Shown here one piece after another: positions 1 to 64,000 of a stretch of 64,000 nucleotides of DNA. The notes under the pieces were generated by a model. It did not search any database and was not told the origin of the DNA. It saw nothing but the letters and a program-made list of their open reading frames with translations. The stretch lies in contig CP136062.1 of NCBI GenBank assembly GCA_032622095.1, positions 164,818,590 through 164,882,589 on the forward strand, written 5' to 3'. How positions within the stretch are numbered: the first letter of the stretch is position 1; every line of letters begins with the position of its first letter. The DNA comes from Siphonodentalium dalli (taxonomy: Eukaryota > Mollusca > Scaphopoda > Gadilida > Siphonodentaliidae). The position numbers were made by a program, and so were the translations under genes.

Positions 1-241
1 ATTCAGCTCTCCCAGCGTCGAGTGTGCGCGCCCAGTACACTCAGAACCCTCTACGGGCTGGGCCTTCGGCCCAGGCCTACGTGGGCTTATTATGGTGTTC
101 CCAAAGCTATGATGCAAACGTCAAATCAACCAGATTCATTGTTTGCATTGTTTTATTACATAGTTATACGCGATAACGAGTCTGGTTAATGTTTAATTAC
201 GCAATAAAATTTCTGGTCTCTGTTAACAGTAATAGTACTAA
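1..241. other. unassigned leading sequence with a short hairpin
   Basis: No gene or repeat was recognised. A GC-rich inverted repeat, CTGGGCC-TTC-GGCCCAG, lies at 58-74 and could form a 7-bp stem. Its function is unknown. Confidence 0.4.
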
Positions 242-960
242 TAGTAGAGTCGCTTATGTACTTTCGTGGGAATTTTTTGAACAAATGTAGAGACTATGAT
301 ATTATGATAGTGTATCACTTACTTTGTCGGAAAAAGTTTGTTAGACGTCATGGGTCCGCGACTGGAGAGAATTATGACGCCACAAAGATGACGTCATTGT
401 CAGTTCAGTTCAGATATAGGGTTGTCCCAAGAACTGACGAATTCTGCCCATATTTCTTAATTGTTATTCATTTAGTTAGGATAATTCATCAATAGTTGTT
501 CTCAAAGTACAGTGCCCAAATTCACCGGAAAATATTATTCCAGTCAAAGATGGTTGCCAAAATGGCACCAGAAAATCACCAATTTTGCGATTTTCAAGAA
601 TATCATGTAAATGACCTTCCGTTTGGTACCGACTGCGAATTGTGACAATTTTGTGTTTAATTTTTGCTTCAGCAATGTATTGCTGCAATTCTGTTGTACA
701 AAACATGTTTGATCTGTCAAAAATGCACTTTAGACAACCGAATTTATAGCATCTTGTCAAATATAAATTCCAATATTGTAGCAATAGATTTAAAGAAATG
801 AGCGGAATTCAGTGATGAGAAAGAAACATTCGTGCCACAAACATAATTATTATCACACTTCAACAGAACTCGTCAGTTTCATCCAAGATGGCTACCAAAA
901 TGGCAGTCAAAATACTAAAGTCAGTGTTCGGTATAACACCAAATGTCGCCCTGCCATTCC
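242..960 (+). repeat. left arm of foldback family
   Basis: It begins TAGTAGAGTCGCTTATGT. The 'aaagatgacgtcat' block is near 385, and 'AAGATGG..GCCAAAATGG' motifs recur near 548 and 889, matching the ~155- and ~350-bp spacings in the 19.15-kb element. Similarity fades at about 960, just before the GTACC palindrome block. Small open frames here are not conserved between copies. Confidence 0.7.
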
Positions 961-1059
961 ACCATGGGGAATTAGGTTAATCAGCTAATTTTAAGTAAAT
1001 GCGCATAGCTTTAATTTCTTTACACATTGGCGATGTCCTACACTCTTTTAAAAATAGGT

Positions 1060-1460
1060 ACTTCAGAGTGCATACGTAGGTACTAAGCTTTGTCCCAGGG
1101 GGAGTACCAACTGTTTGGTACTCTGGAGTACCAAAAGTGGTACTCTGGAGTACCAACAGTTTAGGTACTCTAGAGTACCAAAATGTTTGATACTCTGGAT
1201 TACCTACTAAATATTTAGGTTCTATCCGGGTATTGTGCATATAATACCCACTCTGCCTTTATGTCACCGAAGTCATGACGCACACAATATGAAGTGCCAA
1301 GAAATACACGCTTTCTTGACACACCCATTATATTATATGAAGTACCGAATATAAAGACAGGTACTCTGAAGTATTTAGGTACTATGCATAGTGCCTAGCA
1401 ATGTGGTACTCCAGAAAACCAAACATATAGGTACTAAGCGGAGAACCTGCACAGATACCA
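1060..1460. repeat. GTACC palindrome block, copy 1
   Basis: Several copies of the near-perfect palindrome GGTACTCTGGAGTACC (variant with CTAGAG) lie at 1117-1215. They are followed by a linker containing 'gtcatgacgcacac' and 'gaagtgccaagaaatacac'. The block and the linker to about 1660 reappear in the same order and orientation at 45480-46450, so this is a dispersed repeat. The second copy carries about 300 extra bases near 46045-46360. Confidence 0.75.
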
Positions 1461-1787
1461 AGCACTCGAAATTAAGAAACATGGTCGACGGCAAATTTAA
1501 CAATGTGGCATGTTAGATTCCAAATGAAGCTATGGCGTTTAAACATTGAATAAAGTACAAAACCACATGGACTCCATTTCATAGTGATAATGAAATAATC
1601 CGAATTATACATAAATTACTTTTATTAGTATAGAACCTTGATCGTGATTTTGTACTTACCGGTAATTCAAAGTTTAATATCTAGATTTCAGGATTCCCTG
1701 TTCCCTGCATGTGGAGTAAAATTGTTCTGAATGTCCAAAAATAATTTCTTAATTTTCTTAATATTAAAGTAAACTTTATAAATCAAA

Positions 1788-3420
1788 CATCTTGAAACAG
1801 GTCTGGATGAAACACCAATTGAACTAGAATAGCCCGATAAATAAAAAAACTACCTTGCGATAAATCGCAAACCTTTGCGAATCGCAAACTACTTTGCAAT
1901 ATATATGCGATTTAGTGTAAAGGTTTTCAATTGATTACAAATGTTTGCGATTAATCGCAATGGTTTGTGATTTATCGCTGATATATTTTCATGCATTGGC
2001 ATTAATGGACTTGAACCGTATAAATATAAATATAATCCGACATCTTCAACAGGTCTGGGTAAACCACCAATCGATCTATAATAGCATGGTTGGGCTAAAA
2101 TAGACCGATCGTTCTTTGACAGCCAGCATGCATGTGGGATAAGGCAAGCAAACCTCGCGATAAATCACAAAACAACTTTGCGAAAAGTTACAAACACCTT
2201 TGCGATAAATCGCAAACTCTTTACGATAAATCTCAAACATCTTTACGATGACTCTCAGACTGCGTACTGGGTGATTATATTTTGCGATTTATTGCAAACA
2301 TGTTTGAGATTTGTGGCAAACTTTTTTGGTGCTAAAAATTTCTTAATTTGTGTGCAAACATTATAAATCAGCCATCTTAAACAGGTCAAAGTGAACAACC
2401 TATCAATTTATAATTGAACGGTCGGGCTAAAATAGACCGATCAGTCATTCACAGCCAGATGCATGAATGGTGAGAGCAGCAAAACTTTGCGAAAAATAAC
2501 AAACACCTTTGCGATAACACGCAAACCATTACGATAAATCTCAAACATATTTACGATAAATCTCAGACTACGTACTGTGTGAATCAATTTTGTTATTTAT
2601 CGCAAAGATGTTTGAGATTTGTCGCAAAGGTATTTTGGCTCTAATGGGCTTCTGTGAATATTATAAATCAGACATCTTAAACAGGTCTGAGTGAACAACC
2701 TATCAATCTATGCCCGATCGGACTAAAATAGACCGATCAGTCATTCACAGCCAGATGCATGAGTAATGAGGGAGCAAACCTTTGTGATAAATCGCAAAAC
2801 TTTGCGAAAAATCACAAACACCTTTGCGATAACACACAAACCTTTACGATAAATCTCAAACATCTTTACGATAACTCTCAGACTACGTACTGGGTGATTA
2901 TATTTTGCGATTTATTGCAAAGATGTCTGAGATTTGTCGCAAAGGCTTTTTGCTGATAATGGGCTTCTGTGAACATTATAAATCAGACATCTTAAACAGG
3001 TCTGAGTGAACAACCTATCAATCTATAATTGCCCGGTCGGACTAAAATAGACCGATCAGTCATTCACAGCCAGATGCATGAGTGATGAGGGAGCAAACCT
3101 TTGTGATAAATCGCAAAACTTTGCGAAAAATCACAAACACCTTTGCGATAACACACAAACCTTTACGATAAATCTCAAACATCTTTACGATAACTCTCAG
3201 ACTACGTACTGGGTGATTATATTTTGCGATTTATTGCAAAGATGTCTGAGATTTGTCGCAAAGGCTTTTTGCTGATAATGGGCTTCTGTGAACATTATAA
3301 ATCAGACATCTTAAACAGGTCTGAGTGAACAACCTATCAATCTATAATTGCCCGGTCGTGCTAAAATAGACCGATCGGTCATTCACAGCCAGGGGAGAAA
3401 ATCTTTGCGATAACTCCCAA
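1788..3420 (+). repeat. ~320-bp tandem array rich in TTTGCGATAAATCGCAAA-like sites
   Basis: The phrase 'catctt(a/c)aacaggtct' recurs at about 1788, 2041, 2370, 2673, 2988 and 3307, giving a period near 300-330 bp. Units 2672-2986 and 2987-3305 are almost identical, including a 65-codon open frame that is a by-product of repetition. Each unit carries many forward and inverted copies of TTTGCGATA. Related arrays occur at 37250-38160 and 46560-47110. No coding function is supported. Confidence 0.85.
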
Positions 3421-5280
3421 ACCTTTGTAAATAGTGTGCGATAAGCAAAATACTCAAAAATGGGGAGACCATTAACTTTGGTTAATTAAAACTGTTGTTT
3501 GCAAAATACCGCAATAGCGCTCATTCGTCCTCGCTACAAGGAGATGTTGAATGGGTTACCAGAATTATTATCACTCTCCCAAAAAAATTGCCACGGTGTT
3601 CAGTGTTTTGCTTATCGTACACTTCCAATGTGCTGTATCTGTAAATGAATAAATACTAAGATACATGTAACACAAAGAGAGTTTAATGTATTTAATATAT
3701 GATAAAGTTTGGTAAAGCCATAGTTAATAAATTATTATCCATTCGCATCTATGCGTCAACAAGTCAATTGTCATTGCCTGATCACCAGAGCCATATAATG
3801 TAGAATTTCGCTAATATGGTTTCCAGTTATGGATGAGGTTATTTCCTAGCAAAGCCAGAGTAGCCAGACATGTCTTGATAAGAACATGAAGCATATGGAC
3901 ATTGGAATGGTCTACATGTTCATGTATGTATACAGCTAAGCTCTAATTGCCCCCCCCCCCCTTAATGACATTGGCCACCGATATTACCACGTTGTTGATA
4001 CTATTATCATTGATTAATCCTACCGTGGCCGACATTTGAACCGTTTAAAAGTCAGCATGATAACCACCACATAGTGTATATTTCCTGCATGGCTTGACAC
4101 TGCCTTGGTAGTTGCGAATGTCGGTCAGTGACCAACTTTGAATGTTAATTAAACCGTAAACAAATTATTAATTGAAATATTGTTTTGTGTATAGTTAATA
4201 TGGTGCATGGCGTGACAAATTAGTGCGGAGTACAGTGGTCGCAAAATATTATTAATAAGACTGTATAAAGATTATCTGCGGTTGCCACATATCAACCACT
4301 TGACCATGCTTGAACGGCGGTATGGTATGACCGTGGTCATTAACGCCCTACAACCTTGTTAAAGGGGGGTGATTAATTAGATTAATTAGCTTGCGATTGA
4401 TTCAGTTATAACGTGTGTCCCAGAATTGGATCCGTATCTCCGAGATTATCCACCATTCCATAAATATATCAGAACAATATCACAGCATCACAGGCGTTTC
4501 GATCAAAAGAATAGCAGACACCGTAACTGGGCGACATGTCATGGCGACATGGTTCTCAAATCACGTTTCGATGAAAATTGAAGCATATGATCCATCGTCC
4601 TTTGCACAGGTACTTGTACGTTGTAGCCATCAAACTTGTTACTGACTCATGAGTCATGACTGATCTGTGACGTCATAACTCCGACTAATTTCTACAGAAT
4701 TGGATGTCTCGTAATCATAGTCACCAGTGGTTGACTCTTGTGAGTTAATTGGGCGGTTATAATGTTGTGAAACTTAAGTATCTGTCTTTTGTTATTCACA
4801 ATACTGTTGTGCATGTAAAACGTAACCCCACTGCACTCAATGACTTTTGAATTTGGTCTGTCTCAGTTCACCGAAAATTGCTGCTTTCTTCAGACTCTTG
4901 CAGAGGAGAATATCAATAATGTTAGCGCCCGTTATTTTTTCGGAGGTTATATATCATCTTGTCCCGTCCATGTACAAACATAATCCACACAGTGCTGACA
5001 ATATTCCAGGTTATTGAGAAGCCAGTTAGGTCCAATTTCACACACACAAAATATGTTGATGAATTTCAGAGAAGTTACATCCCTAATCTTAAATCCACCC
5101 AGCGAGCGAACAACGTACCTAAATTGACATACGCTACGGCATGTAAGCCGAGTCCGAGAACGATTCCAACATAAAATGTCTAAGCCTGGTGTATGTTTGT
5201 CTCTTCGTCCATGTTTATATGCTGTAAACAAACTCAATCGCCTCAACTTGAAGTGGCTGGACGCCGCCATTTTATCGAGA
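3421..5280. other. unassigned AT-rich sequence with a poly-C tract
   Basis: No gene or convincing repeat was seen. A run of 12 C sits near 3951-3962. The short open frames at 4415-4645 and 4947-5306 show no recognisable domain. Confidence 0.5.
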
Positions 5281-5415
5281 TCGGCTAGTACCAAATGAAT
5301 GATCACGTGATGCCATCACGTGGGTAACACTTGGGTTCCGAGATCGGCTAGTACCAAATGAATTATCACGTGATGCCATCACGTGTGTAACTTTTAGGTT
5401 CCGAGAGTGACTAGT
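5276..5415. repeat. ~62-bp tandem repeat with E-box palindromes
   Basis: Two full units and part of a third of 'gagatcggctagtaccaaat' followed by the palindromic 'atcacgtgatgccatcacgtg' region, starting near 5276, 5339 and 5402. Each unit has two CACGTG E-box hexamers within a partial hairpin. No regulatory role is demonstrated. Confidence 0.7.
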
Positions 5416-5579
5416 ACCAACATGATGTGGTATTATATCAATATATAGAACCAAATTCTTCTCGATACCTGTTGGTCTGGTACTAACAGACATATTGGCA
5501 CTACCTCAGTACCTATACGGCTTGTTATTTCTAAGTGTGTATGTGGTATACGTGTCTTTTCTTCAAATGTCCTTATATT

Positions 5580-6771
5580 CTGTCAAAAGTTTTTGAATCT
5601 ATAATTTATGAGAAAATAAAGGACAAATTGCATACCACTGATAACCAATTCGGCTTCAAACCAGCTCACTCTACTGACGAATGTATCTTCGCTCTCAAGC
5701 AGTCAATTACATATTATCTGTCAAAGAACACCCCAGCATTCATATGTTTCCTTGATGCCAGCAAAGCGTTTGATCGCGTCAGCCACCAAAAACTACTACA
5801 GCTGCTGATGGAGAGAGGCGTGCCTACTTTGTATGTACGTCTACTCGCAAAATGGATGGATGAGCAAACTTTCAATGTGAGGTGGGGATCCACATATTCT
5901 GACATGTTCTCACCAACACAGGGCGTCCGACAAGGATAAGTGCTGAGTCGTCATTTCTTTAACATTTATATTGACACAATCAGTGTGAAGCTGAACGAAT
6001 GTGATGTTGGGTGTATAGTAGGAGGGCATCGCCTGAACCATCTGATATACGCAGATGATATGTGTCTGATATCACCATGTGTATCAGGACTGCAAAAAAT
6101 GATCAATATTTGCGAGTCGTATGGAAGTGAGATGAACATAATTTACAACACTCGAAAGACAGTGGCTGAGACCTTCCTACCGAGACAACTACATATTAAT
6201 CACTTACCGGGTTTACACCTTCAGAGAAAAGCGATAGAATATGTGTCATCTTTCAAATACTTGGATACATCATCTCCGAAGACCTCACAGATAATGGGGA
6301 CATCGAAAGACAATACCGTTCCATCTGCTCCCGTGGGAACAGTTTGATAAGGAAATTTCCGCGATGTTCTCCGGAGGTGAAATCATTTCTGTTCCAGCGA
6401 TTCATTTCACCTCTTTATTGCTCACATCTTTGGGAAAATTATACAAAACAGACTATGAAAAAGATCATTGTATGTTACAACAACAGCTACAGAATGCTGA
6501 TGAGATATGAAAAAGGATGCAGTGCGAGTGAAATGTACACCAAAGACCGGGTACTCTCCCTGGCTATGCTTAGACGGAAAAACATTTATAGCTTCAAGGA
6601 AAGACTATGTAAATCAACGAATGTTATTCTAGGTGCAATCTGCAATTCAGATATTATGTATCAATCTCCCTTGAATAAGGAGTGGACGGATTTACTATAC
6701 GTGTAAATGATAATTCCAAACACACATATGGACATTCATGTCTGAAATAAAATAATAATAATAATAATAAT
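5580..6771 (+). pseudogene. decayed non-LTR retrotransposon reverse transcriptase, 5'-truncated
   Basis: Three consecutive open segments (5580-5939, 5940-6347, 6344-6706) together read as the palm and thumb of a non-LTR reverse transcriptase. Visible motifs are LSKVFESIIYEK, QFGFKPAHST, motif A FLDASKAFDRV, TQGVRQG and the catalytic IYADDMCLISP, followed by a C-terminal tail. A stop codon interrupts directly after RQG at 5937, and a frame change occurs near 6345. The endonuclease and upstream RT motifs are absent, so the copy is truncated. It ends in an (AAT)n tract at 6748-6771, a typical microsatellite 3' tail for such elements. The exact clade cannot be settled by eye. Confidence 0.9.
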
Positions 6772-9240
6772 ATCAAGTGAGGAGGGTGTTGAAGAGAAAA
6801 TCCAACTCACTATATGAAATTAGAAAGTATCTTAGACCGCCATCTTAGCTTGGGGGACAAGTGTTACCATCTCAAACTCTAGCCTTCTGTGCTATACTCT
6901 AAGCCAGAGTACTAATTGAGAAATATTGGTGGCTACCATACCAATGGCAACTGATGATGCAGATAAGCATTGGTGTTAGTTCTTGTCATGGCATATCAGT
7001 AGAAAATGCATAATTATACTGTATCATATAAGGTAGCAATACACAATTGTTTATTGTGATAGCTATGAAGTGGGATTGTACTTCTCAGCTATACCATGAA
7101 TCTTGGCAAGCAAGAAACAAAACCTTGTTTATCAACACAAACAATAGTAAAATTAAGTATTTGCCTGTCACTAGGCCTACTTGTATCACCGTTAGTTGCG
7201 ATGTAACCTTTAATTAAATTTGCACATTAACACCATCTGAACCTCGTTTAACTGAAGTTAGCTGGTTTCAATCGTATTGATATCTACGGCAGATCAAAAT
7301 AGAATAGACCCCATAGCTGGGCAATATATCCGTATAAGGGGTAGCGTCCCGAATCAAGCTTAAAGTGATAAATTGTGAATACCAGACCAGGTTCTTAAAT
7401 ATGGATGAAGTTATTCAACAAAGTAGCCCAGCCACTTTCATAGCATATGTGGAGTTTTGAGAAATTTCTATATATAGGTTATTGACCTCCCAGGACATGT
7501 TCATTCAGTTCAAATTAACATCATCATACATCAGGCTAGATCCCCGAATACGGGCAGAGTGGAGTGTCTGGTTTTTGGCTTTCCTCTTGTTCCGTTCATT
7601 GGTGGTAGCCATGCAAAGTGATTCGCCCAATATACGAACGATGTCTTGGCATGAACACAGTAGGCTGGTATGTACCATTGATAGTATACAGCAAATTAAC
7701 ATCCCATATTGATTTTGGTATGTGAATAGTTTATTGAGACAATGCATTGCGTTTGTACATCAGTTCAATATGAAAGTGGTTCTTGACAATGGTTATGATT
7801 GTGCAGCCGGTTGCACTTGATTAGTGATTATTTTGAAGTTTATCGAAATCAACAGAGACTGGGCAACTGCTCTGCATATCCAACCCCGCAGCTTAGATGA
7901 CGAAATAATGTGAATGGTAAACGAAATAGATATGAGCCAAAATAGACAGGCGATACTTATTATAATACTAAATCCCTTGTTTTGACGAACCGTTTCCCAC
8001 ACGGTGGGAAACGGGTGAAGAATCCATTGATAGTGATGGTCTTCTGGGGTCATGTGACTCATGTCATCAGTTTGATTCATATGTCCAATACACTCTGGAA
8101 TTCAGGCTCTGAATACTGAATGAAATTATGGGGGAACGCAGTTCACTAACTTCTTACAACATAATGTGACGTAATAGTTGGAGTTAATAACAGCTCGTGA
8201 CGTGCCATTTTGATTCTGGTTATAACGTTATCATGAACCAAAGGAAATGCGGAAATTAAGGAAGTTGAATTAGCATGAGTGGCATCTTTCAGATCATACT
8301 ATATAGGCCGATCAATATATATCCTAATGCCTTAAACTATTCTAATTATATTCGACTAGGCGTTATAACATCAGTCTGGCTATATTCCATAAATTGTATA
8401 TATCATGCTGCATTCATGCATGATGATAATCTACCCCAACCAAGTGGCATATATAGATTAAATTAAGCAGAACACGGTCATGGTGAGGCTACGAAGATCT
8501 CCATACATTTCCACGTGATAAGCAATCCAGATTGATCAGATAGACCTTTGTTTATACACTATTTATTCCTTTAATAATACAGTAACAATAAGTATACGTT
8601 TAATCGTTGATCGGATTCGACATCGACTATACAGGCTTATGTGAGTCATTTCCGGCAATATGGAAATGAAATCGGTACTTAGTATGAACTGGTGACAAGA
8701 ATGAGTTTAGGCAACCACCAACATTTCTTCCTATGCATATATGTTTGCTAGAATGGTAGAAGGGGGTGTCTGATCATTTTATGTCGATTTTCCATTTCAA
8801 TCACCCATACAAGTATTGATTTTACGAAGACTTTTATGGATACTATGTCAGAAAACGTCCATGTAACTTCGACAGACTATCCAACCTCGTTCATCTACCA
8901 AGCCTATACCGGCGGTATGGTATCTGGAGAAGTCGGCCCCACGCGGAGTCGGCCCCATGAGAAGTCGACCCATTCATTAGAAAGGATTAAATCGGCTTAA
9001 TTTTATTGAGATAGTGTTTATATAGTCACCAAAATTAATTTGACTAATTTAGTGCACTGTTGGTAGGCTAATTGTGAAGTCCGCAATGTTTGCTTAGTTG
9101 TAATAACAATATCCTGGTTTATATTTTCAATTTCAGGCTTCAAAGGCCAGCCACTATTAGCTATAGACAGTAATCTGATTGAGTCCGTCGCTAGACCTTT
9201 TAGTATATGAGTTGATATAGTCAATCTGTGTCGATATGCA
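6772..9240. other. unassigned sequence with one hairpin
   Basis: No recognised gene. A perfect 10-bp stem, CGTTTCCCAC-acg-GTGGGAAACG, lies at 7991-8013. A 95-codon minus-strand frame at 7793-8080 predicts one hydrophobic segment but matches nothing I recognise, and it overlaps the hairpin. The rest is AT-rich with no clear repeats. Confidence 0.5.
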
Positions 9241-9439
9241 AGAACATATGGCGATCACATGCACCATTTGAGCGTTGGTAGCTGACAGCGCCTCAAGTTG
9301 ACAACTTCACAATTCTCTCCACATACCATGTTGGTCTCTATTCAAATATTTATATAATATCAGAATCGAGTTTGGCACGCGTCCATATACTTAAAATGCT
9401 TGAACATATATTTTCGTTTTATATAGTGAATGGTATGTT

Positions 9440-10290
9440 CTCATCGAAAGTCCATGTATGATAATGATATGCATATGTGCCATTCGTACCCGCTGGGATA
9501 TATTGCGGAAATATATGTATTTTAATGTCAAATTTCGACATTTCCGCCCCATTGGCGGCCATCACGATTACAATAAGGTATTAATAACTCCGGATTATCT
9601 AAATCGGAGTACATTTATTAATACATCTAACACCGAGATATCTTTCTCATGTGATGGACATGTTAATTTACGTATACAGATATGTTTGGCGAATTTTTAC
9701 GATGCTTATTTGGACAATAATTGTCATATGAACTCGCATTTTGAGTCATTGTGGTAAGATAACTAATAGGTAGGAATGTGTCATAACATGGCGATTATTT
9801 ATTTGGAAGAAATAAATTAGTCTAATGCACCCACCTTCTACAAGACAGAAACGTAAGTGAGCGAAAGAGGGTAACATTTGCGTATTATCGTATTTTGGCC
9901 GCCATATTGGAAGCCATCTTGGATTAAGTTGACAGTTTCTGGATCCAATTAGATGTAAATATCTTATGTGATGATATTAATCATTTCCATGACCGATTAA
10001 TTCTAAATTTCAATAAGGAAATAGTTAGAAAATAAAAAAGTATATTTTGGCGAAAATTCATACCACTTCCTTTAAATCGTCGCATTTGGGGAAGACAATC
10101 AAGGTTATGATGCAAGAAATCAACTAATGTGATGCCTAAGTGATTTGTCATCACGATTGGAGAGAAGTATATTCCCTAATCGTTACCAGTTCGATACAAT
10201 GGGAAATGATGTAGGCGACATGTATGAAAAAACATCAGTTTTCCCACTTCCGGTTACCATTTTGGCGGCCATCTTTGATCGAGATGACAA
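9440..10290 (-). repeat. right arm of foldback family, inner part
   Basis: Inverted 'GCCGCCA..ATGG' motifs near 9545, 9900 and 10260 are spaced ~355 bp, as in the other arms. On the reverse strand the stretch after the motif ('..ggaag/tttttcatac') matches the arm of the 19.15-kb element. The arm stops at 10290, where a Helitron-like unit is inserted, and resumes at 11418. Confidence 0.7.
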
Positions 10291-10917
10291 TCTCATATAT
10301 ATTTTGAAGACCTCTGTCTGTCTGTCTGTCTGTCTGTCTGTATGTCATTAATACAAATCTACGATTCTCGACCGATCGGGACGAAACTTGGTACGTGTGT
10401 GTAGTTTGACCAGGCGGTGGACGTTGTCGTATTGGCGAGCCCGTGCGGCGCCCGCTTCGCGCATGCGCAGACGAGATCTCGGAAACTGGTGGAGCTATCG
10501 ACTTGAAATTTGCTATGTGAATGTATCTTGCTCCGGATACGAATTATATCGTGTCGCCGAGCCCGTGCGACGCCAGCTTCGCGCATGCGCAGACGAGATA
10601 TCGGAAACGGGTGGAGATATCGACTTGAAATTTGGTATGTGAATGTATCTTGCCCCGGATACGAATTTTATCGGGTCGCCGAGCCCGTGCGATGCCAGCT
10701 TCGCGCATGCGCAGACGAGATCTCGGAAACGGGTGGAGCTATCGACTTGAAATTTGGTATGTGAATGTATCTTGCCCCGGATACGAATTTTATCGGGTCT
10801 CCGAGCCCGTGCGACGCCAGCTTCGCGCATGCGCAGACCAGATCTCGGAAACGGGTGGAGCTATCGACTTGAAATTTGGTTTTTGAATAGCCCGGACAAC
10901 GTCGGTCTCATCGGCTA
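10291..10917 (+). mobile_element. non-autonomous Helitron-like element, family I, copy 1
   Basis: It begins TCTCATATATATTTTGAAGA, preceded by A, and continues into a (TCTG)n tract. It ends with the hairpin CCCGGAC-AAC-GTCGG and 'tctcatcggCTA', then joins directly to the TC start of the next copy. TC at the 5' end and a 3' hairpin about 8 nt before CTAG, inserted between A and T, are hallmarks of Helitrons. The expected final G of CTAG is missing at the head-to-tail junction. The core is a 122-bp minisatellite. No Rep/helicase is encoded. Confidence 0.8.
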
Positions 10918-10940
10918 TCTCATATATATTTTGAAGACCT

Positions 10941-10973
<33 letters not shown>

Positions 10974-11385
10974 ATTAATACAAATCTACGATTCTCGACC
11001 GATCGGGACGAAACTTGGTACGTGTGTGTAGTTTGACCTGGCGGTGGTCGTTGTCGTATTGGCGAGCCCGTGCGGCGCCCGCTTCGCGCAGACGAGATCT
11101 CGGAAACGGGTGGAGCTATCGACTTGAAATTTGGTATGTGAATGTATCTTGCCCCGAATACGAATTTTATCGGGTCGCCGAGCCCGTGCGACGCCAGCTT
11201 CGCGAATGCGCAGACGAGATCTCGGAAACGGATGGAGCTATCGACTTGACATTTGGTATGTGAATGTATCTTGCCCCGGATACGAATTTTATCGGGTCGC
11301 CGAGCCCGTGCGACGCCAGCTTCACGCATGCGCAGACCAGATCTCGGAAACGGGTGGAGCTATCGACTTGAAATTTGGTTTTTGA
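10430..11385 (+). repeat. 122-bp minisatellite inside the Helitron-like units
   Basis: Units begin near 'cgagcccgtgcg' at about 10437, 10557, 10679, 10801, 11062, 11178 and 11300, with the array split between the two elements. Most contain 'cttCGCGCATGCGCAgacg', a perfect match to the NRF-1 consensus YGCGCAYGCGCR in four units (near 10456, 10580, 10702, 10824). The unit near 11088 has lost part of it, and those near 11203 and 11321 have substitutions. Confidence 0.85.
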
Positions 11386-11417
11386 ATAGCCCGGACAACG
11401 TCGGGCTCATCGGCTAG
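10918..11417 (+). mobile_element. non-autonomous Helitron-like element, family I, copy 2
   Basis: It starts TCTCATATATATTTTGAAGA immediately after copy 1 and ends CCCGGACAACGTCGGG + CTCATCGG + CTAG, followed by T. It is shorter than copy 1 because it carries fewer minisatellite units. Open frames on both strands here only reflect the repeats. Confidence 0.82.
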
Positions 11418-11556
11418 TTATTTATATATAATTATAACATGGCGTCACGCCGTGCACTGTACAAAAGGATTATCATATATTTTATATCACAATTATATTT
11501 TGATCATGAAATCCAACTATAGGGAACTTAAGAAAATGAGCATGGCGGCCATCTTT
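11418..11556 (-). repeat. foldback right arm, middle segment
   Basis: It continues the arm after the Helitron-like insertion and ends in 'catggcggCCATCTTT', the 8-bp duplication. With the insertion removed, the distance from one 'ggcggccatctt' motif to the next is about 153 bp, close to the ~160 bp in the intact arm near 24420-24590. Confidence 0.7.
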
Positions 11557-12498
11557 AACATACCTGCTTTTACCTAAAGTTGGTGACACCAACCGATACT
11601 TTCTGCGAAACTCGAGTGATTTCGTAAACTACTTTTGCCTACTCGAGACATTCAAACAATCATTCATTCCTATACAAGTTTGGAATTCTTTGGCAAAGGA
11701 TATTCAAAATAAATCATACGATTCTTTTAAGTCATCTGTTCTCCCTAAAAAAAAGATCCCCGCTTACATTCTCATAGGTGATCGTTCAACATACATTTTG
11801 CATTGCCGGTTGAGAAATGGATGTAGCGATTTAAATCACGACAAAGTGAGCAACTTCATTGCCGATGACAGATCATGTGCCTGTGGATTCCTGAAGGAAG
11901 ATACTGAACACTTTCTTATAAACTGTCCTTTGTACTCAACCCAAAGAACTGATCTGATTGATACAATGAATTCACTTCAAGTATTTTCCCACAAAGCTCT
12001 CTTAATTGGCGACATCACGCTCAAAGACAACGATAATTTCATTCTCCTCGATGCAGCCTTAAAATTTATTAAATCGTCCGGCAGATTCTCGTGATTAATC
12101 AATAGACTAAATTTATTATATATATATCCTTGTGTATATCTGTATATCTATGTATACATAAGCGTATATATATGTACCCCATTAACATCCATTAACAAAC
12201 CACATGATTTATATATTTAACTCGCACCCCTTACTTACCCCCCCCCCCCCCCACCCCGCCACTACCACCACTCTATCACTCACCAGTAATACTTAATAGT
12301 ATAGTTATTCAAATTCAATTGTTACTGTATGTATACATGCACCCGTCATGCCAAACCTATTCTGTTTAAATATACCATTTATATGTGTTGTCATACTTAT
12401 TCTGTATTGTGGGGAGCGGAGGTCCATCTAAGTTTTAAGAACTTGTCCTCCAATCCCCTAGTATCTGTATATGAATATATTATTAAAATATGTTTAAA
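11557..12498 (+). mobile_element. 5'-truncated non-LTR retrotransposon with 8-bp target duplication
   Basis: CCATCTTT occurs at 11549-11556 and again at 12499-12506. The intervening 942 bp holds the 3' end of an RT reading frame and a 3' UTR. The UTR contains 'ggggagcggaggtccatctaag' and 'cttgtcctccaatccc', a 3'-end type also seen at 12985-13086 and 58047-58170. Removing the insert and one CCATCTTT restores 'catggcggCCATCTTTgtgacgtca', which matches the foldback arm at 24580-24602. Confidence 0.88.
11590..12094 (+). pseudogene. C-terminal fragment of non-LTR retrotransposon ORF2
   Basis: The frame is open upstream of the first ATG at 11690 and reads ...FIPIQVWNSLAKDIQ..., a segment common downstream of the RT domain (the 'P..WN.LP' region). 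It then carries CRLRNGCSDLN and a zinc-knuckle-like C-x-C-G-x5-D-T-E-H-F-x4-C-P motif (CACGFLKEDTEHFLINCPLY), and ends FIKSSGRFS at 12094. The RT catalytic core and endonuclease are missing because the insertion is 5'-truncated. Translation would have no natural start codon, so this is a dead fragment. Confidence 0.85.
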
Positions 12499-12506
12499 CC
12501 ATCTTT

Positions 12507-12658
12507 GTGACGTCATAAGACCACCCAGTCGCGACCCCAGGGTGTCTAACAAATTTTGTTCTGAAGTAGAGACCATGTGCTGGCTCATGAACATGGTCTC
12601 TATATTTGTTCATGAATTTCCCACGGGAGCCCAAAATCGGACATAAGCGACTCTACTA
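12507..12658 (-). repeat. foldback right arm terminus
   Basis: On the reverse strand it reads TAGTAGAGTCGCTTATGT... and includes 'gggtcgcgactgggtgg' and 'tgacgtca'. It matches the left end at 242 and the termini of the 19150-24743 element. Confidence 0.8.
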
Positions 12659-13690
12659 TAACCACTATTGTTCGTTAGCTAAACAACCATACGTTTTTAG
12701 ACCATAAGATATTAATCAATAGACAGTTGTCTTTCATTCATATCTAACACGTGTTTACAAAGAGATAGACCATCTTTAAGAGCTACTCTTTTACATTGTA
12801 CAAAAATATATATCAGAAAGTAAACGTTTCACTTAACGAAGAAAAATCTTAAACAACTTACGGCACGGCATGGCATGATATATACAGGAGAGGACCTCAG
12901 GACCGGTATAACATCAATCACCAGACATCATCATCAACATTCTTATTATTACATGCACATTATATCTGTTATTCATCTTGTTTAAACATTTGTGTAAATA
13001 TTGTCGGGAGAGGGGCCACCTTAAGTTGTTATAACTTGTCCCCCAATCCCTTGTAAACTGAGTTACAATAAATATGTTTAAACCAAACCAACAGCAATAC
13101 CCACCGCGAAGACCATCCGTGCCTATAAATTGCACGTGATGACTGGGGCAATGGGATGGTGGCATGAATTGTACACGGCACTCTTATTTCAATAATTTGA
13201 TCATCAATATCAGGTCAACAAAAAAGTATGACATACATAACAAGTGACATGTGAGAGACTGTTTTAAACTTATGATATGTGTCACGCCGTCACGATTGAT
13301 CACTGATATATATATTCACCAACTGTCGATAGGTTTTGCTCGGAATGAATATTTTAATAGATATATGCAATTAAATTATCGGTGTGGTATATCTGACAGT
13401 GTTACAGACCGACATTAGGGGGACCTGGTTTTATTGTGATAAATACTGTTAATTTGGGAATATGTTTGCATGACGAAGACTGATTATGGGTTATATCTTA
13501 TAATTAAAACCACTTACTCAATATCAATTTTTAATATTCAAAATACTGAGATATATTTCGATTTGCGTATTTTGTGGTGATATTTTCTATGACACAAGAG
13601 ATATAGAATTACATCTGAATAAACCATGCATTAAGTAGACATCCACATTGGTCAGTTACTAATGAGGTTGGATATATGGGTAATTTGGCC
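12659..13690. other. unassigned, with a non-LTR 3'-UTR fragment at about 12985-13086
   Basis: The segment around 13003-13086 ('gggagaggggccaccttaag', 'cttgtcccccaatccc', 'caataaatatgtttaaacc') is a second copy of the retrotransposon 3' end seen at 12410-12498. No coding remnant precedes it. The rest shows no gene. Confidence 0.6.
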
Positions 13691-13699
13691 CGGAAAATA

Positions 13700-14140
13700 T
13701 TATTAGATAGGTCCCATTGACATCAGATGTCCTAAAGGGGCACTAACAATGCATTTAACTAACTAATTGATTATAGACCAAAAATGGTTGTATTTGGTCG
13801 GTGTAAGTTTAAACACGGGGATGACCCATATGGTGTGGTATAGATGCCGTTGACCTCAGACGACTTTAAGGGTCAAATTTGAGCAATAAAGAGCGTTCTT
13901 TATAAGTTTAAAGTATTTATAGGAAAATTGGTACAGATGAACCACCCAACATGATGAATGTCACGCGATATGCGTCTTCGACCCCAGATGACTTACATGG
14001 GTATATAATCAATAAAGAGTGTTTATTATCATTCCAGAAGATATGTGAGAAAATTGGTGACAAAAGTCGAATGACGCAGGGCATGTCAAGGGATTGGTTT
14101 TGTTGACCTCAAATTATTTAAAGATGCACTAATAATTAGA
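13700..14140. repeat. degenerate ~130-bp tandem repeat
   Basis: The phrase 'gttgacctcagatgac(t)t..a..ggg' recurs near 13712, 13847, 13970 and 14100. It is followed in the middle units by 'caataaagagngtt' and 'aggaaaattgg'. The units are strongly diverged. Confidence 0.6.
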
Positions 14141-15279
14141 AATTATATATTCTTATCAACATTTCTTGTATTTGCAACCAATCTTATACATCCTTAGAAA
14201 TTACTTAGACAAAATTTGGAAGCTCGAATGAGCCATGTCCATTTAAGTTAACAGAATATCATGACAGTAGATGTCTAATTTCATTGGGTCAATTGTGCGG
14301 GCGTGCACGATTATATATGATCCTATACCCAACATGACTTTTAATATGTTGTATCTACCACTCGGAGTGAAGGTAATGCCACTTAATCTTCTATTATAAT
14401 AGATAGCTATACTCTTATTTCTTAATACACTTGTTGGATTATGTAGGTAACATCCGCTACAACCACTATCGGGTTTAAACGTTTGTTACACACAACTAAA
14501 TGATCCCAAAGTGCAGATATCGTTCGAATAAATATCATGTAAAGAACCGCCACAGTCGCGATTACCTTGAGATAGAACCGTAACGCTCATAAGTTGTGAT
14601 CAGGAGGCTAATGCTCCAAATTATCGACACACATCGGGATATTTCCTCTGCTATTTTACAGAAGAATAACACAGGTACAATTTATACTCAGTGTTCGTCT
14701 TCAGAATGCGTTTCACATTCGGTATGCTACCAAAAACAAAGATTACGTTTACAAAGCTTGATTTTCAGTGATTACATGTTGATAATTACACGTTAACTCG
14801 CTATATCCGAGTTAATTGTGATCTAAAGTTCAGTTTTCGGTAAAACGGCACCTATGCAGCCTCTGTTCGTTAAAGAAAGTTTAATGTATTTAAGATATAT
14901 ATAATTATGCGTGCTTTTGTCCCAAAAATGAAAATTTTTAACCATAAGGAACCGTACAAATCAGCCAAGAACTATCACAATACGGCGATAGAATGACTTC
15001 CGATGTAACAGTTCCTACACAGTGTGATCATCAGATGAATACAATCTAAACTTATGAGTTGTCATATCCAACAGTTGGAAGAATCCGTTGTAAACTCGAT
15101 GAAAACTCGAACCTAACACGAGGGTGCAAATATACGTTAATAGAAAGGGGTGCATTTAGAAACTATATGTGAACACCCCTAACATGGACCATCTAGCCAC
15201 GTCCCTGCTAACTCATGATTTACACTGATTTAATGTTTCCATTCGTTGTACAGTTCCGGGCCTATAATGTCGAAGAACA
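14141..15279. other. unassigned AT-rich sequence
   Basis: No gene, RNA or clear repeat was seen. Open frames are short and without recognisable motifs. Confidence 0.5.
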
Positions 15280-15940
15280 CAGCATAGCCTATACTATTAA
15301 TATGACATTAGAACATAAAACACAAACACACATACACGTTTTCCCCCTTGCACACACACCCCACCCCTAAAATGATCCATGTGCCGGTCTGTCCGAAGGA
15401 TAATTGGGATATTTTCAAACAGAAACGGTCAAAATGTGAAGCATATCATTCACATATTTGACACCCCAGCTCGGGTTTGGCGACATCTCATCGCAGGATC
15501 GATCTGCGGCTTTGATACCCGAAGTTATGGTGGGTACACACACTTGGTGCAGGTAGTATTTTTGCGAACCGCTCTGCAGGCTAGACAATTTTATGGTTAA
15601 TTAAACATATATTTTTCCTTTGATGCAAGCATTATCCGCCATCTATGACTGATAATTATGTTTCAAACTAACTACCTAACGTCAAAAAGTGTCTACTATT
15701 TATGACAAAATCGGAAATGAGTCGGAATTTCTGTTAAATTTATCGGGGTGAGAGCAAGCTATGGTCGCTATCCCATTGAGGGAATATTCCGCTTTGCGAA
15801 ATTATGTTTTGAATAGCGGATATCACCATTTAACTGGGAGATATATAGCTTCATCTGATGGAAGATATGTTTATTTATTAAACCGCATGATCTGGTTTGG
15901 TGATACCTTCGGGTTTGACGATACCACGTACACGGGGGTG
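15280..15940 (+). repeat. 660-bp dispersed repeat, plus-strand copy
   Basis: It matches the reverse complement of 61083-61745 over essentially its whole length, with small indels. It contains a 73-codon frame (15379-15600) beginning MCRSVRRIIGIFSNRNGQNV that is well conserved in the other copy up to about residue 58, and a second conserved frame (15761-15946) beginning MVAIPLREYSALR. Similarity ends at 15938 in 'acacgggggtg'. No domain was recognised. Conservation may simply reflect recent duplication. Confidence 0.8.
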
Positions 15941-16440
15941 ATGTAGAGGTGAATCAAACGATGTGACCACCTGTTTTCGAAAATCCACCCCATCCATTTA
16001 ACTTACTATTATTAAAAAAAAGCCATCGATCAACTAAAAACGTTTAGCGCTCAGTGGTGATTCCCCGCTGGTCATCCTGCATTTAATCCCGCTGCGGGCA
16101 GTAATCATCGGTGCGGGCGTCAGGAAAACACCGCATCGGACTATAACAGTTTGAGTTCTTCATACCAGGCTAGTCTAATTAATTAAGGTATTTGTGGGCC
16201 CAATTTTTTTCCAAAATTTGATAGAGTCCAAATAAGGGATTCTGTACACATATATTAGTAATCACAGAAACTTTGCCAAATTGATGCAACATTTTAAAAG
16301 TATATATACTTCATGGTGGATTATGTTCGAAATACAAAATGTGAACTTTATAGATATTTTTAAAAATAATAAAAGGTCGGCCGACCACAGTGTCCCCGAA
16401 AACATGGCAAGTCTACGCCGCTTTATTAAAGAAATTAAAA
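15941..16440. other. unassigned sequence
   Basis: No gene was recognised. A GC-richer patch at 16060-16130 carries short GCGGG words. The 114-codon frame 16281-16625 runs into the following tandem repeat and has no recognisable domain. Confidence 0.4.
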
Positions 16441-17046
16441 AAAGGTTGAAATGTTCCAAGTCGAAAGGGTTAATAATTCCGCAAAGAAATAATTTTCCCA
16501 TCATCTATATACATGTTGCACATCTCCAATATGTGGGTAACAATACTCTGAAGTTTCAAATATCTACGATCAAAACTGTAGGAGGAGTTGATTACACCAT
16601 GAAGGTACCCTCATACAGAAAATGAGAAAACACTAATTTTCAAAGTCGAAAGTCCCGTATCTCTGGGAAAAATCATTGGATCAAACTAAAATTGGAATTT
16701 CACCTGTATTTTGATATGAACGACCCACAACAAAACATAATTTACAATTAAACAATCCAAACTTGAGTTATCATCCGGAAACCAAAGAAAAAACAAGAAA
16801 CATTGAATTTTCTAAGTCGAAAAGCCCATAACTCTGAGAAAAATCATCAGATCAAACTCAAATACGAACTTGACCTGTATTATGATATCAATGACTCACA
16901 CAAAAAAGCAGAATTTTCAATTGAACAGTCCAAACTTGAGTTGTCATCCGGAAGCCAAAGAAAAAAGAAGAAAATTGAATTTTCTAAGTCGAAAAAAATC
17001 CATAACTCTAGGAAAACTCAACTCAAATTCGAACTCAAACTGTATC
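16440..17046 (+). repeat. ~175-bp tandem array, left part
   Basis: Units start with 'aagtcgaaa..cccataactctg.gaaaaatcat.ggatcaaact' near 16459, 16642, 16818 and 16987 and include 'gagttgtcatccggaaaccaaag'. Such 'cataactctg' repeats ending in (ACGG)n tracts are, to my knowledge, common in marine invertebrates. The last unit is broken by the composite element at 17051 and resumes at 18831. Confidence 0.8.
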
Positions 17047-17050
17047 TAGA

Positions 17051-17508
17051 GGAATCACGGAACTGAATGGTTTCCCATGGGCGACAGTGTTAACGTTTCG
17101 GCCAAATTCACTGAATTGAAGCCTGCAGGCCATATCAGTGATGTTTACCCGGCTAGATTGACACCAGTTGATCACGAAAATGGTAGAAAAATCATAGGTC
17201 ATGTGTTTACTTTTTAAAATAAATCCCCAAGTCTACGACAGGGCTATCTCACAGCCAAATTTGATCTGGAAAAATCCAGAACTACAGCAGCTAGTTAAAT
17301 AAATTTCCCGCTCACAAAAATCCATTCCCCCATTCATTCACCAGTTTAAATTATTTAGATATGATGTACAAGTCAAATAAACGCGATGTCATCCTTTAAT
17401 AACGTGTCGCATGTATCAGGTGAAGGTCATTCTTCAGTTACCTTCACCTTTAGAATTCCACGGTGTACTCGTTCCCCGACTCTAGAACACATTTAACTCC
17501 CTGATTCC
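17051..17508 (+). repeat. composite A, left long direct repeat
   Basis: A 458-bp repeat starting ggaatcacgg with TTTCCCAT 21 bases in and CAGTGTTAAC 35 bases in. It is the same length as the right copy and differs from it at few positions. Confidence 0.88.
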
Positions 17509-18368
17509 TATATATATGTATATGTGTAAAAAAACAGCGTTTGTTATAGTATTTTATCCAAATATAGACCTTACTGAAACCAAAAATGGATTATATCGGA
17601 CAGTAGCGGTTTATTTTTTCAATATGAGGCATCCTGAAAATTTGTGTCAATCATCAAAATAAAGCCAAAACATTTAGATTTTTTTTTCAATTTTACTAGC
17701 TGATGCATCTCGTATAACTGAAGTATGCCCTTATATACCATAATATTACTAAATTGAAGAGGAAATGTTAATATAAATTTTGAGATGGATATCTTGTCCA
17801 ATTTTAACCCTTTTCGTGCAGAATTTGGCAATTTATAATGAAGATTATAATAAAGATTTACCAAAATTAACAGAAAATTTAAATTAAAAATACTTAATAG
17901 CAATATAAAGCAACCATGAAATTTGACCAGATGACAGGGCATACTGTCTGTTTAACAAACCTGCCATGACAGTCTTGCACGACAGTAACTCTAGTGGTGA
18001 TGCCATCAACCCCCCACCCCCCCCCCCGACTTGGGGTGGGGCTACGATCCCCGATAAGGCTACTGGGTGCCAGAAGCTTAATTAGGTCAACTGCCACCTT
18101 TTCCCAATGGCGGGGGGTGCTAAGTTGCTAACACTCCTCCAAATTGTGGGGAGGGGGACTTTAGACCCTCTGACCCCCTAATGGTACATGATGTCCATGC
18201 AAAACTCACAGATTTATCACTTTCTTTACTATCTACAGGCGAATCCATGCGTTTCTTCTTTAAATCTGTCCAAAATGTGGTCATTATCATTTGAAAATAA
18301 GAAAATATGAAATTAACAACTTATCATGGCGAAACGTGAAATTTCGTAAAATTCAAATTTTTCTGATA

Positions 18369-18826
18369 GAAATCACGGAACTAAATGGTTTCCCATAGGC
18401 GACAGTGTTAACGTTTCGGCCAAATTCACTGAATTGAAGCCTGCAGGCCATATCAGTGATGTTTACCCGACTAGATTGACACCAGTTGATCACGAAAATT
18501 GTAGAAAAATCATAGGTCATGTGTTTACTTTTTAAAATAAATCCCCAAGTCTACGACAGGGCTATCTCACAGCCAAATTTGATCTGGAAAAATCCAGAAC
18601 TACAGCAGCTAGTTAAATAAATTTCCCGCTCACAAAAATCCATTCCCCCATTCATTGACCAGTTTAAATTATTTAGATATGATGTACAAATCAAATAAAC
18701 GCGATGTCATTCTTTAATAACGTGTCGCATGTATCAGGTGAAGGTCATTATTCAGTTACATTCACCTTTAGCATTCCACGGTGTACTCGTTCCCCGACTC
18801 TAGAACACATTTAGCTCCCTGATTCC
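18369..18826 (+). repeat. composite A, right long direct repeat
   Basis: Second 458-bp copy; its first bases read gaaatcacgg. It is followed by the TAGA duplication and the resumed tandem array. Confidence 0.88.
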
Positions 18827-18830
18827 TAGA

Positions 18831-19139
18831 TATGACTGATCCACATAAAAACGGTATTTGCAATTAAAGGATCAAAACATGAGACATCATCCGGAAACCG
18901 AAAAAGTGAGAAATGTTCTAAGTAAAAAAAAGTTGAAAAATGGGAAATAACTCCACAAAAGAACATCGGATCAGAATTGCAGAGCACATGTGTTCTTGGT
19001 TGAGACACCTACATACCAAGTTTCAATCAAATCGGATGATCATTACTGGAGTTATACCTCCGGACGGTACGCACGGACGCACGGACGGACGGACGGAGCT
19101 GATGAAAATAGTCCCCCGAAAATAAATTTTACGGGGGAC
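18831..19139 (+). repeat. ~175-bp tandem array, right part, with ACGG microsatellite and hairpin end
   Basis: The array resumes with 'tatgactgatccacat', then 'catcatccggaaaccgaaaa', 'caccaagtttcaatcaaatcgg'-type text and (ACGG)n at about 19075-19098. It ends in the inverted repeat GTCCCCCG...CGGGGGAC (19111-19139), which could be the terminus of the repeat family. Confidence 0.7.
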
Positions 19140-19149
19140 AATAACTACA

Positions 19150-20570
19150 TAGTAGAGGCTCTTATGTACTCCCGTGTGCACTTTGTGAAGAAATATAGCG
19201 ACTATGCCAATGACGTTGCTTGATATCTCAGGCACCAGAAAACAAATGTTAGACACCTTGGGGTCGCGACTGGGTGGATTTATGACGTCATCAAGATGGC
19301 CGCCATACACAATTTCACAGTATGGACTGAGTCAGTTTGATCAATATCTACTTGTGAATTTATTATAGAAATTTGATTATCTCACCACTGACGTGAAACT
19401 AATACCCCATACTTCCATTTGACAGAAAAAGTGCCCACCATAAACCAAGATGGCCGCCAAAATGGCGACTGAAATTTGGAAAATTGATGATTTTTCACAC
19501 TTTCCTCTTGAATCATTAACCGATGTTTGAAATTTGTAACGAATAAAGACCTAAATTTGAATAAATTCTAGTATCCAACCATTTCTACAACATAATATGT
19601 CATATTTCGGATCTCATTCCTGCCAGCAATCTTTAAAATGTGAATTCAAAAATGTGCTATGAAAGTTAACCAAAATTCAATTATGTGATTCTAGCCAAGA
19701 GTTGAACAGAAAATAACTAAATTTGATGAAGATATTGTAAAAATATTTTAAATATGTGAATTGCCATATAGTTACACTGAAAATAGTGCATTTTCGTTTA
19801 AGATGGCGGCCAAGATGGCTGCCAAAATGGAGAAATCACCAAAATCTGTCCAATTTTTATTGATATCACTCATGTGTTGGGGAAAAGTTAATATATGTGA
19901 ATCCATGGACTTATGGAATAATTTGTAAATTTGGTGAACCATATAGCTGCTTATACCCAAGAATTCAACAGAATTATACCACGAAAATATTAAGTCAAAT
20001 CATCTTCATGGCAGCCACACAAAATTGCAGAATGGGCACTGAGTGAGAAAGAAAACTTAACACAGAAAATAAACAATATTTCTACGGCAATGATAAAATT
20101 GCACCATGCTTCCTTTTGAAAGAACAAGATTGATAAAAAAAAAAACCAAGATGGCTGTCAAAATGGCGACCAAAATATAGAAATGTGTTGAATTGTTACA
20201 CATGCCCTTTACATCATTTTCGGTTATTCGTAAACTGTGGCGAGTAGGACTTGTCTTTGTTTTTATCAGTCATGACACCAAGTACTTTGGAAAACATATT
20301 ATGCTGTAATTTGTGTCTAATTGTTGTCCATACTCCGAAAAATGCAAATTAAATAATTCGCTATGTAATTTCACAAATAAACTTGCTTCTCGAGGTTCTA
20401 GATTAACATTGGACAGAAATAGGCATAATAAAATAAACAAAAGTGTACACAGTTTTAAATATCGTTAGTATCATTCAATTACACTCGACATTGATCTATT
20501 TGACCCAAGATGGTCGCCAGAATGGCCGCCAAAACTCAGTTATAAAATGTGACAAATGTTTATATTCTCA
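19150..20570 (+). repeat. left arm of foldback element
   Basis: It contains a ~350-bp periodic structure marked by 'AAGATGGC.GCCAAAATGG', followed in each period by a '(c)ggaaaattgatgatttttcacac'-type phrase. About 1.05 kb pairs with the right arm; the last motif (20510) pairs less clearly. Confidence 0.8.
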
Positions 20571-23440
20571 AACGGCATTTAGCAAAGGAGTTGGATATAT
20601 TCGCCCAATCTAAATTAGATACTATCATGTTAAGGTATATTGTGACTATGTTTGACCAAACATAGTTTGTTTATAATCGAGAATATATCGGAATGGACTC
20701 TTAGAAACCTAACATGACATTGCCCAATATAATTTAAACGATCCTGTCCGTTTCCTTGGGAAGGAAGTCAAACCGGATAAGAGCATAACGAGTACTCGAA
20801 CGCAAAAGAATCCCTGCAGTCATAATACAGACATAAATCCAACTTTATGGCTATATTATTTCGTTTGGGGTAGATCTACTTTATTCGTTGCCTATTCTTG
20901 ATGAATTGTTGACCACGTTGATTTCGCCCGGCCACAAAAATTCAGAAGATTCAGGGAAAATATCACACCTTGACTTCATCGAAGTCGAAGTTGCATTGCT
21001 ATCATACTGCCACCGGGAAATATAATTGCTCAACTTAGAAATACACAGGCATTACATGTTAGTGCAAACAGTATTTCGTATCTAATTATGAAACAGTTGT
21101 GTCTAATAAGATACAATAAGGGGATATTGCATGGTTCAGTTTCTTGTTTTTGGCATATCTGTGTTTCATCACCTGAAATTCGTTTGAATAGTTGAGACAT
21201 TGTCACACTTCTCAAGACGTGAGACAGCACATGTACCACTCTTGTTACTTCGTCCAATAGATGGTCACATTGATGGTAGTCTATCTACAACCAACTCACC
21301 CCAGCAACTACAGTTGAATTACAAACTCATCTCGCAAGCTAACAGAGCTCACCACAAAACTCTCCGACTGCATATAAGAGAATCCATATATAATATTTGC
21401 TTCGGTTGTGGAATGGAGAGTCCATGATACAGACTTAATCAATAAATTTCAATACGGCCACTGACCTCATATCAGATACATTGCATATTCACTTTGATGT
21501 AGTCTAACATAGCTGTGCACATAACCGAGTTAATGCTTGTCTGTTTATTTTAGAGTACGAGTCAGTTTATGTTTTGTCAACGAAAAAATATCGTGAAATC
21601 AAAATGCCTATGCCTAGTGCCTGGATATTTAGTGATGAAATACCTCATCGAAACACCAGAAGCTCGTCTTTGGTCCATGCCATATGGTGGTGCATCGAAG
21701 TAATGAATACAGTGACGGGTCATCAAGATCATTTAATGGAACGTTATTAAGAACAAATGTAGTTTATAGAATTTGCTGGCAAACCGTACAACCATGATAG
21801 TCGGATCCACAAGTAGGCCAATAACAAGCTTTGAATATAGATACTGCGCAAATGTTGGAAGTAATAGATAACAAGGTTATGCTTGAATTGAGAGAAGATT
21901 GTGGATTGTTAGCTATTTGAAGAGTCCATAACTGAAATTTACTTCAACTATTGCTTAGGAAGGTATACGATTACAACGTTTAACGACCTGAGTTTTCTGC
22001 AGACCTGATTTCATTGTAGTGGGATATCAAATGTTCCTCTATAAAATATCTGGAAAGAATACTACAAACTTTCCACCCAATAATAATACATGTACCTCAA
22101 CATGTCGGTGAGTTGAATTGCCTCTACAACCAAGTCGAACTGTGCATTGGTGCGACAAATGATTTTATCAATTTTATCTGGAACATTGCCGATAGCCTAT
22201 AAAATTACAGAAATGCAGGCATTTAAAGAAAATTTGGTGTGAATATGTTTCTTGTATGACATTTTGATGAGAACGCAAGCATGAAAGAACTTCGATAACA
22301 CATGTGACAAACATGACATGGGTGTATCTAATATAAACTTGATGAGTGCATAAGTTCAGCACAGGAAGGTGTGGATCATACACGGAACGAACTTGCAGTA
22401 TATGCGATGTCCAGAAAGCTATCTCTGTGGAACCCAAATACACATGTATACCAATTGAACTCATTATATGAGGCTATCTTCCTACCCTAGCTCGATCAAA
22501 ATCAGCCACGCTTTCGCAAATCTTTGGTGTGGAGTCAGTGAGTTGACCTATGAGCTGACCAGAGCTCCACAGCAGTTTCTGTTTTGATACAAACCTGAAC
22601 ATAATTTATATCTAGTCGCTATATATCGCATGTAATAAGCAGAGGTCTGGTAGAAATCCACCAATGCGATTCTTCTTCGCAGAAGACACATAGAGCTCAC
22701 ATCTGAACGCTCTCGTTTGGTAGTCTGCGACAAAGCAATTACTGTCATATAATCCCCTGATGCACACACAATTTGAACTAGATGTTATTCAAGGACGGGC
22801 AATTGTAAATTTTCTCAGTTTCACAAAAGTATACCTTGTGTTTTCGTACATGTATTTAATAAGACCGAATCACACAAATATTATCTCCTATTCTTATATT
22901 TGTACTAAGTATACACTAATTATTAAGCTTGTTAACATGGAAGATGTCTGTAACGTCAACGCATTATATGCCGCTACTGTTGGGTACTGCATTGTGTGAT
23001 GTCCATTCAATTAATTTCCGTGAGCAGCTGAATTTCAGTAGAATTGACTTAGTATGATGGCATTACATGAGCAATACAGGAGTCAAGTGAAAAATTCTTA
23101 GCCAAAACCCCATAAGGGGGGGGGCGCTATCAAGGGGAAGTAATTAAAGTACTGCTCAATACCGACAGCCTTATTGTTGAGGTAGGGATTTTTCTCTAGT
23201 CGAGTACCCAATCAGGACATTTCCTATGTACATGTAATGATGGATGTAATCAGCATGTATTCAGATTTTGATATTTTCAAATAGGTCAACATCAGATGAA
23301 TTTATCTACTTTTCATGGTTTCTGTTTCCATTCTCATGAAATCTCGAATATAAGCAGCTACTTTTCGCAAATATTCATATTGTATCAGCATTCCTGGCAC
23401 TTTTTTCAACAGGGGAACAAATATGTTTACCAGTAGTCAC
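20571..23440. other. interior of foldback element, no gene recognised
   Basis: AT-rich DNA with open frames of 60-96 codons only (for example 21200-21427, 22174-22464, 22548-22769), none with a recognisable domain. A run of G near 23115 is the only simple repeat. Confidence 0.5.
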
Positions 23441-24743
23441 TGAAACCCACATTAGGAGCGTTATCAATGAAAACTAGCAAATTTGGATGATTTATCCATT
23501 TTGGTAACCATCTGAGTCACCATCCTGAATTTAGATTCATATAGATAATAATATGTTAATCTAACATATCATGGTTGTCGAATGATTAGATAGTATAATT
23601 CATTCAAAATAAGGTTGCTAGTAGCCACCGATTTCAAACCGCTGTGAATAATTTAAAAGGCGAGTGTGAAAAATCATCAATTATTAGAATTTCGGTCGCC
23701 GTTTTGGGAGCCATCTTGGATTTTGAGGTCCAAATTGCACCATCAAGAGGAAGTGTGATCGAATGGTATTATTGGTCGCGAAACATAATCATTTAACTAT
23801 CTAAATTTTCCTCCCAGACTCAATGCCAACTTTGAAATTATTCATGGTTGGCATTTTGATGATTTCATCTCATTTTCGAAGTTTCATTCTCTCGAATTCT
23901 TGAGTATAAACAGCCATTGTTCACAAACTATTCATTTTGTTTCATATTTCCATGTTATTACGCCAACACGGAGCAAATATATTCACCTATATTAACTAAA
24001 TCGCACATTAGGAGTGATATCAATGAAAATTTGACAAATTTTAGTGATTTATCAATTTTGGCAACCATTTTGGTCGCCATCTTGAATACAGATGCACTTT
24101 TTTGGTTGTAATTATATGGCAATCTATATGTTTAAACCTGTTGCAAATGTTTGTCATCAAATTCAGCTATTTTCTGGCTAACACTTGGCTTGAATTACAA
24201 AATCGATATTTGGTAAAATTTCATAGCATATTTATGAATTCACATTTTGACGAAATTTTGTATGAATAAGACCCAAAGTATGACATATTATCATGTTCAA
24301 ATGGTTAGGTATTCAAATGTAGTTAAAATTAAGTTGATATTAGCCACCGATTTCAAACAACCGTGAATGTTTTAAGAGACATGTGTGAAAATTCATAATT
24401 TTTCCGAACTTCGGTCGCCATTTTGGCGGCCATCTTGGTTAAATGTGGTCAATTTTTTTGTCAAAGTGAAGCCTGTTATCATTGTGTCACAACAGTAGAG
24501 AAATATTATATTTCCTACCATAAATTCACTACTAGATATTAATCAAACTGATCCAGTGCCTACTCTGAAATGTTGGATGGCGGCCATCTTGATGACGTCA
24601 TAAATCCACCCAGTCGCGATCCCCAGGTGTCTAACATTTGTTTTCTGGTGTCCCAGATATCAAGCAACATCATGAGCATAGTGGCTATATTTCTTCACAA
24701 AATGCACACGGGAGCCAAAAAATGAACATAAGAGCCTCTACTA
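23440..24743 (-). repeat. right arm of foldback element
   Basis: Inverse of the left arm. Near the terminus it carries 'gacgtcataaatccacccag' and 'cgcgatccccaggtgtctaac', which also appear in the arm at 12507-12658. This gives a third independent copy of the terminus. Confidence 0.8.
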
Positions 24744-25940
24744 ACAGGCAATGGTCCAAGAAAAACAAAGTCCATATCTAAGAATCAAATATGGGAATGT
24801 GTACTGAACACTGTGATGAATGATGTACTATAACAAAAATATTATATTTCTTGAGTGTTCTTTGAAAAAAAATACGTTGAACCAGTTGAAGTGAAGTGAA
24901 ATTCCCGTCGCGATGCCACTGAGTTCAAGTGAGGACATGCATTCTCGACTGGGGTGGAATCGGAATAGACCGCCTCGTCAAAAGCATGTTTGGTTTTAGT
25001 GGATCTTGTCACACATCAATGTTTATATAATTGTGATGAGCTGCACATTTATGGAGAATGTGTAGGCCTGCGCATCGTCGCATATCAATAAACACAGTCA
25101 TAGTGCACGCGGTGATACAGATAACTCGATTTCATTTTTCTTTTCAAATTCACTGGACTGGAGACAGTCACGGTGGGGTGTAGGCTGGAGTCGGTAAATT
25201 TATGACTCGAGTCTGCATATTAATGTCAATAATAATGGATTAGGCCTATTATTATGGTAATTGGAATGTATTTACAAACTATCTTATATAATTCTGTGTT
25301 TCATCCTCAAAATATTTTAGTATGCCTGATGGCTATGATTTCAGCGGTTCTGCACCCAGCCATGTCCATGTTTATTTACATCACATGCCTTTCGAATTTG
25401 AGTCAAGTGAAAATTAAAATATTTTTTTAAATATTTGAGTGTGAATTTGTGTCACCAGCGTAACTCATGTTAAATCGTGCCTTAATAATAGCCTATGAGT
25501 ATGAAGCCGTTGATCATACTTGTATACATTGTTGATGTTCTTATGCTCATCAGTATCAATCAATCAATGTTTATTATTTGACATTTTGAATTACCATACA
25601 TACATATATGAGACCAAAATAAAAGATATGTGCGTTTTGGGGTATCCCTACATACCCTATCTTAAAGATGCCTACCCTAAACTGTTATTGGGCCTCCACT
25701 AAATTTACATCACCTCTATGTCCATATATTGAGCTTTTGTCAAATACAATTATCAAATTAATATATTTTGAAACTCTATTGGATTATATATACCTAAACT
25801 TTACATTGGTACACGTATACTTTTATCATCCTAAGTACGTGCAGATCAAATACAATTTCAATGTCCACAGTATTAAAAAAATTAAAATTAAAATTAAAAA
25901 ACAATACTAAAAACATCTACCTACTTACCCTAATTCTCAG
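24744..25940. other. unassigned sequence with a (TCAA)n stretch
   Basis: No gene was seen. 'tatcaatcaatcaatgtttatt' near 25553 could be a reversed retrotransposon 3' tail, but no coding remnant is visible. AT-rich frames at 25520-25910 are not convincing. Confidence 0.45.
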
Positions 25941-26064
25941 AGAGGATGGGACACCAAACACAGGTATAATTCTGTTTGGCCTGAAGTAGCAGGGCGAATA
26001 GGACTATTGACGACTCATGGAAGGCGGTTCTCCTGCAAAAGGAGGTATCTACGTAGAAGAAAAG
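25941..26064 (+). CDS. putative exon 1 of a spliced gene/pseudogene
   Basis: A 124-bp open block bounded by a good acceptor (pyrimidine-rich 'taattctcag') and donor (AAAG|gtaatt). In the open frame it encodes a basic peptide including VWPEVAGRIGLLTTHGRRF followed by CKRRYLRRRK. It ends in phase 1, which matches the entry phase of the exon at 27982, so the two can be spliced in frame. No domain is named with confidence. Upstream exons were not found. The exon could also belong to a domesticated or decayed DNA-transposon gene. Confidence 0.5.
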
Positions 26065-27243
26065 GTAATTACAATTACACAATTTGTTATACATGTATTG
26101 TGATTGTCCTTATTTTCCCATTAATCATGTGCATATTATACATTATGAAGGAATAGTACTACTAGTAGTACTAGTGGCAGTACATACCACAATATTCTAA
26201 CATGTTTAGTTACAAGATCATAATATTATTAATATTACTATTTGATGTGTACTGAAGTACTGTCCATCAGTCATCAATTCAAAAACTGATATTTATATGT
26301 GTTGAACTTAGTTTAAACTTTAAAGTTTAACTTAATCAGAACCTGGTTGAATATCTACCATATGGTGGATCATTGTCATCATCTAACTATTGATGTCATT
26401 GAGACATGCATTCGTTCAATGTTATTTTGCATGCGAAGAGGTAGACTGATTATCCCAGCAATTATATAGAGACAATACAATTTGAAATGGCAAGGATCGT
26501 TACTGGCGCGATGAACAGCGCCATTAAAGAGAGCCTACTATTAGATACTGGTTGGGAGACCCTGGCATCCAGGAGGAAAAATCAAAAGCTAATACAATTC
26601 CACAAGATAGTTAATAGTACAGCCCTCGTGTACCTACGAAATTATATTTGTCACTCTGAAAATCAAACCGGTTACAATCTTAGACATCATGCAATACGAC
26701 TACCATTGGACGCCACAAAGGATATCTATAAAGATACATTTTTACCTTCTACAATAAGCGATTGGAATAGACTGCCAGAGTGTGTAAAACATTGTACCAA
26801 CCTGGACAAGTTTAAAGAGTCACTTGCTGATGACCGTATATATACACACCCATACTAATATCAGTGCCATAGTCGCAAATCCCAAGTATACCACACACGA
26901 TTGAGACTGAAATGTAGTAATTTGAACTTCGATCTCATGACCAATTTTGTTAGGCCCGACCCATATTGTGCATGCGATAATTGCATCAAGCTGACGTATA
27001 GGAAAATGGCAGCCATATTGGACGCCATCTTGAATTGCAAAAAATGCTCAAAGCGGATTTTGGGTATGTTATAGAAGATTAATTCCTCTTCAAAATAGTA
27101 TACAAACCAACTTAGTCCAAATGTTTTCTGGGTCAAATCTTTTATCGACCAGACTATTGTTCAGTCCTGTATTAAAGACATTTTTTCCACTGTTGTCTTG
27201 ATGCAGTTGCATAGGTATTTTAATATATGCTATATTTGTGCAG
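26065..27243 (+). other. putative intron with a retrotransposon fragment
   Basis: It contains the RT fragment at 26487-26858. A block at 26990-27040 with 'aaaatggcagccatattgg' and 'acgccatcttg' resembles the motif of the foldback arms. No other gene was seen. Confidence 0.45.
26487..26858 (+). pseudogene. 3'-terminal fragment of a non-LTR retrotransposon ORF2
   Basis: A 123-codon frame beginning MARIVTGAMNSAIKESLL, with GWETLASRRKNQKLIQFHKI, YNLRHHAIRLP and FLPSTISDWNRLPE. This is the recognisable segment downstream of the reverse transcriptase core in CR1/Jockey-like elements ('aRivtGa', 'LGWetL..RR..hKl..fyKi', 'FfPstI..WN.LP'). The RT core and endonuclease are absent. It lies inside a putative intron on the same strand as the exons. 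The 3' end of the element is not clearly marked. Confidence 0.85.
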
Positions 27244-27392
27244 ATCCTGAATGAGTTTGGTCTACTACATATGTTGCCACCAGTGATGGACTATCTATAT
27301 GGCTCACTAGTAGAGCATCATCGAGAAGTCCTCAGACAGAAGAGAGAAGATATTATCTTGCCGATGCTTTGGCAAGCAAAAGTCAAGCTGAG
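27244..27392 (+). CDS. putative exon 2, phase-incompatible with its neighbours
   Basis: A 149-bp block between acceptor 'tttgtgcag' and donor CTGAG|gtaaat. One frame is open throughout and protein-like, including MLPPVMDYLYGSLVEHHREV and QKREDIILPMLWQAKVKLR. Read that way it enters in phase 0 and leaves in phase 2, which fits neither the exon at 25941 (leaves phase 1) nor the one at 27982 (enters phase 1). The other entry frames meet a stop. It may be alternatively used, damaged by an indel, or not part of the same transcript. Confidence 0.4.
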
Positions 27393-27981
27393 GTAAATTT
27401 ATATGTAGATGGTGGGATATTTTTGTCTGATAGTATTGTATGATGGATGAGTATTGAACATATTATGAACTGAACATTGAAGTTATCACCCATCTCAAGA
27501 TTTGTGTTTTGTCCTGACAAAATTCGATAATCATCCCATAATATACGGGACATTTATTGTGAAGTTATGGGGAGTATATAGGAATCAACTTCACCGTAGA
27601 CGCAAGTTTTCTGAGCTTTTATTCCTACATGTTTCAGTAAAAGTTTTGAAACTTGGCACAAGTTATCCCCCTTTTTTTCCTTAGAAAATTTTCATAACAT
27701 GCATAATTTTTTCTCGATTTTATTCATACATTTTACGGTCAATGTTTTTGAAATTTACAACATATTTAGTACCATGGTAATCTACACATGCAACTATGAC
27801 CTTTGTCCGACCTTTTTGGTGGTGTTAACCCCTTTTTCGACTTGGAAAATTTGGGCAACGAAAAACTTCGTCCTAGCTTGTATTTCTACATTTTCTGGTC
27901 AATGTTTTTCAAAACCTGGCACATGGACCGATTAAGTATTTTACCCAGTTTGATATATAAATATATCACATTTCTTTTCAG

Positions 27982-28053
27982 AAGTGTCTGACTCATCTAG
28001 TTCGGTTGTTGTAACACAGGCTGTTGTTCACCGTCCACATCAAACTGAAGATG
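27982..28053 (+). CDS. putative exon 3, 72 bp, phase 1-1
   Basis: Acceptor 'tttcttttcag' and consensus donor ATG|gtaagt. The 72-bp exon is symmetric and in frame with the exons at 25941 and 33415. It encodes a Ser- and Val-rich linker (EVSDSSSSVVVTQAVVHRP). The quality of both splice sites and phase agreement across four exons are the main support. Confidence 0.5.
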
Positions 28054-28188
28054 GTAAGTACCACATTTACCCTTTATCATTATTCTTCATTATATTCTAT
28101 TTGTCAAGAAATTGCCACATCTTAAAGAATCCTTAATTTCTTAAAGTGATGTTAAACACTCGATGGGGGTGTTCCATGTGGTATACTA
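28054..28188 (+). other. start of the large putative intron
   Basis: Short single-copy sequence between the donor at 28054 and the TIR element at 28189. Without that element the intron would be about 590 bp. Confidence 0.4.
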
Positions 28189-28204
28189 TTAGGGTCACTT
28201 CCTA

Positions 28205-28545
28205 ATGGCGCTTTCGGCGCGCGCCGAAAGCGACAAAAAGTGCGCCATTAGTAACGCGCCGAAAGCGACAAAAAGTGCGCCATTAGTAACGCGCCGAAAG
28301 CGACAAAAAGTGCGCCATTAGTAACGCGCCGAAAGCGACGAAAGCGCCGAAAGCGCCGAAAGCGACAAAAAGTGCGCCGTCACGGCGCACATTTTGTCGC
28401 TTTCGGTGCTTTCGGTGCTTTCGGTGCTTTCGGTGATTTCGGTGCTTTCGGCGCTTTCGGCGCACGCGCCGAAAGCGACAAAAAGTGCGCCATTAGTAAC
28501 GCACCGAAAGCGACAAAAAGTGCGCCGTTACGGCGTTTCCGCCAT
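28205..28545. repeat. left subterminal array of GCGCCGAAAGCGACAAAAAG units
   Basis: Tandem ~35-bp units, 'gcgccgaaagcgacaaaaag' followed by 'tgcgccattagtaac', in direct and inverted orientation. The centre near 28380 is a palindrome (tgcgccgtcacggcgca). The stretch is strikingly GC-rich against its AT-rich surroundings. The open frames here (for example 28283-28465, minus strand, with RKHRKHRKHRK) are artefacts of the repeat. Confidence 0.85.
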
Positions 28546-28941
28546 GCGTAACGAGGTGTAATCTGTATCCCATTAAATTGGAGGCGTTCATTGTTGACAA
28601 TTGATTTCTAAATTTTACATACCGTGAAATTATCTATAAGTTTTATCAGAAATATGGAATTACAATTAGGTGAGTGAACTTCAAAAGCCACAGCCCCTCA
28701 ACCCCCCCCCCCCCCCCCCATTCGCAGGGATGTAGTGACGGAGAGTTCAACGTGTTCCCTGCCTTATTTGTTCAATGTTATAAAGTTCCATGTTAGAACA
28801 TAAAAAAAGTTCCCATGTTTTGCACTGATGGAATAAGATCTCTACGAGCACTATGCAGAGTAAAGTTTCATGGCATAATCTAGGGGAGGGGTTTCTTCAA
28901 TTTCAACTACATGTAGGTAGCCCCAGGCTGTTGACTGAGGG

Positions 28942-29351
28942 TACGATCATACACTGGCAAGTTTGCACAATATGATTTGCAGGCATTTTGTCGTAGAAAA
29001 GGATATTGCCATAATATGAACGGAAACCAGCACATAAACTGCATCTGTGCCACAGCTAACTTCTAGTATACGTGCTAAATAAATCTGTGTAGTTCCACTG
29101 GTAACGATGCTACCGGAATTTGCCTGTAAATATCATGCAAATTATCTCGCAAGAATAAATCATACAGGTATTTGGAGGTAGCACTGGTAGTACAAGTGGA
29201 ACTAGATAAATGTTACTTCTCATGTCTTTCGCTCTGGTAAAGATGCATGTTATGTGCACATTTCCGTTCATATTCTGGCACCATGTGGTTTTCTATGACG
29301 AAATGGCGGCAAAAATGTACCGTGCAAACTTGCCAGCGTATGAACGTATCC
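28942..29351. mobile_element. foldback MITE, ~410 bp
   Basis: The left arm (28942-29055: GATCATACACTGGCAAGTTT, tttgtcgtagaaaa, atatgaacggaaa) is inverted at 29235-29351 (gcaaacttgccagcgtatga). The arms are about 115 bp with a ~180-bp loop. No coding capacity. Confidence 0.7.
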
Positions 29352-30210
29352 TAAATCATGCCAGAAGCTGGGGTTTGTCCCACAAAAATATTCATGATTG
29401 CCAATTACTCAATTAATATATTCAACTGCAAGTCTATCACAGCTAGTGACAGTCAGTTGTGGTGTTCAATTATTAACATACTTTTTAATTATATTACATT
29501 TAATTACATACAGCAACACTCACTTAAAAAGTTGCTCAAATGTATGCATACTAATCACTTGACTATATTTAGACTCATTTATAGTGAAAATTCATACATG
29601 TGTTAAGTACCATATTAATAAATAATTTAAAATCAGTCTTCTTAAATATATCTCTTCATGATCTCATTGATGGTGCCACTCCTCTCCCCTTTCCTGACCG
29701 ACTGGCCGACCCCTGGTCGGCCAAGACTCCAATACTGAATACGTAATAACAGATATGTGTTTTTCTGTGTACTATAGATATGTATAGTGACAATGGAGTG
29801 AAATCTGCTGGAACTGTAAAATATATCGCACTGAGAATGATTGTCATTGAGCATCAAATTGTTTAAATTTTGATTATTTCTTTGTCAAAATGACATATTT
29901 GGATATAATTCAGGCTAATACTTCTTGATGAGGTGAAGTTATGGACAATACTTCAGCAAAAATGTAAACATTTTCATGTTATATAATAGTGTGAAATAAC
30001 CATGGCTTGTATCCTACATTTCTTTTAACCGGGTACTCATGCTTCACCTCTCTCTGTTATTCAGGATTTATGGGAGGTGCTAGCATACCATCAGTGGTCA
30101 GAGTAATCAAAACTATGTGGTTACTTTATGATACAAAATACCAAACCCTTGAGTGTCGGAACTAATTACAACAAAAATTGTCTATTTAGGAATAAAATCA
30201 ATTAAACATT
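29352..30210. other. unassigned interior of the 28189-32962 element
   Basis: AT-rich with frames under 85 codons and no recognisable domain. Confidence 0.4.
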
Positions 30211-30446
30211 TAATGATGGTAGCAGCACTGTTGCAGCATTGACCCTTCCATGACTGTGCTAATGCATTCTCTTATTTATGGTAGTTTCCAGTATATATCC
30301 TAGCAGATATAAGAGAATATATTACATTGGCCTAACAATATTCACCTTGTAAGCCAGTGCATCCTCTTATATATGTGAGGCTGCCTATGGTACCTGCGAA
30401 TATAAGGGAATGCACTAGCACCAGCGCAGCTTCCATCATGAAATGG
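30211..30446. mobile_element. TTAA-type MITE 'tatgcgag' family, copy A
   Basis: An inverted-repeat unit with 'tgcattctcttat' on the left and 'atataagggaatgca' on the right, a central 'aatattcaccttgtaagccag', and outer ends like 'ccatgactgtgctaatgc'. Four related copies occur at 30.2-35.0 kb. Boundaries of this copy are approximate. Confidence 0.6.
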
Positions 30447-31216
30447 TTATATTATATATTCGAGTTTCCCCAGTCTTTCCAACTGCATGTTCATTTTGTA
30501 AATCTTATTGTCCTGCTTTACAGAAGAAATTCAAACATTTCCAATTTTCCAGATTCACTAAAGATGGATTATCTCTTCCTCTAACAAGTGTTGTATAGTT
30601 TCCTGGGTATAAAATAATAAAAATGAGCCAAAGATACCTGTCAGGAAATGCTACTATCAATTAATATTGATTTCAAACCAATATTTATTATATAATGCGA
30701 CAATAAAGTGGGACATATATTTGTTACTATTTTTAGCAAAAGTTCAAAATAAACGCGAGCCCTAAAATACAGGAAATTGATTGTATACTTATTATAATAT
30801 TAATTGATAGAAGTGTTTCCAGGGAGGGGTCTTTGATTCATATTTATTATGTTATACACAGGAAACTATATAACACTTGTTATAGGAAGAGATAATGATT
30901 AATTCATCTATAAGAGTAAAGATTTTTCAAGTTGTGTGTCTTCAAAAACGGGAGTGTATCACACTGACCCAAATTAAATATATTATGGTCAGGTATTTCA
31001 AGAACAAACAAAAAATGCTTTTTCATTGTTTTAGTAATTGTCTGACTAGATTGTGTACAAAACATGATTTCTTTATCAGTCTATGATGAAGACAAAACTA
31101 TTTTTGAACCGTTGTGTTAGACCTGAAACTGTGAAGGAATTTCCAAACACATTGTGATGCTATCTTTTTACAATTGAAAGTGTTCTAAGAGGAAAGTTCA
31201 AATAATTTTGCACACT

Positions 31217-31392
31217 TAATGACTGGAGCTTCCTGAAATTTTGCGAAAACACTGTACCAATGCATTCTCTTATATATGTGAATATCCCATAGGCAGACTC
31301 GCATATTTAACAACACTTATCTTGCCCATGTAAGCCAGTGCATTATTTTATATATGCAAGGTGCCATATGGGAGACCATTATCTATTATTAA
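31217..31392. mobile_element. TTAA-type MITE 'tatgcgag' family, copy B
   Basis: Bounded by TTAA at 31217 and 31389. Contains 'tgcattctcttatatatgtg' and 'cttgcccatgtaagccagtg'. It abuts copy C. Confidence 0.55.
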
Positions 31393-31962
31393 TCCTTCCA
31401 CAACTGGAGCTTCCTGAAATTTTGTGAAAACCTGTTATATATGCGAGTCCAGGGGCGCCGGAAACATCCAAGGGCAGGGGGCAGAGCCTACAAAAAGGGC
31501 ACTTTTCCGCAAAAAAGGGCATTTTCTCCGCAAACTCGGGAAAATAACCATAAATTCATTGTGACAAAAATCCCTATTTTAATGGTATTTGTCGGTTTTT
31601 ATGGCCGTTTTGTGATAAAATTGACAAATAATTAATATTCCTTGTGAAATTGGTGGTATTTGGACCAAAAAAGTCACATTTTGCTATAAAAACACGAGAT
31701 TAAACACACAAAAAGCATTTTCTGTCTCCAGAAAAAGGGCAAGTCCTGCCCCACTCGCCCCCCTTGGTCAAGGGCAGGGGGTCAGCTGCCCCCTCTGCCC
31801 CCCCCCCCCCTCTTCCGGCGCCCCTGTGCGAGTCTCCCATAGAATGCCTCGCATATATAAGAGAATGCATTAATCTAAAAATACTTCTATTAACCTTCTA
31901 AGCCATGCAGTGTACATATACAAAAGAATGCATAAGCACAGCACCCATTATGAAAGGGTTAA
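31389..31962. mobile_element. TTAA-type MITE 'tatgcgag' family, copy C, split by a hAT-like MITE
   Basis: TTAA occurs at 31389-31392 and 31959-31962. Once the 377-bp insertion and one 8-bp duplication are removed, the remaining ~189 bp is a normal family member ('atatatgcgagtctcccatag'). Confidence 0.7.
31450..31826. mobile_element. hAT-like MITE with 8-bp target duplication
   Basis: It begins CAGGGGCGCCGGAA and ends TTCCGGCGCCCCTG, a perfect 14-bp TIR of hAT type. TGCGAGTC flanks it on both sides (31442-31449 and 31827-31834). The 377-bp element has no coding capacity. Its interior has repeated 'aaagggca' and 'ctgccccc' words and a poly-C run near 31798. Confidence 0.92.
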
Positions 31963-32422
31963 TGACTGCTTATTTTTCTATTTATGCCCCAAAATTTAAA
32001 AAAAAGAAGACAAAAATGCCCAAAAATGGCATTTTTGGAAAAGTATCAAGACTGAAGGCTTAATCTCAGTCATAAGTTAATTTTCTTCAGCAAAAAAACA
32101 CGCACAAAAATGCTATATGAGAAGCAGTGTATATAGATTTAAATTTATTTCAATTTGCTCTGGAGGGGAGTGTTAATTATATTCAGCCACATATGATACT
32201 TTATTACCTTTGGCCATTTCTGCGAGCCACCCACCTTGCAACAAAAGTATTATTATTATTATTAGCAATTGTTTTTCCCCAAGCATTTTTCTACACCCTC
32301 CCCATATGTCTGAATATATATGTGGAGTTTATATGAGGGGAAAACTATTTTGTTTCCACATAGAAACCCCACTGTGAAAATATTTCGGTGAATATTGTGT
32401 TAACTGAAGCTATTTTTCTTGT
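31963..32422. other. unassigned AT-rich sequence
   Basis: Interior of the 4.8-kb element. An (ATT)n tract lies near 32248. No gene was seen. Confidence 0.4.
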
Positions 32423-32629
32423 TTAAAGGTACTCAATCCAATCAGAAGCTCCTAAATTACAATTGTTTTGGCTTCGCGGTAAAAAATATTTGATTTGAGT
32501 CTTATCCATCTTACAACCGCTTTGATGGGTGGGTTCCTCGACTCAAATCGAATATTTTTTACCCCCGAATCCTGCTGAATCCAAAGAAATAGTTATTTAG
32601 TAGCGTCTGATCGGATTGGGTACCTTTAA
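32423..32629. mobile_element. TTAA-flanked foldback MITE
   Basis: TTAA-AGGTACTCAATCCAATCAG at the left matches the inverted CTGATCGGATTGGGTACCT-TTAA at the right. Most of the element folds back ('aaaaaatatttgatttgagt' against 'actcaaatcgaatatttttt'). TTAA duplication is a feature of piggyBac-type transposition. No coding capacity. Confidence 0.85.
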
Positions 32630-32814
32630 CTGCCCACAGAGGGACCAGGACCACACGGCCACAATAATTTTAAATCTGAATAATGAAACATTATAGCATT
32701 TAGAGGTCTATCTACAGCAAATTTCAGCCCCTCCCTTTTAAAATTAATACATATACATATCGCCATGTCCGATCTGCACTGGGGTGATCACATACTTAAT
32801 TGTACATGCGCTAA

Positions 32815-32950
32815 TGACGCATATTTAGTCGCTTTCGGCGCTTTCGGCGCGTTACTAACGGCGAATATTTTGTCGCTTTCGGCGCGCGCCGAAACAACGC
32901 TAATGGCGCACATTTTGTCGCTTTCGGCGCGCGCCGAAAGCGCCATTAGC
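32815..32950. repeat. right subterminal array of the 4.8-kb element
   Basis: Inverted counterpart of the left array: 'gtcgctttcggcgctttcgg' and 'GCTTTCGGCGCGCGCCGAAAG' palindromes. Fewer units than on the left. Confidence 0.82.
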
Positions 32951-32962
32951 AAGTGGCCCTAA

Positions 32963-33414
32963 TAGGATTCCATAGTTCCAAACTGAATGACAAATAATCA
33001 TGCTAAAATAAGTTATTTTCGTATATTTGATATCCAAATAGTCAGAAAAGAGCATTATTGTCGTAATCGTTGTAATGTTTATGTCTAATAGTGTGCCCGA
33101 ATAATGATTAAATATTTACATCTGTGCGTAGTTTAACCGTGGTGTTCTATGAAATAGTACAGTTGATCTTGCAGGAATTTTTGATAATATTCTATTGCTA
33201 CATTATTCCAGTGCTGATAGTGTCTGGATAATAACTTGGCGATTTTTTTTCACTGCAGTAAGTCCACAACATGTCTTTAAAGAATTAGACATGAGCATAT
33301 GTTGAAGTAAAGGCACCTTCTCAAGTTCTTCAAATAATATGTTGAATTACATATTCCACATATATCCGTTTTCTATTTGGTGCAAATATTTTATATACTA
33401 CTTTTATATTTCAG
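32963..33414 (+). other. end of the large putative intron
   Basis: AT-rich sequence with no repeat recognised. It ends in the acceptor 'ttttatatttcag' at 33414. Confidence 0.4.
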
Positions 33415-33481
33415 ATATCACATCTTCGGCAGAAATCAGTCCGCCACACCATGATGACAGGAATCAAGGGCTCCAAGATGT
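33415..33481 (+). CDS. putative exon 4
   Basis: It follows the acceptor 'ttttatatttcag'. Entered in phase 1 from the exon at 27982, it encodes DITSSAEISPPHHDDRNQG and so on, an acidic, His-containing linker. The proposed donor GATGT|gtattt leaves phase 2 and joins in frame to the exon at 33828. Without splicing, the frame runs on to a TAA at about 33505, so a terminal exon is an alternative reading. Confidence 0.45.
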
Positions 33482-33827
33482 GTATTTAAAACACTTTAAA
33501 CATTAATAATTAGTGCTATATATAACTGTAAACACATTTGAAAACATCTTGACGATATTTAAATAAATAGCGGTGTCCCATGAATAACAATATCAAATAT
33601 CAATATTTTTTTATCAGTTCTCACAATGAAATAAGCAAATAATTTATTCTGCCCTTTAACTCAATTGTGATAAGTTGATTACTTCAGTTTTCTTCACTGT
33701 GCTCTATTTACTGTAATTACATGGAATGAGATTCCATTGCCATATGCCGAATATTGATTGCAATTGCAAGTATGAAAGATATAATTGTTATAACATTGTA
33801 TCAATGCATGCTTTTCTTTCTCTTCAG
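33482..33827 (+). other. putative last intron
   Basis: Donor gtattt at 33482 and a strong polypyrimidine acceptor 'cttttctttctcttcag' ending at 33827. No other feature. Confidence 0.4.
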
Positions 33828-34009
33828 TGACTATGTCAGTTGCCGTACATGTTCAAGGAGGGTGTGCAGCAGCACTGTGTAAAGTAGGAAAGCCGAAGAA
33901 TAAGCTACAAGTACAATGTGATTGATGTCAGAAAGAGTTTCACAGATACTGTGTTGGACTGCGGAAGAGGAAGGCAAATATTGATTGGAAATGTGAAGAC
34001 TGTTCATAA
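33828..34009 (+). pseudogene. PHD-finger exon with a frameshift and a nonsense codon
   Basis: The first half reads DYVSCRTCSRRVCSS, giving the C-x2-C start of a PHD finger. A single-base frame change near 33880 is then needed to continue into KPKNKLQVQCD. There, a TGA at about 33924 replaces the codon for the position usually occupied by Trp, followed by CQKEFHRYCVGLRKRK and WKCEDCS and a TAA stop at 34007-34009. The ligand order C-x2-C..C-x2-C-x4-H-x2-C..C-x2-C is complete across the two frames. The chromatin-reader fold is recognisable, but this copy cannot make it. It ends a few residues after the last Cys, so the PHD was C-terminal. Confidence 0.75.
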
Positions 34010-34034
34010 AATTGACCATTTCTGTCATTAGATG

Positions 34035-34240
34035 TTAAAGGGGTACTGTACACTAAATTTGGACATTTATAACTTATTTTAATTCAAAATGATTGTGTTG
34101 TTTCCATCGTTCAAAGACCACACAAGTGTATTTTACGGTCATCAATGGCTAAAATTTATTCATTTGTTGCATATATTCTGTTGGGTATAACATGAGATGT
34201 TCCTATAAATGGCCGGATTTGGTGCACAGCGCCCCTTTAA
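34035..34240. mobile_element. TTAA-flanked MITE, 206 bp
   Basis: TTAA-AGGGGTACTGTACAC at the left and GTGCACAGCGCCCCT-TTAA at the right form imperfect TIRs. It lies just 26 bp after the PHD exon stop. No coding capacity. Confidence 0.85.
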
Positions 34241-34515
34241 TATCATATCATGACAAATATAATCTACAACTGTCCACAATTTATAGCAAATTTACAAAAT
34301 GACTCCACTAAATGAGATCTGGGTGGAGCCTTTGGCGAGGTCCTGAGCTAATTTACTGGACAATTTTTGGATGTGAAACTAACAGCTATAAATATTCCCA
34401 GATAAATAATACCCAGTGACATATTTAAGGATATAAAGTTTAATTAATAAAATGAACATCAGTCATAAACTCAACGGTAAAAACATTGGGTATACCAGGC
34501 TCTATTTCTTGTTAA

Positions 34516-34580
34516 ATGGCTGTTGTATATCATCATATGGAATTCCATTATTCCATATGATAATTATATACAACAGCCAT
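34516..34580. repeat. near-perfect hairpin
   Basis: ATGGCTGTTGTATA is inverted as TATACAACAGCCAT, with an inner palindrome ATCATATGGAAT / ATTCCATATGAT. The total is 65 nt. It could be a small foldback MITE remnant (outer 'ttgtta' and 'taacaa'). Confidence 0.75.
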
Positions 34581-34796
34581 GATTGTAGTTTATAACAAAG
34601 AACGCATGCACTGTTCAGGCTATACACATGTTCATTTGTCTTTAATGTTATTAATTTATAGAAAGTTATTACTGTGCTAATTACTGTGCTCTTGTTGTTT
34701 TAATTACTTTTCAGATTGTGCACATTGTATGTTGTTATTTTTTAAGAACAATGCTCAAGTTGCATTTGATTTTGCCTGAATGGTTGCCCATCAGTT

Positions 34797-35017
34797 TTAA
34801 CCAATTCATGACAGGAGCTGCGCTGGTGCACCATTAATGATTCTATACCATGCATTATCTTATATATGCGAGTCTCCCATTGGGAATGCGCTGGCTTACA
34901 AGGTAAATATTGTTAGGCTAATGCATTCGTATATATGCGAGGCGCCATATGGATGACTCGCATATATACAAGAATGCATCATTGGCACAGGGTTTTCGTC
35001 AGTCATAAAAGGGTTAA
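34797..35017. mobile_element. TTAA-type MITE 'tatgcgag' family, copy D
   Basis: TTAA at 34797-34800 and 35014-35017. Inner 'tgcattatcttatatatgcgag' and 'tcgcatatatacaagaatgc' are inverted. It lies outside the 4.8-kb element, so the family moved independently of it. Confidence 0.75.
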
Positions 35018-36217
35018 CTGATCCAGTCACTCAACTATTTATTTATTTATTTTTGTCTACAATCAATATATTCGGCTCACGAGTTTACATGATTCGCAGG
35101 TGAATAAGGTCAAGTAATTACAAATTCTGTGTTCTCAGCTCTCATCACTTCCCGGAATATGTTTTCCAGATTACGCAGGATTATGAGAAAATAAATATAA
35201 ATTACCTCATTTCAAAATTGAGATCGTATCGCCTCAGACCAACTTTTATTTTAATGACCTAAATAAAACTACCAGTGATAGAAAAAATATCTGCCCTACC
35301 AAATAATTTCTATGCAAAGTGTATTAAATCTTAAACCTATTTCATAAGTATACATTACGTGATCATCATTTACTTCTTGTATCTGGTTTGATATGATCTT
35401 CTGTGTATAAATTGATAGCATTTATTACCATGTTTCTTGTTATCATTCAAGGCATAAATTTCTAGGGAATGACTCAAATAGTTTGCTCATTTGCTTTTCT
35501 CATAAACTGTTTATCGTCTTTGGTTTATACAAAAACATATCTTGGTGACTATTGTCTTGTTCTTAAAATAATGTACGGTAGTTTGTACTGTTATAACCTT
35601 GAAGTTTTTGTCTTGATATAATTTGTATTTATACATATTTCTTTGAAATAAAACAATTAAAGATACATTCGTTCTGAATTTTAACTCTTTTCAATTTGGG
35701 CATAAAGTCACCCCACTTCCCCCCATACCATCAGACCAAACTTTGCTTCGAAATGACACTTGCACCCTCATCTTTAGTTTGAACTTTCCTACTGGCACCT
35801 CAACCTTTCCATGAAATTTACGATCTGACACTCCATATGAGCTGATGTTGATCTAATGGTCTAAAATCAACAAGGCGTAAAATTTCCAATTTATGTAGGA
35901 CATGATTTTGAAACTGTTGAAAATGTTAAACACATATTTCTTACTTCGGTCATTGTTTAGGGCTTTAGCGGCATAGAACTGTTAGAATCGAGTTAGCGAC
36001 TCGTTTTTCGGCTCAACTTTACTTCCTTTAGCACGGGTGTAATCCAGATCTGATCTCTTGTCGGATCATTTTGAAATGTGTCATGGCTGTTGACATTACC
36101 ATGGGAACGACCATTTTATGGCCAATCGCCAAAAAAACAATGCCATCACGAATTTTACTCTGTGTATGACTAAACTCTTTTGCACAATCCATCAGCACAG
36201 GCTGCAGGCATTGGAAG
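35018..36217. other. unassigned sequence
   Basis: No gene or repeat was recognised. Several AATAAA words (for example near 35646) occur, but no transcript can be assigned. Confidence 0.45.
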
Positions 36218-37185
36218 TTTAGCAGCATAGCACCGCTAAAATCCAGTTTGAAACTCTTATTTCTTAATTATATCATTATTTAGTGAGTAGTATAGCACCC
36301 CTAGAATTGACTTTGAAACTCTCTATTTTAATATTTTCATTCTTTAGCAGCATAGCACCGCTAGAATTCCGTTTGGAACTCTCTTTTTTAATATTTTCAT
36401 TCCTTAGCAGCGTAGCACCGCTAGAATTCAGTTTGGAACTCTCTTTTTTAATATTTTCATTTCTCAGCAGTTTAGCAGCATAGCACTGCTAGAATTCAGT
36501 TTGAAACTGTCTTTGTTAACATTTTCATTCCTTAGCAGCATAGCACAACTAGAATTCAGTTTGAAACTCTGTCTTTTAAAATTTTCATTCCTTAGCAGCA
36601 TAGCACCGCTAGAATTCAGTTTGAAACTCTTTTTTAATATTTTCATTTCTCAGCAGTTTAGCAGCATAGCACTGCTAGACTTCAGTTTGGTACTCTTTTT
36701 TAATATATTTTTTTTCTTAGCAGTTTAGCAGCAGAGCACTGCTAGAATTCAGTTTGAAACTCTCTTTTTTAATATTTTCATTCCTTAGCAGTTTAGCAGC
36801 ATAGCACCGCTAGACTTCAGTTTGAAACTCTTTTTTTAATATTTTCATTTATTATCAGTTTTGCAGCGTAGCACTGCTAGAATTCAGTTTGAACCATTTA
36901 TTTTTAATGCGTCAGCACTTTAGCAGTCCTAGAGACCTTTTAAACTCCGTTTTCTTTCATTTTTTCATTCGTTAGCAGTTTAGCAACATAGCACCGCTAG
37001 AATTGGTTTTAAAATTCACATGTTATAACTTTTTCATTTATTAGCAGCTTAGCAGTGCTAGAGCCCAGTTTATAACTCCATTTTCTTCATTTGTTTTCAT
37101 TTATTAGCAGTTTAGTATCTTAGCAATGCTAGAATACGGTTTGATACTAGTACTCTTTTTTCTTGATTCAGTTGCACTTAGCAAT
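36218..37185 (+). repeat. ~65-75-bp satellite array, forward
   Basis: About fourteen units of 'tttagcagcatagcaccgct' + 'agaattcagtttgaaactct' + 'tttttaatattttcattcc'. Frames such as 36283-36483 with repeated 'FSLELSFLIFSFLSS' peptides are artefacts. The same array occurs inverted at 47340-47885 and 56990-57365. Confidence 0.9.
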
Positions 37186-37245
37186 TAGCCCCTAGAAATA
37201 TGGGTACCAAACAAAATTTGACCACGTTTCTTGCCATATCTAGTT
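37186..37245 (+). repeat. bridge sequence, forward copy
   Basis: 'gcaattagcccctagaaata' followed by 'ttgaccacgtttcttgccat' is the inverse of 47130-47195. In both places it joins the satellite to the TTTGCGATA array. Confidence 0.75.
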
Positions 37246-37249
37246 TTTT

Positions 37250-38160
37250 GGGACTAATGGGCTTCTGTCAACATTATAAATCAGACATTTCTCTGACCTG
37301 TTGCCTGCACGTGGAGTAAAATTTGTCTGAAATAATCGTCCAAATTTCTTAATTTGTGTGTAAACATTATAAATCAGATATCTTAAACAGGTCTGAGTGA
37401 ACAACCTATCAATCTATAATTGCACGGTCGGGCTAAAATAAACCGATCGGTCATTCACAGAAAGCATGCATGTGTGATGAAGGGGCAAATCTTTGCGAAA
37501 AATCAGAAAACGACTTTGCGAAAAATCACAAACACCTTTGCGATAACTCGCAAACCTTTGTGATAAATCTGAAGCATCTTTACGATAACTCTAAAACTAC
37601 TTGGTGATTATAGTTTACAATTTATCGCAAACATGTTTGAGATTTATCACAGATATATTGTTATGCGTTGACACTAATGGGCTTGAACCGTATAAACATA
37701 ATATATCAGACATCTTAAACAGGTTTTGATGAACCACACATCGATCTACATGTATAATAGCATGGTCGGGCTAAAATAGACTGATTGGTCTTTCACAGCC
37801 AACATGCATGTGGGACACGGGTAGCAAACCAATACTTAGAACAATATTAATTCTGATCTCTTTTTCAGGACACCATATAATTATTTACTGAGAATATTCA
37901 AAATTAAAACAACTTTGCGATAAATCACAAAACAACTTTGCGATAAATCACAAAACAACTTTGGGAGAAATCACAAACACCTTTACGATAACTCACAAAC
38001 CTTTGCGATAAATCTCAAACATCGTTACGATAACTCTCAATTAACTACTTGGTGATTATACTTTGCGATTTATCATATACTTTCCGAGTTATCACAATAG
38101 CCCGACCAGTTAAGATAGACTGATCGTTCTTTCACAGCCAGCATGATTGTATCTGGGATA
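37250..38160 (+). repeat. TTTGCGATA-rich tandem array, second locus
   Basis: Two full units and one partial unit of the ~320-bp repeat described at 1788-3420 ('cagatatcttaaacaggtct' near 37375, 'agacatcttaaacaggtttt' near 37709). More diverged than the copies at 2.7-3.3 kb. Confidence 0.8.
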
Positions 38161-39336
38161 AAGGGAGTCACTCTAAAGTACTAAACTGTTTTATTGTTAT
38201 CATTCAACCACTACTTAAACAAAATTAATTCTGATTTCATTTGCAAGGCACCAAATAATTATTTACTGAGAATATTCAAAACAAACATACATGTATACAG
38301 TTATTCAAACAAATTAGCAGATTCAAATTGTTAAGAAATTTAGAGTTCCCTCTCTCACAACAGTGAGCACTGTGGCAGGAAGACCGCTCAGTCTATTGTA
38401 GCCAGATCAGGCTATTATAGTTAATCTGTGGTTCACTCGGACCTTTCTTTATACCCATGAACTTGTCATGCATGGATATGTTCTAAATGCAACATTGTGC
38501 CACCGGTGGCGACTTCAAAGACACATTATTATGGACAAGTGTTTGAATTTCAAGCATACTTAAAAAGCTCTAATTATTGGTGAGATTCAGACATAGCCGT
38601 ATACACGTGTACATTTTTTACATTAGTTATCAATTAGTTATATATATCCTAATCGTTCTACATTCCACATGCACTCTAAAATGGCGTTTTAAAATATGAC
38701 GCATTATATCTCGTTATGTTGTATAAACATTTTTAATTTGAATGGGAAACTATTGTTTCATTGTAAGACATTTGTGTTTCATGGCCTATCGGCCTTTTGT
38801 GATATAACTGACTGGGATGATCCATTGAGTAAAGAACGGGTGATGATTTAGCACACAGAATACACTTCCAGCATTTAATATGACGTTAGAACTACGTGAC
38901 ATTAATGGATTGGAAACGGAAGGGATCGCTCTTACATGGGGTTTCACCATTCCATCTCCATCCTAATCAGTTGTCAACTTATGGTTATGTGTGAATAATT
39001 ATGTACTATTTTTATCATAATTTTAATAATTTCTTTTGGTATATCATACTTAAATAAAGTTGTCTATATATGATATCGTCGGTTTTATTGCACAAAACCT
39101 GAATTGAATATTGTAATTTCCTAAACTTAACGCGGGTCTTATATCAGGGGTCAGGATTTCTCCGACACTGGGAGCTGTACTTCCAGACAGGGGTGATGTA
39201 GGATCCCGTAAGCTTACCATTGTATATCCCCATGTATAGCCCCCCCCCCCCCCCCCGCTGCCACACCTGGTGCATATATGATCAATAACACCAATAGGAT
39301 AGCCTACGGCGCTTATATGGATAATTATGGCCGACC
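38161..39336. other. unassigned sequence with poly-C
   Basis: No gene was seen. A run of about 18 C lies at 39240-39257. 'ttatttactgagaatattcaaaa' near 38261 repeats 37881-37904. Confidence 0.45.
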
Positions 39337-39340
39337 TATA

Positions 39341-39792
39341 GGTTACAGTGAAGTAATTATTTCCCATAGGCCTCAGTGTTAACATATAATGGCCTGCAGC
39401 CCTGACTATCCACGAATTGTGATAAATGAGTACATGGTCACCGGAATTGGCATCTGCACAAAGTTTCTGCATGAAACAAATCATATCGTCTAGCATGGAA
39501 TGTACCTTTAAATTTGGGATTTATAATCGAGAGTCAGAATTGCATAAAAAAAATATTGACATTTTTTCACCTCACACCAACAAAATTAAATCTAGGAACC
39601 ACGTGCTTTACAATGTGCCAATGTTTTGTTTGGAGTCTGAAATTTCAAGAGGAGTGATTGCATGTATTTTATATGTTTAAATATCGAAACAACTATTAAC
39701 CAACCAGAGCCCAGAATTTTTTTAATTCTCTCCTGCATCTTGGTCCAAAATCCGTTGGAGGGCGCTACCAATCGAATTACTTCACTGTAACC
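39341..39792 (+). repeat. composite B, left long direct repeat
   Basis: 452 bp with perfect 18-bp TIRs. It differs from the right copy at a handful of positions and small A/T-run indels. Confidence 0.9.
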
Positions 39793-40683
39793 TAAAGTGA
39801 CAACAACGTTAATGACATGCCATCTGAAAATGACACAAATCGGCCACTGGACTCTTCACATTTGAAAATAAAATACAAAATCTCTATCCATGACTTTGTT
39901 TTCGTCTTATTAACCCTTTCCTGATCCCACCCCTGTTTACAATTGCAACACAAAATATCTTAAAATGAACACGAAAAATCACCATGTGAGGTCCATGTCG
40001 ATAAAGTAAACGATGGTAGCATATATACCCATCATTGGTGTGAAAGCTGGCCGATTTCTCTCTGTGAAAATATGGACGATGGTTCGCCTGATAAACATGG
40101 ACACGCTGGAGCTTGAATTGTGCGCACTTGACAAATTCTGAGTCCTGGTAAACGAAATTTTGGCAAAAACTGAAGTTATGAGTGCAACAGAATGATTATG
40201 TGCCTACATGTATGTGCATGGAAACAGCCACATCACTCAAACACACCACCGTGTTACACTTTTTGTCGACAAGCCACCTCAAGCAGACTAATTGGCTGCC
40301 ATTTAACCCTGCACTGGTCATGTTTTACATCAAATTTTAGAGACCTGCCACAGATAGCGATGTAGTTTTCTCTCATGGCTAGTCGAAAAGCCTTTATTTC
40401 AGTTGTGTACTGACCCTCGATGTTCAGTGAGTGATTTGTTACCATGACATTCATTACAGGTACACATATGGGTTCATAACGGACAAAAAAGGGAGATTTT
40501 CGAGGTGAAAATTTGAAGCAAAAATTGTCCCAGATGGGTTAATATTGGCTTCTCATTGATTACCACCGACTCAAATAATATAATATGCCACGTGCTACAA
40601 GTTCCCTAATTGTTTGTTGGTCAATGTTTATAGGAAACACACCACTGGGCCCAAATGAGAAAAAGGATCATTTTTGTGCTTTA

Positions 40684-41133
40684 GGTTACAGTGAAGTAAT
40701 TATTTCCCACAGGCCTCAGTGTTAACATATAATGACCTGCAGCCCTGACTATTCACGAATTGTGATAAATGAGTACATGGTCACCGGAATTGGCATCTGC
40801 GCAAAGTTTCTGCATGAAACAAATCATATCGTCTAGCATGGAATGTACCTTTAAATTTGGGATTTATAATCGAGAGTCAGAATTGCATGAAAAAAATATT
40901 GACATTTTCACCTCACACCAACAAAATTAAATCTAGGAACCACGTGCTTTACAATGTGCCAATGTTTTGTTTGGAGTCTGAAATTTCAAGAGGAGTGATT
41001 GCATGTATTTTATATGTTTAAATATCGAAACTACTATTAACCAACCAGAGCCCAGAATGTTTTTAATTCTCTCCTGCATCTTGGTCCAAAATCCGTTGGA
41101 GGGCGCTACCAATCGAATTACTTCACTGTAACC
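40684..41133 (+). repeat. composite B, right long direct repeat
   Basis: 450 bp, same orientation as the left copy, same 18-bp TIRs. It is followed by TATA. Confidence 0.9.
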
Positions 41134-41137
41134 TATA

Positions 41138-41992
41138 GCTATCAACTTAAACATGGATGCATATGGGTGTTCGCTGCGCGATATGATATCCGTGCCTTGT
41201 TGTTTTGCGTACCTGACGGGACTGACCGTAAGTTATGGGTTAACAATGTCGCTTCCGCTCAAGCTACTGACTTGAGGATAGGAACTTTGGTACATGCAGG
41301 TTTATTCTGCACGACAGTGCATGAGCCACCTCATTCTGACTCATGGGGACGGCACGGTCGAGTGCATTCGCAGGCGGTCGGCTTTTAATGTGAACCCGCT
41401 GACGTGGCCTTATTTCCAGGTTCCCCGCGGAAGAGTATAACATTGTGAGGATCTGGTGCAACATGAATTTAAAGGCTTGATAGTTAGACATATTTGGTAG
41501 CTTTAACAGCAGCTTTGATTGTGTGTACGTGACTGTATATTGTCTTGCTATATCAAGTGTTTTAGGAATAATTCGCGCACCAGTATGAGTTGTTTGATAT
41601 GTGGAGGCCACCTCCCGTTCTCGGGTGAATACCGGAATTATCTCATGCGTGGATGCAGAAGAATATAACAATTCCCACGAGCGGCTTTCGTCTCTAGTTC
41701 ATCACTTTGTGTGGGAATTAGTCTGGAGTCCTGAAAATGACTTAACAGATTATACACTAACGTTTTCTATAATCGAACTTAATTAAATCGTACATATCTG
41801 AGCCCATTTGATGACCAAATATCGATTTATAAAAGGAATATTATGCACGTTTGAATCGTTTCAGCCACCATTTAACTGATAGCCTATACAAAGCGTAATG
41901 ATGTCGCTTCTCAAAGCCAGTATATAACAAGAAAACTAAGATGCATGCATCAGGTCGGCCGTGAACTATCTACCATAGAATTGTTGTAGCTA
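41138..41992. other. unassigned sequence ending in a short dispersed motif
   Basis: No gene was recognised; overlapping frames at 41167-41388 and 41264-41671 have no known domain. The motif 'aagatgcatgcatcaggtcg' near 41939 also occurs at 52941, 53185 and, inverted, at 56632, and marks a dispersed repeat. Confidence 0.45.
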
Positions 41993-42655
41993 TCGATTAT
42001 ACATTTTGGAACACCTGTCTGTATGTATGTGTGTATGCATGAATGCATGTGTGTATGTGTTATAGACTCTAACACTGCTCGACTGATCCGACTCGGATTT
42101 GGTATTTAACGTGTCAACTTGACCTCGCTCATAGGCATGTTTCTGGACCTTGACCGATCCGACTAAAAAATTGTGTGTAGGACTACTTCGATCCCGGGAG
42201 CAATATGGACGGGTCCAATTTCACGTGGGACCATGTTCTCGAACGTGCTGATGTAGGCATGTTTCTGGACTATTTGGACGGGTCAAATCTTGATCCCGAC
42301 CTGACTTTGACATTCAAAAAGATCAATTCAAGGTCAAATCTGGTAAAACGGAAGTATTTCAACGAAATATAATACCTACTGTTACTTTTGTCCCAGGAGT
42401 GTTTCGGGTGGGTCAAATTATGACCCTGACCTGATCTTGACATTCAAAATTGTCAATTCAAGGTCAAATCGGGTAAAGCCGGGCGGATTTCGACGGGTAT
42501 TTTTGTCGTGACTTTTGTCCGGGGAGTGTTTTGGACGGGTCAAATCGTGACCCGACATGACGTTCACCTTTAAAATGGTCAATTCAAGGTTAAATCGCGC
42601 AATTCTCCGAAAATCAGAGGGGAACATCCCGGACGAAGTAGGGTCCACCAGCTAC
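41993..42655 (+). mobile_element. non-autonomous Helitron-like element, family II, plus strand
   Basis: A|TCGATTATACATTTTGGAAC at the 5' end runs into (TATG)n/(TGTG) tracts. The 3' end is CCCGGAC-GAA-GTAGGG + TCCACCAG + CTAC|T, one base off the CTAG terminus. The core is a ~125-bp degenerate repeat with 'gacgggtcaaat(c)gtgaccc' and 'ttcaaggtcaaatc'. Inverted relative to the better-preserved copy at 54624-55349. Confidence 0.8.
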
Positions 42656-44207
42656 TATTATATATTTCTAGATTTAGTTACAAACTAAATACCTGTATAT
42701 TGTACAAAGAAATGTTTGACAAATATATCTGTATCAATATTACCATACGGGTCATTAAAATAGATACGACGAAACAAATTTTGAAGGGTGCATGGTATCA
42801 GGTAAATTTTTATATTTCAAATGATGACAGGAATGCGGAAAGTTGAAGTACCTACGTAATACTGACTATCCGAATGAAGAGATATACATGTATATAAAAA
42901 CCAAAATAGAAGATGACTGCTGGCGACCATGTTTTCCAAAAAAATTCAAAGCATTCGATAGCTCCCATCTAGTTGTCAGCCCGAAGATCAATATAAAGTG
43001 TGGTGACTATCAGATGAGGGATATGACTGTACAGTTGCTAAACAATTCAGTCACGCAAAAGAGGATCAAACAGTAAGATACCAAATTGCTGCCTGTGGTA
43101 ATGTTTTTTAACGAAATTCGGGAAAATTAGATTACTCTCACCCTGGTTATCCAGAAGATCATTGTGGAATCTGGTGACGATCGGACAAGGGGTGTCGTCT
43201 GTAGGATCAACCAAATTATTTAGCCATAAAAATAGTAAAATTCCAGATCACCGCTGGCAGTGATGTCTTCACAAGGACAGCTTGAGAACAAAACATGGCT
43301 CACATCTAGCGGTGACCCAAACTATCCACGTGAGAAAAAGTTCTCCAATAAAAGCTGGCTGCAGGGTGCGCCAATTGATTCAAATTCGAAATTTAACAGG
43401 GTGTACTGCTTGTGGCCATGTTTTCCCCGCATATTTGATAGACTTATGGACAAAACCACTGAATCCGTTGAATCAATATACATGTATACATGGATTAATT
43501 TATATGCATTGTTATACACAGTACTGGTATATAAAGGTACTGAAAATAACAATATTACTAGTATACACACAATAAACCATATATCATGGCTATCGGTTAT
43601 AATATCCGAATATGACAGCTGATAACTTGGTGTGAATTGAAGAGTGTTGGTGTCTCAAGCATATCTAACCCTCCACGTTAGAAACATGCCATTAAATGTC
43701 ATAAGTATAATCTAGCTTGAGGACAGAAGTTATCCATAAAACCCCCCTTAATTCAACCAGGTCCTCGCGCGATGTATGGTCGATCACATGATGATCTAGG
43801 GGGGATTAGAATTGTTGTATAAAAACAGCACTGCATGTAAATATAAAATAAAATAGTGCTACATCTTATTACAGATTATTGCCATATATAATCAGTGACT
43901 ATACAGACAGTCTGACAAAATAAAGTTTCAGTGACACTCTATCCGAAGAGGGGAATAATTCCATCTGTTACAGTCAATGGAGCAATTATGAATCTGGAAA
44001 GGTGAAATTTCTAACTAATACTAGATATCGACATGACGCGATAACATATAACGTAAATGTAATATGGCCGCTGGCGACCATTTTTTCCTATAAAATAAAA
44101 AAAAATATTTGATAGCTCTCATCTGATAGATCAATATCAAGATAAATATCAAGTTTAGTGATGATCGGATGAGTGAAGTGGACTGTGCTAAACGGTTTAG
44201 TAATGCT
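42656..44207. other. unassigned, with diverged repeats of a 'ggcgaccatgttttcc' unit
   Basis: Phrases like 'gctggcgaccatgttttcc' followed by 'gatagctcccatctagttg' and 'gtgactatcagatgag' occur near 42920, 43412 and 44075, suggesting an old dispersed or tandem repeat. Frames here (42843-43076, 43260-43622) carry no recognisable domain. Confidence 0.5.
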
Positions 44208-44545
44208 TAAAAAGATTTTTACCTTAATATTTTTATGTTCACTTTATAAACTTCACTGAGTCATCTTTGTCATGTATTGAGTTTGATATCTGTTGTTAAC
44301 AGTTTATAAATCATGTATGTCTCATGTTTGTTATTTTAATTTATGTGTTTATTATCATTAAATAAAGTTGCATTCCTTAAAAAGATTCTTACCTCAATGT
44401 TTTTATGTTCACTTTATAAACTCCACTGAGTCATCTTTGTCATGTATTGAATTTGATATCTTTTGTTTATAGTTTATAAATTATGTATGTCTCGTGTTCG
44501 TTATTATATTATATACACTTTATAGTGTGTTTCAGAACGAAAACA
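44208..44545. repeat. 172-bp tandem duplication
   Basis: 'ttttatgttcactttataaa' and 'ccactgagtcatctttgtca' recur at about 44232 and 44402 with ~90% identity. The first copy ends in 'aataaagttgcattcctt', possibly a polyadenylation-type end. Confidence 0.8.
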
Positions 44546-45465
44546 AAATGAATAAAATCAACAAATTTGTAAATTTAAAAACAATTCAAACGTTGTTGTA
44601 TTCCATGTCCCAGCCCGGACATATACACCAAATTTCAATAATATTCATTGAGAAACAACGGACCAAACGCCATATAACACCCCGTATGCATCTTTTATTC
44701 CGAGTTGGCCTTTTATTCCGAGTTGGCACTCGCCGATTGGGGCGAGTTAGCCATGAGGCGAGCGAACCGATTCCGACACCTTTTCTATTTGCAGCAGGTT
44801 AAGTTTACGCGTAATTTAATTCACAAAGTTCCCCAATTGGTATCGTAAATAGAGCGACCTTATTTGACAGAGAATGCCTCTGTTATTGATTATAAAGTTG
44901 CTATACATTAAAAACGACAATTCACATGCTCGTTCAAGCGCAGTAGTCTATTTTCCCCATGTTGAAGGACATCCACAAATACTAAATAACGCTAACTTAC
45001 TGCCGAATGTTTTACACGACAACTGTTAACATATTTGGGCTGAATTCATCTGACGCGGTATTATTCCTCAAAATAAACAACAAAACCATCGTTACTTGGA
45101 AATGTAGTTTGGGCTAACATTTACATAAATCCTCCATATCATTATTCCGACACACACGTCAGATGAAAAAGTCACATGAAGTAACCGGCCAAATTGGCCG
45201 AAATAAAAGGCACTCTCAAATTAATTTGTTGTACTAGTTTTCAAGCTAAAACCGATGGGTAACTTTGTGAATTTTCGCGATGCTTGCAAAACCTCGACAA
45301 AAAGCGAACAAATAAGGATATAATTATATAGTTCAAACACATATCATTTGAACAACAATTTCATATTATAACATTTGACTGGTCAATGGAATATAAAGCT
45401 TGTCATCTCTCTGTTTTGGGCGTCGTTATTATCTTAGGTGAGAGTGGACTCGTCCCAGCCCACAC
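44546..45465. other. unassigned sequence
   Basis: A short doublet 'ccttttattccgagttggc' lies at 44693-44727. No gene was recognised. Confidence 0.45.
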
Positions 45466-46559
45466 TCTTAAAACATAGGTACCCTGGTGTTCTTACGTAT
45501 GTACTAGTATTTGTCCCAGGGGGAGTACCTAATAGTTGGTACTCTAGAGTACCTACCAAATATTTAAGTATTCTGGAGTACCTATATATAGGTTCTCTGG
45601 AGTACCTATATATTTACGTTCTGTGGAGTACCAATATTTAGGTTATGTGGGGTACCTATATCTAGGTTATGTGGAGTACCTTTCCGGGCATTATGCATCT
45701 AATACCCACCCCGTCTTTATGTCACCGATGACATGACGCACACGATATGAAGTGCCAAGAAATACACGCACACATGCTTTCTTTACACGCCCATTATATT
45801 ATCGGAAGTACCAACTATCAAGGCAGCTACTCTGAAGTATTTAGGTACTATGCATAGTACCTAGCAATTTGGTACTTCAGAGAACCAAACATAGATGTAC
45901 TATTTGGAGAACCTGCCCAGATACCAATGCACTCGAAATTACGAAAAATGGCCGACGGCAAATTTAACAATGTGGCATGTTCGATTCCAAATAATGCTAT
46001 GGCGTTTAAACATCGAATTAAGTACAAAACCACGATCGAGTTTCTTCGAAATCATGTTATCAGTTACTTTAAACATATTTTATTCGTATATAAATATACA
46101 AAAGGGATCGGGGCACAAGTTATTTCAACTTAGGTAGTCCCTCTCCCGTACAAAATTGACAATACATTGTTATAAGATGACAAAAAGGCGATAACAGAAA
46201 CGTTTGTACATGGTGAGAAAACAATTTGAATTTGCATTATGTCGAATAAAATCGTTCATCGTATGTTTATGGATTACCAATTAGAACGAGCATAAATATG
46301 TGCATATCTATATCTATTGTGATATTTAAGGAAGATGTAAATATAGATGTTATCAGTTACATGGACTCACTTGCATAGTGCAAAATGAAATAATCCGAAT
46401 TATACATGTATTACTGTTATTAGTATAGAACCTTGATCGTGTTTTTGTACTTAATTCCAGGTTTAATATCTCGATTTCAGGATTTCCCTGAACTGTTCCC
46501 TGAATTGGTCTGAATGTCTAAAATAATCGACCAAATTTCTTAACTTGTGTGCAATAATA
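45466..46559. repeat. GTACC palindrome block and linker, copy 2
   Basis: GGTACTCTAGAGTACC near 45537 and several related 'tctggagtacc' half-palindromes. Then the same linker as 1220-1660, with about 300 extra bases at 46045-46360. The order and orientation relative to the following TTTGCGATA array match 1060-3420. Confidence 0.8.
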
Positions 46560-47110
46560 TTAAAGTAAACATTATAAATCAAGCATCTTAAACATATCTG
46601 GATGAAACACCAATCGATCTATGATAGCCCGATAAGTAAACAACTACCTTGCGATAAATCGCGAATCACAAACTACTTTGCAATACATATATGCGATTTA
46701 TTGCAAAGGTTTTCGATTGATCACAAAGGTTTGCGATTAATCGCAATGGTTTGTGATTTATCGCAGAAATATTTTTATGCATTGGCACTAATGGGCTTGA
46801 ACCGTATAAATATAAATATAAACAAGACATCTTCAACAAGTCTGGGTAAACCACCAATCGATCTATAATAGCACGGTTCGGCTAACATAGAACGATCGGT
46901 ATTTCACAGCCAGCATTCATGTGGGATAATGGAAGCAAACCTTTGCGATAAATCACAAAACAACTTTGCGAAAAATCACAAACACCTTTGCGATAACTCG
47001 CAAACTTTACGATAAATCTCAAACATGTTTACGATAACTTTCAGACTACGTATTGGGTGATTATATTTTTCGATTAATCGCAAAGATGTTTGAAATTTGT
47101 CGCAAAGGTT
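46560..47110 (+). repeat. TTTGCGATA-rich tandem array, third locus
   Basis: About two units ('atcttaaacatatctgg' near 46585 and 'catcttcaacaagtctgg' near 46828) of the ~320-bp family, in the same orientation as the other two arrays. Confidence 0.8.
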
Positions 47111-47129
47111 TTTTGTATCTACATATATA

Positions 47130-47210
47130 TGGCAAGAAACGTGGTCAAAATTGTTTGGGTATTCGTATTTTTAGGTGCTAACTGCTACATCAAAGTAAAG
47201 TCAAAGATAT
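47130..47210 (-). repeat. bridge sequence, inverted copy
   Basis: 'atggcaagaaacgtggtcaa' through 'taggtgctaac' is the reverse complement of 37186-37240. The adjacent 'aagtaaagtcaaagatattt' near 47194-47215 resembles a reversed retrotransposon tail. Confidence 0.75.
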
Positions 47211-47339
47211 TTATTGCCTGAAAAGCGGTTTCGTATATTTGTTTCCGAACTGTACATTTATTCACATTTCCCCCGATTAAAAATGGATGACCAAACGCGA
47301 AGTCTGTAGAAAAGGGAGTTTTAGACTCGATGCTAGCAG

Positions 47340-47885
47340 TACATTAACTGCTAACGAATGAAAAAATGAAGAAAATAGAGTTTTATACCGGTTTCTAGAA
47401 CCGCTATGCTGCTAAACTGCTAATGCATGAAAATATGACAAATTAATTTCAAACTGAGTTATAACGGTGCTATGCTGCTAAACTGCTAACGAATGAAAAC
47501 ATAGTTTCAAACTGAATTCTAGCGGTGTTATGCTGTTAAACTGCTAACGAATGAAAATATTAAAAAAACAAGAGTTTCAAACTGAATTCTAGCGGTGCTA
47601 TGTTGCTAAACTGCTAAGGAATGAAAATGTTAAAAAAGAGAGTTTCAAATTGAATTCTACCGGTGCTATGCTCCTATACTGCTAAGGAATGAAAATATTA
47701 AAAAAAGAGTTTCAAACTGAATTCTGGCGGTGCTATGCTGCTAAACTACTAACGAATGAAAATATTTAAAAAACATGAGTTTCAAACTGAATTCTAGCGT
47801 TGCTATGCTGCTAAGGAATGTAAATATTAAAAAAGAGTTTCAAACTGAATTCTAGCGGTGCTATGCTGCTAAACTGCTAAGTAGA
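47340..47885 (-). repeat. ~65-70-bp satellite array, inverted
   Basis: About eight units of 'agtttcaaactgaattctag' + 'cggtgctatgctgctaaact' + 'gctaaggaatgaaaatatt', the reverse complement of the array at 36218-37185. Confidence 0.9.
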
Positions 47886-48123
47886 CGTAGACAATATCCA
47901 CGGGTGGGTTAAACACTTAAGAGATATTTCGACAAAATGCGGTCTTACATACCTATGGACCACCCAAGGTTAGGTGGATATCGATATTGAATGCTTAAAA
48001 TGAACGATTCAAATTTCACTGCAAGACCAATACCGCACAGAATGGCGTAAAACGATTGACGAAAAAAGAAAATGCCGGAATTACAAAATATTCAAAGATT
48101 AGATGAAATTAGAGAATTATTTA
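47886..48123. other. single-copy-looking spacer
   Basis: Sequence between the satellite and the 3' end of the CR1-like element. Nothing recognised. Confidence 0.4.
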
Positions 48124-48200
48124 ATTCTGTCTGTATCTGTATCTGTAGTTGTTACGTCCTAGTGACCAAAGCTGGCTTTTACAGGACGGTGTGAGGAGCG

Positions 48201-51200
48201 CTATTTTTGTTCTCCCAGAGCCGCCTTGAATGTTTCTAGGTCGGCGGCATTGACTGTGCTGTTGTCCAGTTTGTTCCAGTCAAGTACAGTCCTCGGGAAG
48301 AAGGAATATCTGTATTGGTCTGTGTTTGTATGAATTGGTTCGTAGGCACTTTCGTTATTTGTGGTTAGTTTCTCCACGATGTTGTCACTAACAAAGTCCT
48401 TGAATTTTGTGGGTTTCTTTTTCCTCTTTGGGCGGTAGTTTCTTAGGTAGTGTTCGGAGTTGATACCCGGGGCTGATCCCTTTACCACTTTGTAAAATAG
48501 TGTCAGTCTCTGTTCCTTTCTTCTTGCTTCTAGGGATGGTAGTTGAAGTTCACTTAGCATTGATGTTACACAGCCCTTCTCTCTCGTTCGGTAGTCCTGT
48601 TTTATAAATCTTGCTCCTTTGCGTTGCACCTTCTCCAGCTTTGTCTTGTCCTTTTCATAGTGAGGATCCCAGATTGTTGCTGCATACTCTAGCTGAGGGC
48701 GGACTAATGCTATGTATGCCGTTTTTCTAAGATCCATTTGGCAGTACCTGAGATTACGCCGAAGGAAGCCGAGGGTTGAGTTTGCCTTCTTCGTGGTGGA
48801 CTCGATGTGGTGATGCCACTGCATGTCATTGGAGAATTGGACGCCAATGTACGGGTTGTTTGTGACTTCTTGGAGTATCTGCCCTGCCAGTTGGTAAAAT
48901 CTTTGTGTCTTCTGCTTTAGGCTCATAATGTAGCACTTAGTTGGATTAAAGCGCATCCCCCATTTGGTGGCCCATTGTTCCAGTTTGCGTAGGTCTTGTT
49001 GCAATATTTCGTGGTCTTTGTAGGTGTTTATCTGGCGGTACAAGAGGCAGTCATCTGCGAATAGGCGGACTTGTGATGTTACTGTGTCCGGTAGGTCATT
49101 TATGTGACAGAGAAAGAGCAGCGGTCCCAATACTGTTCCCTGTGGTACTCCTGATAACACGTCAACTTCTTCTGAGTAGTATCCCTCGAGTGCAACTCTC
49201 ATCTTTCTTTCTTTCAGAAAGGATGCTAGCCATCTGTTGACCGGGCCTGTGATACCGTAGTGATTTAGTTTGGGCAATAGGCTGTCGTGTGGCACAGTGT
49301 CGAAAGCTTTGGAGAAATCAAGGATGGCCACGTCGATCTGCTTCTTGTTGTCAAATGATTGTAGGATGTCTTGTGTTGTCACTGCTAGTTGTGTTTCGCA
49401 GGAATATCCCCTTCGAAAGCCATGGTTTAGCTTTGTTAGTATGTTGTGCTTCTCCAGATGTTCATGGATATGGCGGCATATGAGGTGTTCTAGTAGCTTG
49501 CACGGTACTGATGTTAGGGACACAGGGCGATAGTTTTCCGCTTGATGTCGGTCTCCTTTTTTGTAGACTGAGGCTATGTTGGCGCTGCGCCAGTCCCTTG
49601 GCAATGTGCCTGTGTCTAATGATAGTTGGAATATGAGCCTGAAGGCAGGTGCCTGTGCCTGTGTATATAGGCGCTGTTTCTTTCGTAGCAATTTCTTGAT
49701 CTTATAGTTTACCCATGGAGTGTTCTGCTTTGGTGATATCAGCTTAGAGGGTATGTGTTGGTCCATAGATCTATGTATGCCCTCCTTCAGATGTTTCCAC
49801 ATATCCTCCACGGTTGCACTATTTAGTGTACGTAGGCCTTCTCCCAGTATTTGCAGATCCAGTCCAAGTTGTGTCCAGTCTGCTTTTTTATATAGATAGC
49901 ACTTCCTTGGTTTTGAATGTTGGTATCTGGGCTTCATGTCGATGTCAGTAATGACTATGGCGTGGTCAGAGATGCCTGGTATGCTGGTTGATGATTTTAC
50001 CAGTGATGCATTGTTGGTGAAGACCAGGTCTAGCAAGTTCTTTCCCCGCGTTGGTTGTTCGTGGATTTGTTTTAGCCCTTTTTCTGACATGATCTCTAGT
50101 AGGTGAGTTTGTATATCTTTGTCTTGGGCTCCTCTGTTTACTACTGAGCTGTTCCACTCTATATCCGGGCAATTAAAGTCCCCACAGATGATCATGTGTT
50201 TTTGCTTTCCAGATGTCGCTAGGTTGATGGACTTCTCTAGCTCTGCGATGTGGTGGTTCTCTCTGTGTGGCATATAGTAAGCCCCTATCAATATGTCCTT
50301 GCTGGATGTTGATCTGACCTTGACCCAGTTGATTTCGCTATCTGTCACCAGTTGTGGTTGCTCCGTTGATATTAAGTTCTTGTGGACAAGGATGAAGACG
50401 CCCCCTCCAGTGGATACTCTGTCATTTCGGTAGCACGCATAGTTCTCTGGGAAAATTTCGCTTGACTTGATGTGCCCAGGTGTTGGGTTTTTCCCAGGTT
50501 TGACTCCCTGTAGCCATGATTCAGTGCCTATTACGATATCTGGCTTGGTGTATTCCAGTGATGCAGCTAGTTCGGCGTGTTTGTCTCTTATGCTGCGGCA
50601 GTTAACTGTCATTATCCTCATATTTCTCTTGGGTGGTAATTTGTACGGTCCAGTACGAGATGATGTTGATCCGGTGGTGTTCCGTGTGCTATTCGGTCTA
50701 TTTCGTGGTACTGGTGTACTTGCCTCCATTGGGTTGAAGACAGACTCTGATGAAACTGAGTCGATGGTTGAGTCCAGGTTGAGGCATTCATATATGTTGG
50801 GGTCAGCTTCATATGAGTGGAAGGTGAAGCTGTCAAGATTTATGCTTTCGCATTTGCAGCAAATCCAAGAGATGCTCTTTCTGTGCAGGTTGCTGTATTC
50901 TCCTGCTGACATCTCAAGGCATGATTGATGGTACCAAATGCTGCATTCGTCACAACAGACTCCCTGTTGGTTCCACTTTACTAGACATTCGCAGTATCCA
51001 CATGGGAACTTCTCTTCGAGCCCTGGTCCGGGGTTTGACTCTATGTCACCTGCAAGCATCAATGTCAGGAGGAAGATGGCTTTAGATGGGTTCTTGTTAT
51101 CTGGCCATGTGATCGGACCTCTTCGTGCTGTTGATAGTCGAGGGTTTGTTAGATTATGTGCCAGCTGCTGGTGGTACCACGTCTTCTGGTTGTCTGAGTT

Positions 51201-51428
51201 GAGGTACGCAGTTATGGATGTTAAGATGAACAGTTGTAGTATCAATCTGTATGCCAGATCTGTGTTTTTAGTTCTCGGTCTCATTCGGCGTAGCTTGGTA
51301 TCAAGTCCATGCTGTCTGAATGATCGCGAGAACTTGTTGGGTGGCATTTGATCTTTGTCGCTGCCCAGTGGCAGTAGGTGGGTTTTGAAAAGACATTCTT
51401 TCTCAGCGTAGCTTGGTGACAAGTCCAT
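48201..51428 (-). CDS. CR1-like ORF2: 2A-like motif, PHD finger, AP endonuclease, reverse transcriptase
   Basis: A 1075-aa uninterrupted frame. Residues 61-76 are hydrophobic. Residues 128-135 are DIESNPGP, a 2A-like motif. A PHD finger follows with C143, C146, C159, C162, H167, C170, C190 and C193. The endonuclease spans about 270-510 (N276, E303, GDFN 416-419, SDH 487-489). The RT has motif A LDFSKAFD (D704), VPQGTVLGP and the catalytic FADD (790-793); the thumb/C-terminal part runs to 1075. The segment normally joining endonuclease to RT, including the early finger motifs, is missing: residue 591 runs from a basic 'RKKQRLYTQAQA' straight into 'FQLSLDTGTLPRDW'. The frame is kept, but activity is doubtful. 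No stops or frameshifts suggest a young copy. Confidence 0.93.
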   Translation of the reverse strand: MDLSPSYAEKECLFKTHLLPLGSDKDQMPPNKFSRSFRQHGLDTKLRRMRPRTKNTDLAYRLILQLFILTSITAYLNSDNQKTWYHQQLAHNLTNPRLSTARRGPITWPDNKNPSKAIFLLTLMLAGDIESNPGPGLEEKFPCGYCECLVKWNQQGVCCDECSIWYHQSCLEMSAGEYSNLHRKSISWICCKCESINLDSFTFHSYEADPNIYECLNLDSTIDSVSSESVFNPMEASTPVPRNRPNSTRNTTGSTSSRTGPYKLPPKRNMRIMTVNCRSIRDKHAELAASLEYTKPDIVIGTESWLQGVKPGKNPTPGHIKSSEIFPENYACYRNDRVSTGGGVFILVHKNLISTEQPQLVTDSEINWVKVRSTSSKDILIGAYYMPHRENHHIAELEKSINLATSGKQKHMIICGDFNCPDIEWNSSVVNRGAQDKDIQTHLLEIMSEKGLKQIHEQPTRGKNLLDLVFTNNASLVKSSTSIPGISDHAIVITDIDMKPRYQHSKPRKCYLYKKADWTQLGLDLQILGEGLRTLNSATVEDMWKHLKEGIHRSMDQHIPSKLISPKQNTPWVNYKIKKLLRKKQRLYTQAQAPAFRLIFQLSLDTGTLPRDWRSANIASVYKKGDRHQAENYRPVSLTSVPCKLLEHLICRHIHEHLEKHNILTKLNHGFRRGYSCETQLAVTTQDILQSFDNKKQIDVAILDFSKAFDTVPHDSLLPKLNHYGITGPVNRWLASFLKERKMRVALEGYYSEEVDVLSGVPQGTVLGPLLFLCHINDLPDTVTSQVRLFADDCLLYRQINTYKDHEILQQDLRKLEQWATKWGMRFNPTKCYIMSLKQKTQRFYQLAGQILQEVTNNPYIGVQFSNDMQWHHHIESTTKKANSTLGFLRRNLRYCQMDLRKTAYIALVRPQLEYAATIWDPHYEKDKTKLEKVQRKGARFIKQDYRTREKGCVTSMLSELQLPSLEARRKEQRLTLFYKVVKGSAPGINSEHYLRNYRPKRKKKPTKFKDFVSDNIVEKLTTNNESAYEPIHTNTDQYRYSFFPRTVLDWNKLDNSTVNAADLETFKAALGEQK
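51024..51047 (-). other. 2A-like ribosome-skipping motif in ORF2
   Basis: It encodes DIESNPGP (residues 128-135), preceded by LLTLMLAG. It fits the D-(V/I)-E-x-N-P-G-P consensus for 2A-like sequences, which are known from some invertebrate non-LTR retrotransposons. If active, it would release a 134-residue leader from the PHD-endonuclease-RT protein. Activity is not shown by sequence alone. Confidence 0.85.
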
Positions 51429-51545
51429 GCTGTCTGAGTGGTTGTCAATTGGTGTATACTATAGGGTTATTTGTTATTGTTATGTTAATACTGACCTGTA
51501 TACCATACAGGCAGGTGTTAACCTATGTTAATACTGACCTGGGGG

Positions 51546-52274
51546 TTATCGTTCCCAGCAGTCCTTCTCGCTTTGGTCTGCTATACGGCGAAGCCAGGTT
51601 TTTGCTAACAGCTTGTCGGGGTGGATGCCGTCTGTGTATAACGAGAAGTTGTAATAATGGCGAGATACCTTCTTTCTTTTGATGCTTGATCGGACGTATA
51701 GGTCGTTTGAGAATTTAGGAGAATATGTCCTGTTTGAAGTGTTTATCTTTCTGATCTCTTGATTTAGTGTCTTTATTAGTGAGGTGAGTATGTTGTCGTC
51801 TTCCTCAAACCATTCTGGGTGATTGTGGCCTCTTGATTTGTTGAATATCTTTATGGAGTAAGCTGGGATCTCCAATATGGTTATTCTGCACTCTGTGAAG
51901 CTATCGATGAGATTTTGGATTTTGGATAGCTTCTCTAGTACCTCTGGTATTAAGAGTTTAGCGTTCGGGTGTAACTCGATGAACTTTCCCTTCTTGTCGG
52001 TGAGATCACAAGTTCCTAACCAGATGTAGAACCATACCCTGCCGTTGTAGTGATTTGCTATGGTTTTCAGGTGAGTTTCCAGCCACAGGATTGTGTGGTC
52101 GGTTCTGTAGCCTGGAGTAGATTTCCAAACAATCGATTTTTCCGTCGATGATGATATCTGATTTTGTAGGTAGTTTCCTTTACTGTCAGATATGATATAT
52201 GCTTTCCTTGTTTGTAGTCTCCTATTTCTGGTGTGCTGGCTTTTGATAAACTTCTTAAGTTTCTGTTCAGACAT
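51546..52274 (-). CDS. CR1-like ORF1, SGNH/GDSL hydrolase-like
   Basis: A 242-aa frame. Block I is IISDSKGN (nucleophile candidate S31), block III is WLGTCDLTD (residues 85-93, with Cys where SGNH enzymes usually have Asn), and block V is TDGIHPDKL (D215, H218). The basic N-terminus (KKFIKSQHTRNRRLQTRK) could bind RNA. Esterase-type ORF1 proteins are known in CR1-group elements. It lies 117 bp upstream of ORF2 on the same strand. A Ser-Asp-His set is present; the missing oxyanion Asn makes catalysis uncertain. Confidence 0.85.
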   Translation of the reverse strand: MSEQKLKKFIKSQHTRNRRLQTRKAYIISDSKGNYLQNQISSSTEKSIVWKSTPGYRTDHTILWLETHLKTIANHYNGRVWFYIWLGTCDLTDKKGKFIELHPNAKLLIPEVLEKLSKIQNLIDSFTECRITILEIPAYSIKIFNKSRGHNHPEWFEEDDNILTSLIKTLNQEIRKINTSNRTYSPKFSNDLYVRSSIKRKKVSRHYYNFSLYTDGIHPDKLLAKTWLRRIADQSEKDCWER

Positions 52275-52340
52275 TTACGCAAGAGCAATTTGAATGTTTA
52301 TACTGACAACAAGATGGCGGCGCCCGTGGAAAAATACGGA

Positions 52341-52554
52341 TCAGCCCACTTACCTGTTTACACTCATAAAATACATTTTAAATACACAATTTAACAATAA
52401 AAAAAGTTCTAAAACAAATGATTTATGATCAATCATCAGTATGTTGTTTCAGGTTTGATGATCCACGATGAGTTGATGGTGTAATTTGCGATATTTTATC
52501 AATTTTTGGACGAGAAAATAATTGCGTTGTTGACACTTCCGCGCATGCGCTCCT
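52341..52554. other. spacer with an NRF-1-like site
   Basis: It contains 'cttccGCGCATGCGCtcc' near 52537-52553, one base off the NRF-1 consensus and next to an ETS-like GGAAG on the reverse strand. It could belong to the 5' promoter of the CR1-like element or to the adjacent fragment; neither is proven. Confidence 0.4.
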
Positions 52555-52785
52555 TTTAAATTACCTAAAGCAGACGCACTGACATTGTTGAGATTTAGAT
52601 GTTCAAATCACCATTTATCAACCGAAACAGGGTCGTGGAATGATATACTGCTCAAATATAGGTTATGTAAAAAGTGTAATCAAAATGTAATTGGTGATGA
52701 GTATCATTTCGCCCGAATGGGGGAATATCATAGTGGAAAATTGGATTCCACTGTGTCTCATGTGCCAATTGGTTTACCAATATGA
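52555..52785 (+). pseudogene. 3'-terminal fragment of another non-LTR retrotransposon ORF
   Basis: The open frame, without a natural start, reads LPKADALTLLRFRCSNHHLS, TETGSWNDI and then RLCKKCNQNVIGDEYHF. This 'R.SNH.L.IE.G....R.C..C....IGDE.HF' segment is a recognisable C-terminal zinc-knuckle region of invertebrate non-LTR elements. The expected final Cys is missing (ARMGEY follows). It lies upstream of, and opposite to, the CR1-like element. Confidence 0.75.
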
Positions 52786-52886
52786 GTAAATGTTAGCCCG
52801 AAATTACGATTATTGCTTTTCTTTGTTATCATATGAAATCGGAGTAAACCAGCTTCGAACCGGATCAAACCAGCCCAATATATCTT

Positions 52887-53376
52887 GGCCTGTGTCAATG
52901 GTACAACTGTTTACCGAAAACAATTAGCAAAAAGAAAATGAAGATGCATGCATCAGATCGTCCATGAATTATTTTTACAAAGAATACTTTTTAAATGTGA
53001 TACAATGTTTGGTGCATTAAATAACGTATTCTACTAAAGTATGGTGTATATACTATACATATTAGCTATGCATATCTCTCTTTTAAACGAGGTAATGTAC
53101 AGTTTACACGTAATGATTATTTTAAATTAATGGCCTGTGTCAATGGTACAACTGTTTACCGAAAACAATTAGCAAAAAGAAAATGAAGATGCATGCATCA
53201 GATCGTCCATGTATTATTTTACAAAGAATTACTTTTTAAATGTGATACAATGTTTGGTGCATTAAATAACGTCTTCTACTAAAGTGTGATGTATATACTA
53301 TACATATTAGCTATGCATATCTCTCTTTTAAACGAGGTTATGAACAGTTTACACGTAATGATTATTTTAAATTAAG
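52887..53376. repeat. 245-bp tandem duplication
   Basis: Units 52887-53131 and 53132-53376 start 'ggcctgtgtcaatggtacaa' and are about 97% identical. Each contains 'gaagatgcatgcatcagatc', the dispersed motif also at 41939 and 56632. Confidence 0.92.
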
Positions 53377-54410
53377 ATTATTAAGTGAAATGAATTAAAA
53401 ATTGCTACGATATTAAATCATATTTTGTACATGGACGGAAACGTTGTAGTTGAATATTTACGATGAGAACAAGCAAATAGTAGTGGCGTATTTACGATGA
53501 GAAGAAGCAAATAGTTAATTAAATCTAAAACAGTGAATATTATTACTGACCTTTAGTAAAGTAAATAGGTTTTATAAAATGTTGATTTAAAACAAACTCC
53601 ACTTTACAGACCATTTTACAGATAATCATTTTGACTGTTGCATGCCGGGACAGAAACTATGCAAACACAGACCCATGCATTTACTATGGGAGATTTAGAG
53701 TGGGTCTAATAAACTAATTATATCCTTGTCATCTTTTATAGTTTTTGCGTGAAATTTTAAACATATATCAGGGACATATACCCCTTCTAGAATGTTCAAA
53801 AACATGTTCAGTTGCTCATCGTATTTTTATTGATTTTATGCGACGAAAATTCAGAAAATTGCGCAATGTTTTAAGGTGTTACAAAACGTCGGATTAAAAT
53901 AGTTCTATCGAGAATATTCACACCATTTTTTTTAGAGAACATAGAGTAAACATAGTCCTATCGGAATATCGTAAATGAGTTCCGTGTATTTTGGGATTAA
54001 TTAACTACTCAGACTGCCGAAACTGCCAACAATAAATTCGCTTTTTCGTGTCCCACGAAAATGAAACTTGTCTGTTTAAAGATCCCAGTTTCGTGTCGAA
54101 TGGTGATAGAATCTCCATATTCATGTTCATGGATAAATTACATCACACTTAATCGGCTTCTGTCCGCAGTCATAAACCTGTGTTTTTAGAACAATTTTTT
54201 TTAGACAAACTGTTGAGCGCGTATCAGTATTTTTCCGCCCACTGGGTACCCACCACCACCTATTTTTTATTTGTTTTCCGATTCTGGGATAGGAATCCAC
54301 CTCCTTCAAACTGCTTCAAATGACTATTTTACTTAGTTGTCCTGATCTTATCTGATCTATGTTCCATATCATGATTATAGAAGCATTGTATGCGACACTA
54401 TCGGGTATAA
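53377..54410. other. unassigned AT-rich sequence
   Basis: A short doublet 'atttacgatgagaa(c/g)aagcaaata' lies at 53456-53512. No gene was seen. Confidence 0.45.
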
Positions 54411-56250
54411 TTGAAAATTTCATGTGCATGTTTTCACGTCTGGCCATCACACGTATGGACTATGGGGGCGGCGAGGGGCTATTTGGGTGCACGTATGTAC
54501 TGCTTTTCCAATATTGATTGTGGCACTTCCGGGTCTGTTTGACAATTTCATTGCATGTTCTCACGACTGGTTATATGTAGGGAAGCGGCGACTTGGGATT
54601 GACGTGTACGCACTTATATTGCACTAGCTGGTGGACCCGACTTCGTCCGGGCTGTTTTCCCTCTGCTTTTCGGCGAATTGCGCGATTTGACATTGAATTG
54701 ACCATTTTGAAGATCAAGGTCAGGTCGGGGTCACGATTTGACCCGACCAAAACACTCCCGGACAAACGTACACGTCGAAATCCATCAGGTTTTACCCGAT
54801 TTGATCTTGATTTGACAATTTTGAAGGTCAATGTCAGGTTGGGGTCACGATTTGACGCATCGAAAACACTCCCCTGACAAAAGTAACCCTAGGTATCGAA
54901 TGTTGTCGAAATCCCGTCAAAATTCGCGATTTGACATTGAATTAACAATTTTGAAGGACAAGGCCCAGTCGGGGTCACGATTTGTACCGTCCAAAACACT
55001 CCCGGACAAAAGTACCCCGTTTTACCCGATTTGATCTTGAATTGACCTTTTTGAAGGCCAAGGTCAGGTTGGGGTAACGATTTGACCCGCCCAGAACACT
55101 CCCTGGACAAAATTGTCCCTAGGTATAACATTTGGTCGAAATCCGTCCCGTTTTACCCGACTTGACCATGAATTGATCTTTTTGAAGGTCAAGGTCAGGT
55201 CGGAGTCACGATTTGACCCGTCCAAAACACTCCCTAGACAAAATTACCCCTAGGTATCAAATTTCGTCAAAATCCGTCTGACAGTTTTCCCGGCCATAGC
55301 TAACACACAACCAAAGAGACAGACAGAAGTCCCAAAAATATATCTTAGATGGGACCATGTATGTTTGAACATTTCATGTGCATATTTTCACATGTCACAA
55401 TATGTCCCGTGTAGAGACATGGGGTTATGGTGTGCGTACTTATATTGCAGGGGGCATTGTCTGGTCTATTTGATTATTTCATGTGTACGTCATCAGTGCT
55501 GATCACATCGTCACAGAGGGGTGGCACAGTGTTGGGGTGTATGTATATATATTGCATTAAACGCTGTCTGCATGGTCGGTTTGAACATGTCATGTGTATG
55601 TTATCATGGCTGGTCATAGCGGCGTGGTACAAGGTGGTTGGTTTACATACTTTTATTGCATTTGATTATAACGACTATATCTTTTATTACATGTGCATGT
55701 TTTCACGTCCGGTCATCACGTGTGTGGACACGGCGACATGCGGTTGGGGAGCAGTATGTACTTTTTTTATTATATCGATTGTGACACTGTCGGATATGTT
55801 TTACATTTTCATGTGCACGTTCTCACGACTGGTTACATACAGTGACGCGGCGAAATGGGATTGGCGTGTGGGCATTTATATTGCATGGGACCATGTCTGT
55901 TGGAACCATTCATGTGCATGTGTCACATGTCAAATGTGTCCCATGCATGTTGAGGCGTGGCGACATGGGGTTAGGGTGTGCGTACTTATATTTCATTGTA
56001 CGTTGTCTGGTCTATTTTATATTTCGTGTCTATGTCATCAAGGCCGATCACATCGTCACAGAGGGGTGACACAGGGGGTGGGGTTAAATATACTTATATT
56101 ACATGCAACACTGTCCGGTCGGTTTGAATATTTCATATGTATGTCCTCATAGCTGGTCACAGTGGCGTAGTCGATGGGTTGGGTATACATACTTTTATTG
56201 CATTTCATTATATAGGTAGCATGTTCTATTTGATATATCTTGAATTGCAT
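54411..56250. repeat. degenerate ~110-bp tandem array, split by a Helitron-like element
   Basis: Units centre on 'tttcatgtgcatgttttcacg', 'gcggcgacatggggttgggg' and 'gtacttatattgcat', recurring near 54421, 54548, 55374, 55479, 55588, 55690, 55808, 55910, 56025 and 56133. The 241-codon frame 55427-56152 arises because several periods are multiples of three. It has repeated 'MCTFSRLVI'-type peptides and no recognisable fold. Confidence 0.8.
54624..55349 (-). mobile_element. non-autonomous Helitron-like element, family II, minus strand
   Basis: On the minus strand it starts TCTAAGATATATTTTTGGGA with a (TCTG) tract and ends CCCGGACGAAGTCGGG + TCCACCAG + CTAG, inserted between A and T. The internal ~125-bp repeat has 'tcacgatttgacccg', 'ccaaaacactccc' and 'gacaaaagta'. 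Removing it rejoins 'cttatattgcA' with 'Tgggaccatgt', the same text as the uninterrupted array unit near 55877-55895. That is exactly the footprint expected for Helitron insertion without target duplication. Confidence 0.92.
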
Positions 56251-56989
56251 ATGTGTATTTGTGGTGACAACTTGATAAGCTGACGTTTCTTTTCTCAGCA
56301 TCCGTCTTGGATTTTACTCTTTGCATCATTCAAGTCTTCGGAATACGGTACAGCCCTCATGCATCTGTCCGACTGCATATTGGATGTCATGATTTGAATC
56401 TATCGGCAAACCATATAGCCCACGTTTATGAGCATGTAATTGTCAAATTGTAGATGCACGATCACGCTTCATATCTAGGAGTAATTTGACCATGCAAACA
56501 TAGTGTGCTTGGTCGTGATTACATCAGATATCTCGTTCTGATAGATGCATAAATATGGATTTATAATATTAACTTTATAACATTTCCCCAATGTATATAT
56601 GTGACTATTTTTTTGTAAAATAATTCATGGGCGATCTGATGCATGCATCTTCTTTTCTTGTTATATTATGGTATGTGATTCGTTGCAGTCTGAACGCCGA
56701 TATTTACTTCCCAAATGTATTGCCCCTTTGATAAATACTTTGAATTTCAAAAACATAATGCAAAGTGATGAAATAATTATACTACGAAAACTGAGTCAAT
56801 TTATACGGAAAATATAACTAATATTGGATTCACCGCCTATCGAAACCACAACTATTCCACAATGAGACATTTACACCAAAACCACAAATCAATTTGTTAT
56901 ATACATGTAATATATTATGTTCCTCGTGTATCTCATGTGATTTAAACGAGTGAAATAAACAAATTGAAATTGAATGAACATATTTAAAA
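56251..56989. other. unassigned, with the dispersed 'gatgcatgcatc' motif inverted
   Basis: 'cgatctgatgcatgcatctt' near 56633 is the inverse of the motif at 52941/53185. No gene was seen. Confidence 0.45.
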
Positions 56990-57365
56990 AAAGAGTTTCA
57001 AACTGAAGTCTAGCGGTGCTATGCTGCTAAACTGCTAAGGAATGAAACTATTAAAAAAGAGAGTTTCAAACTGAATTATAGAGGTGCTATGTTGCTAAAC
57101 TGCTAAGGAATGAAAATATTAAAACAGAGAGTTTCAAACTGAATTCTAGCGTTGCTATGCTGCTAAACTGCTAAGGAATGAAAATATTAAAAAAAAAGTT
57201 TCAAACTGAATTCTAGCAGTGCTATGTTGCTAAACTTCTAAGGAATGAAAATATTAAAAATGAAGATTTTCAAACTGAATTATAAACTGCTAAGGAATGA
57301 AAATAAACACAAAGAGTTTCAAACTGAATTCTAGCGGTGCTATGCTGCTAAACTGCTAAGGATTC
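56990..57365 (-). repeat. ~65-70-bp satellite array, third locus
   Basis: About six units of the 'gctgctaaactgctaaggaatgaaaatatt' family in the same orientation as 47340-47885. One unit near 57262-57300 is shortened. Confidence 0.88.
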
Positions 57366-57371
57366 TGCTAA

Positions 57372-57437
57372 GGATTCTGAATCCAGATTCTCCCACCAAA
57401 AAACGACTCAGAGTGCGAGAATCTGGATTCAGAATCC
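57372..57437. repeat. perfect 21-bp hairpin
   Basis: GGATTCTGAATCCAGATTCT(C) is inverted after a 24-nt spacer as (G)AGAATCTGGATTCAGAATCC. Related 'gaatc(t)gaatccagatt' text occurs near 59220-59360. Confidence 0.9.
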
Positions 57438-58046
57438 TAAACCGATTACGGGCGGGGCTAAATCGAGATTATACGGATTCTAGGTCAGATTTTGAAATCC
57501 ACGTGGTCTCCGATACTATGTTTAATGTTCTCCCAGCGTCAAACATGACGCATGTATTTGACACAAGTATCATTTGTATCTTATATTTATAACGTTCATA
57601 TTTGTTGTGAAAGCCATGCTTTTCTTCTATGTGTATATGCATGGCACCTAATTAGCTTAATCGCATCTTCTTCTTTTTTCAAGTTAAAGTGTGTTTATTA
57701 ACGAGGGCAAGCATTTCTAACAGCTCTAGATCTCCTGTGTTGTGAAGAACACACGAAACTTGTTAGTTGTACAGGGGTTGGTTGGGGTGTCTTGGCCCCC
57801 CGAACTTTGGTACAATTATATTAGCGGTAGTCATTCATACATGAGGCAAATCATGGTTCTTTTGACTAACTATTCCAAATAATAATACAGCAAACTCAAC
57901 AAACAAACCCGATTTTAACAAATACATATACAAACTTATGACTAACTCGGGGGAGGGGGTGACCGGTGATCTGTATATTTGTTCAACTTGTTTTTGGTAG
58001 TCATGTTGCTTTGCCATTACCAATTAGACATTTTTCAGTGTAATAA
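57438..58046. other. unassigned sequence
   Basis: No gene was seen. The 62-codon minus-strand frame at 57835-58023 has no recognisable domain. Confidence 0.4.
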
Positions 58047-58170
58047 CATATGGGAGAGGGGGTACCCTTAAGTGAGTCAGCACTTGTCGTCCTCCAATCC
58101 CACTGTCTGTATAAACAATGTATGTGTTATATATCATGTGTTATCAAAAATTGACAAATAAATATGTATG
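58047..58170 (+). repeat. non-LTR retrotransposon 3'-UTR fragment
   Basis: 'ggagagggggtacccttaag', 'cttgtcgtcctccaatccca' and 'gacaaataaatatgtatg' correspond to the 3' ends at 12410-12498 and 12985-13086. No coding part remains. Confidence 0.65.
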
Positions 58171-59584
58171 AACTAACATTTGGTACATTTACAGCAGTTG
58201 GAAATGTCATGCCTGACACAACATTAGTTGGACATTAATTTGACACCATAATGTGACCATATATAGGTTGGAATTGTTCTCATTGTTTGATTTGTCAACC
58301 AGTAAAAGTTGGTAATTTTACAATCTTAGGGTGTGTCAGGTTGGATATTTCCAAGAGGTTGCAAATGGAATTCTGCGAACCTGTGAGTTTGATGTTTGGT
58401 TCAAGGGGGTGAATTTGGTGGTGCACCCCATGGGGAAACCTCTAGCCACGTCCCTGTAACTTGTACGTGTGGGTACGTATCAATAAATTGACTGACATTT
58501 CCACTATCTAGTCCTGGGATCATAGAATAGGCTTTACATTTGTGTTTCTGCGATTGGGGGATGCAGTTCACGTGCGATCACAAGACCACAACATTAGCTT
58601 CATGGGCAAAGCTTTATTTTCTTACAAATATGCCTCTGTTAATGCACTATACAGAGACTATTGTGCAAAACGACTGCATTTAACGAAACAAAACATTTTA
58701 AATATGAAATTGCTGTAAGACTAGATAGTACATTCGTGTATCTGATAATCCATAGGTATCATATAATCCTACTATTTCTTGAATAAGAAGGAACATATAA
58801 TAATGAACAAAGCAGAAGACATATATATGCAGGTTGGCGTGAATTCGGTCAAAGGTGACGTATCCACCGAACTTGAAATCGACATGCGATCGGTGGTATT
58901 TTATGGATGGAATTATGAAATGAACACGATGAAAGTGACAATGAAATTAACAATGATTTGCTTCAAGTTCTCCATCAACCGAAGTGCTCCCCCAGCGTAA
59001 CTATCAATAACATTATTATTTGGCTAATTTCAGTAATATTCTCCCCGTTTACACTCGATAACACAAATTTTTCTCCGCATTTAAAATTCTTTGATATAGA
59101 TAATTTATATTATGCAATAATTTTACACAGGGGACGGATTCTTATGTTTTATTGTGTTTTTAAACTCCGAGGTAGCGAAATCTCGGTTTGTTTACGTTAT
59201 GAACGTTTGAGTCCGTAATCGGAATCAGAATCTGAATCCAGATTACAACGAAATAACGATAGATTACGATTATGATCTGTTCGTTTACTGATTCTGGGCT
59301 GTTCGTTTATCGAACCACGTCGTACGGGGTCTAATCCGTAATCTTAATCCAGATTTTCTCACGAAATAATGACTCTGGGGCGTGTAACTCGCTCCGCTGC
59401 CCTTCCTATCAGATTGAACTGCCTCTATTCGCCGCCCCTATATACGCGCCTGCTTTTCGCTAATAGTACAATAGTATATTAAGGACAAGGGGGTCGATAC
59501 AATTTTCCTCCATTTACCATCACTCTGAAATCAGACTCTTTAATCCCATTTATCCAACAATGGCATCGATATCGCTACGGGTGG
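58171..59584. other. unassigned, with 'aatctgaatccagatt' words
   Basis: No gene was seen. At 59216-59365 there are several 'gtaatc(g)gaatc' / 'aatccagatt' words in both orientations, related to the hairpin at 57372-57437, which suggests a decayed foldback repeat. Confidence 0.45.
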
Positions 59585-59592
59585 GTCGGCGA

Positions 59593-60952
59593 TAGTCCAA
59601 GTCTTCTCGTACTAAAACCAGCTAAGATATTGGGATGGAGATGCTGGTATTTAGTCCGAGTTCGTCCCGTATGGTCTCTTATGACACGACTTACGCCCAA
59701 GGTTTGTGGCGGAAATTTGTTGTGTATTTTACTCGATTTACCTAGCAAATCAATACGTGATGCTATATACATCGGAAAGAGTGACATCATATGGTCATAA
59801 TGGTGTATAATAATCTAACTTTAATGTTAAATTACACATAGAATATTCCGGTTGATTGCCACAAACATCGCTTTTTTTCTCTGTTTGTTTGCGTTTTAAC
59901 TGAAAGCCGAAGTGGTGCGAATAACTTCGGCATAATCCGAGGTTTGTTCTGGGTATTTCCGTTTCTATATATAGCGCGGGGTTTTCCGAACAAAATGGCG
60001 AAAACCGATCGCCCCAATGTCCAGTTTCCTATGTGCTTTGAGAACAATTCCCGCACTAAAAACTTAATGACATAATGGAGGATCAGAACGGTAGTTTTGT
60101 TGACAATTTTCGCAAGCAACTTGTCAAAATTGGAGCAAATTAGAACTCTTGTGTCTGACTTGCCATGCGTGTGATTTTCATCCATGTGCATTTTGACTTT
60201 TGTGTTGATAAAATAATCGGAGAACCGAATCACACAGTTTCGAAATATAGTTCTTCCGTTTTAGTGGGACTTTTCAAACTTAAGGTTCATAATTTATACA
60301 AATTTTGTTTGATTTTTAGTGTGCTTAACAAGAGCAGTATATTGCTCTGTTCGCTTAGTATATATCTTAATTTCGCGGAAGTCCACCAAATGTGGGTGAA
60401 ATGTAGCACCATATTATTTATTCTAATGCTCGTTGTGTTTACACTGTTTTAAACTTTGAGAGGGTTGTAATTCCCGTAATTTATTTAATGTATTACATTT
60501 ATATCTTCAATGTTTAATTAATCTATTTCTTTTTTATTTATTGACACACATAATTACGATTACAATGGAAAATTCATCGTAATTTGCGTTGTTAGTCGAA
60601 AATATACGGAATATTTTCAACGGAAAATGCCGAACACAGTTCGCGAGGTCAACTGAGTTCGCATACTTTTAAAAATTTGTAAACATTGCGGTAAATGTCT
60701 CTTTTCGCATTAAATTACCGATTTCAATTCACAACTGATGTGGGTTTCAGATAAAATAGCATGTCTTCTGCGGAAAATATCCGTTTATTGTCGCAATTGT
60801 GATATTTTATTTCATATAATTGTGGTTTTATTTGAGCGGGTCATTAACGCTTAACTCGTGTCATAAGAAGGCTATGCGCGCGATCTCGGACTAAATACCA
60901 GAATCTCCATCCCAATATCTTAGCTGGTTTTAGTACGAGAAGACTTGGACTA
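59593..60952. mobile_element. 1.36-kb TIR element with 8-9-bp target duplication
   Basis: Inverted ends of about 100 bp: (T)AGTCCAAGTCTTCTCGTACT at 59593 and its inverse ending at 60952. The similarity continues inward through 'atttagtccgag' and 'cttatgacacga'. GTCGGCGA(T) flanks both sides (59585-59592 and 60953-60960). Long TIRs plus an 8-9-bp duplication suit Mutator-like or hAT-like non-autonomous elements. The interior has no recognisable transposase; the 133-codon minus frame 59832-60233 matches nothing I know. Confidence 0.85.
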
Positions 60953-60960
60953 GTCGGCGA

Positions 60961-61082
60961 TGGATTATTCTCTCAATTAAAACCATGCATGCACAAACGC
61001 CCATCAATTCCATTTTTACATCCATAGCATATAAAGTAAATATTTTACCCCTGAATATTGTCACCCAACAGCGTCAAAAATC
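60961..61082. other. short spacer
   Basis: Sequence between the TIR element and the inverted 660-bp repeat. Nothing recognised. Confidence 0.4.
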
Positions 61083-61745
61083 CAGGTACACCCCCGTGTA
61101 CGTGGTATCGCCAAACCCGAGGGTATCACCAAACCAGACCATGCGGTTTTGATAAATGAACATATCTTCGGTCAGATGAAGCTATATAACTCTCAGTTAA
61201 ATGGTGATATCCACTATTAAAAACATAACTTCGCAAAGCGGAATATCCCCTCAATGAGATAGCGACCACAGCTTGCTCTCACCCGATAACTTTAATAAAG
61301 AAATTCCGACTCATTTCCGCTTTTATCATAAATAGTAGACACCTTCCGACGTTAGGTGGTTCGTTTGAACGATAATTATCAGTCGTAGATGGCGGGTAAT
61401 GCGTGTATCAATAGACAAATATATGTTTAATTAACCATAAAATTGTTCAACCTGCAGAGCGGTTGGCAAAAATACTAGCTAAGTCCAAGTGTGGGTACCC
61501 ATCATAACTTCGGGTATCAAAGCCGCAGATCGATCCTGCGATGAGATGTCGCCAAACCTGAGCTGAGATGTCAAAGATGCGAATGATATGCTTCACATTT
61601 TGACCGTTTCTGCTTGAAAATATCCCAATTATCATTCGGACAGACCGGCACATGGATCATCTTTAGGGTGTGGGTGCATGCGGAAGAGTGAAAACATGTA
61701 TGTTTGTTTGTGTTTTATATATGTTCTAATGTCATTCATAGTATA
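61083..61745 (-). repeat. 660-bp dispersed repeat, minus-strand copy
   Basis: Reverse complement of 15280-15940. Minus-strand frame 61653-61447 reads MCRSVRMIIGIFSSRNGQNV and stays parallel to the other copy through 'WRHLIAGSICGFDTRSY', then diverges by frame. The second frame (MVAISLRGYSALR) is interrupted earlier than in the 15.7-kb copy. Confidence 0.8.
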
Positions 61746-61845
61746 GTATGGGCAGCCATTCGGTCGGAAATTACATGAAATAAAACTAATAGACCTTATT
61801 GTCATTCTTATATTTAAAAGATATAAATTATCACCAATGAAAAAT

Positions 61846-62095
61846 TAATGACGTTCTTTCAATTCAATATCTAATTGCGCAATCTACTATTTCCGATCAA
61901 ACCAATGATTAGGAATTCGAAATCAATGTCTAATAGCGGAATCAACTATTTCCGGTGAAACCAATGACTAAAAATGCAGAATTAATGGACGAGTCTACAG
62001 AATTAATAGCTTCCGTTTACAAACCAATGAACGCTAGGGGTGCCACCAATCTTAAATTAACGCTAGGGGCGCCACCAATCTTGCTGGAGTCACCT
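61846..62095. repeat. degenerate ~60-bp tandem repeat
   Basis: Units like 'ttcaatatctaattgcgcaatc' / 'atcaatgtctaatagcggaatc' followed by 'actatttccgntnaaaccaatga' lie near 61866, 61924 and 61985. A doublet 'aacgctaggg(t/c)gccaccaatc' lies at 62030-62076. Confidence 0.7.
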
Positions 62096-63057
62096 AACTG
62101 CAAAATCCGTGACGTCAGCATGGGATATCCCCGCTGCCAAAACAAAATGCATGTTCTCAAACATTTTCGCGTCAGAAAGTGACCCTGAACATGAAAACTG
62201 AGATGATATACGGACTGTGGACTATATCCTGTACCTGTAGCAGATACCGAAGATGCATTTGAGAGCTTGTTTTTAATATTGACCTAGAATGCCGACGAAG
62301 ATCTGAATTAAGCAACCGAATTTGAGGACTGTATGATGTTGATGTATCACTGTCAGTATCTATAACACATTCACTGTCAGTATTACCGTGATTATCACTG
62401 TTCCCAGAGTTGCAGGGATTGTCTGTCAAAATCCGGTGGAGAACTTGGGATGTATGTGACAAGTACTAACAACAGCAGTATGAATATGATTATGTCAACA
62501 ATAACAACAACAACAACATCTCGAACACCGTAAGATAATCGTTCGATCTACTGCGCAGTACGTACTAGCACTGTACATTGCGACGACTTCTTCTGAAAAC
62601 AACCATTGAGTGGAACCGCTTCGAACAGTCAGATGTTGATTCAGGCGATCGGTAATACTGAATGTCTGAAGGATTTATTAAATATGGATTCTATTTTCTA
62701 GACGTTTCATACGAGCGTCGTGGAATAGGATTCTGAACATTGCTGGAGTATTGATCAAGTAAACCTGACAGTGCGAAGAGCACTTCAGAACTCAATCATA
62801 AGCCAACTAGAACAGAGGTCATGTCAACTTACAGGTTGCATTATACATGCATATATTGTGACCACATAAATGATATATACAGCTGCAGTGACTTCTTCAT
62901 TATTTCAGTATTCGATGCCATAACCATGGTCGTTCCATCCTTACCATAATTTTTGGTTTTACATACCGGTACGGTACCGGATTGTTTGGTTACTTTTTTT
63001 TTATTTCGTACTTTGTAGAAAATAATTTATTTGTTTTCATATGGTGTGACATACATG
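62096..63057. other. unassigned sequence
   Basis: An (ACA)n tract sits near 62501. No gene was recognised; the 96-codon minus frame 62172-62462 is Ser/Asp-rich and low in complexity. Confidence 0.45.
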
Positions 63058-63200
63058 TAGTAACATGGTACGAAATGACCAATTGATTTCCTACATGGTA
63101 CGAAACGACCAAACAATAAGGTACGAAACTACCAAAAATATGGTACGAAACCAGACGAAACTACCAAAAATATCTTATGGTACGAAATGACTTAAGACGA
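63058..63200. repeat. 'ggtacgaaatgacc' short tandem repeat
   Basis: Five or more copies of 'ggtacgaaa(t/c)(g/t)accaa' lie at 63066-63195. Inverted relatives ('gtttcataccag', 'atttcataccat') occur at 63915-63985 and near 62704, suggesting the inverted ends of a small element. Confidence 0.65.
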
Positions 63201-63284
63201 TACAAAATGTCCTGTACCCATTTATATCTCCTCGACAAGGGGAACAACCAGACAGTGACCCTGTAGACTAGCAGCGCCAACATC

Positions 63285-63404
63285 GTTGGTTTGATATTAG
63301 GCCCTATATCACCCTGAGGTAACCTCATATCACAACCAGCCTGACGTCGAAGGCTGATATGAGGCTACTGAGGGCTGAAATCAGGCCTATAATATCAAAC
63401 CAAC
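63285..63404. repeat. 120-bp imperfect hairpin (MITE-like)
   Basis: GTTGGTTTGATATTA at the left and TAATATCAAACCAAC at the right, continuing inward (cctcatatca / tgatatgagg; agcctg / aaggct). Terminal inverted repeats span almost the whole unit. Confidence 0.82.
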
Positions 63405-63914
63405 CAAGTAATACCCTACATGTATCTATTAATTACGGTAGTTCGCCTCTTAGTAACAGTGTAATATTGACAACTCTTTCTAACGAGTGACATCACAAAA
63501 AATTGGTATCTATGCCTATTCTAAAAGTGAAATAGAATTGCACCATGTCAAAGCCATACCGTGTATTACTCAGATCGTGATGTCATAAAATCATACATGT
63601 ATTACTCTTAATTCGTGATGTCGTAAAATGATATTACTCGATTTAGGGCAAATTGAGGTGATATTCACCTAAGTACAAATGGAGTTTTATAACAAGCCAT
63701 ACCGTGCAAAAATGACATATCTAATTAATAATTTTCGAACAAATTTTGGACCGATATACATGTACCCTGTAGCCATATGTAGGAAACTTCCTTCCAATGG
63801 GGTGCTGTCGGAACATACATGTATCAAGGTGGACCCCCTCCCCAATGGGAGACTCGTATCCATGCCCATTGGAAATAAATGATAATGTACAATGGATGAA
63901 TAGGTTGCTGGCAT
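63405..63914. other. unassigned, with a ~40-bp triplicated motif
   Basis: 'gtattactcagatcgtgatgtc' / 'gtattactcttaattcgtgatgtc' / 'atattactcgattt' recur at 63563-63645. The overlapping frames 63679-63882 (plus) and 63687-63914 (minus) have no recognisable domain. Confidence 0.5.
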
Positions 63915-64000
63915 TTCATACCATGGAAGTTTGACATAGAGATGTTTCGCACCAGGGTTCTGGACGTTTCATACCAGTTCCTGTATCATTTCGACAATTC

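Follow-up and report, generated by a model that had tools for sequence, protein, structure and literature searches.

Among described mobile elements, the closest to those considered here are the KolobokP DNA transposons, for which Kojima and Bao (2022; PMC9587614) reported a core (INT) bracketed by two long terminal direct repeats (LTDRs), that is, an LTDR-INT-LTDR architecture. In the parts of that report available to us, the LTDRs are about 450 or about 660 bp long and carry terminal inverted repeats (TIRs) of up to 18 bp, target site duplications (TSDs) measure 3 to 5 bp without strong target preference, and solo LTDRs, multimers, and INT-INT junctions with micro-deletions are all described. 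The same parts record a DDE transposase and, downstream of it on the complementary strand, an I-PpoI-like His-Me nuclease, as well as a spread over 7 animal phyla and non-autonomous oyster families of 1.7-3.3 kb. Other Kolobok lineages, which are TTAA specific, resemble element B of this study in DDE type, 5'-RR ends, and a 4-bp T..A duplication, but as far as the available parts of PMC9587614 describe them, they lack the LTDR architecture and have other accessory proteins. In bacterial IS-flanked composite transposons, two TIR-bearing repeats likewise bracket a core and move with it as a unit; these differ in that the core of KolobokP, and neither of its flanking repeats, carries the transposase, and in that KolobokP is eukaryotic.

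Here, we describe two elements, A and B, in a 64-kb window (C2:164818590-164882589) of a 2.23-Gb, nine-contig genome; C numbers denote contigs and L numbers the genome loci that we read. Both are almost certainly non-autonomous KolobokP transposons with an LTDR-INT-LTDR mobile unit, a reading that takes in the mechanism proposed below and in which the assignment to KolobokP draws on architecture, TIRs, TSDs, and the domains of relatives. The first-pass annotation had taken A and B for diverged members of one real, possibly undescribed class. They do belong to one class, with the same architecture, multiple copies, and coding relatives built to the same plan; that plan, however, was already published as KolobokP, as the available parts of PMC9587614 make clear. 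The families of A and B are new, and the class is not.

Element B occupies positions 39341-41133 of the window (1793 bp). Its left repeat (LTDR1, 39341-39792, plus strand) is 452 bp long and its right repeat (LTDR2, 40684-41133, plus strand) 450 bp, lengths that match the shorter KolobokP class, and self-comparison gives 97.6% identity between them. Both have perfect 18-bp inverted ends, GGTTACAGTGAAGTAATT, reading GG...CC, in agreement with the 11- to 18-bp, 5'-RR/YY-3' TIRs on each KolobokP LTDR; the inner inverted pair of the two repeats reaches 23 bp. The INT between them (39793-40683, plus strand) is 891 bp long with tips TAAAG...CTTTA, and its genome copies are 96-99% identical. A tblastn search with proteins of three relatives found no credible coding relic in it. 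TATA lies on both outer flanks (39337-39340 and 41134-41137). Coordinates and sequence bear out the plan first noted for B and reproduce the lengths given then, 1793 bp for B against 1776 bp for A; at 1.8 kb, B is within the published size range of non-autonomous KolobokP families.

Element A (17051-18826, 1776 bp) is bounded by TAGA at 17047-17050 and 18827-18830. Its left LTDR (17051-17508, plus strand) is 458 bp long, again in the shorter class, with the TIR GGAATCA; the right LTDR lies at 18369-18826 (plus strand), and both are supported by genome copies. The 860-bp INT (17509-18368, plus strand) is an internally deleted relative of a 3.7-kb coding INT at locus L022, since blastn aligns the latter to both of its ends (INT positions 1-405 at 76% and 744-845 at 81%). 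It retains a relic of the N terminus of the His-Me nuclease at 18207-18320 on the minus strand (tblastn, 52.6% over 38 aa, E 7.6e-8), the only trace in the two window elements of a protein that is otherwise seen in the relatives.

A subterminal block is common to the repeats of A and B. In LTDR1 of B, it is ATTTCCCATAGGCCTCAGTGTTAACAT (39359-39385, plus strand); the common core, TTTCCCATNGGCNNCAGTGTTAAC, is identical at 21 of 24 bases in the two elements and starts at base 20 of the B repeat and base 21 of the A repeat. Searched as a pattern, TTTCCCATNGGCNNCAGTGTTAAC gave 4887 genome hits, compared with 0 for the reversed control, and the similarity of offset that had been noted between A and B is therefore beyond chance. 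A second block had been noted as well: GCCTGCAG is indeed downstream of TTTCCCATNGGCNNCAGTGTTAAC in both repeats, but at differing offsets, base 52 in B and base 71 in A. Between the B repeat and the A-like repeat of L022, blastn joins only B positions 6-43 (82%, E 2.6e-4). A TTTCCC block is present in the repeats of A, B, and families B2, C, and D and absent from the first 24 bases of the family F repeat; it is not universal among families. Neither "satellite" nor "subterminal" appears as a word in the PMC9587614 main text, and we found in its available parts no mention of a common subterminal block of the A/B type or of strong TNNA targets such as those described below.

Both families are multicopy. 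A genome search with the B repeat returned 40 scored matches, nearly all full length and including the window's two (1388 rough candidates), and the B core gave 36 matches from 25 scored candidates (399 rough candidates); 33 of these matches, the window's own included, are complete or almost complete. For the A repeat, there were 41 matches from 40 scored candidates (2548 rough candidates), window copies included. The LTDR-INT-LTDR unit of B recurs on further chromosomes, and B is seen as solo LTDR, as monomer, and in arrays. The KolobokP repertoire of solo LTDRs, (LTDR-INT)n-LTDR multimers, and INT-INT junctions is thus represented. One multimer, L019, reads LTDR-INT-INT-LTDR-INT-INT-LTDR. 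The INT-INT junction of B is CTTTAAAG, 2 bases less than the summed tips, whereas published KolobokP junctions lose 3-4 bp in the available parts of PMC9587614; that of family A (L034) has an overlap of four bases, like the small deletions of KolobokP. Where they adjoin an LTDR, the INT tips are, by eye, inverted copies of each other in B (CTTTA/TAAAG), D (CCTTTA/TAAAGG), C (GCTATA/TATAGC), and F (CTTTAA/TTAAAG); in family A, they are only TATA/TATA.

Three loci show further arrangements. L021 (C4:225858200-225868199) is a higher-order repeat of one LTDR and at least three INTs, with INT variants in repeated order. In the B copy at L004 (C1:244036890-244040340), other sequence of about 1 kb breaks up the INT, and INT positions 124-135 occur on either side of it; this is probably a nested insertion. 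At L020 (C1:3463900-3467300), family A LTDRs stand close together in opposite orientations around a damaged unit.

The flanks of both window elements recur upstream, 313 kb away for A (L036) and 320 kb away for B (L003), within C2:164520900-164540223. The TSDs are the same there, and both insertions are solo LTDRs. Over up to 1.5 kb per side, these flanks are 96-99% identical to those in the window where aligned, and some stretches are unaligned. On its right, B is flanked by a repeated sequence, nearly all of which is matched at three places besides the window and L003. This flank is 97% identical to L003 and likewise 97% identical to the two best dispersed copies. It is thus no closer to L003 than to those copies, and B may have inserted separately into the same repeat site. 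The L036 and L003 segments may accordingly represent a haplotig (misplaced alleles), a segmental duplication with paralogues, or, for B, a repeat-borne flank. At the A locus, the solo shares a derived base with the window's left LTDR at column 324 and with its right LTDR at columns 345, 384, and 394. As a mosaic of the two, it points to a crossover between columns 324 and 345. The L003 solo and the window LTDRs of B have no derived base in common.

These paired versions bear on an explanation in which circular LTDR-INT DNA recombines into existing solo LTDRs, so that the elements spread in a satellite-like manner and not by transposition of the whole unit. Arrays and INT-INT junctions speak for it, as do the solo versions between the same flanks and the mosaic A solo, and integration of circles is proposed as one route in the available parts of PMC9587614. 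The mosaic would, however, fit either loss of the INT from a monomer or its gain by a solo. Changes at the A locus are equally numerous in the inner and outer parts of the LTDRs (6 and 6; small numbers), which mildly favors loss and would suit an old monomer with the solo arising by deletion. We consider spread by circles unlikely.

The reading we prefer is transposition of the composite unit. At L074, L075, and L076, which are without B, the left and right flanks of the element overlap by exactly 4 bp in all three cases; the overlap is legible as TATA in the sequences of L075 and L076, and in L074 it follows from alignment coordinates. Among the 17 B insertions with both flanks seen, a count that leaves out 14 loci with a single outer flank and the array L021, an exact 4-bp TSD is present in 12, comprising 8 of 12 solo LTDRs, 3 of 4 complete monomers, and the one multimer, L019 (TGGA). 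All 12 fit TNNA (six TATA, two TAAA, and one each of TGAA, TTAA, TACA, and TGGA). Because window B and L003 share flanks, 11 of these duplications are independent. No exact duplication is present in the other 5 of the 17 (4 of 12 solos and 1 of 4 monomers): one end base is altered in L011, L039 has TTAA/TGAA and L012 TTTA/ATTA, and the ends are altered in L044 and L046. At the 14 single-flank loci, judged by eye, 11 fit TNNA and 3 do not. Together with the empty sites, these counts confirm the 4-bp, T(A)NA-like duplication that had been suggested from the window. They also set B, which is strongly TNNA, apart from KolobokP as published, for which the available parts of PMC9587614 report no strong target preference. 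TSDs of the A type agree with TNNA as well, being TAGA (window), TGTA (L014 and L016), TTCA (L022), and TACA (L031), and those of family C are ATTA (L026) and TATA (L027). Three of three family F solo copies have, by eye, 3-bp duplications: TTA (L086), TTG (L089), and TAA (L090). With 4 bp in B and 3 bp in F, the duplications are within the 3- to 5-bp range of KolobokP.

It is very improbable that two 450-bp MITEs inserted independently and bracketed host or satellite DNA by chance, with no mobility of the composite. The 450-bp repeat alone is indeed dispersed with TNNA duplications of its own, and some cores adjoin one another head to tail with no intervening repeat. Against this, the same composite, with identical inner junctions, is found at different places with different TSDs (TATA at L001, TAAA at L002, and TACA at L009), the three composites do not share outer flanks, and family A has the same plan around another core, as do the coding relatives.

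These relatives link the composite plan to a transposase. L022 (C1:23980200-23989300) is an LTDR-INT-LTDR-INT-LTDR element of family A's kind, flanked by TTCA. L023-L025 carry the 18-bp TIR of B at 18 of 18 positions. Their LTDRs are 69% identical to that of B over about 454 bp, with E values as low as 1e-46, and their INTs, which reach about 4 kb, have no blastn match to the B INT. We found no long-core element with the LTDR of B itself, the identical-TIR partner reaching only 69% LTDR identity. The coding INTs bear a Kolobok-type DDE transposase (PF20700) on one strand and a PF05551/His-Me nuclease on the other, near one LTDR, an arrangement like that of KolobokP. Both domains are found in L022 (PF20700, E 4.4e-47; PF05551, E 3.8e-11), of the A type, and in L025 (PF20700, E 4.4e-41; PF05551, E 1.1e-13), with the TIR of B. 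Copies encoding a transposase, one of the possibilities raised at first, are found among these relatives. PF20700 is detected in L022, L025, L026, L028, L029, and L079 and the His-Me nuclease in L022-L031 and L079; the transposase frames of L023-L025 are split, and LTDRs were not located in L029, L080, and L081. The L022 transposase has 69 scored genome matches (643 rough candidates). PF05551 has 149 matches in this genome and 0 in 14 control genomes.

Six aligned transposases have as invariant residues D171, D273, H303 of a C/DxxH motif (CxxH in L079 and DxxH in the other five), C377/H382/C385/C392, and E447. The zinc finger, C-x4-H-x2-C-x6-C, precedes the last E. As we read the description in the available parts of PMC9587614, D171, D273, and E447 would form the catalytic triad. 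The C/DxxH motif and zinc finger of the KolobokP transposase are thus found in the relatives and not in B itself. Among the 18 residues that are invariant in six aligned nucleases are S-H, N, H, and the Cys set. The profile of these nucleases finds I-PpoI (E 1.8e-8) over positions 88-133 only, an alignment that excludes the DNA-contact residues 61, 63, 65, and 74 named in the available parts of PMC9587614. One transposase and one nuclease searched against NCBIfam gave no match, and the best PDB match to the L022 transposase (E 0.21) was not credible as a relative.

Given these proteins, there is a vanishingly small probability that A and B are derivatives of an LTR retrotransposon (TRIM/LARD or retrozyme), although tandem arrays and a 4-bp TSD would suit such an origin, as would direct repeats that also occur solo. 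The ends are 18-bp TIRs starting with GG and not TG..CA. A DDE transposase and a nuclease are what the relatives encode, no reverse transcriptase was hit among 15 of their proteins (7 + 8) or seen in the loci read, and no Rfam family reaches gathering score within the window. The GG..CC ends and the DDE transposase likewise set A and B apart from LTR/TRIM elements, and the Rfam result speaks against a retrozyme or ribozyme. DIRS and Crypton elements, which use a tyrosine recombinase and leave no TSD, are out, as a TSD is present and the 15 proteins scanned contain no such domain; the same holds for the tyrosine recombinase first considered for autonomous copies. Sola, piggyBac, and Harbinger are among the superfamilies with 4-bp or T..A targets. 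These and others of that kind were dropped, the relatives encoding PF20700 and an I-PpoI-like nuclease.

We therefore propose a scheme for B that agrees with the known KolobokP forms. Most likely, a KolobokP DDE transposase from a same-TIR relative moves B in trans: it would cut the outer TIR ends and join them to a TNNA target with a 4-bp stagger, and repair of the gaps would produce the TSD. A single LTDR may also move alone, since each is itself bounded by TIRs. Solo LTDRs and (LTDR-INT)n-LTDR arrays would both result when the two LTDRs recombine, and an array that lost an internal LTDR would be left with an INT-INT junction. The His-Me nuclease of autonomous relatives probably provokes this recombination through cuts within the LTDR or at its edge. 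What A and B add to KolobokP is a large chromosome-scale genome in which its life cycle can be followed, with pre-insertion sites and with solo and composite versions between the same flanks.

One product of such recombination may be an array of family A on C7. A units fill most of C7:68923914-69378239 (about 454 kb), being present in 15 of 17 stretches that were sampled within this interval or extend into it (L018, L032-L035, L063-L073, and L078). The two without them lie at 69.250-69.2545 and 69.300-69.3014 Mb (L035 and L071), and the array is interrupted somewhere between 69.21 and 69.34 Mb. Seven stretches sampled below it (L057-L062 and L077) contained no A units. TGAA stands at both outer ends (L078 and L033), which is suggestive of one insertion that grew in place to about 454 kb, interruption included, between TGAA duplications; it is only suggestive because a 4-bp match among TNNA sites has a chance of about 1 in 16. 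In this size, the array is unlike KolobokP as published, and the available parts of PMC9587614 contain no mention that we found of a TGAA-ended array of about 454 kb or of solo versions near duplicated flanks. Regular arrays of nuclease matches were also seen at C2:178174277-178206035 (8 copies at a constant 4495-bp period) and at C8:164865782-164898396 (9 copies at about 4040 bp). A D-type LTDR is present in L083 and L082, which belong to these arrays, and the arrays probably consist of coding KolobokP units.

The position at which the KolobokP nuclease cuts is left open by the available parts of PMC9587614, which give I-PpoI 4-base 3' overhangs (TTAA) at a 15-bp site. An available part of PMC6294500 gives this site as CTCTCTTAAGGTAGC. 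In family F, whose 648-bp LTDR falls in the longer KolobokP class, both LTDR/INT junctions read TTAA followed by GGTAGC and match CTCTCTTAAGGTAGC at 12 of 15 positions. The top-strand cut of I-PpoI falls after TTAA. The family F LTDR starts at GGTAGC, and its first base is what we take to be the base after that cut. Among 384 control sites in the window in which T..A precedes GG, 0 score 12 of 15 or higher and 13 score at least 10. Of 15 junctions scored, the two of family F reach 12, and the other 13, from five families (A, B, B2, C, and D), are at background level with scores of 5-10; the match comes from family F only, from two junctions that share one TIR. "GGTAGC" is absent from the main text of PMC9587614, and we found no mention in its available parts of repeat/core junctions matching the I-PpoI site at 12 of 15, as in this one family. 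The 3-bp duplications of family F do not fit the 4-base overhang of I-PpoI and speak against equating overhang with duplication. On balance, it is a doubtful idea that the KolobokP His-Me nuclease cuts exactly at the LTDR edge, at LTDR/INT junctions or LTDR-less INT-INT palindromes, and so drives unequal crossover. The family F junction would offer a tentative answer to the question of the homing endonuclease cut site that PMC9587614, in its available parts, leaves open. If the idea were true, the crossover would restore the composite plan and let a single insertion expand into an array of hundreds of kilobases.

Two other kinds of repeat are present in the window. A tandem repeat family with a unit of about 60-70 bp is found at 36216-37168, 47305-47881, and 56961-57362, two of these being inverted relative to the first, and an inverted pair of sequences of about 660 bp, 88.8% identical, lies at 15289-15940 and 61089-61746.
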